Assembly (NCBI GenBank): GCA_029204225.1 | Contig: CM055097.1 | Span: 60,555,467-60,619,466, forward strand | Source: Diphasiastrum complanatum | Taxonomy: Eukaryota > Streptophyta > Lycopodiopsida > Lycopodiales > Lycopodiaceae | Length of the DNA stretch: 64,000 bases | Direction: 5' to 3' | Shown here: piece after piece, positions 1-64,000 of the stretch | Position numbering within the stretch: the first letter of the stretch is position 1 | Layout of the letters: every line of letters begins with the position of its first letter | The notes under the pieces: generated by a model | Seen by the model: the letters and a program-made list of their open reading frames with translations, nothing else | The model's database searches: none | What the model was told of the DNA's origin: nothing | Translations under genes and position numbers: made by a program

Positions 1-472
1 AATTGTCAATGACCGGGGTTTGGTTCAAGACTGTTTCTGGTGAGTTCAAACGAGCTATTAAGGCCAATACTAAGAGCAGTTCACTACTGGCTCTTTATTG
101 TCCCTTTTAGCCACTTCTCACTTAGAAAACAGAATCCATGGCTTTCACCTGGATTCTATGCTTTCGGTCTACGAAGAAGCACCGGCCGAGTCATCTCACC
201 AGGCCTCGAGTTCTCATAGTCGTCGTCGTCCACGCAGCGAGATTGTTATTCCTAACTCGCCTTCTGCATTACGACGTCGCACTAGGCATACCTCGTCAGC
301 TGCGCTTCCACCCCCTGCTGTTGTTCGCACTGACCTTCGCCTCTGATGCTTCCCTCACCTTTGCTTCCATTCAAGGACAGTCTGTGACCATTGGGCCTAT
401 CATTCCCATCGCAGCTGCCCAGGCTGCCTCACCCTTCACACCGAAGCCCCCTCACCAAACACACAATTTTTC
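1..472. other. Left edge, no gene assigned
   Basis: This stretch is open in more than one forward frame but shows no recognisable domain. It leads into the coiled-coil ORF starting at 473 and could be its 5' leader or upstream exons. Its base composition is richer in G+C than the rest of the window, like the ORF that follows. Confidence 0.3.
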
Positions 473-1327
473 ATGGAGACGTTCGATGATTCCGATCCCC
501 TTGGGGCCATCGAAATTTTTGAGATGCCCCAGAGCCCTGCGCCCTTTGAACTCCAATCCCCTGGAAGAGAATTCGGACATATCCATGAATCTACTGCTGG
601 TGTTGAAGATGTCAGCCAACAACCTCATAGGGAAGATAGTCCAGCCGCACTTCGGGTCGACAAAGCTGTAAAATCACCAAAACAGTTCGACGCCACAGTA
701 CCTGAAGGGTTTGAAGAGGAAGACCATTTTGAAGAAGAAGACGTAGTGGCACCTCTTCCACGCCAACCAAGGACAGCTCCATCAGGTCCTCCTGCTGCTA
801 TCGCCTCCACAACCGTCGATTCTGGGGATGCTCTAGGCTTGGTTTCAACCCTTGCGCAAGTGATCCAGTCGATGTTGGATAAAAAGAAGAAAATGAAACA
901 GAGAATCTCTGATCTAGGGTCCGAAAACACTCTGATCAACCAGAAACTTGTCCAGCTGGATCGAGAGTTGAAGATTGCCAAACAACATGAAGACAAGGCT
1001 GAAGCCGAAAAGAAGTTGGCCCAGCAACAAGCTGATTGCTTGGAGGAATACATCAGCTCCTTGCAAAATGCCCTAACAACCGCACAGGATCAGGTGGATA
1101 AGGCCGTGCAGGATGCCAAGCAACAGATGCAGCTGCTGAAGGGGCAATTACAAATGGCTGAACAAGATCGCACACTGCTTCAAGGTGAATTGGATGCGAC
1201 CACTCTTGAGCGTGATGTGTATCTTCAAACGCAAATACCAGATCATCCGGTCACACCGACGGAGATTGCATATTTGTTCAAAAAAGTGGAGACAAAGGGA
1301 ATTGAAGTTTTAGCAAACACCCGCTGA
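473..1327 (+). CDS. Hypothetical coiled-coil protein, probably transposon-associated
   Basis: Uninterrupted 284-codon frame from ATG to TGA. The first 120 residues are acidic and proline-rich with an EEEDHFEEED patch. Residues of about 135-250 form a long heptad-like, Gln/Lys/Glu-rich coiled coil. No catalytic motif is visible. The frame stops only about 15 bp before sequence related to a Helitron Rep protein begins, so it may be an accessory ORF of a transposon or a captured fragment. Its codon use is G+C-richer than the neighbouring retroelements. I do not recognise the family. Coiled-coil accessory or gag-like proteins of plant LTR elements look similar, but that is an inference from composition only. 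Confidence 0.4.
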   Translation: METFDDSDPLGAIEIFEMPQSPAPFELQSPGREFGHIHESTAGVEDVSQQPHREDSPAALRVDKAVKSPKQFDATVPEGFEEEDHFEEEDVVAPLPRQPRTAPSGPPAAIASTTVDSGDALGLVSTLAQVIQSMLDKKKKMKQRISDLGSENTLINQKLVQLDRELKIAKQHEDKAEAEKKLAQQQADCLEEYISSLQNALTTAQDQVDKAVQDAKQQMQLLKGQLQMAEQDRTLLQGELDATTLERDVYLQTQIPDHPVTPTEIAYLFKKVETKGIEVLANTR

Positions 1328-1357
1328 TAGGCCCGATTTCGTTTCCTGAGTGTTCAT

Positions 1358-1997
1358 ATGAAGTTGCAACGTATGATCGATCTTTTGAAAGATGATGGAA
1401 TATCTGGAGCCATAGTAGGAAGATTGCATGTTGTGGAGTTCCAAAAGAGGGGACTACCACATGCACATATTTTGATAATACTTGAACATGCTAGCAAACC
1501 CATAACTATGAGAGATTTTGACAATATCATTTACACTGAAAACTTGCGTGATGCATGGACCCTATGGATCACATTATCCAAATGCCCCGTGTATGAAGGA
1601 TAGGCGTTGCTCCAAAAACTATCTTAGACAGTTTGTTCAGGAGACTGCCATTGTCAATGGTTATGCTTTGTATAGAAGAAGAAACAATGGCGTTGCCGTT
1701 AGAAGCAATGGTGTAGATTTGGACATCAGATGGGTGGTGTTGTACAATAGATGGTTGAGCCTTTACTTTCAATGTCACATCAATGTAGAGGTGTGTATGC
1801 ATGTACGCAGCATGAAATATTTATACAAGTATGTGTACAAAGGGTCGGACATGATAACGGAGAGGGTCGTCGAGGAGAACGGCGAAGCACCTTCTGGCGT
1901 GACTAAGATAGAAAACTACCTGAACGTGAGGTACTTTTCTACAAGCGAAGCAGGATGGAGACTATTGGATATTCCATGGGTGCACATAAACTCGTAG
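1358..1997 (+). pseudogene. Helitron Rep (HUH nuclease) domain, frameshifted
   Basis: The first frame carries the HUH metal-binding motif in the context EFQKRGLPHAHIL. After a one-base shift near 1545 the second frame continues with the Cys/His-rich CMHGP-like segment and the catalytic-tyrosine region KYLYKYVYKG, which retains the Y-x3-Y spacing. In active elements this domain nicks and joins single-stranded DNA at the Helitron ends. The frame stops at 1997, and recognisable sequence (LAIHLPGPN...) continues past the stop, interrupted again near 2064. The break pattern shows a pseudogene. Confidence 0.75.
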
Positions 1998-2197
1998 TTG
2001 TGCGTTTGGCAATACATCTTCCGGGACCGAACGTAATGTACTTTAATGATGAAGATGATTTGTAGGATGTACTAGAGACAAACGTCGAGACGACGTTAAC
2101 TAAGTATTTTGAGTTAAATGCGAGTGAAGACCTCGAGGCGTTGAGTTGTCTATATCAAGACTTGCCTAGTAGATTTGTATAGCAAAGGTTTGCGTAG

Positions 2198-3712
2198 GTG
2201 GATTCGTCGCACTTACAGCCAAAGAATCCCAATGATTGGTACTTTGTCCATCCTTCTGAAGGGGAGCGTTTCTATTTACGGGTGCTTTTATCGAATGTTT
2301 GCGGTGCGAGAAGCTTCGAAGATCTGCACATTGTGGATGGAGAGGTTATGTCATCTTTTAGAGAGGCTTGTAGACGGAGGTTGTTTATTGATGACAGCGG
2401 TGAATGGCTCGATTATCTTGAGGAGGCTATTGTGTGGGGTACCCCATGGCAGTTGAGATTGATGTTTGCAACTTTGTTGTTGACATGTGCCCCCTCTGAT
2501 CCCATACAATTATGGAAGACCGTTGAGCATCACTTGGTTGAGGATTACATTCAACAATTCGAGGTTTTGGGGTGTAGTGGAAGCAGTGAAAACATTAGTC
2601 AAGTTGTCATAGATAAAGCTCTATGTGACGTGAAGGACATAATGCAAGCTGCAGGAAAATCTTTATCAAACTTTGGATTCACTATGCCTCAGAGGACGGT
2701 TGTCGTATCTCGGATTTTCTGCAAAGAAATGTTCCTAGATGAGAGTTAGGAGTGTGTGGAGGTCGATATAGAGCGGCTTAACGTTGACCAAAGAGCTATT
2801 TTTTATCGTGTCATTAATGGTCATGTACTTCAAGGACATGGTGGTGTGTTTTTTGTGGACGGTCCAGGGGGCATGAGAAAGACATTTTTGTACAATGTCA
2901 TGTTGGCATATCTTCGTGCAAAGGGTTTGATTGCATTAGCTGTGGCATCTTCTGGTATTGCAGCATTGTTGATAAAAGGCGGTAGGACCGCCCTACCGCT
3001 TATTCGAGGTTTAAAATACCTCCAACAGAGTTGCATGAAACCTTTACATGCAACATCTCAAAACAATCAGACCTAGGTAAATTGTTACTGTCATGTTGTC
3101 TTATCATGTGGGATAAATCTCCGATGATTTACAGAAATGCATTAGAGTGTGTGGAAAGGTCCTTACGTGACATTAGGTCGAGCGATTTTCTGTTCAGTGG
3201 GATACCAGTTGTTTTAGGAGGTGACTTTAGACAGATATTATCTGTAATTAAACGGGGAGACTGTGCTCAAGTTGTAGGTGCATCGTTAAAGTACTCTCCC
3301 ATTTGGAGTTCTGTCGAGGTCCATCGTTTGAAAATAAACATGAGGGTGTTGGGTTTTGAGAGGGGTGATGTGTTGAACCAAAGCAAGTTTGTCGAGTATT
3401 TGCTTCCGGGTTGGTAATGGGAGAGAGCATTCCTTTATGCATGATGGTGTGGTGAAAATCTCTCTACCACATATTATGTGTCTTGAGAATGAGAAGGTGG
3501 ATGACTTGATTGCATTTGTGTTTCCAAACATCATGGAAAACTATAAGAATGCTGATTTTTGGAGGGGTCGATCGATTTGTACGCCATTGAATGATGATGT
3601 AGACTTCATAAATGCACAAGTGATGGAGTTGTTTCTAGGTGATGCATGCACATTCTATAGTGCTGATAGACCTTCCTGCCTTGGTGCCAGATATGATGGA
3701 GGTAATTGGTAA
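2198..3712 (+). pseudogene. Helitron Pif1-like helicase domain, frameshifted
   Basis: The frames at 2198-2749, 2756-3000, 3000-3417 and 3389-3712 together follow the order of a Helitron helicase. They include the linker (EWLDYLEEAIVWGT), Walker A (FVDGPGGMRKTFLY), the GGDFRQILSVI motif and the late motif FPNIMENYKN followed by DVDFINAQVM. The P-loop reads GGMRKT where family members normally have GGTGKT, so a P-loop residue is altered as well as the frame being broken. The usual C-terminal part with the last helicase motif is missing after 3712. It is certainly non-functional as it stands. Confidence 0.75.
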
Positions 3713-4393
3713 TATTAGTAATGTTGTTTTTGGTGAGGTGTTTGTTATATCAAATATATGACTTTGATAGTTTGCAATTTTCAAATGCAGAGTTGTCATA
3801 TGTTGTTAAGATTATGTGTTGTTGTATGTACATTGTTTTTTTTGACATTCTTGGTGTTGTTGTAGATGTTGAAGATCTACATAAATCACAGGACTTTTGT
3901 GGAGATCTGATATAGTTATTTTGTTTTGGTGATGAGGTGTCTCGCTGCTCCATTTTGTGGTTGATAGAAGCTTATGTGGAGTTCATATTCCAGCAACAAA
4001 GGAGAAGATGTTTTCTTCCAAGAGAATATCGATTCCTATTAGATGTAGATATGTTACTTAGGAATGTTGCATATGTTTGGAGACATGTTAGTATTGTTAG
4101 ACTTAGTGACTTTGAGCCAATGTTAGAAAACCTGGTCTATGCCCAGGTATTGGTTTCTGATTTATCAGATGACTTGATGTCTATTTCTTGAAAATATTGG
4201 AATATGAAATTGTTGCTGCTTTAATTTTTTATAATAGTTTGGGTTTTTGTGATGGATGTTTTTGAAACCCACACATTGAATACACACATAGACACACATG
4301 CACACATCGCTAAATAAAAGTAAAAACACACACACATACATACACATTCCCTACCACTAAACCACCCACTCACATCATATAGACACGCAGGCA
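3713..4393. other. Non-coding interval with CA-rich simple sequence
   Basis: No gene is recognised. An 84-codon forward frame at 3937-4191 has no recognisable domain. From about 4267 to 4360 the plus strand is rich in interrupted CACA runs. The gypsy-like frame begins just after this simple sequence, so the repeat may mark the breakpoint of the truncated element. Confidence 0.4.
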
Positions 4394-6410
4394 TTGAACA
4401 CTGGAAATCATATCCCTGGCCCTATCAATCATAGACCTCCTGAAAGGAATGGAGGAGGACCTTCAAGACAAACGATGTTTCTCCAGAGAGACACTAGTAG
4501 ATACACTCCTTTCGAGAAAGGAAAAACCAAGGTAGAGGAAGAGACACCTCCCATCAACTTGATTGATATTGAACCACTTGCAAAAGAAGAAGTACTGGTA
4601 TTAACCCGTAGTGGGCAAGGAAAAGAAATATTAGACAAAACCGAAAAAACCCAAAAACAGTCACATAAAATCTCTTTTAAGGAACCCTTAAAGGAGTTAG
4701 AAACATCACCATCTACAGCACCTAAGAAACCTCCCTTGGAGGAAATACTACCTGAACAACAGGAAGGTCATGCGAACCATAAGCACACTGATGAGGAACG
4801 AGTACATGAGTTGATAGGGAGAAGATCTTCAAGAATCCCACTCATCAAAAAAATTACCAAAACCAGATCATTACCTAGATACATGAAGAATAGAGCTAGA
4901 ATGCACCGTATCAAAAAGGATATAGATCTAGGGAAAAGTTTGGGAACCCAAGATTTGCAAGAAGCATTAAACAACTTGAGTGTAGAAATCAACTTATGGC
5001 AACTCCTTAAGCTGTCCCCATTAGCGAGGAGAAAAGCAAATCACATGATGAAACCATCTACGTTACGGACGATAGAGCCTCCTAGTGTTGGACATATAAG
5101 TGCAGGTACTTTAGATCGAGCCTATCCAAAAGTAGATGTGACCATTGATGGATTAGTTATTACAGGAGCTATAGTGGATGCTGGATCCGCAGTCAACATC
5201 CTTAGTTCAAAACTGGCAGATCGCTTAGGGTTTGAACTCGAACCTGTCACTCTAACAACATTGAAGTTGGCCAATAACTCAGTTATAAAACCTGATGGGG
5301 AATTGAAACATACTCCTATCACCATAGCAGGAAAGACTACCTACATCGATTTCTATGTTATGAAAATGCATCCCGGTAGTAGGGGATATTCTATCCTACT
5401 AGGCCGTCTCTAGATTCGATTGAGTAACTGTATAATGGATATTCCAGTTGGAGTATTAGTTTTTGAAAGGGAGAAAGAAAGAGTAGTGATTGATGGATAC
5501 CCAGAAGTACCTCAATCCGAACGAGCGCCAATTGCATCAATTGAATGAAAAGAACTCACCGATAGTGATACTAGTTCTGAAACATCAACATATAATGATA
5601 TAGAATTGAGGGATGTACTAGGCTTAGAGTGAAATACCCTAGATGAACCACCTCCCAAGGTTAGAGAACCTAATATCTATCTTATAAACCTTGGAATAGA
5701 GGATGAGCTTAAGAAAATCAAAGTAGGTGCCCACCTAAGCCCCAAAGACAAGAAAACCTATGAGGACTTGTGCAAGAACTATCAGCATATATTCGCTTGG
5801 AATTATTCAAATTTGAAAGGAATACCTCCAGATTTAGTGAAGCATACTATACCCTTGAAACCTGATGGTAAACCCATTAGGTAAAAACAATGGAGGTTGT
5901 CATTTCACATGAAAGAAGGACTACTGAAGGAATTAGAACGATTGAAAGGAGCTAGGTTGATCTTTCCTGTGGACAATACGGAATGGTGTTCGCCGATAGT
6001 CCCACGACCAAAAAAGAAATATATTCAAATTGAGCCTGTGTCGACTATAAGCAACTGAACAAGCACACAAGGAAAGACTATTACCCGCTACCTTTTATAG
6101 ACCAAATGTTAGAAGAATTGGTAGGGAGAGAAATCTACACTATTTTGCTGGCTATAACCAAATAGCCATTGCCGAAGAAGATGAGCTTAAGACCACTTTC
6201 ACCACCACCTTTGGAGTTTTCGCCTATCACGTTATGCCTTTCGGTTTATCAAATGCTCCAGCCACATATCAAAGGTTTATGAATGACAAATTTGAAGATA
6301 TCTTGGATAGAAAGTTAAAAATCTTTATGGATGATTTATGAGGAGCACTTTCTGTTAGAGAACACTTAGCAATGCTTGAGAAGTGTTTTCAGAAGTGTGC
6401 TGCTACTTGT
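4394..6410 (+). mobile_element. Truncated Ty3/gypsy retrotransposon (gag end, protease, RT)
   Basis: A 339-codon frame (4394-5413) has a Lys/Glu-rich N-terminal part and an aspartic protease with the catalytic motif VDAGSAVNIL at about residue 261. After stops at 5413, about 5548 and about 5632 the same element continues with a reverse transcriptase. Recognisable RT pieces are a KDYYPLPFIDQML segment, YNQIAI, an MPFGLSNAPATYQRFM segment and the catalytic FMDD (the YxDD box) near 6330. Further frame breaks lie near 5883, 6040 and 6140. The sequence ends abruptly after the RT thumb (LEKCFQKC). RNase H, integrase and both LTRs are absent. The order PR-RT and the RT signature identify Ty3/gypsy. 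Confidence 0.8.
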
Positions 6411-7049
6411 ATGTCGTAAAATGGTGGGCATGAGCGGCAGTGGAAGCCCGAGGATTTGAGCGCGGGCATGTAGGAACAGAAACACAACAATTAGCAGCAG
6501 AAATATTCAAGTAGAAGAATTCATACAGATTGCGCAAATGAACAACGCAGTTGTAAGACAAAAATTGCACTCTGGTTAATATCAGCAGTGAGTACAATGG
6601 CTTGAAGTATTAACTTCAGCTTGCTGAGCGTGATAATGCTGGCTACAAAAAAAAACTCTAATTGAAAGAGAATTTCAATTGATTCAATTAACACTTACAT
6701 AGCTTGATTCAGCTAATATATATATTTACAAGTGTCCAAAAAAAATATCTTATGCCTTTAACTGCCATTTGCTCCAGTTTTGCATATGTACAAAGTTTGG
6801 TAACCACCCTTCGGATATTTGTTTCTCCAGCTATTTTTAGGGTTAATCGGATAAGTTGGCGACGTCAGTCTGCCAATGTTGCAAAAATGCGAAAAACCCG
6901 AAAAACCCGAAAGGAGCCCTTAGAGTGAGGGTATGCAAATCCTGAAGGTGCCCTTAGACTTAAGGTGTGTAAAATATTTTCTCATCTGTTGAAACTCGAC
7001 GCTTTCGTTGTAATGCATATAACATATTTTGAAGACTAATGTTTGAAGA
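6411..7049. other. Unassigned interval
   Basis: No gene, terminal repeat or RNA gene is recognised. The sequence holds a poly-A-rich stretch near 6645 and an A+T-rich centre. It could be a degenerate LTR, but no paired copy is visible in this window. Confidence 0.3.
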
Positions 7050-7496
7050 TTACAATTCTTCAACCTTTGTGATAGAACTGGTGTGCTCTAATTTTAGATT
7101 TGTGATCTCTTTAGCTAATGACTGATTTGTTTCTTGCAATGATTTCAATTGCTCATTCATGTTCAAGATATGAATGTTTGCACTATTTGCCAGCATTTCA
7201 GCTTGGATTCTTCGAGAATCCATAACTCTACAATAGCCAAGAAGTCCGTTGGCACCATCACCAACGAACCTTAACAAACTATGTACATCACAAAATTGAG
7301 GAGAAATATTGCTCAATGGATTAGGTGGGTACAAATCATCTTTCACCCATAGATCGATATTTTCAATTCCTTCTAACCTCCAACAATGCATTTTATATGA
7401 GTTCAGGTTAACACCCCATGTAGCTTTGGTCGTGGAATATTCCTTCTCTAACTTCACATGCAAGTGATATTTTGTTCCCATCTTGAAAACGTCCAA
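7050..7496 (-). CDS. Hypothetical protein fragment with C-terminal coiled coil
   Basis: Open minus-strand frame of about 148 codons. The first ATG in frame is near 7481. The N-terminal two thirds contain tryptophan- and proline-bearing segments (WRLEGIENIDLWVKDDLYPP) typical of folded protein rather than random sequence. The last 45 residues (NEQLKSLQETNQSLAKEITNL) have a clear heptad pattern. I do not recognise the family. It lies between a gypsy remnant and a copia remnant and has no visible partner exon, so it may be an exon of a host gene or part of a transposon. No splice sites were confirmed. Confidence 0.35.
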   Translation of the reverse strand: MDVFKMGTKYHLHVKLEKEYSTTKATWGVNLNSYKMHCWRLEGIENIDLWVKDDLYPPNPLSNISPQFCDVHSLLRFVGDGANGLLGYCRVMDSRRIQAEMLANSANIHILNMNEQLKSLQETNQSLAKEITNLKLEHTSSITKVEEL

Positions 7497-7659
7497 GATC
7501 CAAGAAGATCTTCAAAAACAAATATGGCTTAATGCTAGTTTGAAGTATGCATTTGAAATGAGCATGGCATGAGTATTGTGTCATGCCTAGGTCCTATGTG
7601 GTGGACTTTTGGAATGGCATTCAATGAAAGGCTTTGTCCTACTCTAAGGCTATCCTAGA

Positions 7660-8322
7660 ATAGTCATCGGATCACTCATGTACTTGGCAGATAATACACG
7701 CCCTGACATTGCTTATGCAGTTTTTAGAATGAGCCAGTTTGATATCAATCTAGGCCCTATGCACTGGAAGATAGCCAAAAGAATTTTGCAATACCTTCAA
7801 CAAACGAAGGATTATGGGCTGTGTTTCTCTCAGCATGAAGGATTCTAGATTGAATCCTACAGCGATGCAAGCTGGGCATCTTTGAAAGATGACTTCAAGA
7901 GCGTCTCATGAGGATGCACAATAGCAGCCGGTGCAGTTGTGATATGTGTCAGCAGGAAGCAGACCATAACTGCGCAATCATCCTTCGAAGCAGAGTATGT
8001 TGCAGCAGCCAAGATGGCGAACGAACTTACATGGCTCAAACAGTTCCTTGATGGACTGGGAGAAAACTCCAACAAGCCGCTGCTACTGTTCATGGATAAT
8101 ACATCCGGCATTAATCTAACTAAGGATCCAATGTTTCATTCCAAGACGAAACACATTGCTCTCAGATATCATCTGAAAAGAGATCTGGTTGAGAAAGACA
8201 AGCTGAAGACCGAGTTTATTCCAACAAAGCAAATGGTGGCTGATATTTTCACAAAGCCTCTTGACAAGGCAATTTTTGAGAAACAGCGTGCAAGCCTAGG
8301 AATTAAAAAAAACCAGCCTTGA
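7660..8322 (+). pseudogene. Ty1/copia RNase H fragment
   Basis: The forward frame encodes the end of a copia polyprotein. It starts with the connection region (SLMYLADNTRPDIAYAV), then the RNase H domain (YSDASWASLKDD, SSFEAEYVAAAKMANE, LFMDNTSGINL), and ends with the VADIFTKPLDKA motif that closes most copia pol genes. Two in-frame stops, near 7848 and 7909, break it. Upstream RT sequence is absent and no LTR follows directly. It belongs to the same lineage as the inverted fragment at 11491-11908, judged by shared residues. Confidence 0.85.
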
Positions 8323-8528
8323 GAGAGAACTAAAGAAACTAGAAATTTTCTATCCTTCAAAGCCTTAGCATTTTTCTTAATTTTTCCTTGCTGTTTTTCT
8401 TACTATCGCATTTTAAACTATGTTTCGCGTAGTCTGAATTGTTTCGTCACACAGTTTGCAAATTTTGGTCATGAGGAAAATGCATCCCTAAGTCAAAAAC
8501 ATTTAGAAAATGATTTTGGCCAAATCTC

Positions 8529-8803
8529 CCGACACTGTCACAAAATGCCTTAGAAAAGTTTTCAGGCCTACTCTCGGGTGTTTTGCATTTTTCGCCCTTC
8601 AAAGAAAAAGCGACATTGTCTCCAAATGCCTTGGAAAAATTTTCAGGCCTACTATCGGGTTTTTCGCCTTTCAAAAAAAAGCAACACTGTCGCCAAATGC
8701 CTTCCAGATAAAAACAAAAGGTGCCCTTGAAAATGTGACACTACCCTTTGAAAATGTGACATTGCCCTTGAAATTGCGACATGCCTTTAAAATTGCAAAA
8801 GTG
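8529..8803 (+). repeat. Two adjacent minisatellites
   Basis: First array: a unit of about 70-80 bp starting CGACA(C/T)TGTC...AAATGCCTT and containing TTTTCAGGCCTACT is repeated at 8529-8609, 8610-8680 and partially at 8681-8706. Second array: a unit of about 20 bp resembling CCCTTGAAAATGTGACACTA is repeated about four times at 8724-8803 with increasing divergence. The units share no obvious sequence. The arrays follow the RNase H fragment and may lie in the 3' non-coding part of that element. Confidence 0.7.
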
Positions 8804-8996
8804 TCCTTCAGCAAAAATTTGAAGGTCTGCAGCATGAAGGCACTGTGCAACGGGCAGAAAGCGGCTGATGCACGGAGGACAGTGATAGAAAACTAGAATC
8901 AGTTTTGATTAAGCCTAATGTATTTCTTTTGATTAGAGCTTTAACTTAATCAGTTCCCTGGATTGATCACATATAGGATCAATGAAGGAGATCACA

Positions 8997-9000
<4 letters not shown>

Positions 9001-9069
<69 letters not shown>
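9001..9069. repeat. (GA)n microsatellite
   Basis: Uninterrupted AG dinucleotide run of about 69 bp. Confidence 0.98.
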
Positions 9070-9071
<2 letters not shown>

Positions 9072-9389
9072 AAAGGAGAGATCACGGATACAGAACAGAC
9101 AAAACTATAACAGTTTGATATAGTTCGAGAGTGAGCTCACAGATTAGCAGTAGCTAATTTTATTACTCGTGAGAGAGAAGCCTCTCTTGCGCCAATGCGC
9201 TGATCTAGAAAATAGATAGCGCTCAAAAAAAACTTTGTAAATTCAATTCTGGCAATAGAAGTGATTTTTACAATACTCTGTTTCTGTAATGTGTATAATC
9301 TATTATGTTTATGCATGCTAGCAGTAGATATATTTCTGATGTTGTTTTACTCAATATTATCTGTTGTTTACAAGTTTACTTTTGCAACA

Positions 9390-10350
9390 GATCGTCAGTA
9401 GCGATCTGGGGCTTGGACGAGAATTGGACCGCAGTTAGTAGCAGTAGCTACTCCTACCAAGTTGGCTCTATCCGGCCTTCATCTCCGAGAACGTCGCAGA
9501 CTCCCATCAGTTTTCTGGCCTGTTTACCGACTAGACAGTCTTGACAGACAGGTAATTTGACTTTCCTATCAGGATAGTCGAGATCAAACACAATGGATTG
9601 CTTAGACATTTGTCGTATAGAAGCATGATTCAAATGACCAAGTCTATAATGCCAAAGTAGACGTTTATTTATTTGAATAGAAGTACTGAGTGCCTGACTA
9701 GAGGAGAAAAGTACTGACTTAATCTATACAAGTATCCATGCCTCTTTCCGAGTGCTAGGATCTTGCTTGTCCTATCGACTACTTTACATTGATCACATTC
9801 AAACTCTACTTTATGTCCTAGATTTGTAATTTTGCTTACAAGGAGCAGATTTGTTGACAGATTCCGTACATCTAGGGCATTCAAAAGTAGCTTAGATGTG
9901 ATCATTTGCAAAGTTAAATCTTACTGTACCTTTACCTTTGATAGCTTGTGTGCTATTGTCACCCATGTGAACATATCTTTTGGTACTGTAAGGCACATAG
10001 GACTTGAAAGCAGCCAATATGGCTGGTCATGTGCTGTGTGGCTCCGAAATCCAGAAATCGGGAGTTGTCGTTCGATGCTTCTTGATGGCTAGTCATGAAG
10101 GCATCTTGATCCGCTTCTTGAATGGGTTGTGGTGCTTTTGCAGGTGCATTTGCCATCTGATTCCACTATCCCTTGCTGTTGTTCTTTGCTTGTAGTATCC
10201 GACAATCTTGAATCTCATGGTTGTTTCTTTTGTAGTATCTACAAAGCAGCTTATTCTTTGTCGGCGGGTTCCACTACTCTTGATGTTGTGTTGGTTTCTG
10301 ATTTTGCTTCAATGGCTTTGGGCCTTTCTTCTTCTACTTTGTTCTATTGA
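9390..10350 (-). pseudogene. Ty1/copia fragment: zinc knuckle, protease, GAG-pre-integrase
   Basis: Read on the minus strand from 10350 down, the order matches a copia polyprotein. A damaged zinc knuckle (CRYYKRNNHEIQDC, with the second Cys replaced by Tyr) is followed by the protease active site (FLDFGATQHMTSHIGCF, where D-S/T-G is normal). Next come VRNLSTNLLLVSKI and the GAG-pre-integrase motif LLWHYRLGHLNHASIRQM with CQDC. Stops near 10150, 9710 and 9440 interrupt it. RT and RNase H are missing. The fragment lies opposite in orientation to the RNase H piece at 7660-8322. Confidence 0.75.
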
Positions 10351-11445
10351 TGCACAAGACGTGAGAGTCGACAGTCAAGTGATGAGAATCGTGAGATGCT
10401 CTGATATGTGTAATGAATCTAGGAGAGAAAAATTTACGAAACAGTCACAACTCTCTTTCAAGATTTGGATGGAGTTTAGATGCGTTTGCTCGGCACTACC
10501 AGCCGAAATACTCCTACAATCCTCTAGAGAGTAGTCAGTTACTACTGATCTACGTTCATAAAATTAATACAACATTCGACTTAATTTCAACCAAGGTGGG
10601 GAATTCAAAGGGAACAAGAAAACTCAGACATATGAAATAAACAGCATAAGCATTCAACATCCGAGATCAGACACAACTAGAAAATAATCTATATTGATTT
10701 CTTCTGATTTCTTCAGGGCACTGCATGCGAATCCATGCAGTGCGTTGGCACGAGAGAAACATGGTTCTCTCACGAGTAGTAGTATCGCTTCACTAGCGGA
10801 CAATTGGATCTTCTGATCTTAGACAAAATTATCTTCTCGCACGCAGGCGGAGCTTCTATTTGTGTTCGTCTTGATTACTTACTAGCATCAGACTTCTTCA
10901 GTGTATCTTCTCTTAGTTACACTCTGTGCATCATGTTCTGATATATGTCAAGTATTATCCAGTAAGTATGGTCTCTCTATGTAAACCTAAGATTAAAGTG
11001 ATTATACATCTACAACTAATCAGGGAATTACAAGAATGGCAGAGTAGCCACGACCTAGGAAGTATATGCTGACATCATGCCATCAGGTCATATCTCTGTA
11101 CTTCTGGGTACTTGCATGATCTCTGTACTCCTTGGAGCGTGAGGACAAAACGGGTGTCGTTGCCACCGTTGGTTTCGTTTACCTCGTCTGCCTTTCTCTT
11201 GATGAACTGCAAAGGAATCTTGGACGTGGATCCTTCGTGTTTGGGAATCGTTCGTCTTCGTCTATGTTGACTTTCATGTTCGTGAAACTCTTCGTGTTTT
11301 GTGTCTCCAGATGTTCGAGTTCGCAAACATTTTTGTCAGGTAAAGGGCTAAAAGCTAGCAAGGCTTTGTAATCAGAAACACTTTGTTTTTTCAGCTCCCT
11401 CTCAAAGCATGGTAGCTTTATGATCCCGAGACTGCTCCTTTGTCT
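10351..11445. other. Unassigned interval
   Basis: No recognisable gene. Short frames at about 11075-11361 on the minus strand are hydrophilic (His/Arg/Glu-rich) and might be decayed gag sequence belonging to the copia fragments on either side, but no motif supports this. An A+T-rich section spans about 10540-10720. Confidence 0.3.
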
Positions 11446-11577
11446 CTATGAAGGTGGTCTGCATCATCTTCCTTTCAATCAGATCCCTTTGTCCAGAGCT
11501 TTAGTGAAGATGTGAACAACCATATCTTTCATTCCTATGAAGGTGGTCTGCATCATCTTCCTTTCAATCAGATCCCT
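11446..11577 (-). repeat. 43-bp direct repeat, 89 bp apart
   Basis: The segment 11446-11488 is repeated exactly at 11535-11577. The second copy belongs to the copia RNase H domain. The first lies just beyond the end of the domain on the minus strand. A slipped or switched template during reverse transcription would explain a second copy placed downstream of the gene end. Confidence 0.85.
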
Positions 11578-11908
11578 GATCAAGTGATACTTGATCGCAA
11601 TGTGCTTCGTTCTTGAGTGGAACACAGGATCTTTCGTCAGGTGTATCACAGAGGTGTTGTCCATCTGCAAGACCAATGGCTCGTTCCTTGTTTTGTCCAA
11701 CTCGTCCAGGAACTGCCTTAGCCAAATTATTTTGTTGGCCATCTTTGTTGCTGCTACGTACTCTGCTTCGCAGGATGACTGGGCTACAATGGTCTGCTTC
11801 TTGCTGACCCAGAGGACTGCTGCTCTTGATGCGATGGTGCATCCTCCTGAGATGCTTTTACAGTCATCCCTGAGAGATGCCCAGCTAGCATCGCTGTAGG
11901 AAAGTATC
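11446..11908 (-). pseudogene. Ty1/copia RNase H fragment (minus strand)
   Basis: Minus-strand frame with YSDASWASLRDDCKSISGG, SSCEAEYVAATKMANK, LQMDNTSVIHLTKDPVFHSR and the terminal HIFTKALDKG, i.e. a copia RNase H domain without internal stops. The open frame runs past 11908 toward 11979, but the first residues there are unrelated. An abrupt junction therefore lies near 11908, where a plus-strand acidic frame begins. A 43-bp direct repeat duplicates part of the domain sequence beyond its end (see separate entry). Confidence 0.8.
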
Positions 11909-11921
11909 TTGAGACTTGGGG

Positions 11922-12083
11922 GCTGATGCGGAGGCAGATTGGGAGGATGAGGATGACGAGTCTTCCCCCTCGGATACACAGCCCATTTCAGTTCCAGACA
12001 GGCATAGATATCAGTTGCGAGAGTCAGCCCAGGGTCCCGAGTTGTCTCCGGAGCATTCGTCTGAGTCGAAGCCAGAGCATTAA
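11922..12083 (+). pseudogene. Acidic C-terminal tail of an unknown protein
   Basis: The plus-strand frame from 11922 to TAA at 12083 has 53 residues. It is very acidic at first (EADWEDEDDESSPSD) and then Arg/Glu/Pro/Ser-rich, ending SESKPEH. It has no start codon of its own and begins at the junction with the copia fragment, so it looks like the last exon or C-terminus of a truncated protein. The sequence after it (12090-12240) is A+T-rich and could be a 3' untranslated region. Many plant hAT transposases end in a similar acidic tail, and a hAT-like element lies 0.7 kb away, but the link is only suggestive. Confidence 0.3.
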
Positions 12084-12761
12084 TTGGAGCTCTGTTATTT
12101 TAATTTTAGCAGTTTGATATCATGTTCTATGTTTGGCGGCCAGATGGTCGAACACTGTATTCAGACCATTTTCCATATTATATTCAGTGTTGGACGTACT
12201 TTATTCGCTGCACATTTTGTATTTGTCGATTTGTAATTGTCATCCAGTGAAATGATTGCAAAAGTGATCATCATCCATAGAGTTGATAGCCCTAACTGTA
12301 GCATTAACAATTACTGAGAACCATAGCAAAAAACAACCAAATAGCTACTGAAAATAAGATTTGTTTGTGCCTATCTACTGCACGACTAGGAGGCAAAACG
12401 TTGGTTTGGACATTGCTCCCCTAAAAAAATTTCAGCCATAAGCTATTTTTCAATTTTTTTTTTTTTTGCAATTCTGTACTAGAAACGCGTTTCTGAGAAA
12501 CACGTTTCTAGAAACGTTTTTCTCCAAATACATGTTTCTGTGCAACTATGGAACTTTCAAGTAGTTTCCGGCTCAATTCCAATAATTTTTTGGTCCAAAC
12601 AAATTTGCAATAAGTATAAAAAAAAAAATGCAAATCGCGAACTCCGAGCTATTTGCGAATAGCGATTCGGATTGCAATTCTAAATCAAGGTGCATCTATG
12701 ATACACACACACACATATCTATATATGTAATATATATATTACATATATAGATGTATATAAA
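12084..12761. other. A+T-rich interval with a 32-bp palindrome
   Basis: No gene is recognised. Positions 12719-12750 form a perfect 32-bp A+T palindrome (CTATATATGTAATATA and its complement) lying 11 bp before the terminal repeat of the following element. Such TA-rich palindromes are common insertion targets or remnants of other small elements. Confidence 0.6.
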
Positions 12762-13135
12762 TCATAGGTCCTGCGGTACTGGGTACCGCGGATCCCAGTA
12801 CCGCGGGACCATACTGGTACCGCGGTACCATGTTGGTACCGCGGTACCACAATATAATATATTATTTAATATTTAATATTTTTAAATTTTTTTTTTAACT
12901 TAAACCTACCCGCCCCCCTTGCATTTCATCTCAAATTTTTTTGCGCCCTCCTCCACCCTGCCATCGCCGTTGTTTTTGGCTACCTGCCTTCTGATTCCTT
13001 GCGTCGCCCTTCGCCCACGCAACGCCTTGCCTTGCATCTGACTTGCTTCGCCCTGCCTTCGCCCATTTTCAGCGTCTCTCCAACAGTGAACCCTGCTGTT
13101 TTTTTTCCAGCAATCCATCCCTCATTTCATCTACA

Positions 13136-13336
13136 ATGGTGCAATCCGACCTTTCCGGTCTGTGGGACGAGGTAGACATTGTCAGGCGGGTTGCCGACAA
13201 GGCCAACAAGACCGGTCAGAAGATCGTGCGCTGCCGATACTGTCTCGTCGAGTTTGTCGCATCCCTCACTCGCCTTAAAGGCCATCTGCTCGGTGCACGT
13301 GCCAAAAATGGTGCCACCTTGAATGTTGCCCCTTGT
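13136..13336 (+). pseudogene. BED-type zinc-finger exon of a hAT-like transposase
   Basis: A frame from ATG at 13136 encodes WDEVDIVRRVADKANKTGQK followed by a C-x2-C pair (CRYC), a Ser-x-x-Arg-x-Lys-x-His segment (SLTRLKGHLLG) and a downstream Cys (VAPCGSM). This is the layout of BED fingers at the N-terminus of plant hAT transposases, which bind the transposon ends. After about 13340 the residues stop looking like a transposase although the frame stays open to 13642. No RNase-H-like transposase core is present. It is therefore an N-terminal fragment kept in a shortened element. Confidence 0.6.
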
Positions 13337-13657
13337 GGCAGCATGACCGTCCCCGACAGGCTATCCCGTGTTTGTCGCAGCATCTCTGCAATGTCTGCCT
13401 CTTGCTTCCGATGCCTTTTGTTATGCCTTCGGACATCTTCCTCGAGCTTCCTCCTGGCTTCGCCCTCAGGCCTTGGTGGTATGCGCTCTGCCATCTCACG
13501 ACACCTTGTTTCTCGAACTGGCTCTCACAATAACTCTCACAATGCCTCTCACAGCCTCTCTCTCACAGCCTCTCACTGGCTCTCACAGCCTCGCGAGTGC
13601 CTATTTAACCCCACAACCTGTTCCCCCATGTGCAGTTGTTGATGATCCCTCCATGTG

Positions 13658-13962
13658 CCCTTGTACCTGTCCCCATTAATTGTGATGTGCTAATGTACCT
13701 GCTCCATGTACCTATACCACATGCTGCACTCCGATTGGGTCTGTGGTCTGCTCCCCCATAGTGCCCATGTGAAGGTGTACCTGTCCGGATTTGTCCCATG
13801 TGCCTCTACCTGCCCCCATGTGATGCTCCCCCCCTGTGTTGGTCTCCCATTGGCCCAATGGTCTGCTCACCCACAGTGCCCATGTGCCTCTGTACTTGCC
13901 CCCATGTGATGCTACCCCCCTGTGTTGGTCTCCCATTGGCCCCTCGGTCTGCTCACCGACAA
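13658..13962 (+). repeat. GC-rich minisatellite, about 85-bp unit
   Basis: Two clear units (13793-13876 and 13877-13962) share CCCATGTGCCTCT, CCCCCATGTGATGCT and TGTGTTGGTCTCCCATTGG. Two more diverged units can be traced back to about 13658. The array is C-rich on the plus strand and lies wholly inside the inverted-repeat element. Confidence 0.75.
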
Positions 13963-14191
13963 TCCCCTGCATCGTGTATTGTACCCTCTTTTTTTTACAC
14001 CCAGAACCTCTTTTTTTTACTTTTTTTTGTCCTTTTTTGGTAGTTAATATGCAAAAAAAAATTATTAAAATTTAAAAAAAATTAAAATAAAAATGGTACC
14101 GCCTTGGTACCACGGGTCTGAGGGCGATACCGTACCGGCGGTACCATACCAGTAGTACCACAGGGTACTATGATATAAATATATGTATATA

Positions 14192-14601
14192 TCATAGAAC
14201 CAACGGTTCTTGGAATTGTGGGTCCCAAGAACCGTTGGGTGAACCGTACCACGGTTCATGAACCGTGGTATGGTTCTTGTAATTAATTAATTTTTTTTTT
14301 GGACCCTTTTCCCCCCAAAACCCATTTCACTGTTTGTGGCCCTCATTCAGGTTTTTTATGGCCCTCATTTCACTGTTTTTGGCCCTCATTTCACTGTTTT
14401 TGGCCCTCATTCTGGTTTTTTTGGGCCCGCATTCTGGTTTTTTTGGTCCTTTTTTTGGCATTTTTTGGGGCTATTTTTGGGGGTGGGTAGTGAAAAAGAA
14501 ATAATAATTAATTAATTATTGTACGGTTCACCATTAAAATCTTTGTGAACCGTACGGTTTTGAGAAACGTGGTGAACTGTTCACAGTTCTCAGATTCTAT
14601 G
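14192..14601. mobile_element. Small inverted-repeat element (MITE), hAT-like
   Basis: It starts 18 bp after the previous element. The left end TCATAGAACCAACGGTTCTTGG and the complement of the right end CATAGAATCTGAGAACTG share CATAGAA, and both sides carry inverted copies of GAACCGTACGGTTC-like motifs. The middle (about 14330-14460) holds a degenerate tandem repeat of about 24 bp (GGCCCTCATTTCACTGTTTT). No coding capacity. The similar terminal CATAG and subterminal palindromes suggest the same superfamily as the neighbour. Confidence 0.55.
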
Positions 14602-16989
14602 GTATATATATATATATGTAGATATATAAAAGGTACCAATAGGCCTGTAAAAAGACGAGGATAGTAAGATTGAAAACACAACCATTGGATAAAAAGATGT
14701 ATAAATATGTATGCTCAGATAACCAATCACCAAAACGAATCCATGCAACTTGGGGCTGAGACTATAGCCGCTTGACGAAGAGATATATCACTAATGTAAC
14801 CAAGTATTGACACGAATCGTTGTAACTAGAGAGTGATGAGCTTGTAAAAGCTACTACCGAAATCCCCTAATCCACTACGTTGAAAAATGAATGACCTTTG
14901 ACTACAAGTGGAATTGCAAAATTATAAACACAATTGGTCAAGGATGGATAGTTGTCGAATGATAAAGCCTATTGACCTATAAGCTAACTTTGTCACGATT
15001 GGTCATATAGAGAGAAAAAAATGCATAAGCACTCTAGATAAAGAGAGACATAACACTCCACTTTCTTTTCTTGTTTTCCTTAAAAAAAAGCGAGAACGAC
15101 AAATGTGACAATCTAAAACAAAGCTAGAAGGAAAACAAATTGTCTCGTGTAAAAACATGAACAATACAAAATGATGTTTGAAGCCCTTCGACTTGCCCAA
15201 ATGTCTCAAAAGTCGTGTTTTGTCACACAAAACTAAAACAAACAAAATTTGAAAACAAAAGACAAATGATAGTCCTTTTCTTTTTAAACACTACAACCAA
15301 AATGATGACGAGCCTCAAAGTTTTTTGGGTCATCTCTTACTTAGAGAAAAAAACTGAACTAAGACCAAATAAGGATCAAACTAGACAAAGGTGAATTGAG
15401 ATGGTGTGCAAAGATAATTGGCAATAGAAAGTGCATGAACAGTAGACCACAAGAGAAGGAAAGCACCATATGATCAATGATATGATAGGGTACAAGTTGC
15501 TACATGCCTGATTAACTATAGATGCCTCCTCCACCTCTCCTAATCTACGATTCTAAGATGATGCTCATTGGTAATGGATATGCAAGCATGTATGTATATG
15601 CATAGGATCATGTATGCCATGCATATGTAAGCAATGCGTATGTCATTTGGAATTCATGCATTAAAGTATGTTAGTTCATGCATGTGACTAAGGATGGCCT
15701 GCATGTGATTATAAAAGCTTTGCACAAAATCTACGGATGGGTCTAACTTGAGAGAGTAATGATCATATGATTTCTCATTCGTTATAAATTTTTTTTTGGA
15801 GAGACTGTGTGGCTAATATATGTGAGCAGTTCTTACACCTAGATTTGATAACGAGGCACTGATGTATCTGCAGTTCTTTGAAGTAGTAAGATGGCATCAA
15901 AGCAAACACTTTATAAAAGAAGCGCAAGATAGGAAAATATGAATTGGACTTGCAGTGAGCTTCACAACATTGATAATTATGGTGTTATATCTAAGGGCAA
16001 AAGATTCAGTGATCAGATTATAATATAACCAAGGACTCTAACTGCAGCTCTTCAGATTTAACTAGTTATTGTCCCATCATGATTCAGTACTATACGTTGC
16101 TAATTGCTAGGGCATATTGTAATAAGGGAAAAAAAACCTGCTAGAAAATTCACGGACATGTAAATGGCCACACAGTTGACATCTGTAAGCCATATTCTGA
16201 CTATTTACGCAAATATAGCAACAGCGCTTACATGAGAATCGTGATTGAAACTACACAGCACACCATCATGAACTTTCTTTGATTCATTTTGGTTAAGGAA
16301 AGCCAGTCATGCAGAACTTAATGTACTTGAACTGAAGAAACAAACACGATGAAACCTCATTGAGGAAGAAACCACTAAAAGATTGATTGCATCCCTTGGC
16401 AAGTCATATGTCAAATGTTTTTTCCCTACAGAAGATGTAAGCCCCGGCTTGAGTTATACACCAAAACTGCCTTTAAGTGCTTAAATAGCAAAGAACCCAA
16501 AGTTACTACATACTCTTTGAGTTCATAAGTATTAAGGTTAGAATATCTACTAACCTGTTGCTCTCAGATAATAGTAGATACAAGAACCCTGGAGAACTAA
16601 AAATCGTTGAAGCCAGCGATCAACATTTGAGTCTTCATATGATGCCTCTCCAGGGAAAGCCATCCAACTCTAGAATAAGGCAACAGTATCATCATTATTA
16701 CACAAAAGTGACAAAACCAACAAAACTGCACAGCCAAAAAATCTCCTCGTACTGAAAAAGAAACCTGTATAGGTTTCATACAAAAGGTCACGCAACAACT
16801 GGTTCAAAAAAATTTGCATGCATATAGTGTACAATTTACCGTGCGTGTAATTAGATAGCCTGCCAAACGAGATGCCCTAAGTACTTGATCCATATGGTCT
16901 AGCCTGTACGCAGTTGCAAAATATCATCAAATGCTGTTACATGAGAAAATTTCAAAACTTTGTTGTGGTATATTTCATGTCTTCCTAAA
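14602..16989. other. Unassigned interval
   Basis: No gene, structured repeat or RNA gene is recognised over about 2.4 kb. A short region near 15590-15650 is rich in ATGCATATG-like words. Open frames here are short and lack motifs. Confidence 0.35.
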
Positions 16990-17399
16990 TCAGTTGATAA
17001 CTGTATTATCTAAGAAAAACAGTTGCAAAAGTCTATCCCTCTGGGCAAAAGGTATACTCTTGGAGCTAGTGTCCACAAATTTAGCAAACATTTCCACATA
17101 CTTTGCTTGGAGAGTAATTTCACGCTCCTCTGCTCCAACAATTTCACCCCTAAGAGACTGGACTTCCTTTTCTAAAGCCAAGAACTGTAAAAAAAGAAAG
17201 GGGAGATTAAGACTTTCAGAAGGTCCAGAAACAATTAAGCAGGGAGCAGACACATCAATTTGAGATTGCAAAATAAACTTTTGAATTCACAATGAATTTA
17301 TTTTCTCTAGCTCATACACAAATGGTACTGCCCAATGCAACAAACATCGACGTCGATCAAGCATTCTTGTATAGCTCAAATAACGACTGGAAGCCTCTC
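16990..17399 (-). CDS. Possible last two exons of an unknown coiled-coil gene
   Basis: Two minus-strand blocks look like exons. Block 1 (17399 down to about 17292) follows a pyrimidine/AG acceptor and encodes EASSRYLSYTRMLDRRR with PFVYELEKIN. Block 2 (17184-16990) follows a strong T-rich acceptor ending TTTTTACAG and encodes ALEKEVQSLRGEIVGAEE, then KYVEMFAKFVD and SIPFAQRDRLLQ, ending in TGA. The protein is mostly helical with a coiled-coil segment. Residue choice looks like conserved protein and no retroelement motif is present, so a host gene fragment is plausible. I do not recognise the family and could not find upstream exons because simple repeats follow directly. Confidence 0.35.
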
Positions 17400-17476
17400 C
17401 TAGCCACAACAGAACATGTGAAAGTATATTGAAGGGCCAAAATGTTAAGGTTACATCTACATTGTTGTACTCTTGC

Positions 17477-17485
<9 letters not shown>

Positions 17486-17534
<49 letters not shown>
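17486..17534. repeat. (GA)n microsatellite
   Basis: Pure GA dinucleotide run of about 49 bp beside the possible exon block. Confidence 0.97.
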
Positions 17535-17538
<4 letters not shown>

Positions 17539-17699
17539 TTAATTAATGTCTTTTCCATGCCAAAAGGCATATAAGAGTAATGAAGTACATGTCAAGTATG
17601 TGGTAACCATGGGAGCGTATAAAAACGTCTCCAACTGTAGTAAAGAAAACATCTAAGGCAAACTAAAATAGACCCGTATGCGGGAGTGTGCGCATAATG

Positions 17700-18000
17700 A
17701 TCATATGTATCTATGGCAAGATGTCAAGGCGGTGCTGCTGCTGTTGTGCTGATGCTGTAAAAAGATGTAATGCGAGCCACAGAATGGGAAAGTGCTGGAG
17801 CCTGCCGGCGTTGTCTGTGAGCATGAGCATGTGCATGTGTAGTAGTAGTAGTAGTACGCCTCTGCGTAGAATGTCTGGTAATCCTGGTGGTAACAAGATG
17901 GTGGGAGGTACACTGTCTCTGATCTCTATGAGCATGAGAGCGGCCATCATCCTCGTCGTCGTCATAATCATAATCCTCATCCTCAGGCACTGATCTCCGC
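17700..18000. repeat. Mixed trinucleotide simple repeats
   Basis: Several short triplet runs (GCTGCTGCT, GTAGTAGTA, CGTCGTCGTC, CATAATCATAATC) give long open frames in all directions, but these are low-complexity artefacts. The block lies immediately 3' of the LINE reading frame and may be its decayed 3' end. Confidence 0.6.
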
Positions 18001-18026
18001 CTAGTAAAGAATGAGGTAATGAATGG

Positions 18027-18800
18027 CTATGAGGTAAAATGCTGGGGTGTCTCGTATAAATCTCTCCATAGTATGGACATCTCGTGTACCATCAGAGCGA
18101 CACACCATGGGTCCTCATAAGCTATGAGAGAGCGTAGAGTGGTAGGCATCTCTCGAAACATGCAATGATATCGCCCTCTGATCTCATAATATACAGGGCA
18201 CCTAAAGATAAAGTGCTCCTCAGACTCCACCTCACCTAGAGAGCATAACTGGCAAATCCGCTCCTCTCTGGGAATACCATGGAACCTCCCAGTCTCAATA
18301 GCTAGCTGATGAGAGGACACCCTGAGTTGCCCCAATGTGAATATGAGGCAACGTGATAGTCCCGAGTCCAAGCAGTGTGGCATGACCGGGGTCCCTGATG
18401 CATCTAGCTCCAAGAAATGAGTCCGGTAGAAAGCTGGCTTAAGCCCTAACTAGTTACGCCAAGTCCGCTCTAGATATGTGCTATAGAGGAAGCGTCTGAT
18501 ATACTGATGTGTGCCTGAGGGGAGCTATGTGATGGAGATGCCAAATGACGCAAGTAGGAGGTGAGAGGCCTGAGAGAACCATGATAACCTATAGCCCTGA
18601 TCGTGAAGACGCTGAGGGGAGTATAGTGCAACCTGTGTGTATCGCCTGTCTATCTCTGGTAACGCCGTATCCTCTGTATATAGGTGATGAGTTGAAGAGC
18701 TGCCTCGATCTGTATAGGTGGAACTACAAACTCGGCCAGGAGAATCTCATGTGGAATAGAAGGCTTCGCTCGAATCAACCGAGATATACCATTTGAAATG
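18027..18800 (-). pseudogene. Non-LTR retrotransposon (LINE) 3' end with zf-RVT domain
   Basis: The minus-strand frame 18413-18027 contains LAIETGRFHGIPREERICQL, then a Cys/His cluster (C-x2-C ... H-x4-C in ICQLCSLGEVESEEHFIFRC) typical of the zf-RVT domain at the end of LINE ORF2. Upstream, in other frames, are RLSWFSQASHLLL, YIRRFLYSTYLERTW and, up to about 18800, RAKPSIPHEILLAEF, which fit the connecting region. Several stops and frame shifts (near 18447, 18535, 18650) show decay. RT and endonuclease domains are absent, so this is a short remnant. Confidence 0.65.
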
Positions 18801-19350
18801 AAGTTTGTCCAGTACTCACTTTGAAAGTGGTTCTGAATGCCCACAAAGCTGCGTGAAGTTTGTGTTCCCAATCCAAGTGCAAAGCTTCGACCATATTTGT
18901 GATGATACTATGAGGATCTTATTTGACAATTCTGCTTGTCCATTGCAACATGGGTGATAGGGTGTACTTTTTATATGGACAATGTACATATCCCAAGAAG
19001 AGTTTCCACTGAATGATTGCTCCTTTGAGCTCCAACCATCCACGAAAGAGCAACCACGGTTCAAGTGGCCCATAAATCCAAGATCCTTTGATTCTTACAC
19101 AGAAGCTTGTGATAGTTTGAACAGATTTGCAATCATGGCAAGGCATCATAGAGATGAGATAGTAAGATTGGCTAGTCATTATGTGAACTAGATTCAAAAG
19201 TGGTTGCCTACACCCTGGGGATATTAGAACAGACCTACGAAACTCAAACCGAACAAGTGATGGTACAATCCAAATGAACCAATGGAAACAGGGGCCGATC
19301 GTGTGCTCTATCTTAAAGTGCGAGACATAATGTCCAAAGAACATAAAACT
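18790..19350 (-). pseudogene. Ty3/gypsy integrase remnant
   Basis: On the minus strand the segment near 18950-18900 encodes STPYHPCCNGQAELSNKIL, a clear version of the gypsy integrase STPYHPQxNGQxE motif, whose Glu is the third catalytic residue. It is followed by TFKVSTGQTSFQMV near 18800. Upstream to about 19350 the match is weak: a CHDC pair near 19135 may be part of the zinc-binding region, but the frames are shifted. The fragment abuts the LINE remnant near 18790-18800. Confidence 0.5.
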
Positions 19351-22300
19351 ATAAATGAAATATTCTTATTGCACTTTTTAGAAGGAGCTAATGAGACATT
19401 TGTTGTTAAGGATATCCCTACGACCCATTGTGAAGTAAGGACAAAGACACCATGAACTTATATGTGCAAGAGTGCCTTCACAACCTAATAGTGCACTAAT
19501 TTGACCAAGACGTAAGAAACACAAATGGAAGGTGCTTTTATATATTGTATGTTTTCTTCAATTTAATAAAAAAATGTAGAGAGAAAAGTTGTGCAACAAC
19601 TACGTCATTTACACATCATAAGCATGCATTACCAATTACAAATTCATATATCTCTTTGCATACTCTAAAAAAAAAATGTTATCAGTGTATTGCCAATTAG
19701 ATGTATGTACATTTGTAGGGAACATCTTCTTTTGCATTAAGCAAGCAAGAATTTCCCACCCTTAGGCACAAAGATCCTTCCATAGTACTGATCTGAGAAA
19801 GCATCATTTGACAACATGAGCCTAACAATTGAGAGAGACACCATCTAAGGATTTCAGTTGAGTAAGCCTTCTTCCAACTTGAGGATATTTTAGCATTACC
19901 CTTTTCTAATATTCAAATCTTAGAAAAATCATTCCAATATAGTGAGAAGAACTGAATGGCAGTATTGCTAAATCAGTTACCCTGATGCATATACACATAT
20001 GGATATTCTCACATTAGACACACTATTGAAAATTTGCATTCATCTCCATATACTAGGCCTTGCATTTGCTTATCCATGTATGCATGGGACTAAGAAATGC
20101 ACATGCTTTGTCACGATCTATTGGAAACGGGTGCATTTGCCAAAGTAGGTGCACAAGATAATTGTTCACAGAAGACTGGCGTGGATGGAATCATTGGTGC
20201 ATCTGCCAAGATAGATGTTGATAGTTGAGCTATGGAGGAAATATGGTTAGCATCACCCCTTAAAATTAGGGTGATGATCCCAAGAGTGAAACCACAATAG
20301 ATGCAACTACAACAATATAGAGCCAAAGATGTTGGGTTTGCTGTATGGGGGCATACAACCGAATGGAGGTCGCCAATGTTAGCCAAAAATCAGGCTTATA
20401 TGGGCAAAAAGCTTCACAAAATCTGTAGATACATATATGTATGCCCAAAAACTTGCATAGAATTGGCACATAATGCCAATAAGTTAGGGTTCCCAGCCCA
20501 TCCTTAAAGGGCTAGAGAAAAATTTTGATGGTTAGAAAATAGGCCTTTATAAAGATAGTAGGTCATTCGCATATTATACACCGATTTGAAGAACACGTAG
20601 TATATTAAAGATGCATGAATATTCATAAGATTGTTATAAGGAGATCTCCTTATCTGTATAGCTAAGATAACAAGAGTGTCACTAGTGCGATACTTTTGAT
20701 AAGATATATCGGTGTATCTATTTTGTGATTGATTAAATAGCATAAGCATCTAACTCTATATATGTACACACAATGCAATTATTCTATTACATGTCAACCT
20801 TTGGGCTAATCATTTAGTAAAGTAGGCATGAAGTCCTGATAGTAGTAACGGTAGTTCAAGACATTAGCTTTGATGTTAGATTCAAATAGTGAGTAGTCGA
20901 TAGACTGTTGACGAATTGTCAAGTCGAGGGATTGTTGACTATCAAAGGGATTTGTCGATGTCATAAATACATGTATAGGGATAGTTGGTAACATATGCAG
21001 TGGCACTTAGATCAAACGATTAAAGTGAAATTGAAATTCCAACCTCTCTTTCCTTTGAATCCCTTCACCTGAAGTGGGCTTGACTTTTTTTAAAATCTAG
21101 TGGCTAGTCCAAATCCAACGGTGGAGCTCATTGCAAATATGACCATTGACCTATAAAAGTCTCGATCTCACAATTACACTTCACTCGCTAATCTCGAAGC
21201 TTGCATACACTAGACACCTTGATGCGCTAAGTTGCTGGCACATTTGGACACGCACAACCGACACAACCCTCTCCTCCTCCTTTCTCCCTTGCTTGCTGGT
21301 TTTTCCAGCTACGACAGATCTGTAAAGTGAAACTTGTTCTCCTCTTTTATTCCATGGCAATCCATGACCTCTTGCAATTACTTCAACCTACTAGGATCCC
21401 CTAGATCCACCTCTTTATTGATTGAAAAAAATATTGTATGTTAAAAAGTCCATTGATTTATGGTTCGAAATTCTATCTGAGTTGAAAATAGAATTTTTAG
21501 ACAAATATCCACCATGTTATAAGGTTTCTCTTGTAGATGCCTACTCCACTGAGGTGGCCTTGCTACTTGTCATCTGTTGGAGCCAACGACATGCAAATTG
21601 GTGCGAGATTGGCTAAAAACAACTCGGTTTCATCAGGAAAGCTACACTTCACTTGAAAGAACCGAAAACCAGCAAATTACTCATATTCCGCCAAACCAAT
21701 CCTGTAAACTCTCCTAGTTCTATGATATGAATTGAAGTGAAGCTCTATGCTCTCTATTCTTTAGAACTGACTTGATAGTCTGATTGACCAATTGTAACAA
21801 CTCTTTGAATTCTCCAAAAATTCAGCTCCCGACTGTCTTAAAATTGTATCTCATCGTGAACCTAATACCATGTCAACGATCAATATTGTAGTTTTCACTT
21901 GCAATCTAATAGTCTAATCATCAATTATGTTTACGATAGACAAAAATATATAGTGCACCACCACCCAAGCAACTCTCAAAAGTATGTATATATCACAAAC
22001 AGAGAGAATGGTACATATATAGATAGCTTTTTTGGGGGTTACCATTGCATGTTAAAGTGGTCCATGTTATAGGACATGTGTTCCAACTCAGTATCTATAC
22101 GTGCCATAAAGAAGTCACACACACTGTCACATAAGCAAAAAATTGAAAAACTACTAAAATCGAAAATGTACATGAAACTAAGAATTAAACTGGGCTTACC
22201 CAATTTAACACTTACTCTCATCCACTTGTTCTTCCCACTAGTTCTCTCATATTATTTTTTTCTTGGACGAATACTTTGAAGGTCTCCTTGGAGTTCTCGG

Positions 22301-22439
22301 CCCTTCACCTTTCCTTGCACTTGACCTAGCTCCTCTCCATCAATGAGTTGAATAAGGTGCTGATGCAAAAGTGCTCTTTCAAGTTTGCAAGTCTTCCACT
22401 CATGGAAGATCATATTTCCACAATTGACAACTTCTTTGG
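19351..22439. other. Unassigned interval
   Basis: About 3 kb without a recognisable gene or mobile element. Open frames are short and motif-free. The longest on the plus strand (21422-21616) encodes a hydrophobic 64-residue stretch I cannot assign. No tandem repeat longer than a few units stands out. Confidence 0.35.
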
Positions 22440-23834
22440 TGGAGAAAATGTAAATAATAAACTACCATTATTTCTTTCGTTAAAGTATGATAGTCCTTGG
22501 TCCTTACATTGAAATGATCATGCACAAAGCAAGTGGACTCAAAGAATTTCAAGTACATTACATTGAATGGTGTTTTGACTTTTATGACATCATTTTTTGA
22601 GCTATTACAAAAATAGTTAGCCAATGAAATCCCTTTATCAACAAAAATTGTAGATTGGAAAGCATTCAACTTCATTGTCTTATCATATCCACATAATTTA
22701 CTAAACATCATGAATGTTGAAGATAAGAAAAAAGTCACTTCAAATATTCTAACACTATCAATGAAAAATTCAAAGATAGTAGCATCTCCATCTTGTCACC
22801 CTTGCAAATTGCACACTTGAGTGAAGAGTTTGCATGAACTTTGATCACTTGGCCTTTTTTCTTGAGGACCTTCTTGGGGCTCTTGGGTTTTAAGGTTGAT
22901 CCTAAATATCTTCTTCTCTTTGATGCTCTTCCTCAATCCTAGCAAGATCACACTTTGACAAGGTCTCCACTTGAGTGATCTCCTCCTTTGACATGTTCAC
23001 ACTCTCAATAGCAACATTAGCATCCAATTTAAACAATCTTCCATCCCTTTGCTATGCAATTATCACACTTCAAAATGGAACAAACACCGTGCTTGAATTG
23101 GACATCCAAACCATTATCCATAAGTTGACCAACACTTAGAAAGTTTTTGGTGATTGATGGTACATAAAGCTTGATTCTCCTCCTTAGCATCCTTGCTTTG
23201 GTTCTTCTTTCTGCCTTTTCTTGAGAAATTTGCTTTCTCATCTCCATCATGCAAGGACAAATAACTCATCCTACTCTTGGCATGTTGGACTCTGCACTCC
23301 TTGGCCACAAGCACACTATGTAGCTTTTCAATAGAAGGTAGACTATCTTGAATGACAAAACTTTGGACCAAGTTGGAGTACTCATCTCCAATTCCATTTA
23401 GGATCACTTGAACAAGTTCATTATCATGAATCTTATCTCCTATTGAAGCAAGTTCTTTGTTGAGAGATTTTATTCTTAGCACATATCCTTGTGCACTTTC
23501 ATTACTTCTCCTCATCCTTTGCAAGGCTTGGTTTCTTAGCATAAGTACTCTTGAAGTGTTTTTGAATTCATATATAGCTTTTAAATAATCCCAAGCTTCC
23601 TTAAATGCAAGTGGCAACTAACTTGAGAAAATCATTACTAACATTCATCTTCACACAATGTAATGCTAGTCTTGGCCTCTTCTTGTACTTCACCAATTCT
23701 CGTCCACCTAGAGGTTCATCCTCTTCATCTAGGACAAGATCATAGAGATCTTGGAGCACTAAGTGTGACTCCATCCTCACTTTCCATTTTGAGTAGTTTG
23801 TAGAATTTAACGTCTCACTAGCTTTTGGCAACAA
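22440..23834 (-). pseudogene. Ty1/copia fragment (gag, pre-integrase, integrase pieces)
   Basis: Read downwards from 23834: gag N-terminus with LNSTNYSKWKVRMESHLVLQ, a frame shift near 23610, the rest of gag (YVLRIKSLNKELASIGDKI, QVILNGIGDEYSNLVQSF), then a direct jump to the pre-integrase segment YVPSITKNFLSVGQLMDNGL near 23140. The zinc knuckle and protease are missing. Further down, short pieces of the C-x2-C region and of the integrase (KTPFNVMYLKFFESTCFVHD, about 22560) remain. This is an internally deleted, frameshifted copy with no LTR. The gag is related to the copia elements at 28.8 kb and 56.9 kb. Confidence 0.75.
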
Positions 23835-24986
23835 ATGACTCTCTTATATCCCTTCTTCTTGATGATCCAACAGGACTTGTAAAACCACTTTTAAGGACTT
23901 GTTCTCAACACCTATTAATTGGATTTGAAATCTCAATAATGGAATTGATCTTTGATGCTTTCTCTTTGATTTGCATTGAAAATCTCATCAAGATGACGTA
24001 TAGAAAATTTATGAGGATCTTATCAATAATGGAACATTATATGCAGGTACAACAGCTCCCGGGTTTTGACAATCTACGAGTAAATTCTTTGCGAGTTTTA
24101 TTTACAAACTTATTTCTAAAATTTCATTCCACGTGGTATGCTATCAGATATATAGGCTTTATATTTAATCATTTTATATTAGATAAAAACTAACTTTGAT
24201 TATACCAATGGATTCTACATAAAAAATGGAGCACTTTTGCTTTTTGCACCATCTCAATCCGAGCAATAGTAAGAAAGTTATGACAATTCAACGTTTTTTA
24301 GACCAGAAAACATTTTTCCCTTGGAACCTAAAAGGGGTAGCACGCCGGTGTGCTATCAATTTGAGTTAAAGACTAAAAGCTTAAACTGGTAAAATTAAAG
24401 TAATTAAGTTTCTGCATTCTCAATGATATAGCATACTATGTACAATTTGTAGACAACATAATTTGCAAACATATCTTTTAGCTAGTAAGAAAATAAACAA
24501 CATGATAATGAAGTATACAAATAGATTTCACCCCCAAAAGTGAAGTAGAATAAATTTTAGAAACCTAAAAAACATGTAGCATGCCATGTACTATTAGTTT
24601 GACGTAATTTAAAAACACTAAACTTGCAAAATGTGAAACCCCACAGCTCCCCACATGTGTAAGAAGCACACCTGTAGTCCACTTCCAAATATAGATCTCA
24701 AATTTTGAAGCAATCATTGAGTATAGACTCACCCTCTCAAAACTAGATTTAAGTATCAAACTTGCCAAATTTGGGCCTGGTTTTGATCAACAATTAAACT
24801 CTTGTATTTGGCTTTGATACCATGTTGAAAGTACAATGCTTAGGACCCTAAATGGATCTACAAAATATCCTCAAGAGTGATTGGGTACTTGGTTAATCAA
24901 TCTATTCAAAACTAGCACTCAAATCTTGATCTAAACAAGCAAGAACAATCAATTATTGATCAAAACATTGTAGAACGACCCCGCAC
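23835..24986. other. Unassigned interval
   Basis: No gene is recognised. Two diverged copies of a segment containing CCTAAAA...GTAGCA(C/T)GCC occur near 24325 and 24570, about 240 bp apart, suggesting an old duplication. Confidence 0.35.
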
Positions 24987-26275
24987 AGGGAGTGTACACA
25001 GTACAATATTGCCGTTGAAGAGAGCTTCGGGAGAAGAGCAGTCTTCTGAGAGTTCGGGGTCTACGGCAGGTTGTAGACGGAAAGTGAAGCAGTGGTGCAC
25101 AGAGTCTAGCACATAGAAGACTGCTAAGCTTGAGACTGTGTGAGGATTTGGAGACAAGAGTTGTCGGCTGAATCATAACCTTAGCCAAACGGAATTCTGA
25201 AATTCCAAAGGGTAGATGCTTGGTATTTGCAATCAGTGTGCACCCGAACGGACACCGTTTGACGAACGGTCTGAAGTATCAGATTACTTGCTATAGGACG
25301 ACCTCTGAGCAAAAGGATTTTCTTGTTGAAGAGCTATATAGAGGCTACCAAGTGCCAAGAATGGTGTAGAAACCCTGGCTTAGGGCTTACAAATGTAAAA
25401 GTAATGGATCTTTCTCTGTAGACATGCATATTTGATGTTGTAAAAGTAGGCATGAGGGTGTCCTAATTAGTTGAACAAGATCTCCAGTGGCCGTGAACAG
25501 TCACGTTGTAACTGAGAAGCTGGATCAGACTGCAGCCATAGCTTTGCAAACAAGAAGAATACTTGGAGAGGAGGTCGCGGCTGAGCTCGTGCGCCCAAAC
25601 CGTTTTCATACTTAGCGTTTTGAAGTGAGCCAGCAACTGGAAGGGCTTCCATCAGTGCACAAAAGTGTGCAGGACCATCGGATTGCATGGCATCTGGATG
25701 GACGATGGAGATTAAATCTTTGTGGACCATTGGATCCGGATAAACCATTGGATTGGTTTAAAAAGAGTCATGAAGTGGGCTAAAGGGAGTTGAAGGGTAA
25801 ACTGGCCTTCAACTTCACCAAAAATTTTCACTCTGAAGTGGGAGTTGGGTCTCTTCACAAGTGAAGTTTGAATTTTTTTCACTCTGACAAGTTAATAAAG
25901 GTTATTTTTACCTCATTTATCCGTTTTGACCCAAGCAAAGGGCTACGGACTCTAAACGAAGGGCACCTGGACTGTACCTACAATTACGGTACCGCAAAAC
26001 AGAGTGATTGTAGCAGAGAAAGTGTTCGGAGTGTGCCAAAAGTGATTTCACCATTCCATTGGTCACGTAGTTGGGAGTTGGCGACAGAGTGCATTTCGGA
26101 AGGTGACGCCGGTTTGGCTTTCAATTTGACCGGAAAGCGGCGGGTGGCCTGGTAAGGGAAAAAGTGTAGGTCATTAATTTGACTTCTGACATCATAGTTG
26201 GCCTCGACATACTGCTTTTAGCCTACGATAGAAGTTTCAAGCAGTTTTGCGATGACAAACATGGGAGGAGGTTAA
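24987..26275 (+). mobile_element. Relic of a copia-type 5' leader
   Basis: This stretch is clearly related along its length to the leader between the primer site and gag of the element at 40.5-42.5 kb. It starts at GGAGTGTACACAGTACAA, shares GCCGTTGAAGAGAGCTTCGG, and its last 350 bp (25930-26275) match 41740-42060 with roughly 85-90% identity by eye, ending just after the equivalent of the gag start (ATGACAAACATGGGAG). No LTR precedes it and no gag follows, so it is a fragment. In coding terms it is empty. Confidence 0.7.
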
Positions 26276-27548
26276 TGAGCTTGATGAACTAAATGAAATA
26301 TACTTCTTTTAATTTAAAATCACAATTTAATATCTTTTATATTTTTCAATGCTATTTATTTGAGAGTTATTAATACATTGCTTTTTATATCTAGTTCTTT
26401 GAGACTATGCTTTTTTTATGCTACAATAACATCAAATTTTTTATTCTATTTATTTTTATAAAGAAATTGCAAAAACAATAGCAATATTTAAGACTGCTCT
26501 TGCAAATAATACTATCAAAATAATTTGTAAAGGAGCTAATGCAAATTGTTAAATGGATTGTAAACATATTGATGAGATATAGCTATTTGCTAATGTAATT
26601 GCTCAATTGTCACCTGTTGTACATGATTAATTCCACTAATGTGCTTATCATGGACATTTTTAAGATTTTAAAGTGTTTTAAGTTTTAAATATGTGTTAAT
26701 ACAAATGTTTTAAAGTAATAGTTATTTTTAAAAATCATAATTTATATATTTTGTACCATATTACAATACTCATTTTTCAATATTTTAAATCTTTCGAAAT
26801 AAAATAAAATTTTCATGTCACAAATATTTATATCTGAGCAAACTATATAATTTTTAAGTTTTCAAAATATTTATTCAAAATAGATGTGAGAGAAGTTGCT
26901 CTATATTTGGAATGGATATGTTGAGCTTGTTAGATGACTCTAAGAGCAGAATTTTTAGATTTGTGTGCTAAATTTGATTAGTACAAAGAAATCTAGCTTT
27001 CCACCAAAAAGGAGGGTAATCCGTGTTCCACTTGGTGGAAAGAAAGTGATTTTTTTTTTTCAGTTGAGTAAAAAAGAGAAGTAGAAAATTTTACATAGGC
27101 TTCAAAGAACCACTTGGAGCTGCAAATATTAGAAGAGAAACTGTAAAGTTTGCTTTGGTCAAAGTGGGAGGAATAGGTAAGGAAATTATCTTCAAGAACA
27201 GAACTTTTCTAAGTTAGTCGAGATTGTGTAGTATTTGTGTGGTCGTTTGATGTCCATGTACATGATAAGATATTGTTGACAATTTTCTTAGCTTTGTGTT
27301 TGTACAATAATATAACTAGTAGTATTTGAAAGGCCTAGTGTTCAAACCAATATTGATCTACATAAATAAATCTATCAAAAGAGATTCATGTTACAAATTA
27401 ATATTATTGTTATGTATCAAATTATCTTGTCGAAATGTCTCTCAAAGAATTGCATATGTATGGAGGCAAAGGTGGAATAGCTTCATGTTGGTACTGCCTC
27501 TTCTCTTGATTTGCTAGTTTCAAAACTATCATAACACAATGTACATCA
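26276..27548. other. A+T-rich interval
   Basis: No gene is recognised. A small inverted repeat, CTTTCCACCAA with TTGGTGGAAAG, sits near 26997-27042. The rest is A+T-rich without structure. Confidence 0.4.
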
Positions 27549-28192
27549 TGTGAAAGATTCAACTAATTTGATCATATTTGCTATATTTCCATATTTGGCA
27601 AATTGAGGCCAACTTTGTTTTAGACTTAGAGTTTGACTTTTCAAAGCTCATTAGTCTAAATTTCATTTGAATAAACAATTTTTGAAAGTGTGGGAAAGTT
27701 AGGAGGCGAGTTTGAGTAGATTCAAATTTGAATGTTGGATACTTTAAATCTAGACCCAAAAATAGTAGGGTTGGCATTTTGGTGGGAAAGCCAAGTGGCC
27801 AAATAGGGTTTGAACCTACTATAAAAGGATGTAACACATGAAGAGACATATCTTCTCTCTTCTCTATCTCATTTCATGCTTATACATGGTTCTCTTGGGT
27901 TCTACTATCCATTGGTGCACTATACTTGTGATTGCATGCAATTATATTGTAGAATGATCTATGTTTGTTATTTTTGATCCACACGTGTGAAATACAGTAG
28001 CTGCTGGTTTTCTATGGATGGCAACAGTACTTTATCATTTGATTCATGTCTGATCAAGTTCTATTAGAGGTTGCATCTCATTTTGTGTGTAGATGCTGAT
28101 TTTTCTACATTGGTGACATTGGTAGAGTATCTTCTTTTGTAACCCAAGATCTTTTTGTGGGTTGGATCATCAATGATCTGAAATCCTTCACA
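27549..28192 (+). repeat. 5' LTR of copia copy 2a
   Basis: The 644-bp LTR begins TGTGAAAGATTCAAC and ends CCTTCACA, directly before a primer-binding site. It is homologous to the LTR at 45832-46559. A TATA box (TATAAAAG, 27820-27827) lies in the expected position for the U3/R boundary. TG...CA termini are intact. Confidence 0.85.
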
Positions 28193-28204
28193 TGGTATCA
28201 GAGC
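28193..28204 (+). other. Primer-binding site (initiator Met-tRNA)
   Basis: TGGTATCAGAGC follows the LTR immediately. It is complementary to the 3' end of plant initiator methionine tRNA, the usual primer for Ty1/copia reverse transcription. Confidence 0.9.
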
Positions 28205-28794
28205 TTGTGTTTCAGGTTATGAAGGAGGAAATCATATCTATCAATGATTTGGTGAAGATATCAAGGCTAGAGCATGCTAGAGAGGATTCTACACCAAAAT
28301 CGAGTTTTTTTGCTTTTGTAGATTGGATCTTTTGCAAATCAAAACCCTATATAGGTCTATAAACTTGATCAATTCCGATTTTTGATTTTACATACTGGAT
28401 TTGGCTGATTTTTGGATCATTGGATCAGCCTAAGTGGTGTCTAATAGATTGCATATCAAATTTTCAGCATTTGCATGTAGATTTAGAATAGTCAATTTTT
28501 TGTGATTTTGTCAAGACCCTAATTTTGATTGGATCTCTAGATAGTGAGGTTGTTGGACTTCATTTGAGTGTGTTTCAATCTTAGGAAGTAGCAAAAGTCA
28601 TTAGATTGAGGATAGATCATAGGTTGATCAAGATTCCATGATTCCATGTGTTGATTTGCTTGGTATAAGTGTTAGAAGAGAATTTTTGAGATAGTTTCAA
28701 ATCTTTGTAATTTCTTTTGAAAACATTTGTTGTTGCTCAAAGGAGTGCTTTGTGCATTGAAACAGGTTGAAAAAGAAGATCAGGTCATTGCTAC

Positions 28795-31700
28795 ATGGCA
28801 ACCTCAATCAAAGTCATGTTGGAAGCCAATGATAGGCTTACCTCAAGTAACTATTCATTGTGGAAAGTGAGGATGGAATCACTTTTTGAGATGAATGATG
28901 TTTTGGATATTGTTGTAGTTTTGGAGGAGAGACCAAAAATACAACAAGATCAAGTGAGGTATGATAAGAGGGCCAAGAAGGATCTACACATTATCAAGAT
29001 GAATTTTACCAATGAGCTTCTCAAGAAAGTTGGTAAGTGTACTTCATCTAAGGAGGCTTGGGATTCATTGAAGAAGCTTTATGAAACCAAGTCTACTTCT
29101 AGAGTGTTGACTCTAAGAGCGGCAAATCTTTTCTTGTTTGCAAAAGAATGAAAAAAGTCCAAGTACTTTTGTTTTGAGGATGAAAGCATTGAATGATGAG
29201 TTGGCTTGCATTGATGAGAGCATTAAGGAAGGAGCGCTTGTACAAGTGGTTCTTAATGGTTTGTTGGATGCTCATGCTAACATTATTCAAAGTATTGCTA
29301 TTCAAAAGACTATACCAAGTTTGATGGATCTTCAAGAGATCTTGATCAATGAAGAATATAGGCTTCAAGCAAGAGGTGGATCTACATTGACACCTCAAGA
29401 GGATGCTATATAGGTCTACAAAGGGAAAATTCAAGGGAAAAACCCAAAGTAAGTGGTCTAAAGGGCAAGATCAAGTGGATGCTTCTTCAAGTGGCAAAAA
29501 GAAGGATAGATAAAAGCTCAAGTGCTTCTATTGTGGCATCAAAGGACACTTTGCAAATGAGTGCTACAAGAAGAAGAGAGATCAAGGTGACAAGCAAGGT
29601 AATCTTACTCTTGATGAGGATGGTTTGGATGTTCAAGATGCAAATGATGATGCTTTTGTGATGTCTTCATGTATGCTTGCTAATGATGGAGATCTAGATC
29701 CTTGGTGGATTGATAGTGGAGCAAGTTCACACATGAATTTTCACAAAGATTACTTCACTTCTTTGCCGGCATATGGAGATGACAAGAGGGTGATCTACAA
29801 GGCCAATGATGGTGAGTGTGCAATCAAAGGGATTGGCACAATTCCTATTTCTCTCTCTACAAATAGGAATTTTCATTTGGAGGGTGTCTTGTTTATTCCA
29901 TCTATTACCAAGAATTTGCTTAGTGTGAGTCAAATGCTAAGTAAAGGCCTCAAGGTTGAGTTTGATGGAGATGCTTATATGATAAAAAGGAAGGATGTCT
30001 TGATTGGAAAAGGTAAAAGGCAAGGGAAGTTGTTCAAACTAGATGCTTGTGTTATTGCTAACCAAGTTGGATGTGTTGCAAGAGAGCAAATACCTATTTA
30101 AGATGTTTGGCATAAAAGGATGGGACACCTCAACTTCAAGCCATTGGAGGTAATGGTTAGAAAGAAGGTTGTGATAGGTCTTCCAAGTTTCTTAAGTGGC
30201 ATCAGTGATGTTTATGAGTCTTGTGCTTTGTCAAAGTCACATAGACTACCTTATACTAGATCTACATCTAGAGCTACAAAGCCTTTTCAACTTGTACATT
30301 TGGATATTCATGGATTTACTACAATTAGCAATAGTGGAGCTAACTTTATATGTAGCATTCATTGATGATTTTAGTAGATTTTGTTGGATCTATCTACTAA
30401 AGAGCAAGGATGAAGTGCATGATGTCTTTATCAAGTTCAAGAATGCAAGGGAGAACCAATTTTCACAAGGATCAAGTTCTTAAGGAGTGACAATGGTGGT
30501 GAGTACATATCTACCAAGTTCAAGAGGGAGTATACAACATCAAGGACCCCAGAACAAAATGGAGTGGCTGAAAGGAAGAATGGGACTTTATGTGAAATTG
30601 TTAAGGCCATAGGTTAAGTGATAATCTTGACAAACCATTTTGGGATCAAGCTCTATTCTGTGCCAATTTCTTGTGCAATAGGTGGCCGAGTGCTATTTTG
30701 GATGGGAGCACACCTTTTGAGATTCTATTCAAGAGGAGGCCGAGTGTCAACTTTCTAAGAACCTTCGGATGCACATGCTATGTCAACATTACTCTTGATG
30801 ATAGGACCAAGGGGGGTCCATCTTCAAGAAGAGGTATTTTTGTTGGATTAGTGAGGTGAGCAAAGCCTACAAGATTTACATTCCTTCTACTAACAAAGTG
30901 ATTGTTGGTAGAGATGTCATCTTTGATGAGGGGAACATTCCAAAAGTGTCTTCAAGCATGATTGATAAGGGTGTGGATGGATCTAACATTATTGATGTTG
31001 ATGTAAAGGATCCTACTTTAGATGGTGATGATGATGGACCTTCATCAAGTCAAAAGCCAAGGAGAACATCAAGGGAAAGACAAGTACCTTCAAGACTCAC
31101 ATATGATGAAAAGGATAAGCAAGTAGTTTCAAGAAATTATGTTGCTTTCCTAACCTCTTTTGATGAACCTACAAGTGTAGGTGAAGCAAGGAAAGAAGAG
31201 GAGTGGATCCAAGCAATGGATCTTGAGTATCAAGCTCTTATGAAGAATGGAACATGGAGATTGGTGGAGTTACCTAAGGACAAGAAAGCTATTGAATGCA
31301 AATGGATCTTCAAGGTGAAGACAAACCAAGATGGATCTATCAACAAGTACAAGGCAAGGTTAGTGCAAAAGGATATGCTCAACAACAAGGGATTGACTAT
31401 GATGAGACCTTTGCACCCGTGGCAAAGATGGTAAGCATTCGAGTCATCATCTCACTTGCTACACTTTATGGATGAGATATATGGCAAATGGACATTTCAA
31501 ATGCATTATTGAATGGTGATCTTGAGGAGGAAGTGTACATGGAGCAACCCGAGAGCTACACACATCAACAAAGCCAAATCATGTGTGTCTACTACAAAAG
31601 AGTTTGTATGGCCTTAAGAAAGCACCAAGGAGTTAGTATGCTAAGCTTAACACTTTTTTACTCTCTCAAGGCTTTGTTATGAGTGAGAATGATCATTCAC

Positions 31701-31898
31701 TTTATTATAGGTTTGCTGGAAATGATTTTACCATCTTGCTAATCTATGTGGATGATATCATATTGAGTGGTGGAGAAAATCAAGTGTTTGAGGATATCAA
31801 GAGTGCCTTTAAGAAGGAGTTTGAGGTGCATGATCTTGGCAACTTGCATTACATTTTGGGAATAGAAGTCATTAGATCTTCTCAATCTACTTTCATTT
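28795..31898 (+). pseudogene. Ty1/copia gag-pol, copy 2a, decayed and 3'-truncated
   Basis: The full copia order is present up to RT. Gag starts at 28795 (TSSNYSLWKVRMESLF). An intact CCHC knuckle (CFYCGIKGHFANEC) is near 29525, and protease WWIDSGASSHMNF near 29703. Next come VWHKRMGHLNFKPLEVM, integrase (SDNGGEY; PEQNGVAERKNG) and RT with YVDDIILSGG near 31750. It is broken by frame shifts near 29145, 29410, 30350, 30850, 31380 and 31680, and by a TAA at 30099 where copy 2b has CAA. The integrase has lost about nine residues between its second Asp and Glu. Homology stops at 31898 inside the RT domain, so RNase H and the 3' LTR are missing. Confidence 0.85.
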
Positions 31899-33061
31899 GA
31901 GAGCAACATGCTTGGTTTTGTCTCTCATAGTGAATTTCACTTTGTTTTTTCATGTGAATGTGAAAAGATAGCTTCTCTTTGGATGATCATAACTTTTGTT
32001 GTAGATGAACTCTTGCCTTCATATAGAAATACATTAAATGGAGGCAATGTGTCTTCTAGTACATTCATATCTCCAATCCACAATATAGATCAAGCATTGC
32101 TCATTCTCACAACCACAAGTCTTGTACTAAGCTTACTTGACACTTTCTTTTCACATGACTCTAACACCAATACTATTAGTCATTTCACTACATCCATATG
32201 TTGCTTAATGCTTGAGTTAAAATAGAGTATGGATTAGTGACCAGCGTTGAATACGCCATTGACACACATAGGTGAGACTTGTTTGATGTAACAAAAGTCA
32301 CATGCTATGAAAGTAATTCAAGTAACTAGTTATTTCAAGCATAGACTAGAAGTGTCATTCCAATAACCTCATCTATTTCCATGCATACACACTATGAACA
32401 AGGCATCAACATGACGTAGTCTTACTAATTAAATCATGCAATCATAAGTTTGAATAAGATACATACTAGGTACATCATACGTGCGATAAATCTTAGAATA
32501 GAACACTATCACAAGTGTGCATACTTATAATATTCATAAAAATCAACATCATACCCTTTCGCATCGTGACTTAAATCACCTCACTTTGTCACATTATCTT
32601 GATTCATTTGCACAATTGAATCCACATATGCTTATGACACATGAAAATTATTAAACTTCTATAGTCTCTCAAAAAATAACCATCACTTTCACTAAATATA
32701 CTTGTCACTCACTCACATTGCTCTAGTGATCAGTGAAAAGATGATAAATGTTCGTGTCCACTTTTTTTATATTTTTAAATTGAACCTCCTTTTCAATTAT
32801 TGTTTTTGGATTCTCTTTATTTTTCATCTCACTTTATCCTTGTGAAAACCTATTTATCACACTTTTCTTACAATGTTCTCTTAACTTCCCTCAAGCTAGG
32901 TGCTTCTTTTATTTGTCTAATCACACTAAAGTGAGTATATGCAATTGGATGCCTCTAGTTCTTATATATACTTTAAAAAGCTCAGTTATTGTGTCCCACC
33001 ATTGGAACATATCAAATCATGCCCATTGATTCTATTTTTAACATGAAATGATATTGTAAAG
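31899..33061. other. Unassigned interval downstream of the P450 gene
   Basis: No gene is recognised. It lies between the truncated copia copy and the stop codon of the minus-strand P450, so the right part must include the P450 3' untranslated region. Several A+T-rich runs could act as polyadenylation signals, but none is decisive. Confidence 0.4.
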
Positions 33062-33481
33062 TTAAGTAGCACTAGTTAGTTTCACAGATTTTTTGATCCA
33101 CAAAGGTCTAGGCTCAAACTCGAGTTTCAATCCATTTGTGGACATTTTCAAGGTCGAAGCCAATTGATACGTCACTTTTTGACCTGCAACATTCTTGAAC
33201 TTGAAGAACCATAGAAGAATAGCAATCGTCACTTTCACTTGCACATATGCTTCATCTTTTCCTATGCAGGAACGCGGACCAGCCTAAAAAACAACAATAT
33301 GTCAAAAGTTGTAGAGTATTAAAATTTTCTGGAGTGTGTCTATATATTTTTTCATATATATCTTTTGTACATTTGAGTTGCAATGAACTCAACCACCACT
33401 CCAATGTAACTTTGAAGACATTTCCACATGACAAAATTACATCTTGTTACAAAGATGGATCCTACCCTCATTTTTTCTCTT

Positions 33482-33525
<44 letters not shown>

Positions 33526-35066
33526 ACATGCTCTTGCTAAATTTTGGAAAGTGAACAAAAGTAGTAGATGAATTATATAGCTTTGATATTTGATTGTGAT
33601 TAATTTATAGCCTTAAGAAATAGATTAATGGTAAGTAGGCAATAGTTCACTTACTCCAAAAGTCGAAAATTTACAAGAAGATTCTGGTTGAAAAAGACCA
33701 TCCTTTAGCCATCGTTCAGGTTTAAAATCAGTCGCATCAAGTCCCCATAGAAACTGCATTCGACCCATGCTATATGGCACCACATTCACAAAGTCCCCTT
33801 TCTTCACCCTCATTCCATTTGGAAGTTTGTCATGTGATAATGCTTCTTTCCCAATCTGAAACAAAATCATTTGTTGGTTATACTACAAATATGACTAGCT
33901 TCAGTTGTAATAAGCTCATGACATGGTTCACATACATCTCCTTTATACGCATGATTATAACTTTTGGCTTCAAAATGCTTTATCAAAAAGATTTTAGGTA
34001 ATGACACATTGTCTAGTGGAATTGTAGTTTTGGTGACCTTTATGGATGGTTGGGGTACTTTTCAAAGTTATGGCACCCATTTCTGATCCCTGTAACTTCA
34101 CCTTTCCTTGAGTAAAGCCATTACTATCGTGATATCAGAAAAGATAAATGAAACTTTTAAGAATAAAAACAGAAAACATGAGGGGAGTGACAGAACTTAC
34201 AACTGGAACAGAAGGGTACAACCTCAAGGACTCTGTCACGGTAGCATGAAGATAGTGCATCTCGCTCAAAGTGTCATGGTTGAGTAAATGAGCATATGTT
34301 GCAACGTTGTTAATAAAAAACTCATTATCCTTGGTGTTGTGACCGTGTTGGATAGGGGCACAAACTCCCTTGCCTTCCATAATTTTGGATAATTCCTGCA
34401 AGATTTTAGTTTCTACATGCGGATGACTGCAAATCATAAAGAAACTCCAGGATAAGGCTTCTACCGTGGTTCTACGGCCTGCTTCAATAATATTCACAAT
34501 CACATCTCTGATGTTCTGGTCGGAGTCGACCTTGGGATCATCCTTAAAAAGAAGCAATATCCTTGACAAGAGATCCCCATTCACCTGTATACAGCTATTC
34601 TTAAGGCGTAAATACTCATTGGCAGTTACTGCTCATTCTACTATAAGGTGATAAGCAATCACTTGGTTTTCTATTGCGGCAGCGTGATATAAGAATGCAA
34701 ATAAAAGACAAACCTAGAGAAACTCTCAATTTCATAATTTTATCCTTACGTCTTGCAGAGCATCGTTCTGATCTTTTACTTCATTTCTCCGTTTCTCGAT
34801 GATTTTATAGAGGAATTCGTCCATAAACGTGAGATTCTCTTTCAGTATAGCTTCGGGTCCAAGCAAGAGAAACCTTTTCAATTTCCAGAAAGGATCAAAA
34901 GTACGCCGATTCGTTTGAACTTTGGCAGTTTCAAAGGCTTTAATAAAGTCAATTTCAAGAAATGAAGATGACAGGCTCTTTAATTTAACGCCACAGACAT
35001 TCTGGAAAATAGAATCAAATGCCATTCGTCTGAAAACATCCTGCAAAACATCGATATCATGAGAAT

Positions 35067-35123
<57 letters not shown>

Positions 35124-36148
35124 CAAGCAAGGGTCCTAGTCAGGCATGCTTTTAATATCCTTCCAAAGTTAAAATTCAATATGGAAGTACCTGATTCACA
35201 CTCTCGAAAAGTTAGGGTCAATACCTGCATTTCGATTTCTCTTATTCCTTTGGAAGCAAGCTGGATGAGCATGGAAGAAACTTCAATACCCGCTTCTATG
35301 TGTAAATCCAGGTTGTATTTTGTGTGGATGCTAGAAAAGAGCTGGCGTTGTAATATTTGGCGATTCCACTCCCATTGTTCACCATCAGATATAAATATAC
35401 CATTTCCATAGAAGGCGGTTAGCTGAGAAGATATAACTTTCCCCTGCAAAATAAGCAGAAATTGTTGAATACACTAAGGCTTCCAACATTTTATCAACTA
35501 AGAATTAGTGTCGATATTAGAAATCTTATTTAGAGAACGACTAGACATTTGCATTCACGACTTATGTCATACATGTATCGTAGCCTACGCTTCTGCCATC
35601 TAAGAAGCGTAGGCTACATGTGTCTCCTTTCAGCTCCTTGGAAAATGTTCTAGGTGACTCACTTATCCAGTAGCTATTTCCAAAATAGGTCTTAATAGCT
35701 GTCTTGTTTCATCATGTTTTCCAGAACCTTAAGAGAATGAGTCCGTCATTTTAATTTGACAAGATTATAAAACTGTACGAAATGCGTCCCTGTTGCAATA
35801 AAAAACGATAATTACATACGATGTTGTTACCTTGCCATAATTTTTCCAGTTTTTCTTGAATACGTACTCCATAATAACGGGATCAACAGTGAAGATATAA
35901 TTTGATAGGAAGGTTGAGACCCTGAAGGTGTCGTATTGCTGAGCATACTTAAGGATCCAATCATGCAACTGGCCTACGTTGCTGAACAGTTCAAAAGTGG
36001 ATCCGAATATGGGCCATGCTCTCGGACCTGGTGAGCTCTTATGTTGCAGAAACTGATAAATGCACAGGCAAGCAAGCAATCCTACAACGACATCTACCCA
36101 TTTGGCAACCCCAAACACCTCGAAGTTAAAAACAGAAATATTCGTCAT
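33062..36148 (-). CDS. Cytochrome P450, CYP86 clan, CYP704-like; six exons
   Basis: Spliced model (minus strand): 36148-35831, 35443-35225, 35040-34750, 34584-34201, 33855-33655, 33283-33062. Every junction is GT-AG and phase 0, giving 544 codons, a normal P450 length. Visible features: an N-terminal membrane anchor (about residues 14-36), proline hinge SPGPRAWPIFG, C-helix WEWNR, I-helix AGRRTT, K-helix ESLR, PERW, and the heme loop FSTFGAGPRSCIGK split by the last intron. RLYPSVPV and YSMGRMQFLWG resemble CYP704. Family members are ER-bound fatty-acid omega- or in-chain hydroxylases used for cutin, suberin or sporopollenin; the substrate here is inferred only. Oddity: the acidic residue before TT in the I-helix is Arg. 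A possible TATA box (GATATAAC) is near 36230. Confidence 0.9.
33484..33530. repeat. (CA)n microsatellite in P450 intron 5
   Basis: CA dinucleotide run of about 45 bp, inside the last intron of the P450 gene. Confidence 0.95.
35070..35120. repeat. (CT)n microsatellite in P450 intron 2
   Basis: CT dinucleotide run of about 51 bp on the plus strand, within the 184-bp second intron. It makes up more than a quarter of that intron. Confidence 0.95.
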
Positions 36149-36955
36149 GAAGAACTAGTTTATCTGAGTCGTCACTTAGTTCTTCTGAAGGACATAAACC
36201 TGCAATCAATTTCCAACAGGAAGAACTGGTTATATCGAGACTGATGCTGGATCGTTAATGCTGATTCTTAGTAAGTGCATCTGCTTTTGCTCATCACCCT
36301 TGATCATCTGAATAATAGTGCTGAAACATTTATTTTTCCATTCTGATAACGCCGATTGATCTAAATAACAGAGATGATGAACAATCTTATGCTTAGCTTT
36401 TCTCTTGATGCTTAACTACAAGCTGATGCACCTGTGACTGCCTAGAAAACAAGCAGCTTCAATGAAGGGCTGTAACTGTATATACAATCCTTTGTATGTC
36501 CAGAAAACATTTCCTTTCTATCTTTGTGTCTTGTTTCACAGGGAATCCTTTCTTTTTTAATAGGCGAATCGGTTCTGCACTGACCTTTCCATTGGGGAAT
36601 CCTTTGTGTTTGCAAGGGGAATGGATTCCACAATGTCGTTTCCATTGGGGAATCCTGCCATAGAAATGGCTTGGGCAACATGACCCAATTTGCTTATGTA
36701 AAGGATGACCAATGCTACCCAAAGTTTGTAACCTTATATGGATGGAATTTTACGCTTGCATCTAGTTGAAACATGTTTATGTTTTCTTGGACACTGCCCA
36801 TGTGTGAAACTTCGGTGATCAATCCCTCACCAAGAACTCTTTACCACCACACCACAAGGGGGCAGATGAAGATTAGGGACGGAGCTAACATTTTCCCACA
36901 TAGGAGTACATGGATGGAATTTTACGCTTGCAAAAAATTTCTACAATTTTTTGGC
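36149..36955. other. P450 upstream region with short direct repeats
   Basis: No gene is recognised. TTTCCATTGGGGAATCCT occurs twice (near 36585 and 36637). A 23-bp segment, ATGGATGGAATTTTACGCTT plus three bases, occurs at 36738-36760 and again at 36910-36932, flanking about 150 bp. The P450 promoter should lie in the left part of this interval. Confidence 0.45.
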
Positions 36956-37044
36956 CGACTCTATGGTCAACACTGCTAGCGTCGACCATAGCGTCTATTA
37001 AGTTCTGGTAATCGACGCTGCTAGCGTCGACCACCATAGAGTCG
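36956..37044. repeat. Interrupted inverted repeat (possible element end)
   Basis: CGACTCTATGGTC (36956-36968) pairs with GACCACCATAGAGTCG (37029-37044). Inside, GCTAGCGTCGACCA occurs twice in direct orientation and a smaller hairpin CTATGGTC/GACCATAG also forms. The structure is G+C-richer than its surroundings. It precedes element copy A and might be a terminus. Confidence 0.6.
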
Positions 37045-37833
37045 ATTACTAGAATCCGAATCGCGTGGCGCGTCGCAGTTTCTTCCCATTTCGATTTTTG
37101 ATTTTTGAATGCGAGAAAGAAGATATTTTTGTGCTTAGCGGTGGTGCTGCTCTCTATGGCTCTTCTAATTGTGCTTGATCTTTCTTATGCTTTTTTGTCA
37201 CAGCCAAAATCCTCTACCTTTTCACCATAGACAAGGCTTGGAGAAAAAATTGAGCATTGGACAAAAAGGCGAGCACCATAGCCAACATTCAAAAGTCTAC
37301 TAGTTTTTCTTTGATACACTAGTGTTTATTGTTGTTTATGTTCTTTTGTCATAGCCAAAGCTCTTTACTTTCTCACCATAGCCAGGGCTTGTGCAAAAAA
37401 GTCATTAGAGGATATTAGAACTCAAAATTGACCCTTTGTCAAGATGCTATTTTTGACTTCGCACGCTTTCAACGCTTATGTGTCCCAATGAATGGTGTCC
37501 ATCTGTGACGAACTGTAACAATGGTTGACGAACGAAAATTGTATTTAACTTTCCCGGCCAAATTTTCGTGATTTTCAAATATCCCGCCGAGCGACCACAA
37601 TTATAATCCGAATACTCTTATGTTGCCCGTCTTTGTACACTCGAGGTTGATTTGACGTCAATAGTCGTAAACTGTAGTTAACGAATCCTTGTAGTTTAGG
37701 AACTTCTTGTCATTCATAGGTATACCTCTCATTCTCTTCATTTTTTCTCTTATTTTGGATTGTCATTCTTAGGTATACCTCTCAATCTCTTCATTCTCTC
37801 CGTTCTCAGCTTGCGTACACGTATTTTCGACTA
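37045..37833. other. Upstream region of gene A with direct repeats
   Basis: No gene. An imperfect direct repeat of about 60 bp (TTTTGTCA(C/T)AGCCAAA...CACCATAG) occurs near 37190 and 37345. A 40-bp direct repeat (TTGTCATTC(A/T)TAGGTATACC...) occurs at 37708 and 37760, just before the gene A start, and could be promoter or leader sequence. Confidence 0.5.
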
Positions 37834-39179
37834 ATGGCTACACATAATCGGAGACCAAGAGGAACCATTGATGCAATCAATATTTGCAATGAAAAGAATG
37901 CAGAAGATCAATGGATACCAAGAATATATCAAAAATATTAATGGATCTTGATGCATCTCTCTGCAAAAGGATCATTCCGGAAAAGAAAAATATCGGATAA
38001 CATATATAGAAGCTCTTGGAAAGGCAAGATAATGGATTTCAAAGTATCACCTACTGGTCAATCTATCACGGAAGTTTTAGGTCAGCATGCTTATCTTCAC
38101 AATGAGCTCAACATTCATGTCTTCTTTCCAAATGATAGAAGAAAATGCAATTGTAAGTTTTTCGATTTGATTTATTTCGAGTTAGAATTTTCTTTAAATT
38201 ATATTTTTCTTGTGATATTTTTGTTGGTTTTGCAGATTTGTATCCATCAAATTTCATTGAATGGCAAACAGTGCAATCGATTGTAGAAATAATCAATGTC
38301 ATACATTCGGATATCAACATTTTACAATATAAAGGTCATTCTTCCAAATCACTTTTAGAGTCAGGAGTTTTCTTTTATGATTACACCTATTTTCTTGATA
38401 AATATGGTTTAGTTGGTAGATTAGAGCCATATCCTCTACCAGATTTTTCGAGTGAGGAATGGATTTCTCTTGATGCAACAATTTCAAAAAGTTTTTGATC
38501 TAGATTATATATTGATATTCAGAGTATATTAAAATGTAGCACTGGATCAAAGAATAATAGATTAAGTGGTATCTACCTTTTACTATGTTTGTTGATTTTT
38601 TTTTCCAAATGCAATGTTTGGAGAACGAAAACATTGTTTATTTGTAAGGACTTGAGTGCTGAAATAATCGCCGAGTTGTTGGATGATGATTGGGATACGA
38701 AACAAAATCAACTAGTTGAGTGCAGAGTATGTTACTCATCAATGACATTTACATATCACATCGAAAAATAAATGCTCACTTTGTTGTTGTATTATAGAAG
38801 ATGGATTAAATGCAAAAATATTTGGAAGCCACTTGATCAAGATTTTGGAATAAACCCTCAAGAGCAACTTCAAATAACAGTCAAAAGAAATGAGAGCATT
38901 CTTGCAATGATTGAGGTCGAGGAAGATTGGTGTCTCAATCACATTCGATCAGAACTAGACATGTTGCAATTCAATCTACTTCAATAATATCAATTTCGGT
39001 TAAATGGTGTAAAGGTACGTTATGCCATATGAAAATGTTCTTTTTTTAGATTTCTAACTGAATCGGTTTCAAAAAATATATTAACTAAAATAATTTCTCT
39101 GGTGCAGATAAGAGTAAGACAGGAGGAGCATATAAAATGCAAAGACATTGGAACATCCATCGAAATTGAAGATCCATAG
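37834..39179 (+). pseudogene. Gene A: three-exon gene of unknown function, copy A
   Basis: Exons 37834-38152, 38236-39014 and 39108-39179 join through GT-AG introns of 83 and 93 bp and keep one frame of 389 codons plus stop. That frame is broken only by in-frame stops at 37939, 38496, 38769 and 38985. A homologue lies on the minus strand at 62415-63026. Both share WRTKTLF/RRTSTLF, (C/F)KDLS, a WD(T/S)K segment, TYHIEK/HYHIEK, QDF and (M)(I/V)EVEE-W...IR(S/A)E. Both end with a short last exon containing (V)RQEEHIKCKD/RQDLVTCCKD. The C-terminal 70 residues alternate like a small beta-grasp (ubiquitin-like) domain, which is only a guess. No known family is recognised. It sits tail-to-tail with a C48-peptidase remnant in both copies. 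Confidence 0.65.
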
Positions 39180-39261
39180 ATTATGAACAATGGAATTTTG
39201 TATTATGTAATACAATTTTTTGTATACATCAATTTTGAAAATATATGAATCTCTTTTTCAA

Positions 39262-39424
39262 AGAGACTCTTTCATTTCTATGATCTCCACCCATGGTGCA
39301 GAACACAATGTAATTGCAACTAGACAATATGAGTTTTCGATAACAAGATTCATTGTCTCCCGCAGGAAATGTCTCATTGTCTCCATGGGGGAGATCTTCT
39401 GGCAATTGAACTCCAGTGACCACT
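39262..39424 (-). pseudogene. Duplicated last exon of a C48-like peptidase gene
   Basis: The minus strand encodes EFNCQKISPMETMRHFLRET followed by LVIENSY. This matches the last exon of the remnant at 39775-39927 (EVSPMKIMHFRQQTIKLVIENSY). It is a second, isolated copy of that exon located between gene A and the better-preserved remnant. Confidence 0.6.
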
Positions 39425-39774
39425 ACAATCAGATATATCGGCTTGCCCTCTTTGATGTCTCGGATATATCGGATATATTTTTGGTCTTCATTGCCTTGGT
39501 CTGTATTGTCCTTGTCTTGGCATATTTGGATATGTTCATAAGATGATCTGATCTAAGCTTTTCCACAACAAGGCAAGGCAGATGAAGGCCATGAAAAACT
39601 TACATGTAGGAACACCATAGAAGATGAAAGATAATAATTTGACATAATAACAAAAAAACAAACATGTTATAACAACCATAGAAAAATGTAAATATGTTTG
39701 CATAAAATCTTTCTATACATGTGTCTCATCCACATCAAGGGATGCCAATATACGACCTCTAAAATACATGCTAA

Positions 39775-40150
39775 TCAATGATCTCTAAAATCCATTTCTC
39801 CAGTTGGAAGTTGCTTGGGTGGAGAACACTCTGCCACTACAACTGGATATGAATTTTCGATCACAAGCTTTATGGTTTGTTGCCTGAAGTGCATTATCTT
39901 CATTGGGGAGACCTCCGGGCATTTAAACTGATAAAAACAAAAACACAATTAAATGTTATTAATCAAAGATTAGTTATTAGAAATATAATTAAGAAAAAAA
40001 ACAAAAACACTATTAAATGTTATTAATCGAAGATTACCTCTTCCAGATTGAGAAGTCCATCTTGGAGTGCAAGCCAATTAAAAAAAAATTTGACATTGCA
40101 TACCATATACCAACCATAGCAATTGAATTAACCTACTGGGAGGACTGTAG
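39775..40150 (-). pseudogene. Ulp1/C48-type peptidase, C-terminal remnant (copy A)
   Basis: Two minus-strand exons, about 40150-40038 and 39927-39775, join with GT-AG signals. They encode NCYGWYMVCNVKFFFNWLAL and then FKCPEVSPMKIMHFRQQTIK, ending in TGA. The counterpart at 61.8-62.25 kb has FSCGWYTLYNTKLFFEWF and PAHVYRFRQKI, so the two are homologous. C48 peptidases cleave SUMO/ubiquitin-like proteins with a His-Asp-Cys triad, and the Cys lies in this Cys-Gly-Trp region. Here a Tyr separates the Cys from Gly-Trp, suggesting damage. The N-terminal half with the catalytic His is missing. Two 71-bp dyads follow within 50 bp. Confidence 0.6.
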
Positions 40151-40193
40151 TATTCAATAAAACAAAAATTAGTAACAAATTTGAACATTATGT

Positions 40194-40351
40194 AATATCG
40201 GATTAACGCGCAGGAGCTTATAATAAAATATAAAAAAGAAACAAGCGCGCATCGAACCGATATTCAAAAAATATTGTTTGAATAGCGGATCAATGCGCAC
40301 GATATGAAAAGAAACCAAACAATAACTACAAGGGCACGTCGAACCGATATT
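40194..40351. repeat. Two tandem 71-bp dyad units (copy A)
   Basis: Unit 1 is 40194-40264: box AATATCGGATTAACGCGC, 35-bp spacer, inverted box GCGCATCGAACCGATATT. Unit 2 is 40281-40351: AATAGCGGATCAATGCGC, 35-bp spacer, inverted box of the form GGCACGTCGAACCGATATT. Each unit is exactly 71 bp. They match the units at 51.0-52.75 kb in length, box position and box sequence, although the spacers differ. This ties copy A to copy B. Confidence 0.85.
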
Positions 40352-40472
40352 GAAAAATTTTTACCTCTGGATCAACCATTTTCAACTTCGAATATGCTAT
40401 TGCATGTGGTACTAGAAAGAGTTCCAGTATTTTCTGTATATGGCTCCTGGCAATTTTGTGGGTGTGTGTAAT

Positions 40473-40750
40473 AGAGAGTTAGAATTAAAGTAGAATCATT
40501 GTGTTACTATACTATGGGTCCTATCAATGGATAAGGATCAGTTGGCCTTGCCACGAGGCAAGTCGACGGGACACGCGTCCCGCCAACGGCAACCTGGGTC
40601 ATGCATGGGTTGCCTGAGTGAACAACTATATGTACAGTGTAATTTCATTTTGAGAAATACAGTTGCTATGTGAGCTTGATGTGGAGAGTGTTTTTTGTCT
40701 GTGTTACTGTGTAGCATAATCCGTATTCCTGTGCAAAGCAAATTCTAAGT
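40473..40750 (+). repeat. 278-bp LTR, copia family 3
   Basis: The segment precedes a primer-binding site. It is repeated in inverted orientation, with the same 278-bp length, at 53808-54085. The shared ends are AGAGAGTTAGAATT and AATTCTAAGT, so they lack the usual TG...CA but include an 8-bp inverted pair TTAGAATT/AATTCTAA. The exact borders are uncertain by a few bases. Confidence 0.75.
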
Positions 40751-40762
40751 TGGTATCAGAGC
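40751..40762 (+). other. Primer-binding site (initiator Met-tRNA)
   Basis: TGGTATCAGAGC directly follows the 278-bp LTR, as expected for Ty1/copia elements. Confidence 0.9.
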
Positions 40763-42479
40763 CGTACAAGGAGTGTACACAGTACAACATCGCCGTTGAA
40801 GAGAGCTTCGGGAGAACTGTCTTCTGAGCGTTCGGGGTTTACGGCGGGTTGAAGATGGAAAGAGAAGCACTGGTGCACGGTTTCTAGTTTATAGAGGCTT
40901 GCCAAGCTCAGCAGAGAGATTATTAGCCTGTGCATAGCATCGGACAGGGAAAAATGTGGTGAAAAAATTGACAATTTTGAAGCCAGGTGAAAATTGAAAT
41001 CGGGTTTGGGGTTACGGTTTTTATAAATAATTGGTGATTTCTTCACTGTTTGTGCACCGTTTTGGATGTCATAAGGACAGGAAGGAAGCTAATCACATTG
41101 TCAACCAGCCATGGAGAGATTCTGAGGTTTATGTCAGAGATTTGTCAGATTTGCGGTAAAAGGTGAAAAAAGCCACTTTGTCAAGTTGAGCTAAAGTGAC
41201 CGTTTCTCTATGGAATTTCTTGAGTGAACACTCTACAGTCTTGGGATTAGTAGTGCAACCCTGCTCCAGGCCTCAAATTGTGCTCAAATCGATCCATAGG
41301 TGAGTTAGATCAAGCAAATTCGAGTGTGGGGAGGTGCGATCGTAGACAGGGAGGTCGCGGACTGTTCGCGCGTTGAACCAAAGGGAAACCATAGTGTTTC
41401 GAAGTGGACAGTGTCTACAAGACTCTCCATTGGTGCATAGAAGTTCTTAGATCCATTGGATAGAGGAGTTACAAGATCGACGACTCAGATTGTGCTACCC
41501 AGAAGGGATATCCACAATTGGATCAGATTCAACCATTGGATGGAGTCTAAAGGGTTGTTGAAGAGGGCCCTGAAGAAGTGAAGTGCTTTTTGGCCTTCAA
41601 CTTCATTAAAAATTTTCATACTGAAATTGGAGTTGGGTCCCTTCACAAGTGAAGAGTGAAGTTTCTTCAAGGTGAAGAAACAGTTCAAAAACTAGAAAAG
41701 TCCCTATTTTTGGGTCCTTTGCGCGTTTTGACCCAAACGAAAGGCTATAACCTCCAAATGAAGGGCACCCGGACTATACCTACCAGTACGGTATAGCAAA
41801 ACAGAGTGATTGCAGCAGAGAAAGTGTTCGGAGTATGCCAAAAGTGATTTCACCATTCCACTGGGCATGTTGGGAGTTGATGACTGAGTGCATTTCGGAA
41901 GGCGACGCCGATTTGGCTTTCAAATTGGTGGAAAAGCGACGAGTGGCCTGGTGAGGGAAAAAGTGCAGGTCATTATTTTCAACTTCTGACATCACTATTG
42001 GCCTCGGCATACTGTTTTTAGCCTACGACAGAAGTTTCAAGTAGTTTTGCGATGGCAAACATGGGAGAGTCCATTTTGAGTGAAGAAAGTAGCAAATTGG
42101 ACGGGATTTCCAACTATGCAGTGTGGAGATTCAAAATGAAAAACATACTGATGGAGAAAGACGTGTGGGAAGTCGTCACAGGTAATGAGAGAAGGCCGCC
42201 AAATGAAGCAAATATCAAAGTGTTCGACAAAAAGATGAGGAAAGCTTTGACCTTCATTAACTTGTCAGTGAAGGATCACATCAATACCCACATTTGTGAT
42301 GCTGTTACACCCAAACATGCATGGGATGTGCTAAAGGAGCAGTTCGAGACGTCAAATCCATCAAGAATCATGTTTCTGAAGTCAAAGTTGAATAGTGCCC
42401 GCATGGAACAAGGAGAGCACATTTAGACGTACATGACCAGAATCAAGACAATGAGAGATGATGCAACAGTCTAAATTGA
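40763..42479 (+). mobile_element. Copia family 3: leader and gag, 3'-truncated
   Basis: A 1.3-kb leader (40763-42051) precedes a gag frame starting at 42052 (MANMGESILSEESSK, then NYAVWRFKMKNILMEKDVWE, DAVTPKHAWDVLKEQFET). The frame has a TAG at 42424 (EHI-stop-TYMTRIKTMRDD) and homology fades near 42480. The layout is that of the copia gag (UBN2-type) region; no pol follows. The leader has a second copy at 24987-26275. Family knowledge: gag packages the RNA; this fragment cannot. Confidence 0.75.
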
Positions 42480-42499
42480 CAAGGAGAAAATACTAAGTC

Positions 42500-43103
42500 T
42501 TTAAAATGTAAAAACTTAATGTTTTTTCATTGTTCAAATGATTAAGTTCAATAATATTGATCATCCGGATCTAGTTGCTGCTGATGATAAAGAATATGCA
42601 AGTGTTTTAATTTCATTGCCTAAGAATGTTGTTATTTCCTGAATGTGAATTTTTTTTTTAAACTTTTATTTTCTATTGTAGGATGCACTTGTAATTGATG
42701 ACTTTGCAGCGGGACGAGGTGATTCTAGACAACATTCTTTCTCGTTTTAGAGGGATAGTGGACTTGGCCACTCTTTGAGGAATTTTCTAAAGAATGAGAT
42801 CTGTATTGCTCATTCAAAGTTCAGCCCAATTGGGTTAAAGCTTTATTTTATCATCTAGGAGGACATAAATTTGTTAAGACAAATAAGATCATTTTCGTCA
42901 AGAGATCTTGTGTTTTGAACATTCTAGGTTTTACTGATGAGAATGTTCCTTTAAGGAGCTCCCGTTATTCATTGTACTCTATGTATATTGAACTTAGTGG
43001 AAACAAAGATAATGCACATCTATTAGATGCATACTCAAGCAAAGAATTTCTTTATGACAATACAACTATAGAAGGATATACAAAAATTGATGATGAAGAG
43101 TGA
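42500..43103 (+). pseudogene. Unassigned exon-like sequence
   Basis: A frame ending with TGA at 43103 encodes PNWVKALFYHLGGHKFVKTN, then RSCVLNILGFTDENVPLRSS and LLDAYSSKEFLYDNT over about 98 residues. Its composition looks like real protein. An earlier block (about 42540-42640) followed by a T-rich stretch ending TTCTATTGTAG resembles an intron before GACGAC-rich sequence, but stops break it. I do not recognise the family. It lies between two retroelement insertions and could be part of the same host element as gene A. Confidence 0.3.
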
Positions 43104-43440
43104 ATACTTTGTTTTATGTCATTATACAATCCATACATTTACATTAGGAAATCATTTGATTATGATGCTCCTCTCTCTTGCTCCATGAATTTGCAAGATT
43201 TTTTGAACTTGTCATAATTTAATGACAATGATGACTGAATGTCTTTGTTATATTAAAATCATTTGTATATGGTACATTTTGAAGAAGAATATAATCTACT
43301 ATTCAACAATCTTCTATTTTCTCTCTTCATGTATGAACTTGCATGCTTTTCTAAACTTATTATATTTTTTGCATTTTGTTATTTGTCGAATCTATACTCT
43401 ACGATAGAACCACTGAAATAATTGACAAATATAACTTTGT
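43104..43440. other. A+T-rich interval
   Basis: No feature is recognised; strongly A+T-rich, directly before the truncated 5' edge of copia copy 2b. Confidence 0.5.
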
Positions 43441-45831
43441 TTTTCATTGGTTCCTCCATGTTGTGGTGGATCTTCATCAACATCTCAAGTTGGAGAGGAG
43501 GCTATGTTCATCAAGAAAACATTCAAGGGAAAAAACAAAAACAAGTGGTCTAAAGGGCAAGATCAAGGGGAGACTTCTTCAAATGGCAAACGAAAAATAG
43601 GTCAAAGCTCAAGTGCCTCTATTTTGCAATCAAAGGACACTTTGCAAGTGAGTGCTACAAGAAGAAGAGAGATCAAGGAGACAAGCAAGGTAATCTAACT
43701 CTTGATGAGAATGGATTGGATGTTCAAAATACAAATGATGATGCTTTTGTGATGTCTTCATGTATGTTTGCTAATGATGGAGATCTAGATCCATGGTGGA
43801 TTGATAGTGGAGCAAGTTCAATCATGACTTTTCACAAAGAGAACTTCACTTCTTTGTTGGCATATGGAGATGACAAGAGGGTGATCTACACAACCAATGA
43901 TGGTGAGTGTGCAATCAAAGGGATTGGCACAATTCTGATTTCTCTCTCTACAAATAGGAATGTTCATTTGGAGGATGTTTTGTTCATTACCAAGAACTTA
44001 CTTAGTGTGAGTCAATTGCTAAGTAAAGGTCTCAAAGTGGAGTTTGATGGGGATGCTTGTATGATCAAAATGAAGGATGTCTTGATTGCAAAAGGTAAAA
44101 GGCAAGAGAAATTGTTCAAACTAGATGCTTGTGTTATTGCTAACCAAGTTGGATGTGTTGCAAGAGAGAAAATATCTATTCAAGAGGTTTGGCATAAAAG
44201 GATGGGGTGCCTCAACTTCAAGTCATTGGAGGTAATGGCTAGAAAGAAAGTTGTACACACTTTGCTTTCCTAACCTCTTTTGATGAACCTACTTGTGTAG
44301 ATGAAACAAGAGACAAAGAGGAGTGGACCCAAGCAATGGATCTTGAGTATCAAGCTCTCATGAAGAATGGAACATGGAGATTGGTGGAGTTACCTAAGGA
44401 CAAGAAAGCTATTGGATGCAAATGGATCTTCAAGGTGAAGACAAACCAAGATGGATCTATCAATGAGTAAAAGACAAGGTTGGTGGCAAAAGGATATGCT
44501 CAAGAACATGGTATTGACTATGATGAAAACTTTGCACCCATGGCAAAGATGGTAAGCATTCGGGTCATCATCTCTCTTGCTACTCTTTATGGATGGGATC
44601 TATGGAAATTGAACATTGCAAATTCATTTTTGAATGGTGATATTGAGGTGGAAGTGTACGTAGAAGAACCCGAGAGCTACATTTCATCTACAAAGCCAAA
44701 TCATGTGTGTCTACTACAAAAGAGTTTGTATGGCCTTAAGCAATCACCAAGGAGTTGGTATGCTAAGCTTAACACTTTTTTACTCTCTCAAGGGTTTGTT
44801 ATGAGTGAGTATGATCATTCACTACATTATAGGTTTTTTGGAAATGATGTTACCATTTTGTTAATCTATGTGGATGATATCATCTTGAGTGGTGGAAACA
44901 ATCAAGATGTGGAGGATATCAAGAGTGCTCTTAAGAAGGAATTTGAGGTGCATGATCTTGGTCATTTATGTTACATTTCAGGAATAGAAGTGATTAGATC
45001 TTCTCAAACTACTTTCATTTGTCAAGAGAAGTATGATAATTCTATTCTAGAAAGATTTCATATGGTAGATGAAAAATCTTGTAAAACACCTATGGAGTCT
45101 CATGTAAAGCTAACTATAAGAGGTAATGAAAGATCTTTCAAAGACATTACTCTCTATAGAAAGCAATCCCTCATACAATATGCCAAAATCTCGAGTTCCC
45201 ATAATATACCTCAAAACTCGTTTTCCTAGCTTCCAATGCTCCTCACTAGGATCTTGCATAAATTGACTCAATCTACCAACACAATAGCTTAGATCTGGTC
45301 TTGTGATGGTTAAATAGATAAGTGTCCCAACTAACGTGTTTGGATTTTTAGATTCGGACTTTTCTGAAGATCAAATGGATAGAAAATCTATTAGTTCTCA
45401 TTGTATTTTAATAGGTGTTGGAGCTCTATCATGGATGTTAAAGAAACAAGCCACTATCTCATTGTCGTCTAGTGAGGCCGAGTACAAAGCACTTAACTTA
45501 TTGCACAAAGATGATGGTATGGATCCAGAGGATGATCAAGGATCTTCACTTGCTGGATTTTTCAGAGAGACCAATCATCTTTTGTGACAACCTATGAGCC
45601 CAAAATTTGGCAACCAATCCTATCTTTTATTCTAGGAGCAAGAATATATAGGTGGCATATCATTTTGTGAGGGAGCAAGTCATGGCAAAGGAGGTGGAGC
45701 TTCAACATGTTTCTTCAAGGGAATGTGTAGCTGATATCTTTACCAAATCATTGGGAAAGACTTTTTTATAAAGCATAGGACATCACTTGGAGTGTTATCA
45801 AAGTCTATGCTAAAACTAGTTGAAGAGGGAG
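43441..45831 (+). pseudogene. Ty1/copia copy 2b: 5'-truncated, integrase-deleted, part inverted
   Basis: The copy starts inside gag (about 43441). It keeps protease (WWIDSGASSIMTFHKENF, 43796), the pre-integrase segment (VWHKRMGCLNFKSLEVM) and RT (YVDDIILSGGNNQ near 44870). It ends with RNase H (FGFLDSDFSEDQMDRKS; SSSEAEYKAL; SRECVADIFTKSLGK). Compared with copy 2a it lacks about 0.95 kb, jumping near 44255 from the pre-integrase region to the region before RT, so the integrase core is gone. Stops occur at about 44271, 44468 and 45229. The segment 45163-45334 is inverted in place. A purine tract (GAAGAGGGAG) precedes the 3' LTR at 45832. Confidence 0.85.
45163..45334 (-). repeat. In-place inversion within copia copy 2b
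   Basis: Read on the minus strand this stretch encodes LVGTLIYLTITRPDLSYCVG, RLSQFMQDPSEEHWKLGKRV and LRYIMGTRDFGILYEG. This is exactly the RT-RNase H connection that should lie between ITLYRK (ending at about 45162) and VFGFLDSDF (from about 45335) on the plus strand. Both neighbours are in normal orientation. About 170 bp have therefore been flipped without loss. Confidence 0.85.
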
Positions 45832-46559
<728 letters not shown>

Positions 46560-47192
46560 GATGATACAATGTCGTCATAAAAAAAAAATAATAAATTAAT
46601 CAGATGCAATAAAGTACTAAGAACAGATTTTTCAAAACAAAACAAAGTACTTATCTTTTATTATATTATATACTTTGTACCATCAATCCATTGATTTTGC
46701 TTTTCTACCTGATTCAAATTTGGATTTGGCGCTCATATTTTCATTCTAGTTGGAAGATGACGCTTATATTTGGAGATGATGCTCATATTTTCATCCCAAT
46801 GTGAACATATTTTTATTTCAGTGCAAAGAATGCATATTCATACATTTTGTTTTTTTCCCTGATTCGAATTTGGAGATGGCGGTCATATTTTAGATCCAAT
46901 GAGAAGACTGCCCTCTTCGTAACCAATGGAGGAAATATATTTTTGAATTTAGACAAGTTAGACTGTGAACAATTTAGAGTTCTTAACTGTGACTTTGGAC
47001 ACTATGGTTAGATCATTGGGAGTTGGGGAGGCCTCGGGAGTGGTGAGGGCAAGCAAATAAACAATATTGTTTTTTTTTTTTTCTTTATCCTACATGACAT
47101 TCCTTAAAGGGTCTTTTTGATATTGAGAACTCCTCTAATATGATGCGGAAGATTATGAGGACAATATTTTTGTTTTCAATATTGATCTTCAA
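46560..47192. other. Unassigned interval
   Basis: No gene is recognised. A segment like TGATTC(A/G)AATTTGGA...TCATATTTT recurs near 46711 and 46860, an old direct duplication. Confidence 0.35.
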
Positions 47193-47640
47193 TTGGGCAA
47201 CATAAAGGCCAGTTCAGGCAATGAAGCTGTCAATGAGGCAAATCTCTCAAGGACCATGTCTTTCTTGAGATCACAAGAACTGTTGCATCACATTCAACCT
47301 GAAGACTTGTCTAAGACTTCTTGCAAAATTGAATTAATAGACAAGCATAAAATTGATCTATTTGAATGTTTGACATTCAGTATAGAGTGCACAATGATGA
47401 AACTTGTAATATACAAGCTGGAAATTGTCCTAGCTATGAGATGGGACAAACAATCAAACATCCATTATATCAAAGTTTCCAACTTGTGGTTCAAAATGTT
47501 GGAGATATCAATATTTTTGAGCATGATGATCTAATCTACGAAAGATTTTTTCGTAGAGACTTTGAGTGAAAAAGATATCATCACTCTTTGCAAGCATCTC
47601 ATTCACTCGATATTCTTGGAAATGAATGTCCATTCAGAAT
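47193..47640 (+). pseudogene. Unknown protein fragment, frameshifted
   Basis: An open frame at 47193-47364 (SSGNEAVNEANLSRTMSFLR, then LLHHIQPEDLSKTS) appears to continue one frame over (FDIQYRVHNDETCNIQAGNC, QSFQLVVQNVGDINIFEHDD) to a stop near 47569. Residue use looks protein-like in both parts, so a single one-base shift near 47365 is likely. It lies directly upstream of an LTR-element 3' end and may belong to it. No domain is recognised. Confidence 0.35.
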
Positions 47641-48480
47641 ATCAATTGTTATTGAACAACAAGGTGACCATAAAAAAATATGACAAAATCTTCAGGCCAG
47701 CACAACCAGATGAAATATGATCCTAAAATAATTGGATAGATCATTCAATTTGTTATGATGTCGAGGAAGTAGACAAAAGAGAATATTGCAGTGATACACT
47801 TTGTCCATTCCATACAGATTGGTTGCTAATAAGTAATATGGTGCTTCATCAACCTCTTCTTCGACCATCATTTTTCCTCCATGGGAACTAGGATTACAGT
47901 TTGAATAATAAAATAAATTCAATTCAATAGCTTGGATCTGTAATGGGTTAATAATTTTTGGATGACACATTCTCAATCATGACTACTTAGCTAAAGCAAT
48001 CAAGTTGATCACAAGCCTCTTCATTGTTGAGGATAAAAGTGTTTAAGTAGGGGGAATGTCATGTACTTTTATTACATCCATGCTTATACATGCAAGATAA
48101 TATCCAATGTAATCTTCATGGGCCCAAAAGGAGCTATTACCTGTAATAACAAAATTCTCTCTTTAGGCCCTCCAAAGTAATTAATAAGGATAATAGGCCA
48201 ATAAGTGCCCAATGTAGCTCAAATAATACTTGTGATGATTGCCTAGTGAATATCCAACTAGGTCCTATTGCATGCAACTAAAAGAAGACCTGTGGAGCAA
48301 AACCACCCAACCAATAGGAAAAGGCTAGTCAAAACCCTAACCACTTCACCCCCATGCCATGGTGAATGAATGCAAGAGAGGCTTAGAAGGTTGCTTCAGA
48401 ATCTACAACTAACGACTTCAAAACTCTTCAAAATCTGATTTTTGCATTCAGGAGCAAAGCTCGGGCCAATATTTACATCA
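47641..48480 (+). mobile_element. LTR retroelement 3' end with LTR
   Basis: The segment matches the complement of 63060-63990. The shared internal part (around 47640-48050) ends in the purine tract AAGTAGGGGGAA, followed at 48057 by an LTR start TGTCATGTAC. The LTR shares GGGCCCAAAAGGAGCTATTA and TCTCTCTTTAGGCCCTCCAA with the other copy and runs to roughly 48480. The internal sequence is too decayed for me to say copia or gypsy. Confidence 0.6.
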
Positions 48481-48666
48481 TGAAAGAAAAATTATGTTTG
48501 AACAAAAAAAATAAGCTTACTCAAATTTGTATTGAAAAAAAAAAAAACATAGCTAATCAAATTCACATGCAAAATCATATACATGTTCATCATTACATTT
48601 TATAAAATTAAATACATTTAAACCATTCAAAAAATATATGTAAATATATCTCATGTTGGGTGTTAC

Positions 48667-49770
48667 CTTCAGAGTCTCAGCCAGGTCAGGATCCAACTCG
48701 TCTGCTTTTAGTTTGCCAAAACCTTTACTGGTATGAGCATCCACATAGATCTCGGCAACAATTGGAGCCCTATTCTTTTCTTGTGTATGGAATTTGGCAC
48801 TCAACAATAGACAAATAAATGACATCATGAAAAAAGAGGTTTTGCATATCGGAGTATACAAATGCAAGTTTTGTTGTATACACACATACCAGTCTCATAT
48901 TGATGCCCACATATCTAGCTCGACCAACATTCAACATCTTTTGTTGTTTTGCTCTGTTGATCTTGTTTTGTTGACTCAATTTCTAAGTAAATTATTGTAC
49001 ACATATCAAGCAAATGAATAATAAATCAGTAGTAGGATAAATAAATCATGCACTAACTAGAGATGACCAAGCGTTCAAGTCAAATTTTGGTTTCAAAATA
49101 CGTAAATAAAACAAAAAAGTGGAATACAACTTGGAAAGTTTCGCTTTTTAAGTATTGACGTAGAAGCTGCCATCTCTCCTTTGCCATCCACTCAGGACAT
49201 TTTGGCGTTAATTTTTTTGCCTCTGCTTTATCAATGTCGTTCTTGAGTCTCTGTCTCAATGAACGAAAATTGGACGACAATTTGTCCTTGAAGTACTGTG
49301 ATGAAAATTGGCAATCATATTCTGCCTGTGATATGAAATAAAATTCATCAAACTATCTCTTTCATTCTTTCTCTCTCTCTCTCACACACCCTCTCTTTCA
49401 CTTGAAACTCACACACACACACACATGATCTATATAAGATTCAAATAAAAGTAGAGTAGTACCAGCAATGCTTGATGAATAGCCTCGATTTGCACCTTTG
49501 GCACATCTCTAATTGTTGGATAATGTAGATCCAACTTGGCCTTCATCAACATGAGCATCCACATCCTATTTATCATTACTTTATCATTGAAGGTGTGCTC
49601 AGGGGGATTAGGGAATTGTCTCTTTAAATCATCTATGACTCGACCCTTCTCAGTGATAAGGACAACCCTCTAGTCTCTGAACATATCCCTATCAAATGCC
49701 CCATGACAGAGCTCTCTCATATAAGCTAGGACCTCCTTCCCCTTAACATCTTCAACTATAGCCCTTGACG
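48667..49770 (-). pseudogene. Transposase_24-like (plant En/Spm-type) protein gene
   Basis: Minus-strand exons: about 49770-49463, 49325-49131, 48982-48890 and about 48790-48667, mostly with GT-AG borders. Order of recognisable segments: KGRVIDDLKRQFPNPPEHTF, then SSQYFKDKLSSNFRSLRQRL, then WMAKERWQLLRQYLKSETFQ, then SQQNKINRAKQQKMLNVGRA, then EIYVDAHTSKGFGKLKADEL. This order (a W..L..YW-like motif, then S..N..NR.K, then a variable helix and a THT/KDG-like end) is that of the plant transposase family PF03004, found in CACTA-like elements, where it probably binds DNA. A stop near 49675 and an unclear junction before the last exon suggest decay. The assignment is from pattern memory. Confidence 0.55.
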
Positions 49771-50087
49771 TATCAATGTCATGCCTGACGTTTAACTGGT
49801 ATGGTTAACTTCAGACAAAAGCTAGTTAAGCATGAGACATGAGATTTAATAACTTCTCTACATGCTCATTCCAGAAATCAGGACTAGAGCTTTAAGACTG
49901 AAAATCTTGGTGTGCTCAATGCAAAAACTGAAGTGGGAGTAGTAGAACTTTTGAAATCATTGTATGCTTATAGTGAAATATGAGGCATTACGATTTATCA
50001 ACACAACATAAAAATTACAAAAGTAAGGTATGATAGATCTATTCATGTTGATTAACTATAATTTGAAGCATTTATGGATTGTAGCTT
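49771..50087. other. Interval between two minus-strand genes
   Basis: No gene or dyad is recognised. It would contain the 3' end of the 311-codon gene and the start of the Transposase_24-like gene. Confidence 0.4.
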
Positions 50088-51023
50088 TCAACAATGGCAA
50101 TGTTCCATTTGCATATAGCTCTTCCTATGCAATGCACACCAATTATTAAGAAAAATTTGAAAGTTGTAGAGAATGCTACTGCAATAGTTAGAGAATTGAG
50201 AATCAATAACCAGATGAATATAGATTTGTGGGTTCCAATTGCCATCTTTACCATAATCTATCTCACTTTCGAGGTCATTATATGTGTAATCCACAATGTC
50301 GAAAAATTCTGATAAATTTTGTGCAAAAATTGAGAGGATTTCATCCTCTCTCAAATTCAAAACATCTTCTATATCATTCAATGAGATATAACTCTCATTA
50401 TTTATAAAATAAATGGGAATATTGAGTAGAGTTAATTGATTAATAGGAGATGCAGATGGATTAGAATCAAAGAGAATTATTGAACGAGGGAGAGTTTTCT
50501 GATAATCTGAAGCCATAGATACTTCAGCTTCAACCCCTATATTAGTATCTGCATCATCTACATCAACTGGAGTAGATGTAGATGCTTCAATCATTGGAAC
50601 AATAGAAGATTCAACAAACTCATCATTTGGAATAACATCAGATATGTAAAAGACAAAAGCCATTCCTTTTATTAGAAGACGACATATTCTTTTGTGGATA
50701 CCACAATATATATTTCTTTTGAAATGGTCATGCAGATTAGAGTACTTTCTATTGTGTTTATGCTTAGAGGATGGCTGAGAATGCACAAGGTCCTGAAAAT
50801 GAACGAAACAAAAACTATCTATATCCTGAACAGGAGTACTAATAATCTGAGAAAAGTTATCAAGAAGAGAAATGAAATCATAACGTGTCTCATAAACTAG
50901 CTTATTGATATCGAAGGGAGCAAAAAAAAGACTAGAAAAGTACTCTAATTTCTCAGGTGGAATGTCACTAGCATTCAAAAAATCCAAAAGTTTGTTATCT
51001 GAGGACATGGAGGAACTAGCCAT
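50088..51023 (-). CDS. Intact 311-codon gene of unknown function beside the dyad array
   Basis: Uninterrupted frame from ATG (51023) to TGA (50088), 311 residues, and the only undamaged coding frame in the element. Start MASSSMSSDNKLLDFLNASD; a helical N-terminal 90 residues; a His/Lys/Arg-rich patch (SSKHKHNRKYSNLHDHFKRN); a Ser/Thr/Asp-rich acidic linker; and an Ile/Asn/Asp-rich C-terminal half (LNDIEDVLNLREDEILSIF). No domain is recognised and there is no membrane segment or signal peptide. The start codon lies 9 bp from a 71-bp dyad (51033-51103), mirrored by the H3-like gene on the other side of the array, so the two are probably divergently expressed from the same region. A DNA-binding or replication role is only a guess. 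Confidence 0.6.
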   Translation of the reverse strand: MASSSMSSDNKLLDFLNASDIPPEKLEYFSSLFFAPFDINKLVYETRYDFISLLDNFSQIISTPVQDIDSFCFVHFQDLVHSQPSSKHKHNRKYSNLHDHFKRNIYCGIHKRICRLLIKGMAFVFYISDVIPNDEFVESSIVPMIEASTSTPVDVDDADTNIGVEAEVSMASDYQKTLPRSIILFDSNPSASPINQLTLLNIPIYFINNESYISLNDIEDVLNLREDEILSIFAQNLSEFFDIVDYTYNDLESEIDYGKDGNWNPQIYIHLVIDSQFSNYCSSILYNFQIFLNNWCALHRKSYMQMEHCHC

Positions 51024-51032
51024 ATTGAACCT

Positions 51033-51221
51033 GAAATCAGTTCAACGCGACTGAATGATTTCAGAGGAGGACTGTTCAATACTACGCGCGTTGAATCGAT
51101 GTCATTTTTATGAGAATGAAATCGTTCAAAAACATAAGTCAGAAGAGGCTGATATCGATTTAGCACACTTGAGTGAATTTGACCATGAACAATATGTGAA
51201 GGTGCGCGTCGATTCAATATC
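51033..51221. promoter_or_regulatory. Two 71-bp dyad units before the 311-codon gene
   Basis: Unit 3, 51033-51103: GAAATCAGTTCAACGCGA, spacer 35, GCGCGTTGAATCGATGTC. Unit 4, 51151-51221: GATATCGATTTAGCACAC, spacer 35, GCGCGTCGATTCAATATC. Unit 3 ends 9 bp from the ATG of the minus-strand gene at 51023. Equivalent bases of the two boxes in a unit are 53 bp apart, about five helical turns, so two bound protein molecules would sit on the same face. Confidence 0.8.
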
Positions 51222-51754
51222 GCGAGAAAGAAGTATAGCAAAATAGCGAGTGAGTTCAGAATAAAAGATCACGAAATCAAAATAAAGAAAGTGGTGCCCA
51301 TATATATAGCCTATTTGTGTTGATCACAACCATACATTTGTCAAATAATGAATTGATCACCGAGGAATATATTTATCTACCAATCAAAGAGAGACAAATT
51401 TGTACCTCCACCAGAATAGATTAAATAGTCTATCACTAGATTCTACTAAATATCATTTGCCCTGACCCTAAAATTTGTACCTACGCTGGAATACATTAAA
51501 TAGTCTATTAGTAGCCTCTCCGAATCTTCATTAAACAAATATTAAATGGAGGTCATTGAAAATCGTGTCTCTTGTCCTATTTAAACACCGTAAGGCGAAA
51601 TTTTTTTCTTTTTAGATAGTTGTTCATTCAAAACATTTTCATAAGGCAGAGCATTTTGTAAAAGCAGATGGCAATTCTACGCAAGAAGACAAATGCTTCA
51701 CAAGAACAGATCAAATAGGCACATGTTGATGAGATACTTCGGTAATGCGAATGG
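51222..51754. other. Divergent intergenic region, left part
   Basis: No gene. An imperfect direct repeat with TTTGTACCT(C/A)C and ATTAAATAGTCTAT occurs near 51398 and 51474. No dyad unit is present in this part. Confidence 0.5.
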
Positions 51755-51972
51755 GATATCAGATCAGCGCACCCGTCCCAAATAGGAGTGTTTTCAACTT
51801 GGACTATGCGCGTTGATATGCTATTGGAATGCATTATGCATCAGCTTAATTCAGAAATTCCCTCATATATTTAAAGCTAAAAAAAATTTCAGTTAACTCA
51901 GATATCAGATTAGCATGCCTTTGGAAGAGACAGTGATTTTTTCACTCAAACTATGCGCGTCGAATCATTATT
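51755..51972. promoter_or_regulatory. Two dyad units in the middle of the intergenic region
   Basis: Unit 5, 51755-51825: GATATCAGATCAGCGCAC, spacer 35, GCGCGTTGATATGCTATT. Unit 6, 51901-51972: GATATCAGATTAGCATGC, spacer 36, GCGCGTCGAATCATTATT; this unit is one base longer than the others. Each inverted box is preceded by CTATGC or TATGC. Confidence 0.8.
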
Positions 51973-52030
51973 GCAAAAAAAAAAGATTTTGGAAATTTTT
52001 TGAAATTATTGGACTATAGTATGCTTGATC

Positions 52031-52095
52031 AAAGCTTGATTCGATAGACTCTTCATTCTGTCCAAAGCTAACAAGAATCTATCGAATCAAGCTTT
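52031..52095. repeat. Perfect 18-bp inverted repeat between dyads
   Basis: AAAGCTTGATTCGATAGA (52031-52048) is the exact complement of 52078-52095, with a 29-bp loop. Its core TTGATTCGATA resembles the dyad boxes but in the opposite (outward) order and without the GCGC end, so it may be a variant site or an independent hairpin. Confidence 0.8.
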
Positions 52096-52114
52096 TATCA
52101 TTCATTTATTTTTC

Positions 52115-52185
52115 AATATCGGTTCAACGTGTGAAAAAAGCCTTTATGGTGTACCGAAGTAGTATATGCGCGTCGATTCGCTATT
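52115..52185. promoter_or_regulatory. 71-bp dyad unit 7
   Basis: AATATCGGTTCAACGTGT, spacer 35, GCGCGTCGATTCGCTATT; exactly 71 bp. Confidence 0.8.
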
Positions 52186-52580
52186 GGATGCAATAATGAC
52201 AGTTGGAGTTTTCAAAATTTTCAAGGATTGAATATCAAAAAAAGTAGTTGGAATTCTTTTTAATTATAATGACTGAATTTATAACATTATCTTGTCAATT
52301 TCAGATATTAATTGTAGATGTGACCATACATTTGTCGAATTAATTGAAGATGTGACGATACTTATGTATAAATTAAATGTGGTTGTCATTAGCCATATCA
52401 ACTAATTATTTTGATGACCGATGGATTAGATTGATAAGCCTCTGAATATCTCAATGTAATCATTATCGTAATCATAGCCATACCAATACGTAAGCAATCA
52501 TTTCGGATTTGCACTATATATACAGATGATCGAGGCTTAAAAAAATTTCGTTAACTTCTTATCGTTCTCTACTTCCATGT

Positions 52581-52746
52581 GGTATCGATTTAGCGTGCCT
52601 GAAGCTAAGTACCTACATTCCGCTTTTACTCACATGCGCCCATCTGCACTCAACTATCGATTTGGTTCAAGATCAGATATCGATTCGACGCGCCCGACCG
52701 AAATTCTGATCTTGAGTTCTCCCTGTTCGCGCGCTGATCCGATATT
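52581..52746. promoter_or_regulatory. Half dyad and full 71-bp dyad before the H3-like gene
   Basis: A left box GGTATCGATTTAGCGTGC lies at 52581-52598, but its partner at the expected place (about 52634) has decayed to little more than ATGCGC. Unit 9, 52676-52746: GATATCGATTCGACGCGC, spacer 35, GCGCGCTGATCCGATATT. Unit 9 ends 8 bp before the H3-like start codon at 52755, mirroring the 9-bp gap at the other side of the array. Confidence 0.8.
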
Positions 52747-52754
52747 GGATAGCA

Positions 52755-53294
52755 ATGGCACGGACAAAGCAAACAACATGAATCCACCCTGGTGGAATTC
52801 CAATCTCAGGTGGTGGTCTGAGAAATCCACCACCACCACCTCTTCCACCACCACCTCCTCCTAGGCCTAGGGGCAGTCCAAGAGACCCTGCTTGGCTGAA
52901 GGATATTTGGAAGCTACAGAAGATGAATAATCTTCTGATTCCAAAAGCTCATATACAGAGATCCATCAGACAAGTTACAAGAAGTCTAACTGTAGTTGTG
53001 AGATGGACTGTAACGGCAGTTGAGGCATTGAACACCACATATGAGGATTTTCAAGTAAAAAAAATTTCAGATACTATTGTTGCAGTTGTCCATGCCAAGA
53101 GGGTGACCATCATGCCCAAGGATGTCAACATAGTGTTCAGGCTAAGGGACACATATGACAAGTTTGCAGAGTACTTCAGACCAGCTCCTTCATTTCCTCC
53201 AAAACAAGATTCAGAGAAAAGAAAGCGAAGGCAATCTCAACCTTCCCGAGTTTTTCAGTGTTACTTCTTTCACCCCCTGCACTTGCCTTTGTAA
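52755..53294 (+). pseudogene. Divergent histone H3-like gene carried by the element
   Basis: One frame runs from ATG 52755 to a stop at 53294, broken only by TGA at codon 9. It begins MARTKQTT like histone H3. The TGA stands where H3 has Arg8 and is followed by IHPGG against KSTGG, so Lys4, Gly12 and Gly13 are kept and Lys9 and Lys14 are lost. The rest of the tail is proline-rich (NPPPPPLPPPPPPRPRG) and of normal length. The fold follows: LKDIWKLQKMNNLLIPKAHI, AVEALNTTYEDF and HAKRVTIMPKDV at residue 113, one residue off the H3 position. About 40 extra residues follow the fold, some basic. Canonical H3 packages DNA in nucleosomes; here a modified nucleosome or element-specific chromatin is an inference. 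Centromeric H3 is an alternative, but the conserved ARTKQT and HAKRVTIMPKD argue against it. Confidence 0.75.
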
Positions 53295-53379
53295 ATACTC
53301 CTCAGTATGTATAGTATGGCCAATTGTTAAACACTTATCTTCAAGCTTTAGGTCCTCTCTACAGTTTTAGGATGCCAAA

Positions 53380-53807
53380 GACCAATGCTGGTTTCCCCTA
53401 TCTAAATTAGATACAAGTGAATTAGAAAGTAGGGATAAAATGCTAGGGGACAATGTACGAGGGGGGGCAATTCAATACTGGATGGAATTTTTCTAGACCC
53501 CATTGTTTATAGTTCTAGCTTTGTTTCCTCTTCAATTCATGGCTGCTTTTGATTTCCTTGACTTCAAAAGTCTGCACGATGATATGCTACAATACGTCAG
53601 ACTGGGGACTCCAATTCTCGTTCTTCCATACATAACAAAGTAAGTGTATTTCTATCAGATTTTATTAAGTAGAATTTTTTATATGAATATTTATTCAAAT
53701 AAATTGATGGTTTTATGATTGCAGTGATCATTGGAGCTTATATGTGTTGTACTTATATGCCAATTATGAGGGTGTGTGTAATCCAGTTTGTTTAAAGATG
53801 AACTCTA
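53380..53807 (+). pseudogene. Ulp1/C48-type peptidase gene 1, cut by an LTR
   Basis: Exon 1 (about 53400-53639) encodes LGDNVRGGAIQYWMEFF, a TAG near 53514, then LHDDMLQYVRLGTPILVLPY. An 85-bp GT-AG intron (53640-53724) leads to exon 2 with ITNDHWSLYVLYLYANYEG. The sequence I(x)NDHWSLYVL is the catalytic-His region of C48 peptidases. The frame runs into the 278-bp solo LTR and the Cys-containing half does not follow, so the gene is truncated. Intron position and phase are identical to those of peptidase gene 2. Confidence 0.6.
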
Positions 53808-54085
53808 ACTTAGAATTTGCTTTGCACAGAAACACAGATTATGCTACACAGTAACACAGATAGAAAACACTCTCCACAACAAGCTCACATAGCAACTGTA
53901 TTTCTCAAAATAAAATTACACTGTACATGTAGTTGTTCACTCAAGCAACTCATGCATGACCCAGGTTGCCGTTGGCGGGATGCGTGTCCCGTCGACTTGC
54001 CTCGTGGCGAGGCCAACTGATCCTTATCCACTAATAGGACCCACAATACAGTAACATAGTGATTCTACTTTAATTCTAACTCTCT
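53808..54085 (-). mobile_element. Solo LTR of copia family 3
   Basis: A 278-bp inverted copy of the LTR at 40473-40750, at roughly 93% identity by eye, with no primer site or internal sequence beside it. The flanking five bases (CTCTA and CCCTT) do not match. It lies between the two C48 peptidase genes. Confidence 0.75.
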
Positions 54086-54092
54086 CCCTTCA

Positions 54093-54957
54093 TAGAATGC
54101 GAGATAGATACTATAGATTTAAGGGTGAGCCATCTACACCCATAGATAGGACAGACCTCCCTATCAAGAGGCTAGGAAGCAGCCAGCCCCCAAGAGAGCC
54201 CCGAAGAAAGTAAAGAGAGTCGTTATTCCATCATCTCTTTTTGTTCATAATGTAGATACTGCTACACTAGATTCGATTGTAAACACATCTACAACCATTT
54301 TGGATAATCCAGTTATTCTTGTAGATACTTCTCATCCACCACCTCCTCCTCCTACAAATTTTTATACATATATAGATTCGGATGAGTATCTTAAATTTGA
54401 GAGTGACGTATTTGATGTTGTAGATAGAATTGGAGTTCCATTTTGTTTTAGATTAGAGGAACTTGATTTCAGTATAAATTTTAGGGTCATTAATTGTTTG
54501 GATCTGAAAAATAGATGAGCTTCTATTAGTGATCCTGTGATAGAGTCAGGGGTCCAACTCTTGCAATTTGATATTGCAAGAGATTCATATAGAGAAATTT
54601 TGGTGCTCAGCAATTTTTTCCTTCAGACAATTAAGGAGAAGAACGACAATTTGTCACAGTGTCTGTTTAGTAGATGCACACCAGGTACAAAATATCTGCT
54701 TGTGCCTTATCATACCAAGTAAGACAATTTAAATGCTTCTTGTTGTTTATAGCTTTATCATTAGAAATATTTTTCAGAATTGCAGCTAATGGACTCTCTA
54801 TTTTATTTTGTAGTGAGCATTGGAGTTTAACCCCGATCTCTGTCAGGAGATCTATAGATAATGTTATTAACTTTTTGTGTAAAGGTGAATTCGGCTAGTA
54901 ATACACATAAGAATATTGACTCAATCCTACCGATTATATATAAATACATTCCAACAG
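54093..54957 (+). pseudogene. Ulp1/C48-type peptidase gene 2, N-terminal half
   Basis: The forward frame holds a basic start (APKKVKRVVIPSSLF), a proline run (SHPPPPPPTNFYTYIDSDEY) and SRCTPGTKYLLVPYHT. A 94-bp GT-AG intron (54720-54813) leads to NEHWSLTPISVRRSIDNVIN. The (N)(D/E)HWSL sequence marks the catalytic His. A TGA near 54516 and a TAG near 54897 interrupt the frame. The coding sequence is cut by the nested copia insertion at 54960, and the matching Cys-containing half resumes at about 61820. The protein would be a SUMO/ubiquitin-like protease. C48 genes are carried by several plant DNA transposon families (MULE, CACTA-like). Confidence 0.6.
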
Positions 54958-54959
54958 AG

Positions 54960-55410
54960 TGTTAAAAATTCACAATTCTAGCTTGACTAGTTTTTGGTCA
55001 TATGACTTGTAAATAGTTAGATGGTCATGATGTGGCTTGTCACACGTGCCAAATAGCATAGGATTCCATTCATAAGGATGTTCTCAAGTAGACCTAAGTG
55101 TTAGAACCTTTGGAATGAGTCCAAATTATGCTTAGATACAAGGGAGAAAAAATAGGAGCTATTTTTGGTAATTTTTGCATTGTTGAGGGATCTCCAAGAT
55201 TCCAACCCTAACTTGGTAGGGATGAAAGATCCACCAAAATTAGCATTAGGAATAAGTTTAGGGCTACTCATACCTGCCCAAAACCGTGATGGATCATGTA
55301 TATATAGGTGATGATATCTCACCAAAATCAATCAAGCAATTTCATGTTTTTTCTCTCATAATGGTGCAATTGCTCTCTATGTTCATAATTGTTTGAGTAC
55401 TTGTGATTAC
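54960..55410 (+). mobile_element. Solo LTR of copia family 1, left part
   Basis: The first 451 bp of the 682-bp LTR, from TGTTAAAAATTCAC to GTGATTAC, interrupted by insertion of a full element at the ATTAC site. Its right part lies at 61561-61797. Together they make one LTR of about 683 bp, with the ATTAC counted once. Confidence 0.9.
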
Positions 55411-56092
55411 TGTTAAAAATTCACAATTCTAGCTTGACTAGTTTTGGTCATATGACTTGTAAATAGTTAGATGGTCATTGTGTGGCTTGTCACACGTGCC
55501 AAATAGCATAGGATTCCATTCATAAGGATGTTCTCAAGTAGACCTAAGTGTTAGAACCTTTGGAATGAGTCCAAATTATGCTTAGATACAAGGGAGAAAA
55601 AATAGGAGCTATTTTTGGTAATTTTTGCATTGTTGAGGGATCTCCAAGATTCCAACCCTAACTTGGTAGGGATGAAAGATCCACCAAAATTAGCATTAGG
55701 AATAAGTTTAGGGCTACTCATACCTGCCCAAAACCGTGATGGATCATGTATATATAGGTGATGATATCTCACCAAAATCAATCAAGCAATTTCATGTTTT
55801 TTCTCTCATAATGGTGCAATTGCTCTCTATGTTCATAATTGTTTGAGTACTTGTGATTACTAATGATTATAGGATTGAATGTAGGTCTGGTGTACAGTAC
55901 TCAGACTGTGGGAGGCCGTACTTTCACACGTGTGAAGCCTTCTTCAAGGATTTGGGCCATTTAGTGAGGTTCAAGCATAGATTTTTGATGGATTTTGATG
56001 GTTCAACTTGTGCTAATCTTATGAAATCATAATCTATTGTTTCCCTCATCATTTCAAGTGTTTTAGGATCCTTATTTGCTGTAATTTTTACA
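55411..56092 (+). repeat. 5' LTR of the full copia element (family 1)
   Basis: 682 bp, TGTTAAAAATTCAC...TTTTTACA, preceded by the target duplication ATTAC (55406-55410) and followed at once by the primer site. It matches 60879-61560 with about ten differences by eye. Confidence 0.95.
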
Positions 56093-56104
56093 TGGTATCA
56101 GAGC
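56093..56104 (+). other. Primer-binding site (initiator Met-tRNA)
   Basis: TGGTATCAGAGC, starting at the first base after the LTR. Confidence 0.93.
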
Positions 56105-56903
56105 CTAAAGGTTGAAATGAGCTAAATCCTTGGTTTTCATTCAATTTGATCACAATTTTTGATCTAAATCTTGTGTAGATTGGATATTAGCATCTAGTAT
56201 TGATTCTAGAACTCAAAGTGAGTCAAATACATTGGAGATTGGTGTTGTGTGACTTCATTTGCAGGTGTTTAGGTGTCTAAAACCAGAGGCAAAGTTGAAT
56301 TCAATTCACATTACCAAGATAGCAAGTTTTGCTTGCTCCAAGCATTGATTTCTAAGCGAGTTTTGGAGGTGATTTCATAGAGGAGGATTTCTAGCATTCA
56401 AGGAGAGGGAATATCAGAGTTTTGGGGACTCTTCAAGGCTGTTCTAAGGTGTAGTAGGCACCTCCTAAAGTGATTTAGGTTCAGTCCAACCATTGCTTGA
56501 CTTATGCACCAAATTAGATCAATTTTTCATCAATTTTGATCATCTTTTGCTTGTGATTGGATAGTAGATTGTGTTGCATCCTCATTAAGTTCCATTTAGC
56601 TCTTTTACAAGTGATTTTGGAAGTATATTAGGTTGCTGAAATTCACTCTTGATCAGATCATTTGAAAGCTTTAATGTTCTTTATAGAAAGAGGGGCAATT
56701 CTACTAGTATTGTCTACTTCAATCAAGCAAGTGCATTGTTTCTAGTATTCTATGATTTGATTTTGTTAGAGATCATTCTTAGATCTTTATAGGAAGTCTA
56801 TTAATGATCTTTTCAGGTCCCTAAGAAGTGGGATAAGATAGACCTTCAATCAAATCAATAGAACTAACCTTCATTTGTGTCAAGTCCTTGATTAGGAGAC
56901 TAG

Positions 56904-59279
56904 ATGGCATCTATAAATGCATATCTTTTGGATACTAATGAAAGGCTCAACAAAACTAACTATTCCATATGGAAAGTTAGAATGGAATCTATCATGATCA
57001 TGCAAGATCTGATGGAAATTGTAAATGGTAAGGAGGGTGAACCTATTCATCCTCAAGAAAAAGCCAAATACATCAAGAGGTGCAATGTTGCACTACATTG
57101 CATAAAAATGAATGTTGCAAATGAACTCTTAAGAGAGGTAGGAGATTGCACTTCAGCTCAAGATGCTTGGGAGACTTTGCAAAAGGTCTATGAATCCAAG
57201 AACCAAACTAGAATGTTAGCTTTGAAGAATCAAATCTATAGAAGCTATCAAAAGAAAGGAGAGAGTGCACATACTTTTGTCCTAGGAGTAAAGGAATTGA
57301 ACAAAGAGCTAGCCTTTATAGGTGATCCTATCAAGGATGAAGAGCTTGTTCAACTCATATTGAATGGACTAAGCTTTGAATTTGACAATTTGGTTCAGGG
57401 ATATGCAATTATGGGTAAGCTACCCATACTTGAAGAACTCCAAGGCACACTCATGGTCGAGGAATCAAGAAGGAGCCAAATGCAAGAGAGGATGGATAGG
57501 CTTTCCATCCAATGTGGAGATGACCAAGCTCTCTTCACCAAAGGCAAAGGCAAGTCCAAAGGCAAAGTATCAACATTCAAGAAGTCTACAAAGCTTGAGG
57601 ATCAAGAAGGACCCTCAAAGGCATCTCCATCAACCACCAAAGTCAAGAAGGACAAATCAAAGGTGAAGTGCTACTATTGTAGCAAGATGGGGCATTATGC
57701 CTTGGAATGCTTCAAGAGGAAGCAAGATCAAATCCAAGCCAACATGAGCAAAGAGGAGGAGGAGGAGAGTTCACATGAGGACTCTCTCATGATGTCCATA
57801 TTTTCTTCAACAAGCTTCAAAGGAGAAGATCCTTGGTGGATTGACTCGGGTGCTAGTTCACACATGACTAGTAAAAGGGAGTTTTTCTCTTCTCTCTTAT
57901 CTTATGATGGACCTATAAAGTCTATCTATACAGCAAATGATGAAGCTTGTAAGATTGAAGGAGTTGGTAGAATTCCCCTTTTCTTAGGATCTTCCAAAAA
58001 GATCAACATAGAAGGTGTTTTGTACATTCCTACAATAACAAAGAATCTACTAAGTGTTGGCCAAATGGTAGACAATGGTTTCAATGTTGACTTTGCTTCA
58101 AATGAATGTTTCATCAAGAAGAAGGGTAAGATAGTGGCTAAGGGCACTAGACTTGGCAAACTTTATAAGTTGGATGCATTTGTGGATACTAATGTTGTCA
58201 TGTTGGCCGAGAAGAGCAAGATATCTACTTTTACTTTATGGCACAAAAGACTTGGACATGGCAACTCGGGTTCCATGGAGGCTATGATCAAGGAGGAGTA
58301 TGCTTTAGGCCTACCAAGGTCTATTGGGAAGGAAGACAAGGTTTGTGAAGCTTGTGCCTTATCCAAGGCACATAAGAAGGTGTTTCCTAACTCCATCACA
58401 AAGTCATCTCATCCTCTTGAACTCATACACTCGGATGTGCACATTGCTAGCACCAAATCTAATGGAGGTTCATCCATGTTTTTAACCTTCATTGATGACT
58501 ACTCAAGATATTGTTGGGTGTTCTTACTTTCCTTCAAGTCTCAAGTATTTTATACTTTTGTAAAGTTCAAGTTGTTTGTGGAAAAGCATCATAATCATAG
58601 CATCAAGATTCTTAGAAGTGACAATGGTGGAGAATTCATCTCCAATGAGTTCAAGGCCTTTTGTGAGGAGGAAGGGATCAAGAAAGAGACTTCTTGTCCT
58701 TACACTCCTCAACAAAATGGAGTTGCTGAAAGAAGGAATAGAACATTATGTGAATGTTCTAAGGCTTTAAGATTAGATGCTTGTTTGCCCAAATCCTTTT
58801 GGGGTGAGTCTCTTGTATGTGCAAACTACTTGATGAATAGAGTGTCTTGCAAAGCAATTGAAGGCAAAACTCCTTATGAGATGTTGTATGGAAAGAAACC
58901 CAATCTTAATCACTTAAAAGTTTTTGGGTGTATATGTTATGTGCATGTGCCATTGGAAATAAGAACCAAGGAGGATCCATCTTCCACAAGAGGGATCATG
59001 CTTGGATATGCAAGCTCAAGCAAGGGCTACAAAGTCTATCTCCCATCCTTGAACAAATTTGTTGTTTCAAGGGATGTCATCTTTGATGAACATCATATGC
59101 ATATGCTTGAAGAAGGCTCAAGTGCTCCAACAATCAAGAAGAAGATGGCCGAGGAGCAAGATCTTGGTTTTGAGGAGGAGATCACAAGCACCAAACCCAC
59201 CTATCACACCAAGGAGATCTTCAAGGGAAAAAGTGGAGCCATCAAGGCTCACATATCAAGGCTAAGGACAGCAAGTTGA
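56904..59279 (+). CDS. Ty1/copia gag-protease-integrase (family 1)
   Basis: Long intact frame of 791 codons. Gag occupies about residues 1-240 (LNKTNYSIWKVRMESIMIMQ). The zinc knuckle CYYCSKMGHYALEC is at 256-269, and protease WWIDSGASSHMT has its catalytic Asp near 314. The GAG-pre-integrase motif LWHKRLGHGN is near 446. The integrase core has Asp near 511 (HSDVH), Asp near 573 (DNGGEF) and Glu near 609 (GVAERRN), i.e. D,D35E. The frame leaves the pol frame before the RT: from about 59190 the true sequence (PRRSSREKVEPSRL) continues in another frame and meets a TAA at 59263. Everything up to integrase looks functional; RT-RNase H is separated by the shift. The start is the first ATG after an 0.8-kb leader. 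Confidence 0.9.
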   Translation: MASINAYLLDTNERLNKTNYSIWKVRMESIMIMQDLMEIVNGKEGEPIHPQEKAKYIKRCNVALHCIKMNVANELLREVGDCTSAQDAWETLQKVYESKNQTRMLALKNQIYRSYQKKGESAHTFVLGVKELNKELAFIGDPIKDEELVQLILNGLSFEFDNLVQGYAIMGKLPILEELQGTLMVEESRRSQMQERMDRLSIQCGDDQALFTKGKGKSKGKVSTFKKSTKLEDQEGPSKASPSTTKVKKDKSKVKCYYCSKMGHYALECFKRKQDQIQANMSKEEEEESSHEDSLMMSIFSSTSFKGEDPWWIDSGASSHMTSKREFFSSLLSYDGPIKSIYTANDEACKIEGVGRIPLFLGSSKKINIEGVLYIPTITKNLLSVGQMVDNGFNVDFASNECFIKKKGKIVAKGTRLGKLYKLDAFVDTNVVMLAEKSKISTFTLWHKRLGHGNSGSMEAMIKEEYALGLPRSIGKEDKVCEACALSKAHKKVFPNSITKSSHPLELIHSDVHIASTKSNGGSSMFLTFIDDYSRYCWVFLLSFKSQVFYTFVKFKLFVEKHHNHSIKILRSDNGGEFISNEFKAFCEEEGIKKETSCPYTPQQNGVAERRNRTLCECSKALRLDACLPKSFWGESLVCANYLMNRVSCKAIEGKTPYEMLYGKKPNLNHLKVFGCICYVHVPLEIRTKEDPSSTRGIMLGYASSSKGYKVYLPSLNKFVVSRDVIFDEHHMHMLEEGSSAPTIKKKMAEEQDLGFEEEITSTKPTYHTKEIFKGKSGAIKAHISRLRTAS

Positions 59280-60864
59280 GGGTATCTCATCCACTTCTTA
59301 TGCTTTATCTAGTTTTGAAGAACCGTCTAATGTTGAAGATGCATTGAACTCCAAAGAATGGTATAAAGCTATGTTGGATGAGTATGATGCCTTGATTGAG
59401 AATGAAACTTGGTTGCTTGTTGAGAGACCTTAAAGGAATGTAATAGGATGCAAGTGGGTCTTCAAGCTTAAGTTGAATGCAAATGGGAGTGTTAACAAAC
59501 ATAAAGCAAGATTAGTTGCAAAAGTTTATGCTCAAGAGAGAGGGATAGACTATGAGGAAACTTTTGCACCCGTGGCCAAGATGGTCACAATAAGACTAAT
59601 CATTGCATTTGCATCACATTTTGGATGGATTCTATGTCAAATGGATGTCTCTAATGCTTTCTTGAATGGTTTTTTGGAAGATGATATCTATATGGAGCAG
59701 CCACAAGGGTTCATCAAGCATGGAATGGAGAACAAAGTATGCCATCTCCAAAGAAGCATCTATGGCTTGAAGCAAGCCTCGAGATCTTGGAATGCAAGAC
59801 TACATTGCTATCTTATTTCACTTTCTTTTGCTCAAAGTGAATATGATCCCACTCTTTACATTAAGTTTGATGATGTTGGTATTGTACTTTTACTCATTTA
59901 TGTAGATGACATCATCATTAGTGGAAATAGTGTTGATGGTATTGAAAAAATCAAGATAGATCTATCCTTAGAGTTCAAGATGGTAGATCTAGGGTGTCTT
60001 CACTTCATCTTAGGCATAGAAGTACTTAGAGGGTCTGATTTTATCTTTATAAGTCAAGTAAACTATGCTCAAAGTCTTTTGAATAAGTTTAAGATGGAAG
60101 TATGCAAAAGTGTTGACACACCAATGGAGCAAGATGTAAAAGTGCCAAATGAAGATGATGAAAGATCCTTCATGGACATCACTTTGTTTAGGCAACTTAT
60201 AGGTTCCTTAATGTGGATCACTATAACTAGACCAGATCTTAGCTTTAGTGTATGTAGGTTGAGCCAATCCATGCAAAAGCCATTGAATATCCATTGGAAA
60301 AAGGCTAAGAGGATTCTAAGATACATCTCGGGTACATTGGATTTTGGGATTCTATATAGAGGCGATGTGATTAACCTTCATGCATTTAGTGATTCAGATT
60401 TTGTAGGGGACAAGAGGGATAGGAAATCAACAAGTGCCTATTCAACTTTCATAGGAGAAGGTGTGGTTTCATGGCTTTCAAAAAAGCAAGAAACTATATC
60501 TCTATCTTCAACCGAGGCCGAGTACAAAGCTTTGACAACCACTACAAAGGAGGTACTTTGGATCAAGAGATTATTGGTGGAACTAAATATCATGGATTCA
60601 GAGGAGGCACCAATCATCTACAATGACAATATATCAGCCCAACACCTTGCATCTAACCCAATCTTCCATGCAAGATCTAAGCACATTGAGATATGCCATC
60701 ACTTTGTGAGAGAAATGGTGCAAGCCAAGGAGATTGCTTTGGAGCATGTTCCAAGCAATGAATGTGTAGCTGATCTACTTACTAAACCACTTCAAAAGAC
60801 ACCTTTTATGAAGTTCAGATCATCGCTTGGAGTGATTAGTAAAGCAATGATTGAACCAAGCTAG
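59266..60864 (+). pseudogene. Ty1/copia reverse transcriptase-RNase H (family 1)
   Basis: In the frame that follows the TAA at 59263 the pol sequence continues (NVEDALNSKEWYKAMLDEYD), has one more stop (TAA at about 59431), and then runs open for more than 460 codons. RT shows FAPVAKMVTIRLI, MDVSNAFLNG, GLKQASRSW and the catalytic YVDD near 59899. The connection region has LIGSLMWITITRPDLSFSVC. RNase H has FSDSDFVGDKRDRKSTS, STEAEYKAL, YNDNISAQHLA and the closing ADLLTKPL. One frame shift and two stops separate it from the first polyprotein part, so this copy needs help or is dead. The polypurine tract follows at 60868. Confidence 0.9.
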
Positions 60865-60867
60865 ATA

Positions 60868-60878
60868 GTGAGGAGGAG
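60868..60878 (+). other. Polypurine tract
   Basis: GTGAGGAGGAG immediately before the 3' LTR; primer for plus-strand DNA synthesis. Confidence 0.85.
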
Positions 60879-61560
60879 TGTTAAAAATTCACAATTCTAG
60901 CTTGACTAGTTTTGGTCATATGACTTGTAAATAGTTAGATGGTCATGATGTGGCTTGTCACACGTGCCAAATATCATAGGATTCCATTCATAAGGATGTT
61001 CTCAAGTAGACCTAAGTGTTAGAACCTTTGGAATGAGTCCAAATTATGCTTAGATACAAGGGAGAAAAAATAGGAGCTATTTTTGGTAGTTTTTGCATTG
61101 TTGAGGGATCTCCAAGATTCCAACCCTAACTTGGTAGGGATGAAAGATCCACCAAAATTAGCATTAGGGATAGGTTTAGGGCTACTCATACCTGCCCAAA
61201 ACCGTGATGGATCATGTATATATAGGTGATGATATCTCACCAAAATCAATCAAGCAATTTCATGTTTTTTCTCTCATAATGGTGCAATTGCTCTCTATGT
61301 TCATAATTGTTTGAGTACTTGTGATTACTAATGATTATAGGATTGAATGTAGGTCTGGTGTACATTACTCAGACTGTGGGAGGCCGTACTTTCACACGTG
61401 TGAATCCTTCTTCAAGGATTTGGGCCATTTAGTGAGGTTCAAGCATAGATTTTTCATGGATTTTGATGGTTCAACTTGTGCTAATCTTATGAAATCATAA
61501 TCTATTGTTTCCCTCATCATTTCAAGTGTTTTAGGATTCTTATTTGCTGTAATTTTTACA
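60879..61560 (+). repeat. 3' LTR of the full copia element (family 1)
   Basis: 682 bp, the same length as the 5' LTR, ending TTTTTACA and followed by the target duplication ATTAC (61561-61565). Confidence 0.95.
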
Positions 61561-61797
61561 ATTACTAATGATTATAGTATTGAATGTAGGTCTGGTGTAC
61601 AGTACTCAGACTGTGGAGGGCCGTACTTTCACACGTGTGAAGCCTTCTTCAAGGATTTGGGCCATTTAGTGAGGTTCAAGCATAGATTTTTGATGGATTT
61701 TGATGGTTCAACTTGTGCTAATCTTATGAAATCATAATCTATTGTTTCCCTCATCATTTCAAGTGTTTTAGGATCCTTATTTGCTGTAATTTTTACA
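61561..61797 (+). mobile_element. Solo LTR of copia family 1, right part
   Basis: Starts with the ATTAC duplication and continues with the last 232 bp of the LTR to TTTTTACA. It completes the left part at 54960-55410. The host sequence beyond it starts TAGAA, whereas the left host flank is CAGAG. Confidence 0.9.
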
Positions 61798-61819
61798 TAG
61801 AAAAACCCTAGTCAACTGA

Positions 61820-62249
61820 ATGGGAGATCATCAGTCTGGAGGTAATTATGTCCTTCTCATCAGCATTTTGAAATCAACAATCTAATGTATTTTGTGCTGA
61901 ACTTTTTGCAATCACCCCACAAAATGATTCATTCAGTTGTGGGTGGTACACTTTGTACAATACAAAGTTGTTTTTTGAGTGGTTCAACCTACAACATGAT
62001 GTTGATATTTCAAAGCTAATTCATTCTTGGTTTTGGAATAGTGATTAATTTTTCTATTCTGTAAATTTTCTAACCATTAAACTTTCTGAATACACACCAG
62101 CCCATGTGTACAGATTTAGACAAAAAATTATCCTGAGCAATCTAGCGAGGGTAAGGCTTCAGCCACCCCCTGTTGATGACGGTGTTTCAGATGGTGTTAT
62201 TATACTAAATAAATATGAGAAAAATATAGATAGCACAGAACAGATTTAG
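61820..62249 (+). pseudogene. Ulp1/C48-type peptidase gene 2, C-terminal half
   Basis: After the copia insertion the frame holds ITPQNDSFSCGWYTLYNTKL, whose Gln and Cys match the oxyanion Gln and catalytic Cys of C48 peptidases. It continues FFEWFNLQHDVDISKLIHSW and, after a probable short intron near 62050, SEYTPAHVYRFRQKIILSNL to a TAG at about 62247. A TGA near 61889 interrupts it. Its last part aligns with the copy A remnant (39775-39927). The catalytic His region is on the other side of the insertion (54814-54900). Confidence 0.6.
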
Positions 62250-62414
62250 ATTGAAATGTATAGAATTGATAGAAAAATATACATATATATATCAAATGCA
62301 GCTCCATTTTATTGAATTTGAGAGCCCAAAATACATCTACTAATGCCCAACTTGGGCTTTCATTTATTAAATGAAAGAGTCTATACATAGATTTTTACTG
62401 AACTTTATTTGAAG

Positions 62415-63045
62415 CTATTGTTCTTCCACAATGGTAATTGTTGTAAGTAGATCTTTGCAACACGTTACCAGGTCTTGTCTTTTTTGTGTTCGTGACAAGA
62501 CAAATATTAGCAAACGTGCCATTGCAAATTATGTCATTTTCCTTTAGTTTGTACTATTTTGAAATGGCAATAAACATAGAGTACTAACGACTCTTCCGTT
62601 GATGATGAATTCGAAATAAGTCGATAGATTGGTTTGTGATAGCATGATCTCTGCTCTGATAAAATCAAGCATCCAATGCTCTTCCACCTCAACCATAGTC
62701 AAAAATTCTCCATTGTGTATGATGCTTATCTCCTTTCAGTCTGTGTAACCATTTAGTTCAAAGTCTTGATTTAGTTGTAGCCATGTACTATCAATTTTCT
62801 TGTATCTCTGATAGCTAAATGTGAGACTGAACATTTTTTTTTCGATATGATAATGGAAGATCATTGACGACTTTTTTAACCTGCATTCTATATTATTATT
62901 TGTTTTACTATCCCAGCCTTGATCCATGAGATCTGACAAGGTCTCATCTGATAAATCCTTGAAAACAAATAAAGTTGATGTCCTTCGAACACTTGCACTT
63001 GAGAAAAAGCCAACAAATATATGCAATGAGATTTAACCAGCTTAG
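62415..63045 (-). pseudogene. Gene A homologue, copy B, 5'-truncated
   Basis: The minus-strand frame from about 63026 encodes FSSASVRRTSTLFVFKDLSD, DQGWDSKTNNNIECR, IFHYHIEKKMFSL and LQLNQDFELNGYTD. A TGA at 62736 follows, where Trp or Arg may once have stood, then MVEVEEHWMLDFIRAEIM to about 62595. A last short exon contains SRTQKRQDLVTCCKD and ends at TAG 62415. It aligns with gene A at 37834-39179 from WRTKTLF onward, and the splice arrangement of the final exon is kept. The 5' half is missing because an LTR retroelement adjoins near 63050. It is convergent with the C48 gene, as in copy A. Confidence 0.6.
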
Positions 63046-63059
63046 GTGAACAATTTTTG

Positions 63060-63500
63060 AACCCATACTTATCTTCATGGCATTTCTAACATCAATGAGT
63101 AGAGTAAGGAGTACATGAATTCATGTGATGGGGCACATGAGACCTAGCAAGATCAAGATCCCAATGCTCACATTCTGGCAAAGGAGGAAGAGGAGATGGA
63201 GCTCCTAGATCCCTCAATTGCAAATGAGCCAAAAGATTCCAAAAGTGATGTCTCTTGCCTACTTATAGACCAGTCCCCTAACTTGACTAAACATAACTAC
63301 CTTAATGATAGTTAGCCCTTGTTAAGTCTTATTAAATGTATTTGGGCCCTTGTTGGCCTATTATCCTTATTAATTACCTTGGAGGGCCTAAAGAGAGAAC
63401 CACCTTATTCTATAGGCTAATAGCTCCTTTTGGGCCTACAAAGCTTACAATAAATATTCTAATGCATTGATAAGCATTGATGTACTAGTAGTATATGACA
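63060..63500 (-). repeat. LTR (minus strand) of an unassigned LTR element
   Basis: On the minus strand TGTCATATAC begins at 63500, right after the purine tract GTAGGGGGAG. The sequence is related to the LTR at 48057-48480, sharing GGCCCAAAAGGAGCTATTA and CTCTTTAGGCCCTCCAA. Its far end is estimated near 63060, where gene A sequence begins. Confidence 0.6.
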
Positions 63501-64000
63501 CTCCCCCTACTTAAACATTTTTGTCCACAAAAATGAAGATGCTCATTCAATGGATTTCAATGCTCCATTTAAGTAGTCTTGAAGACAATGTCATGTCCAG
63601 CAACTTCCTCCATAGTTGTAGATCCAAGGCTGTTTGAATAAAATCTATCTGATAGCTTTAATCTGCAACTTGATCTATAGTTGTAGATCCAAGACTATTT
63701 GAATAAAATCCATCTGATAGCTTTAGCCTGCAACTTGTGTTTCCATTGAGGAGAAAAGATGGCCGTGGAAGAGGTTGATGAAACACCATATTGCATTTTT
63801 TGACAACCAAATTGCAATATCTTCTTTTGTCTGTTTCTTCGTCATGATGACGAATTGGATGATCTATCCAATTCCTTTAGGATCATATTTTAGCATTGCA
63901 TCCAGTTGTGCTGGCCTAAAGATTTTGTCATATTGTTGGATGGTCACTTTGTTGTTCAATCCAAACTCTTCGATGATAACCATTAATCTTGAATTTGAAT
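63501..64000 (-). mobile_element. Internal 3' part of the same LTR element
   Basis: Read on the minus strand, NNKVTIQQYDKIFRPAQLDA and LKYDPKGIG can be seen near 63940-63850, in a decayed frame with stops. The same sequence in the same order relative to the LTR occurs at 47640-48056. The polyprotein class is not recognised. The element runs off the end of the window. Confidence 0.5.

Follow-up and report, generated by a model that had tools for sequence, protein, structure and literature searches.

A ~10.2-kb lycophyte transposon family with terminal inverted repeats carries a diverged histone H3 gene

Results

A histone H3-like gene within a broken element

The window, by which we mean the whole 64,000-nucleotide stretch of Diphasiastrum complanatum DNA analysed here, contains a forward-strand frame (52755-53294) that reads MARTKQTT, meets an in-frame TGA at codon 9 (52779-52781) and resumes as IHPGG, after which come, in order, a Pro-rich stretch, an H3 fold containing HAKRVTIMPKDV, and a basic stretch. 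The part downstream of the TGA matches the Pfam Histone family (PF00125) significantly, at 1.8e-17 and 64.2 bits against a cut-off of 26.4, across residues 34-122 of the frame that starts at 52782. At E<=1 it also matches 179 distinct sequences in the PDB, the best being an H3 chain (1e-13), and the two PDB alignments shown are gapless across the H3 fold. Set against canonical H3, the fold of the window copy is 40% identical over 85 residues, with no gap and with the TIMPKD signature retained, and for another genomic copy the alignment extends from Met1 through residue 132 (E 1.7e-22, 35% identity). Judged by these matches, the frame is a true H3 homologue, far beyond chance. An earlier note, made from the letters of the window alone, had thus read the H3 start and the residues of the C-terminal signature correctly. 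The structure prediction that it had proposed as a further check gave, from the single sequence of the frame, a model of low confidence only (mean pLDDT 40.4), and a fold search with this model, meaningless at such confidence, returned no match at E<=0.001.

The window copy of the gene is decayed, with the TGA at codon 9 and with a deletion at 53249/53250 that measures about 330-390 bp against other copies. Because of this deletion the frame loses register over its last 14 residues (VFQCYFFHPLHLPL), and the sequence joined after it (53250-53807) retains 81-91% DNA identity to other copies. The surrounding element (Table 1), as reconstructed from its pieces, is likewise a decayed and broken copy. 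Sequence left of 49782 is foreign to it; its left piece is without the outermost 120 bases and the left terminal inverted repeat (TIR); about 3.3 kb is missing at 50233; and at 53807 it is broken by a repeat, here called X, the right half lying inverted at 40472-37403 beside a second X. The presence of X copies at both edges of the break looks like the insertion of a mobile element with direct terminal repeats, followed by an inversion.

The H3-like gene and a second gene, ORF-A, diverge from a common spacer, which is probably their shared promoter. The dyad that the earlier note had described beside the H3-like gene is a real palindrome within this spacer. The dyad region is matched on both strands in many related loci, and it could be a regulatory or a transposase-binding site.

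Other parts of the window hold further features. A 450-bp unit occurs there in two tandem copies (54960-55861, 99% identity); on contig C17 its start also matches a Copia-bearing stretch, around position 14.9 kb of that stretch, and the unit may be a Copia LTR. A Copia retrotransposon occupies 56904-60864, its gag-integrase and reverse transcriptase frames long and open, and a copy on contig C17 matches 56172-60964 at 98.6% identity over 4.8 kb. On the minus strand, 34135-36154 contains pieces of a cytochrome P450-like gene (Pfam p450, 3.2e-14 for 34135-34632).

Table 1. Parts of the decayed element in the window, in window coordinates
Feature	Position	Strand	Remarks
Right TIR	37403..37434	+	3 mismatches to the pattern; end common to 5 copies
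Displaced right half	37403..40472	-	opposite in orientation to the H3 gene; contains the ORF-C region
ORF-C examples	37942-38286, 38499-38771	+ of window	third gene region
Second repeat X	40473..40750	-	adjoins the displaced right half
Left element piece	49782..50232	+	equals complete-copy positions 121-565; first coding part of ORF-T
ORF-A exon 1	50233..51023	-	starts MASSS; cut at 50233 by the internal deletion; no Pfam match
Spacer between the divergent ORF-A and H3-like genes	51024..52754	.	divergent layout at 18/19 paired loci; probable shared promoter
Palindromic dyad	52007..52105	.	33-nt arms, 88% complementary, inside the ORF-A/H3 spacer
H3-like gene, 5' part	52755..53249	+	ATG, ARTKQTT tail, TGA at codon 9, Pro-rich linker, fold, KRKR-type basic stretch
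Histone fold	52887..53147	+	residues 36-122 of the frame from 52782 (PDB alignment)
Rest of C-terminal domain and 3' region	53250..53807	+	joined after the deletion; out of frame in the window copy
Repeat X, interrupting the element at the break	53808..54090	+	278 bp common to the second copy, 93% identity

The H3-like gene belongs to a large repeat family

Searches of the genome from which the window comes (1.745 Gb, 5176 contigs) with the H3 frame recovered at least 150 scored matches, at 72-100% identity, from 10311 first-look candidates, and by hand count 39 of the 150 matches listed have no stop inside the matched stretch. The ordinary host H3 genes are separate from these repeats, with 13 full-length matches at 97-99% identity. 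A single-copy host pseudogene with unique flanks, the alternative against which the earlier note had set its own reading, is ruled out by the size of this family and the separateness of the host genes.

About 350 kb from the window locus, the same contig holds a second copy of it that is 99.7% identical over 3.5 kb. There the window's H3 copy is again accompanied by the displaced right half, in nearly identical form, which suggests a segmental duplication; the two loci differ left of window position 49782.

Ends, gene order and partner genes of the element

The right end of the repeat unit falls at the same place in five copies, the window's among them, and the left end, initially identified in two copies, repeats it in inverted orientation (80-87% identity over 35-39 bp). 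This defines TIRs of about 35 bp, with ends that read CATTAGG...CCTAATG. The TIR pattern CATTAGGRRAWATWWGRRCTCAAAATGGGCCC, with up to three mismatches allowed, occurs at 2738 sites in the genome, as against 0 for a reversed-pattern control; its one site in the window is at 37403-37434, and 100 shuffles of the window gave none. A complete copy on contig C1, 10,240 bp long, has a TIR at either end, and four other loci as well as the pieces in the window align with it collinearly, each for a part of its length. The genes of the complete copy stand in the order ORF-T (+), ORF-A (-), spacer, H3-like gene (+), which is frameshifted in this copy, and an ORF-C region of minus-strand open frames. By these ends and this shared order, copies of the H3-like gene belong to a family of TIR DNA transposons of about 10.2 kb. 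No target-site duplication (TSD) was found at any of four TIR pairs, one of which was read end to end and the others paired by orientation and distance. A TIR pair also lies only 2570 bp apart, at C1:37350780-37353349, so that the element may also occur in shorter forms with internal deletions.

The three genes recur together. ORF-A lies within 10 kb of the H3-like gene in 19 of the 150 listed H3 matches, divergent in 18 and convergent in one, and the divergent spacing is 0.96-1.86 kb in 16 of the 18 pairs and 3.9 and 6.3 kb in the other two. ORF-T lies within 12 kb in 21 of the 150; in 18 of these it is on the same strand, 1.7-3.6 kb upstream, and the remaining three are near-identical loci with ORF-T on the opposite strand about 10 kb off. 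When the H3 places were shifted at random (200 trials), the mean number of ORF-T/H3 pairs was 0.25 and the maximum 2, a comparison to be read with the fact that the observed H3/ORF-A/ORF-T loci are partly near-duplicates and hence not all independent.

ORF-T, at the left end of the element, comprises several exons and a Cys-containing stretch, and has at least 150 matches in the genome, with 85-95% identity in the 149 listed besides the query's own place. Its pieces gave weak sub-cut-off matches in Pfam, none reaching the cut-off for any family, including hAT or any other transposase family. By its position, conservation and Cys-containing stretch it is a candidate transposase. ORF-A has at least 130 rows of genome matches; the tested pieces of ORF-A, of ORF-C and of the C-terminal domain of the H3-like protein yielded weak sub-cut-off Pfam matches only, and a single-sequence structure prediction for ORF-A exon 1 reached a mean pLDDT of 32.2.

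The mobility that the earlier note had supposed for the H3-like gene is thus borne out by defined ends, TIRs, high copy number and recurrent neighbours, and its placement of the gene on a plant DNA element holds. The neighbours that it had named fare less well: in the ORFs and joined pieces tested, Pfam lent no support either to Ulp1-like protease genes or to a Transposase_24-like gene, though short or spliced remnants of such genes may be present.

Other classes of element were considered and rejected. A Helitron came into question through the 3' end CTAATG, and the inverted copy at the left end points to TIRs instead. A hAT element with a captured H3 is at odds with the lack of a hAT match in the ORF-T pieces and of an 8-bp TSD at the four pairs. 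A CACTA or Ulp1-bearing element was set aside on the lack of Transposase_24 or Ulp1 matches in the tested ORFs and on ends that begin CATTAG.

A retained Lys4 end on an otherwise replaced tail

For comparison across the family, 33 H3 copies were extracted, and the removal of the frameshifted complete copy and of near-identical ones left 23 non-redundant copies, in an alignment of 157 codons that was treated as gapless, with a protein identity of 76-88% to one reference copy. The two frames that run furthest from the start position give the H3 variant a length of about 390-410 residues. It opens with an H3-type start and a Pro-rich linker ahead of the H3 fold; after the fold come a basic stretch, a spacer rich in Pro and Ser, and a C-terminal domain that is conserved.

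The majority N-terminal residues are ARTKQT(A/T)R, and the rest of the tail is replaced by the Pro-rich stretch. Thr3, Lys4, Gln5 and Thr6 are each retained in 21-22 of the 23 copies, 22 being the figure for Lys4, and Lys9 is retained in 0; Gly, Ile or Val stands at position 9, and no copy has Lys at position 14. Retention along the tail is uneven, with Arg2 kept in 12, Arg8 in 16 and the start Met in 18 of the 23, the replacements of Arg2 and Arg8 being mostly Trp, Gln or stop. As to whether other copies share the TGA of the window, a point raised in the earlier note, codon 9 is without a stop in 21 of the 23. Of all 33 copies, 31 have Lys4, and in 22 no other lysine occurs within the first 45 codons; because Lys4 is mostly the sole lysine there, nothing like the Lys27 or Lys36 sites is left.

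Within the fold, the gapless PDB alignment (in our numbering) indicates the retention of Arg69, Arg72, Arg83, His113, Lys115, Arg116, Thr118 and Asp123 and the loss of Arg63 and Lys79; these positions serve DNA and H3-H3 contacts.

CENH3 generally has a longer loop 1 than H3 and lacks the MPKD signature. As a diverged H3 with an altered tail the variant resembles plant CENH3, and it has LLIP and RWT motifs that look CENH3-like. It differs from CENH3 in having a fold gapless relative to canonical H3, in keeping TIMPKD and in the H3-type start of its tail. Given the lack of a gap over 85 residues and the retained TIMPKD, we reject CENH3 identity on these general features.

Signs of selection during the spread of the element

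If copies simply decay once inserted, variants private to one copy should look neutral, and shared variants should stem mostly from the period when the element was active. Among the 23 copies, private variants have an N:S of 119:36, near which stands the neutral expectation of 3.12:1, and variants found in three or more copies have 58:53, which differs from the private ones at p=4e-5. The contrast is present in the fold (private 63:19 versus shared 28:33, p=2e-4) and in the first 22 codons (24:5 versus 13:13, p=0.02), with no contrast in the Pro-rich linker (17:5 versus 12:3) and no significant one in the 17 codons after the fold (15:7 versus 5:4). It grows when CpG transitions are removed. 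None of the other five reading frames gives a comparable contrast, the nearest being one reverse frame (116:38 versus 65:44, p=0.01) and the remaining four having p=0.29 or more. The C-terminal domain shows it as well (19 copies; 165:51 versus 29:24, p=0.003). Over 253 pairs the ratio of mean dN to mean dS in the H3 fold is 0.27, and the mean dS among the tested copies is 0.28. The tested copies are mostly the best protein matches, which biases the sample towards fewer amino-acid changes, yet the private variants still look neutral.

Since the shared variants are depleted in amino-acid changes and the private ones look neutral, the H3 variant probably evolved under purifying selection as the element was spreading. 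The occurrence of this signal in the tail, the fold and the C-terminal domain makes it likely, as far as sequence comparison can tell, that the variant was functional for the element.

Equivalent comparisons for the partner genes gave a weak contrast in ORF-A exon 1 (24 cleaned copies; 212:71 versus 70:36, p=0.097), which stood at 167:55 versus 82:46 (p=0.028) in 29 copies with near-identical ones still included, and none in ORF-A exon 2 (14 copies; 61:36 versus 9:9, p=0.31). For the ORF-T exon, compared in three copies, dN/dS is not clearly low, at 0.68 and 0.71 for the distant pairs and 0.44 for the close pair.

A second family of H3-like repeats

The canonical H3 query also recovers a different set of H3-like repeats in the same genome. 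Searching with one of its members gave at least 151 matches from 6337 candidates; the 150 listed are 75-100% identical to it, and 93 of these are without a stop by hand count. The fold of this second family is 57% identical to canonical H3, nearer than that of the first, and in the one copy read upstream the N-terminus is long, Pro-rich and free of ARTKQT. A 12-kb radius around the 150 listed places of the second family takes in no listed H3 match of the first and, at one place, a listed ORF-T match, for a chance expectation of 0.28.

Discussion

Transposons are silenced largely via methylation of H3 at Lys9 and Lys27 together with DNA methylation. A transposon that has an H3 variant of its own, with a tail of the composition described above, can be read in this setting. 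The window holds a decayed copy of a ~10-kb TIR transposon family that carries its own H3 variant, and a role of this variant in chromatin, the reading that we favour over the others, has in our view about even odds. That the element family needed this variant is probable. Homology, TIRs, copy number, gene order, the depletion in shared variants and the composition of the tail we regard as established; selection on the H3 fold does not by itself prove a nucleosomal role.

As a possible and still tentative account of that role, we posit a chromatin proof against silencing, in which a nucleosomal H3 variant on the element would keep the Lys4 docking site and have discarded the Lys9 and Lys27 sites. 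In the favoured reading the variant would pair with host H4 and would be placed on element DNA, perhaps via its C-terminal domain. The resulting chromatin could bear Lys4 marks and could not bear Lys9 or Lys27 methylation, so that the element would stay expressed or accessible for transposition and would escape silencing.

The histone fold might instead have been reused outside nucleosomes, as a dimerisation and DNA-binding module of a transposition complex in which the C-terminal domain links to ORF-T or ORF-A. A protein about three times the length of H3, with a C-terminal domain that also shows the signal of selection, a fold that has drifted to 35-40% identity with H3 and a gene that recurs beside the other genes of the element would all fit such a module. 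We nevertheless think it rather doubtful, as the majority-kept ARTKQT(A/T)R is hard to explain without a chromatin reader or writer as partner, and the surfaces for H3-H3 and DNA contact keep several of their residues.

The tail itself could be the active part, the protein acting as an H3-tail mimic that titrates or recruits host readers or modifiers of the first H3 residues, with no chromatin formed. The near-complete retention of Thr3, Lys4, Gln5 and Thr6, in 21-22 of the 23 copies, speaks for this. We hold it unlikely, given that the signal of selection in the fold, needless for a mimic, is at least as strong and that Arg2 is retained in only 12 of the 23.

A host H3 could have been picked up and amplified as a passenger (transduplication) without function for the element, an event with a precedent in the capture of H3 by fungal DNA transposons (PMC6710886), and one that the broken state of the window copy would suit. 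Such a passenger should not show shared variants depleted in amino-acid changes beside private ones that look neutral, nor a conserved extra C-terminal domain, nor 39 stop-free copies among the 150 matches listed despite a mean dS of 0.28 among the tested copies, and we judge this quite improbable.

Finally, a fragment of an endogenous large virus, raised by the core histones that some large DNA viruses encode (PMC8015243), is rejected as exceedingly improbable in view of the ~10.2-kb unit with TIRs, its 2738 end sites and an IMG/VR search, suited to close relatives only and in a collection from which near-host records are possibly absent, that gave no close relative of the ORF-T exon or the H3 frame.

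The closest known parallel is in fungi. Dothideomycete hAT transposons carry captured H3 in Pseudocercospora fijiensis and Pyrenophora tritici-repentis, and in the former there are 784 H3-like copies and a full-length hAT set of 9.5-9.9 kb (PMC6710886). Like the lycophyte family, these are TIR DNA transposons that carry and spread an H3 coding sequence. They differ in having a hAT domain and an 8-bp TSD (PMC6710886), whereas the lycophyte element has no hAT match among its ORF-T pieces and no TSD at the four pairs; it is further set apart by an H3 at 35-40% identity to canonical H3, by the long extra domain and by the signal of selection during its spread.

Another parallel, in plants, is with the VANDAL elements of Arabidopsis, which encode the anti-silencing VANC proteins (PMC10398659). 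In both cases a plant transposon would have an accessory gene directed against silent chromatin, which for the lycophyte element is our hypothesis only. Unlike the H3 variant, the VANCs are described as sequence-specific proteins that bind noncoding regions, not histones (PMC10398659). The core histones of Marseilleviridae and Medusavirus likewise present a selfish genome that encodes a core histone of its own; those are large viruses whose histones are thought to package the viral genomes (PMC8015243), as opposed to the one H3 variant on a 10-kb transposon found here. Our search for transposon-encoded or captured histones, made in a literature of largely open-access journal papers, returned nothing closer than the fungal hAT elements, and in that literature we did not find a selected, extended H3 without Lys9 on a plant element.

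If the proposed role in chromatin is true, an H3 without Lys9 and Lys27 that is kept by selection would be a direct molecular answer to silencing. The family would also offer a naturally occurring H3 variant whose tail has been cut back to the Lys4 end, and with it a testable system for the residues of the tail. Even as a part of a transposition complex, a selected histone fold as a gene of a transposon would go beyond the cases found in the literature searched. The second, separately located family of H3-like repeats would, if it is what it appears to be, mean that histones were taken up by repeats more than once in this genome. Under the reading of a silencing-proof chromatin, the many copies in the Diphasiastrum genome would stand as a record of an arms race.
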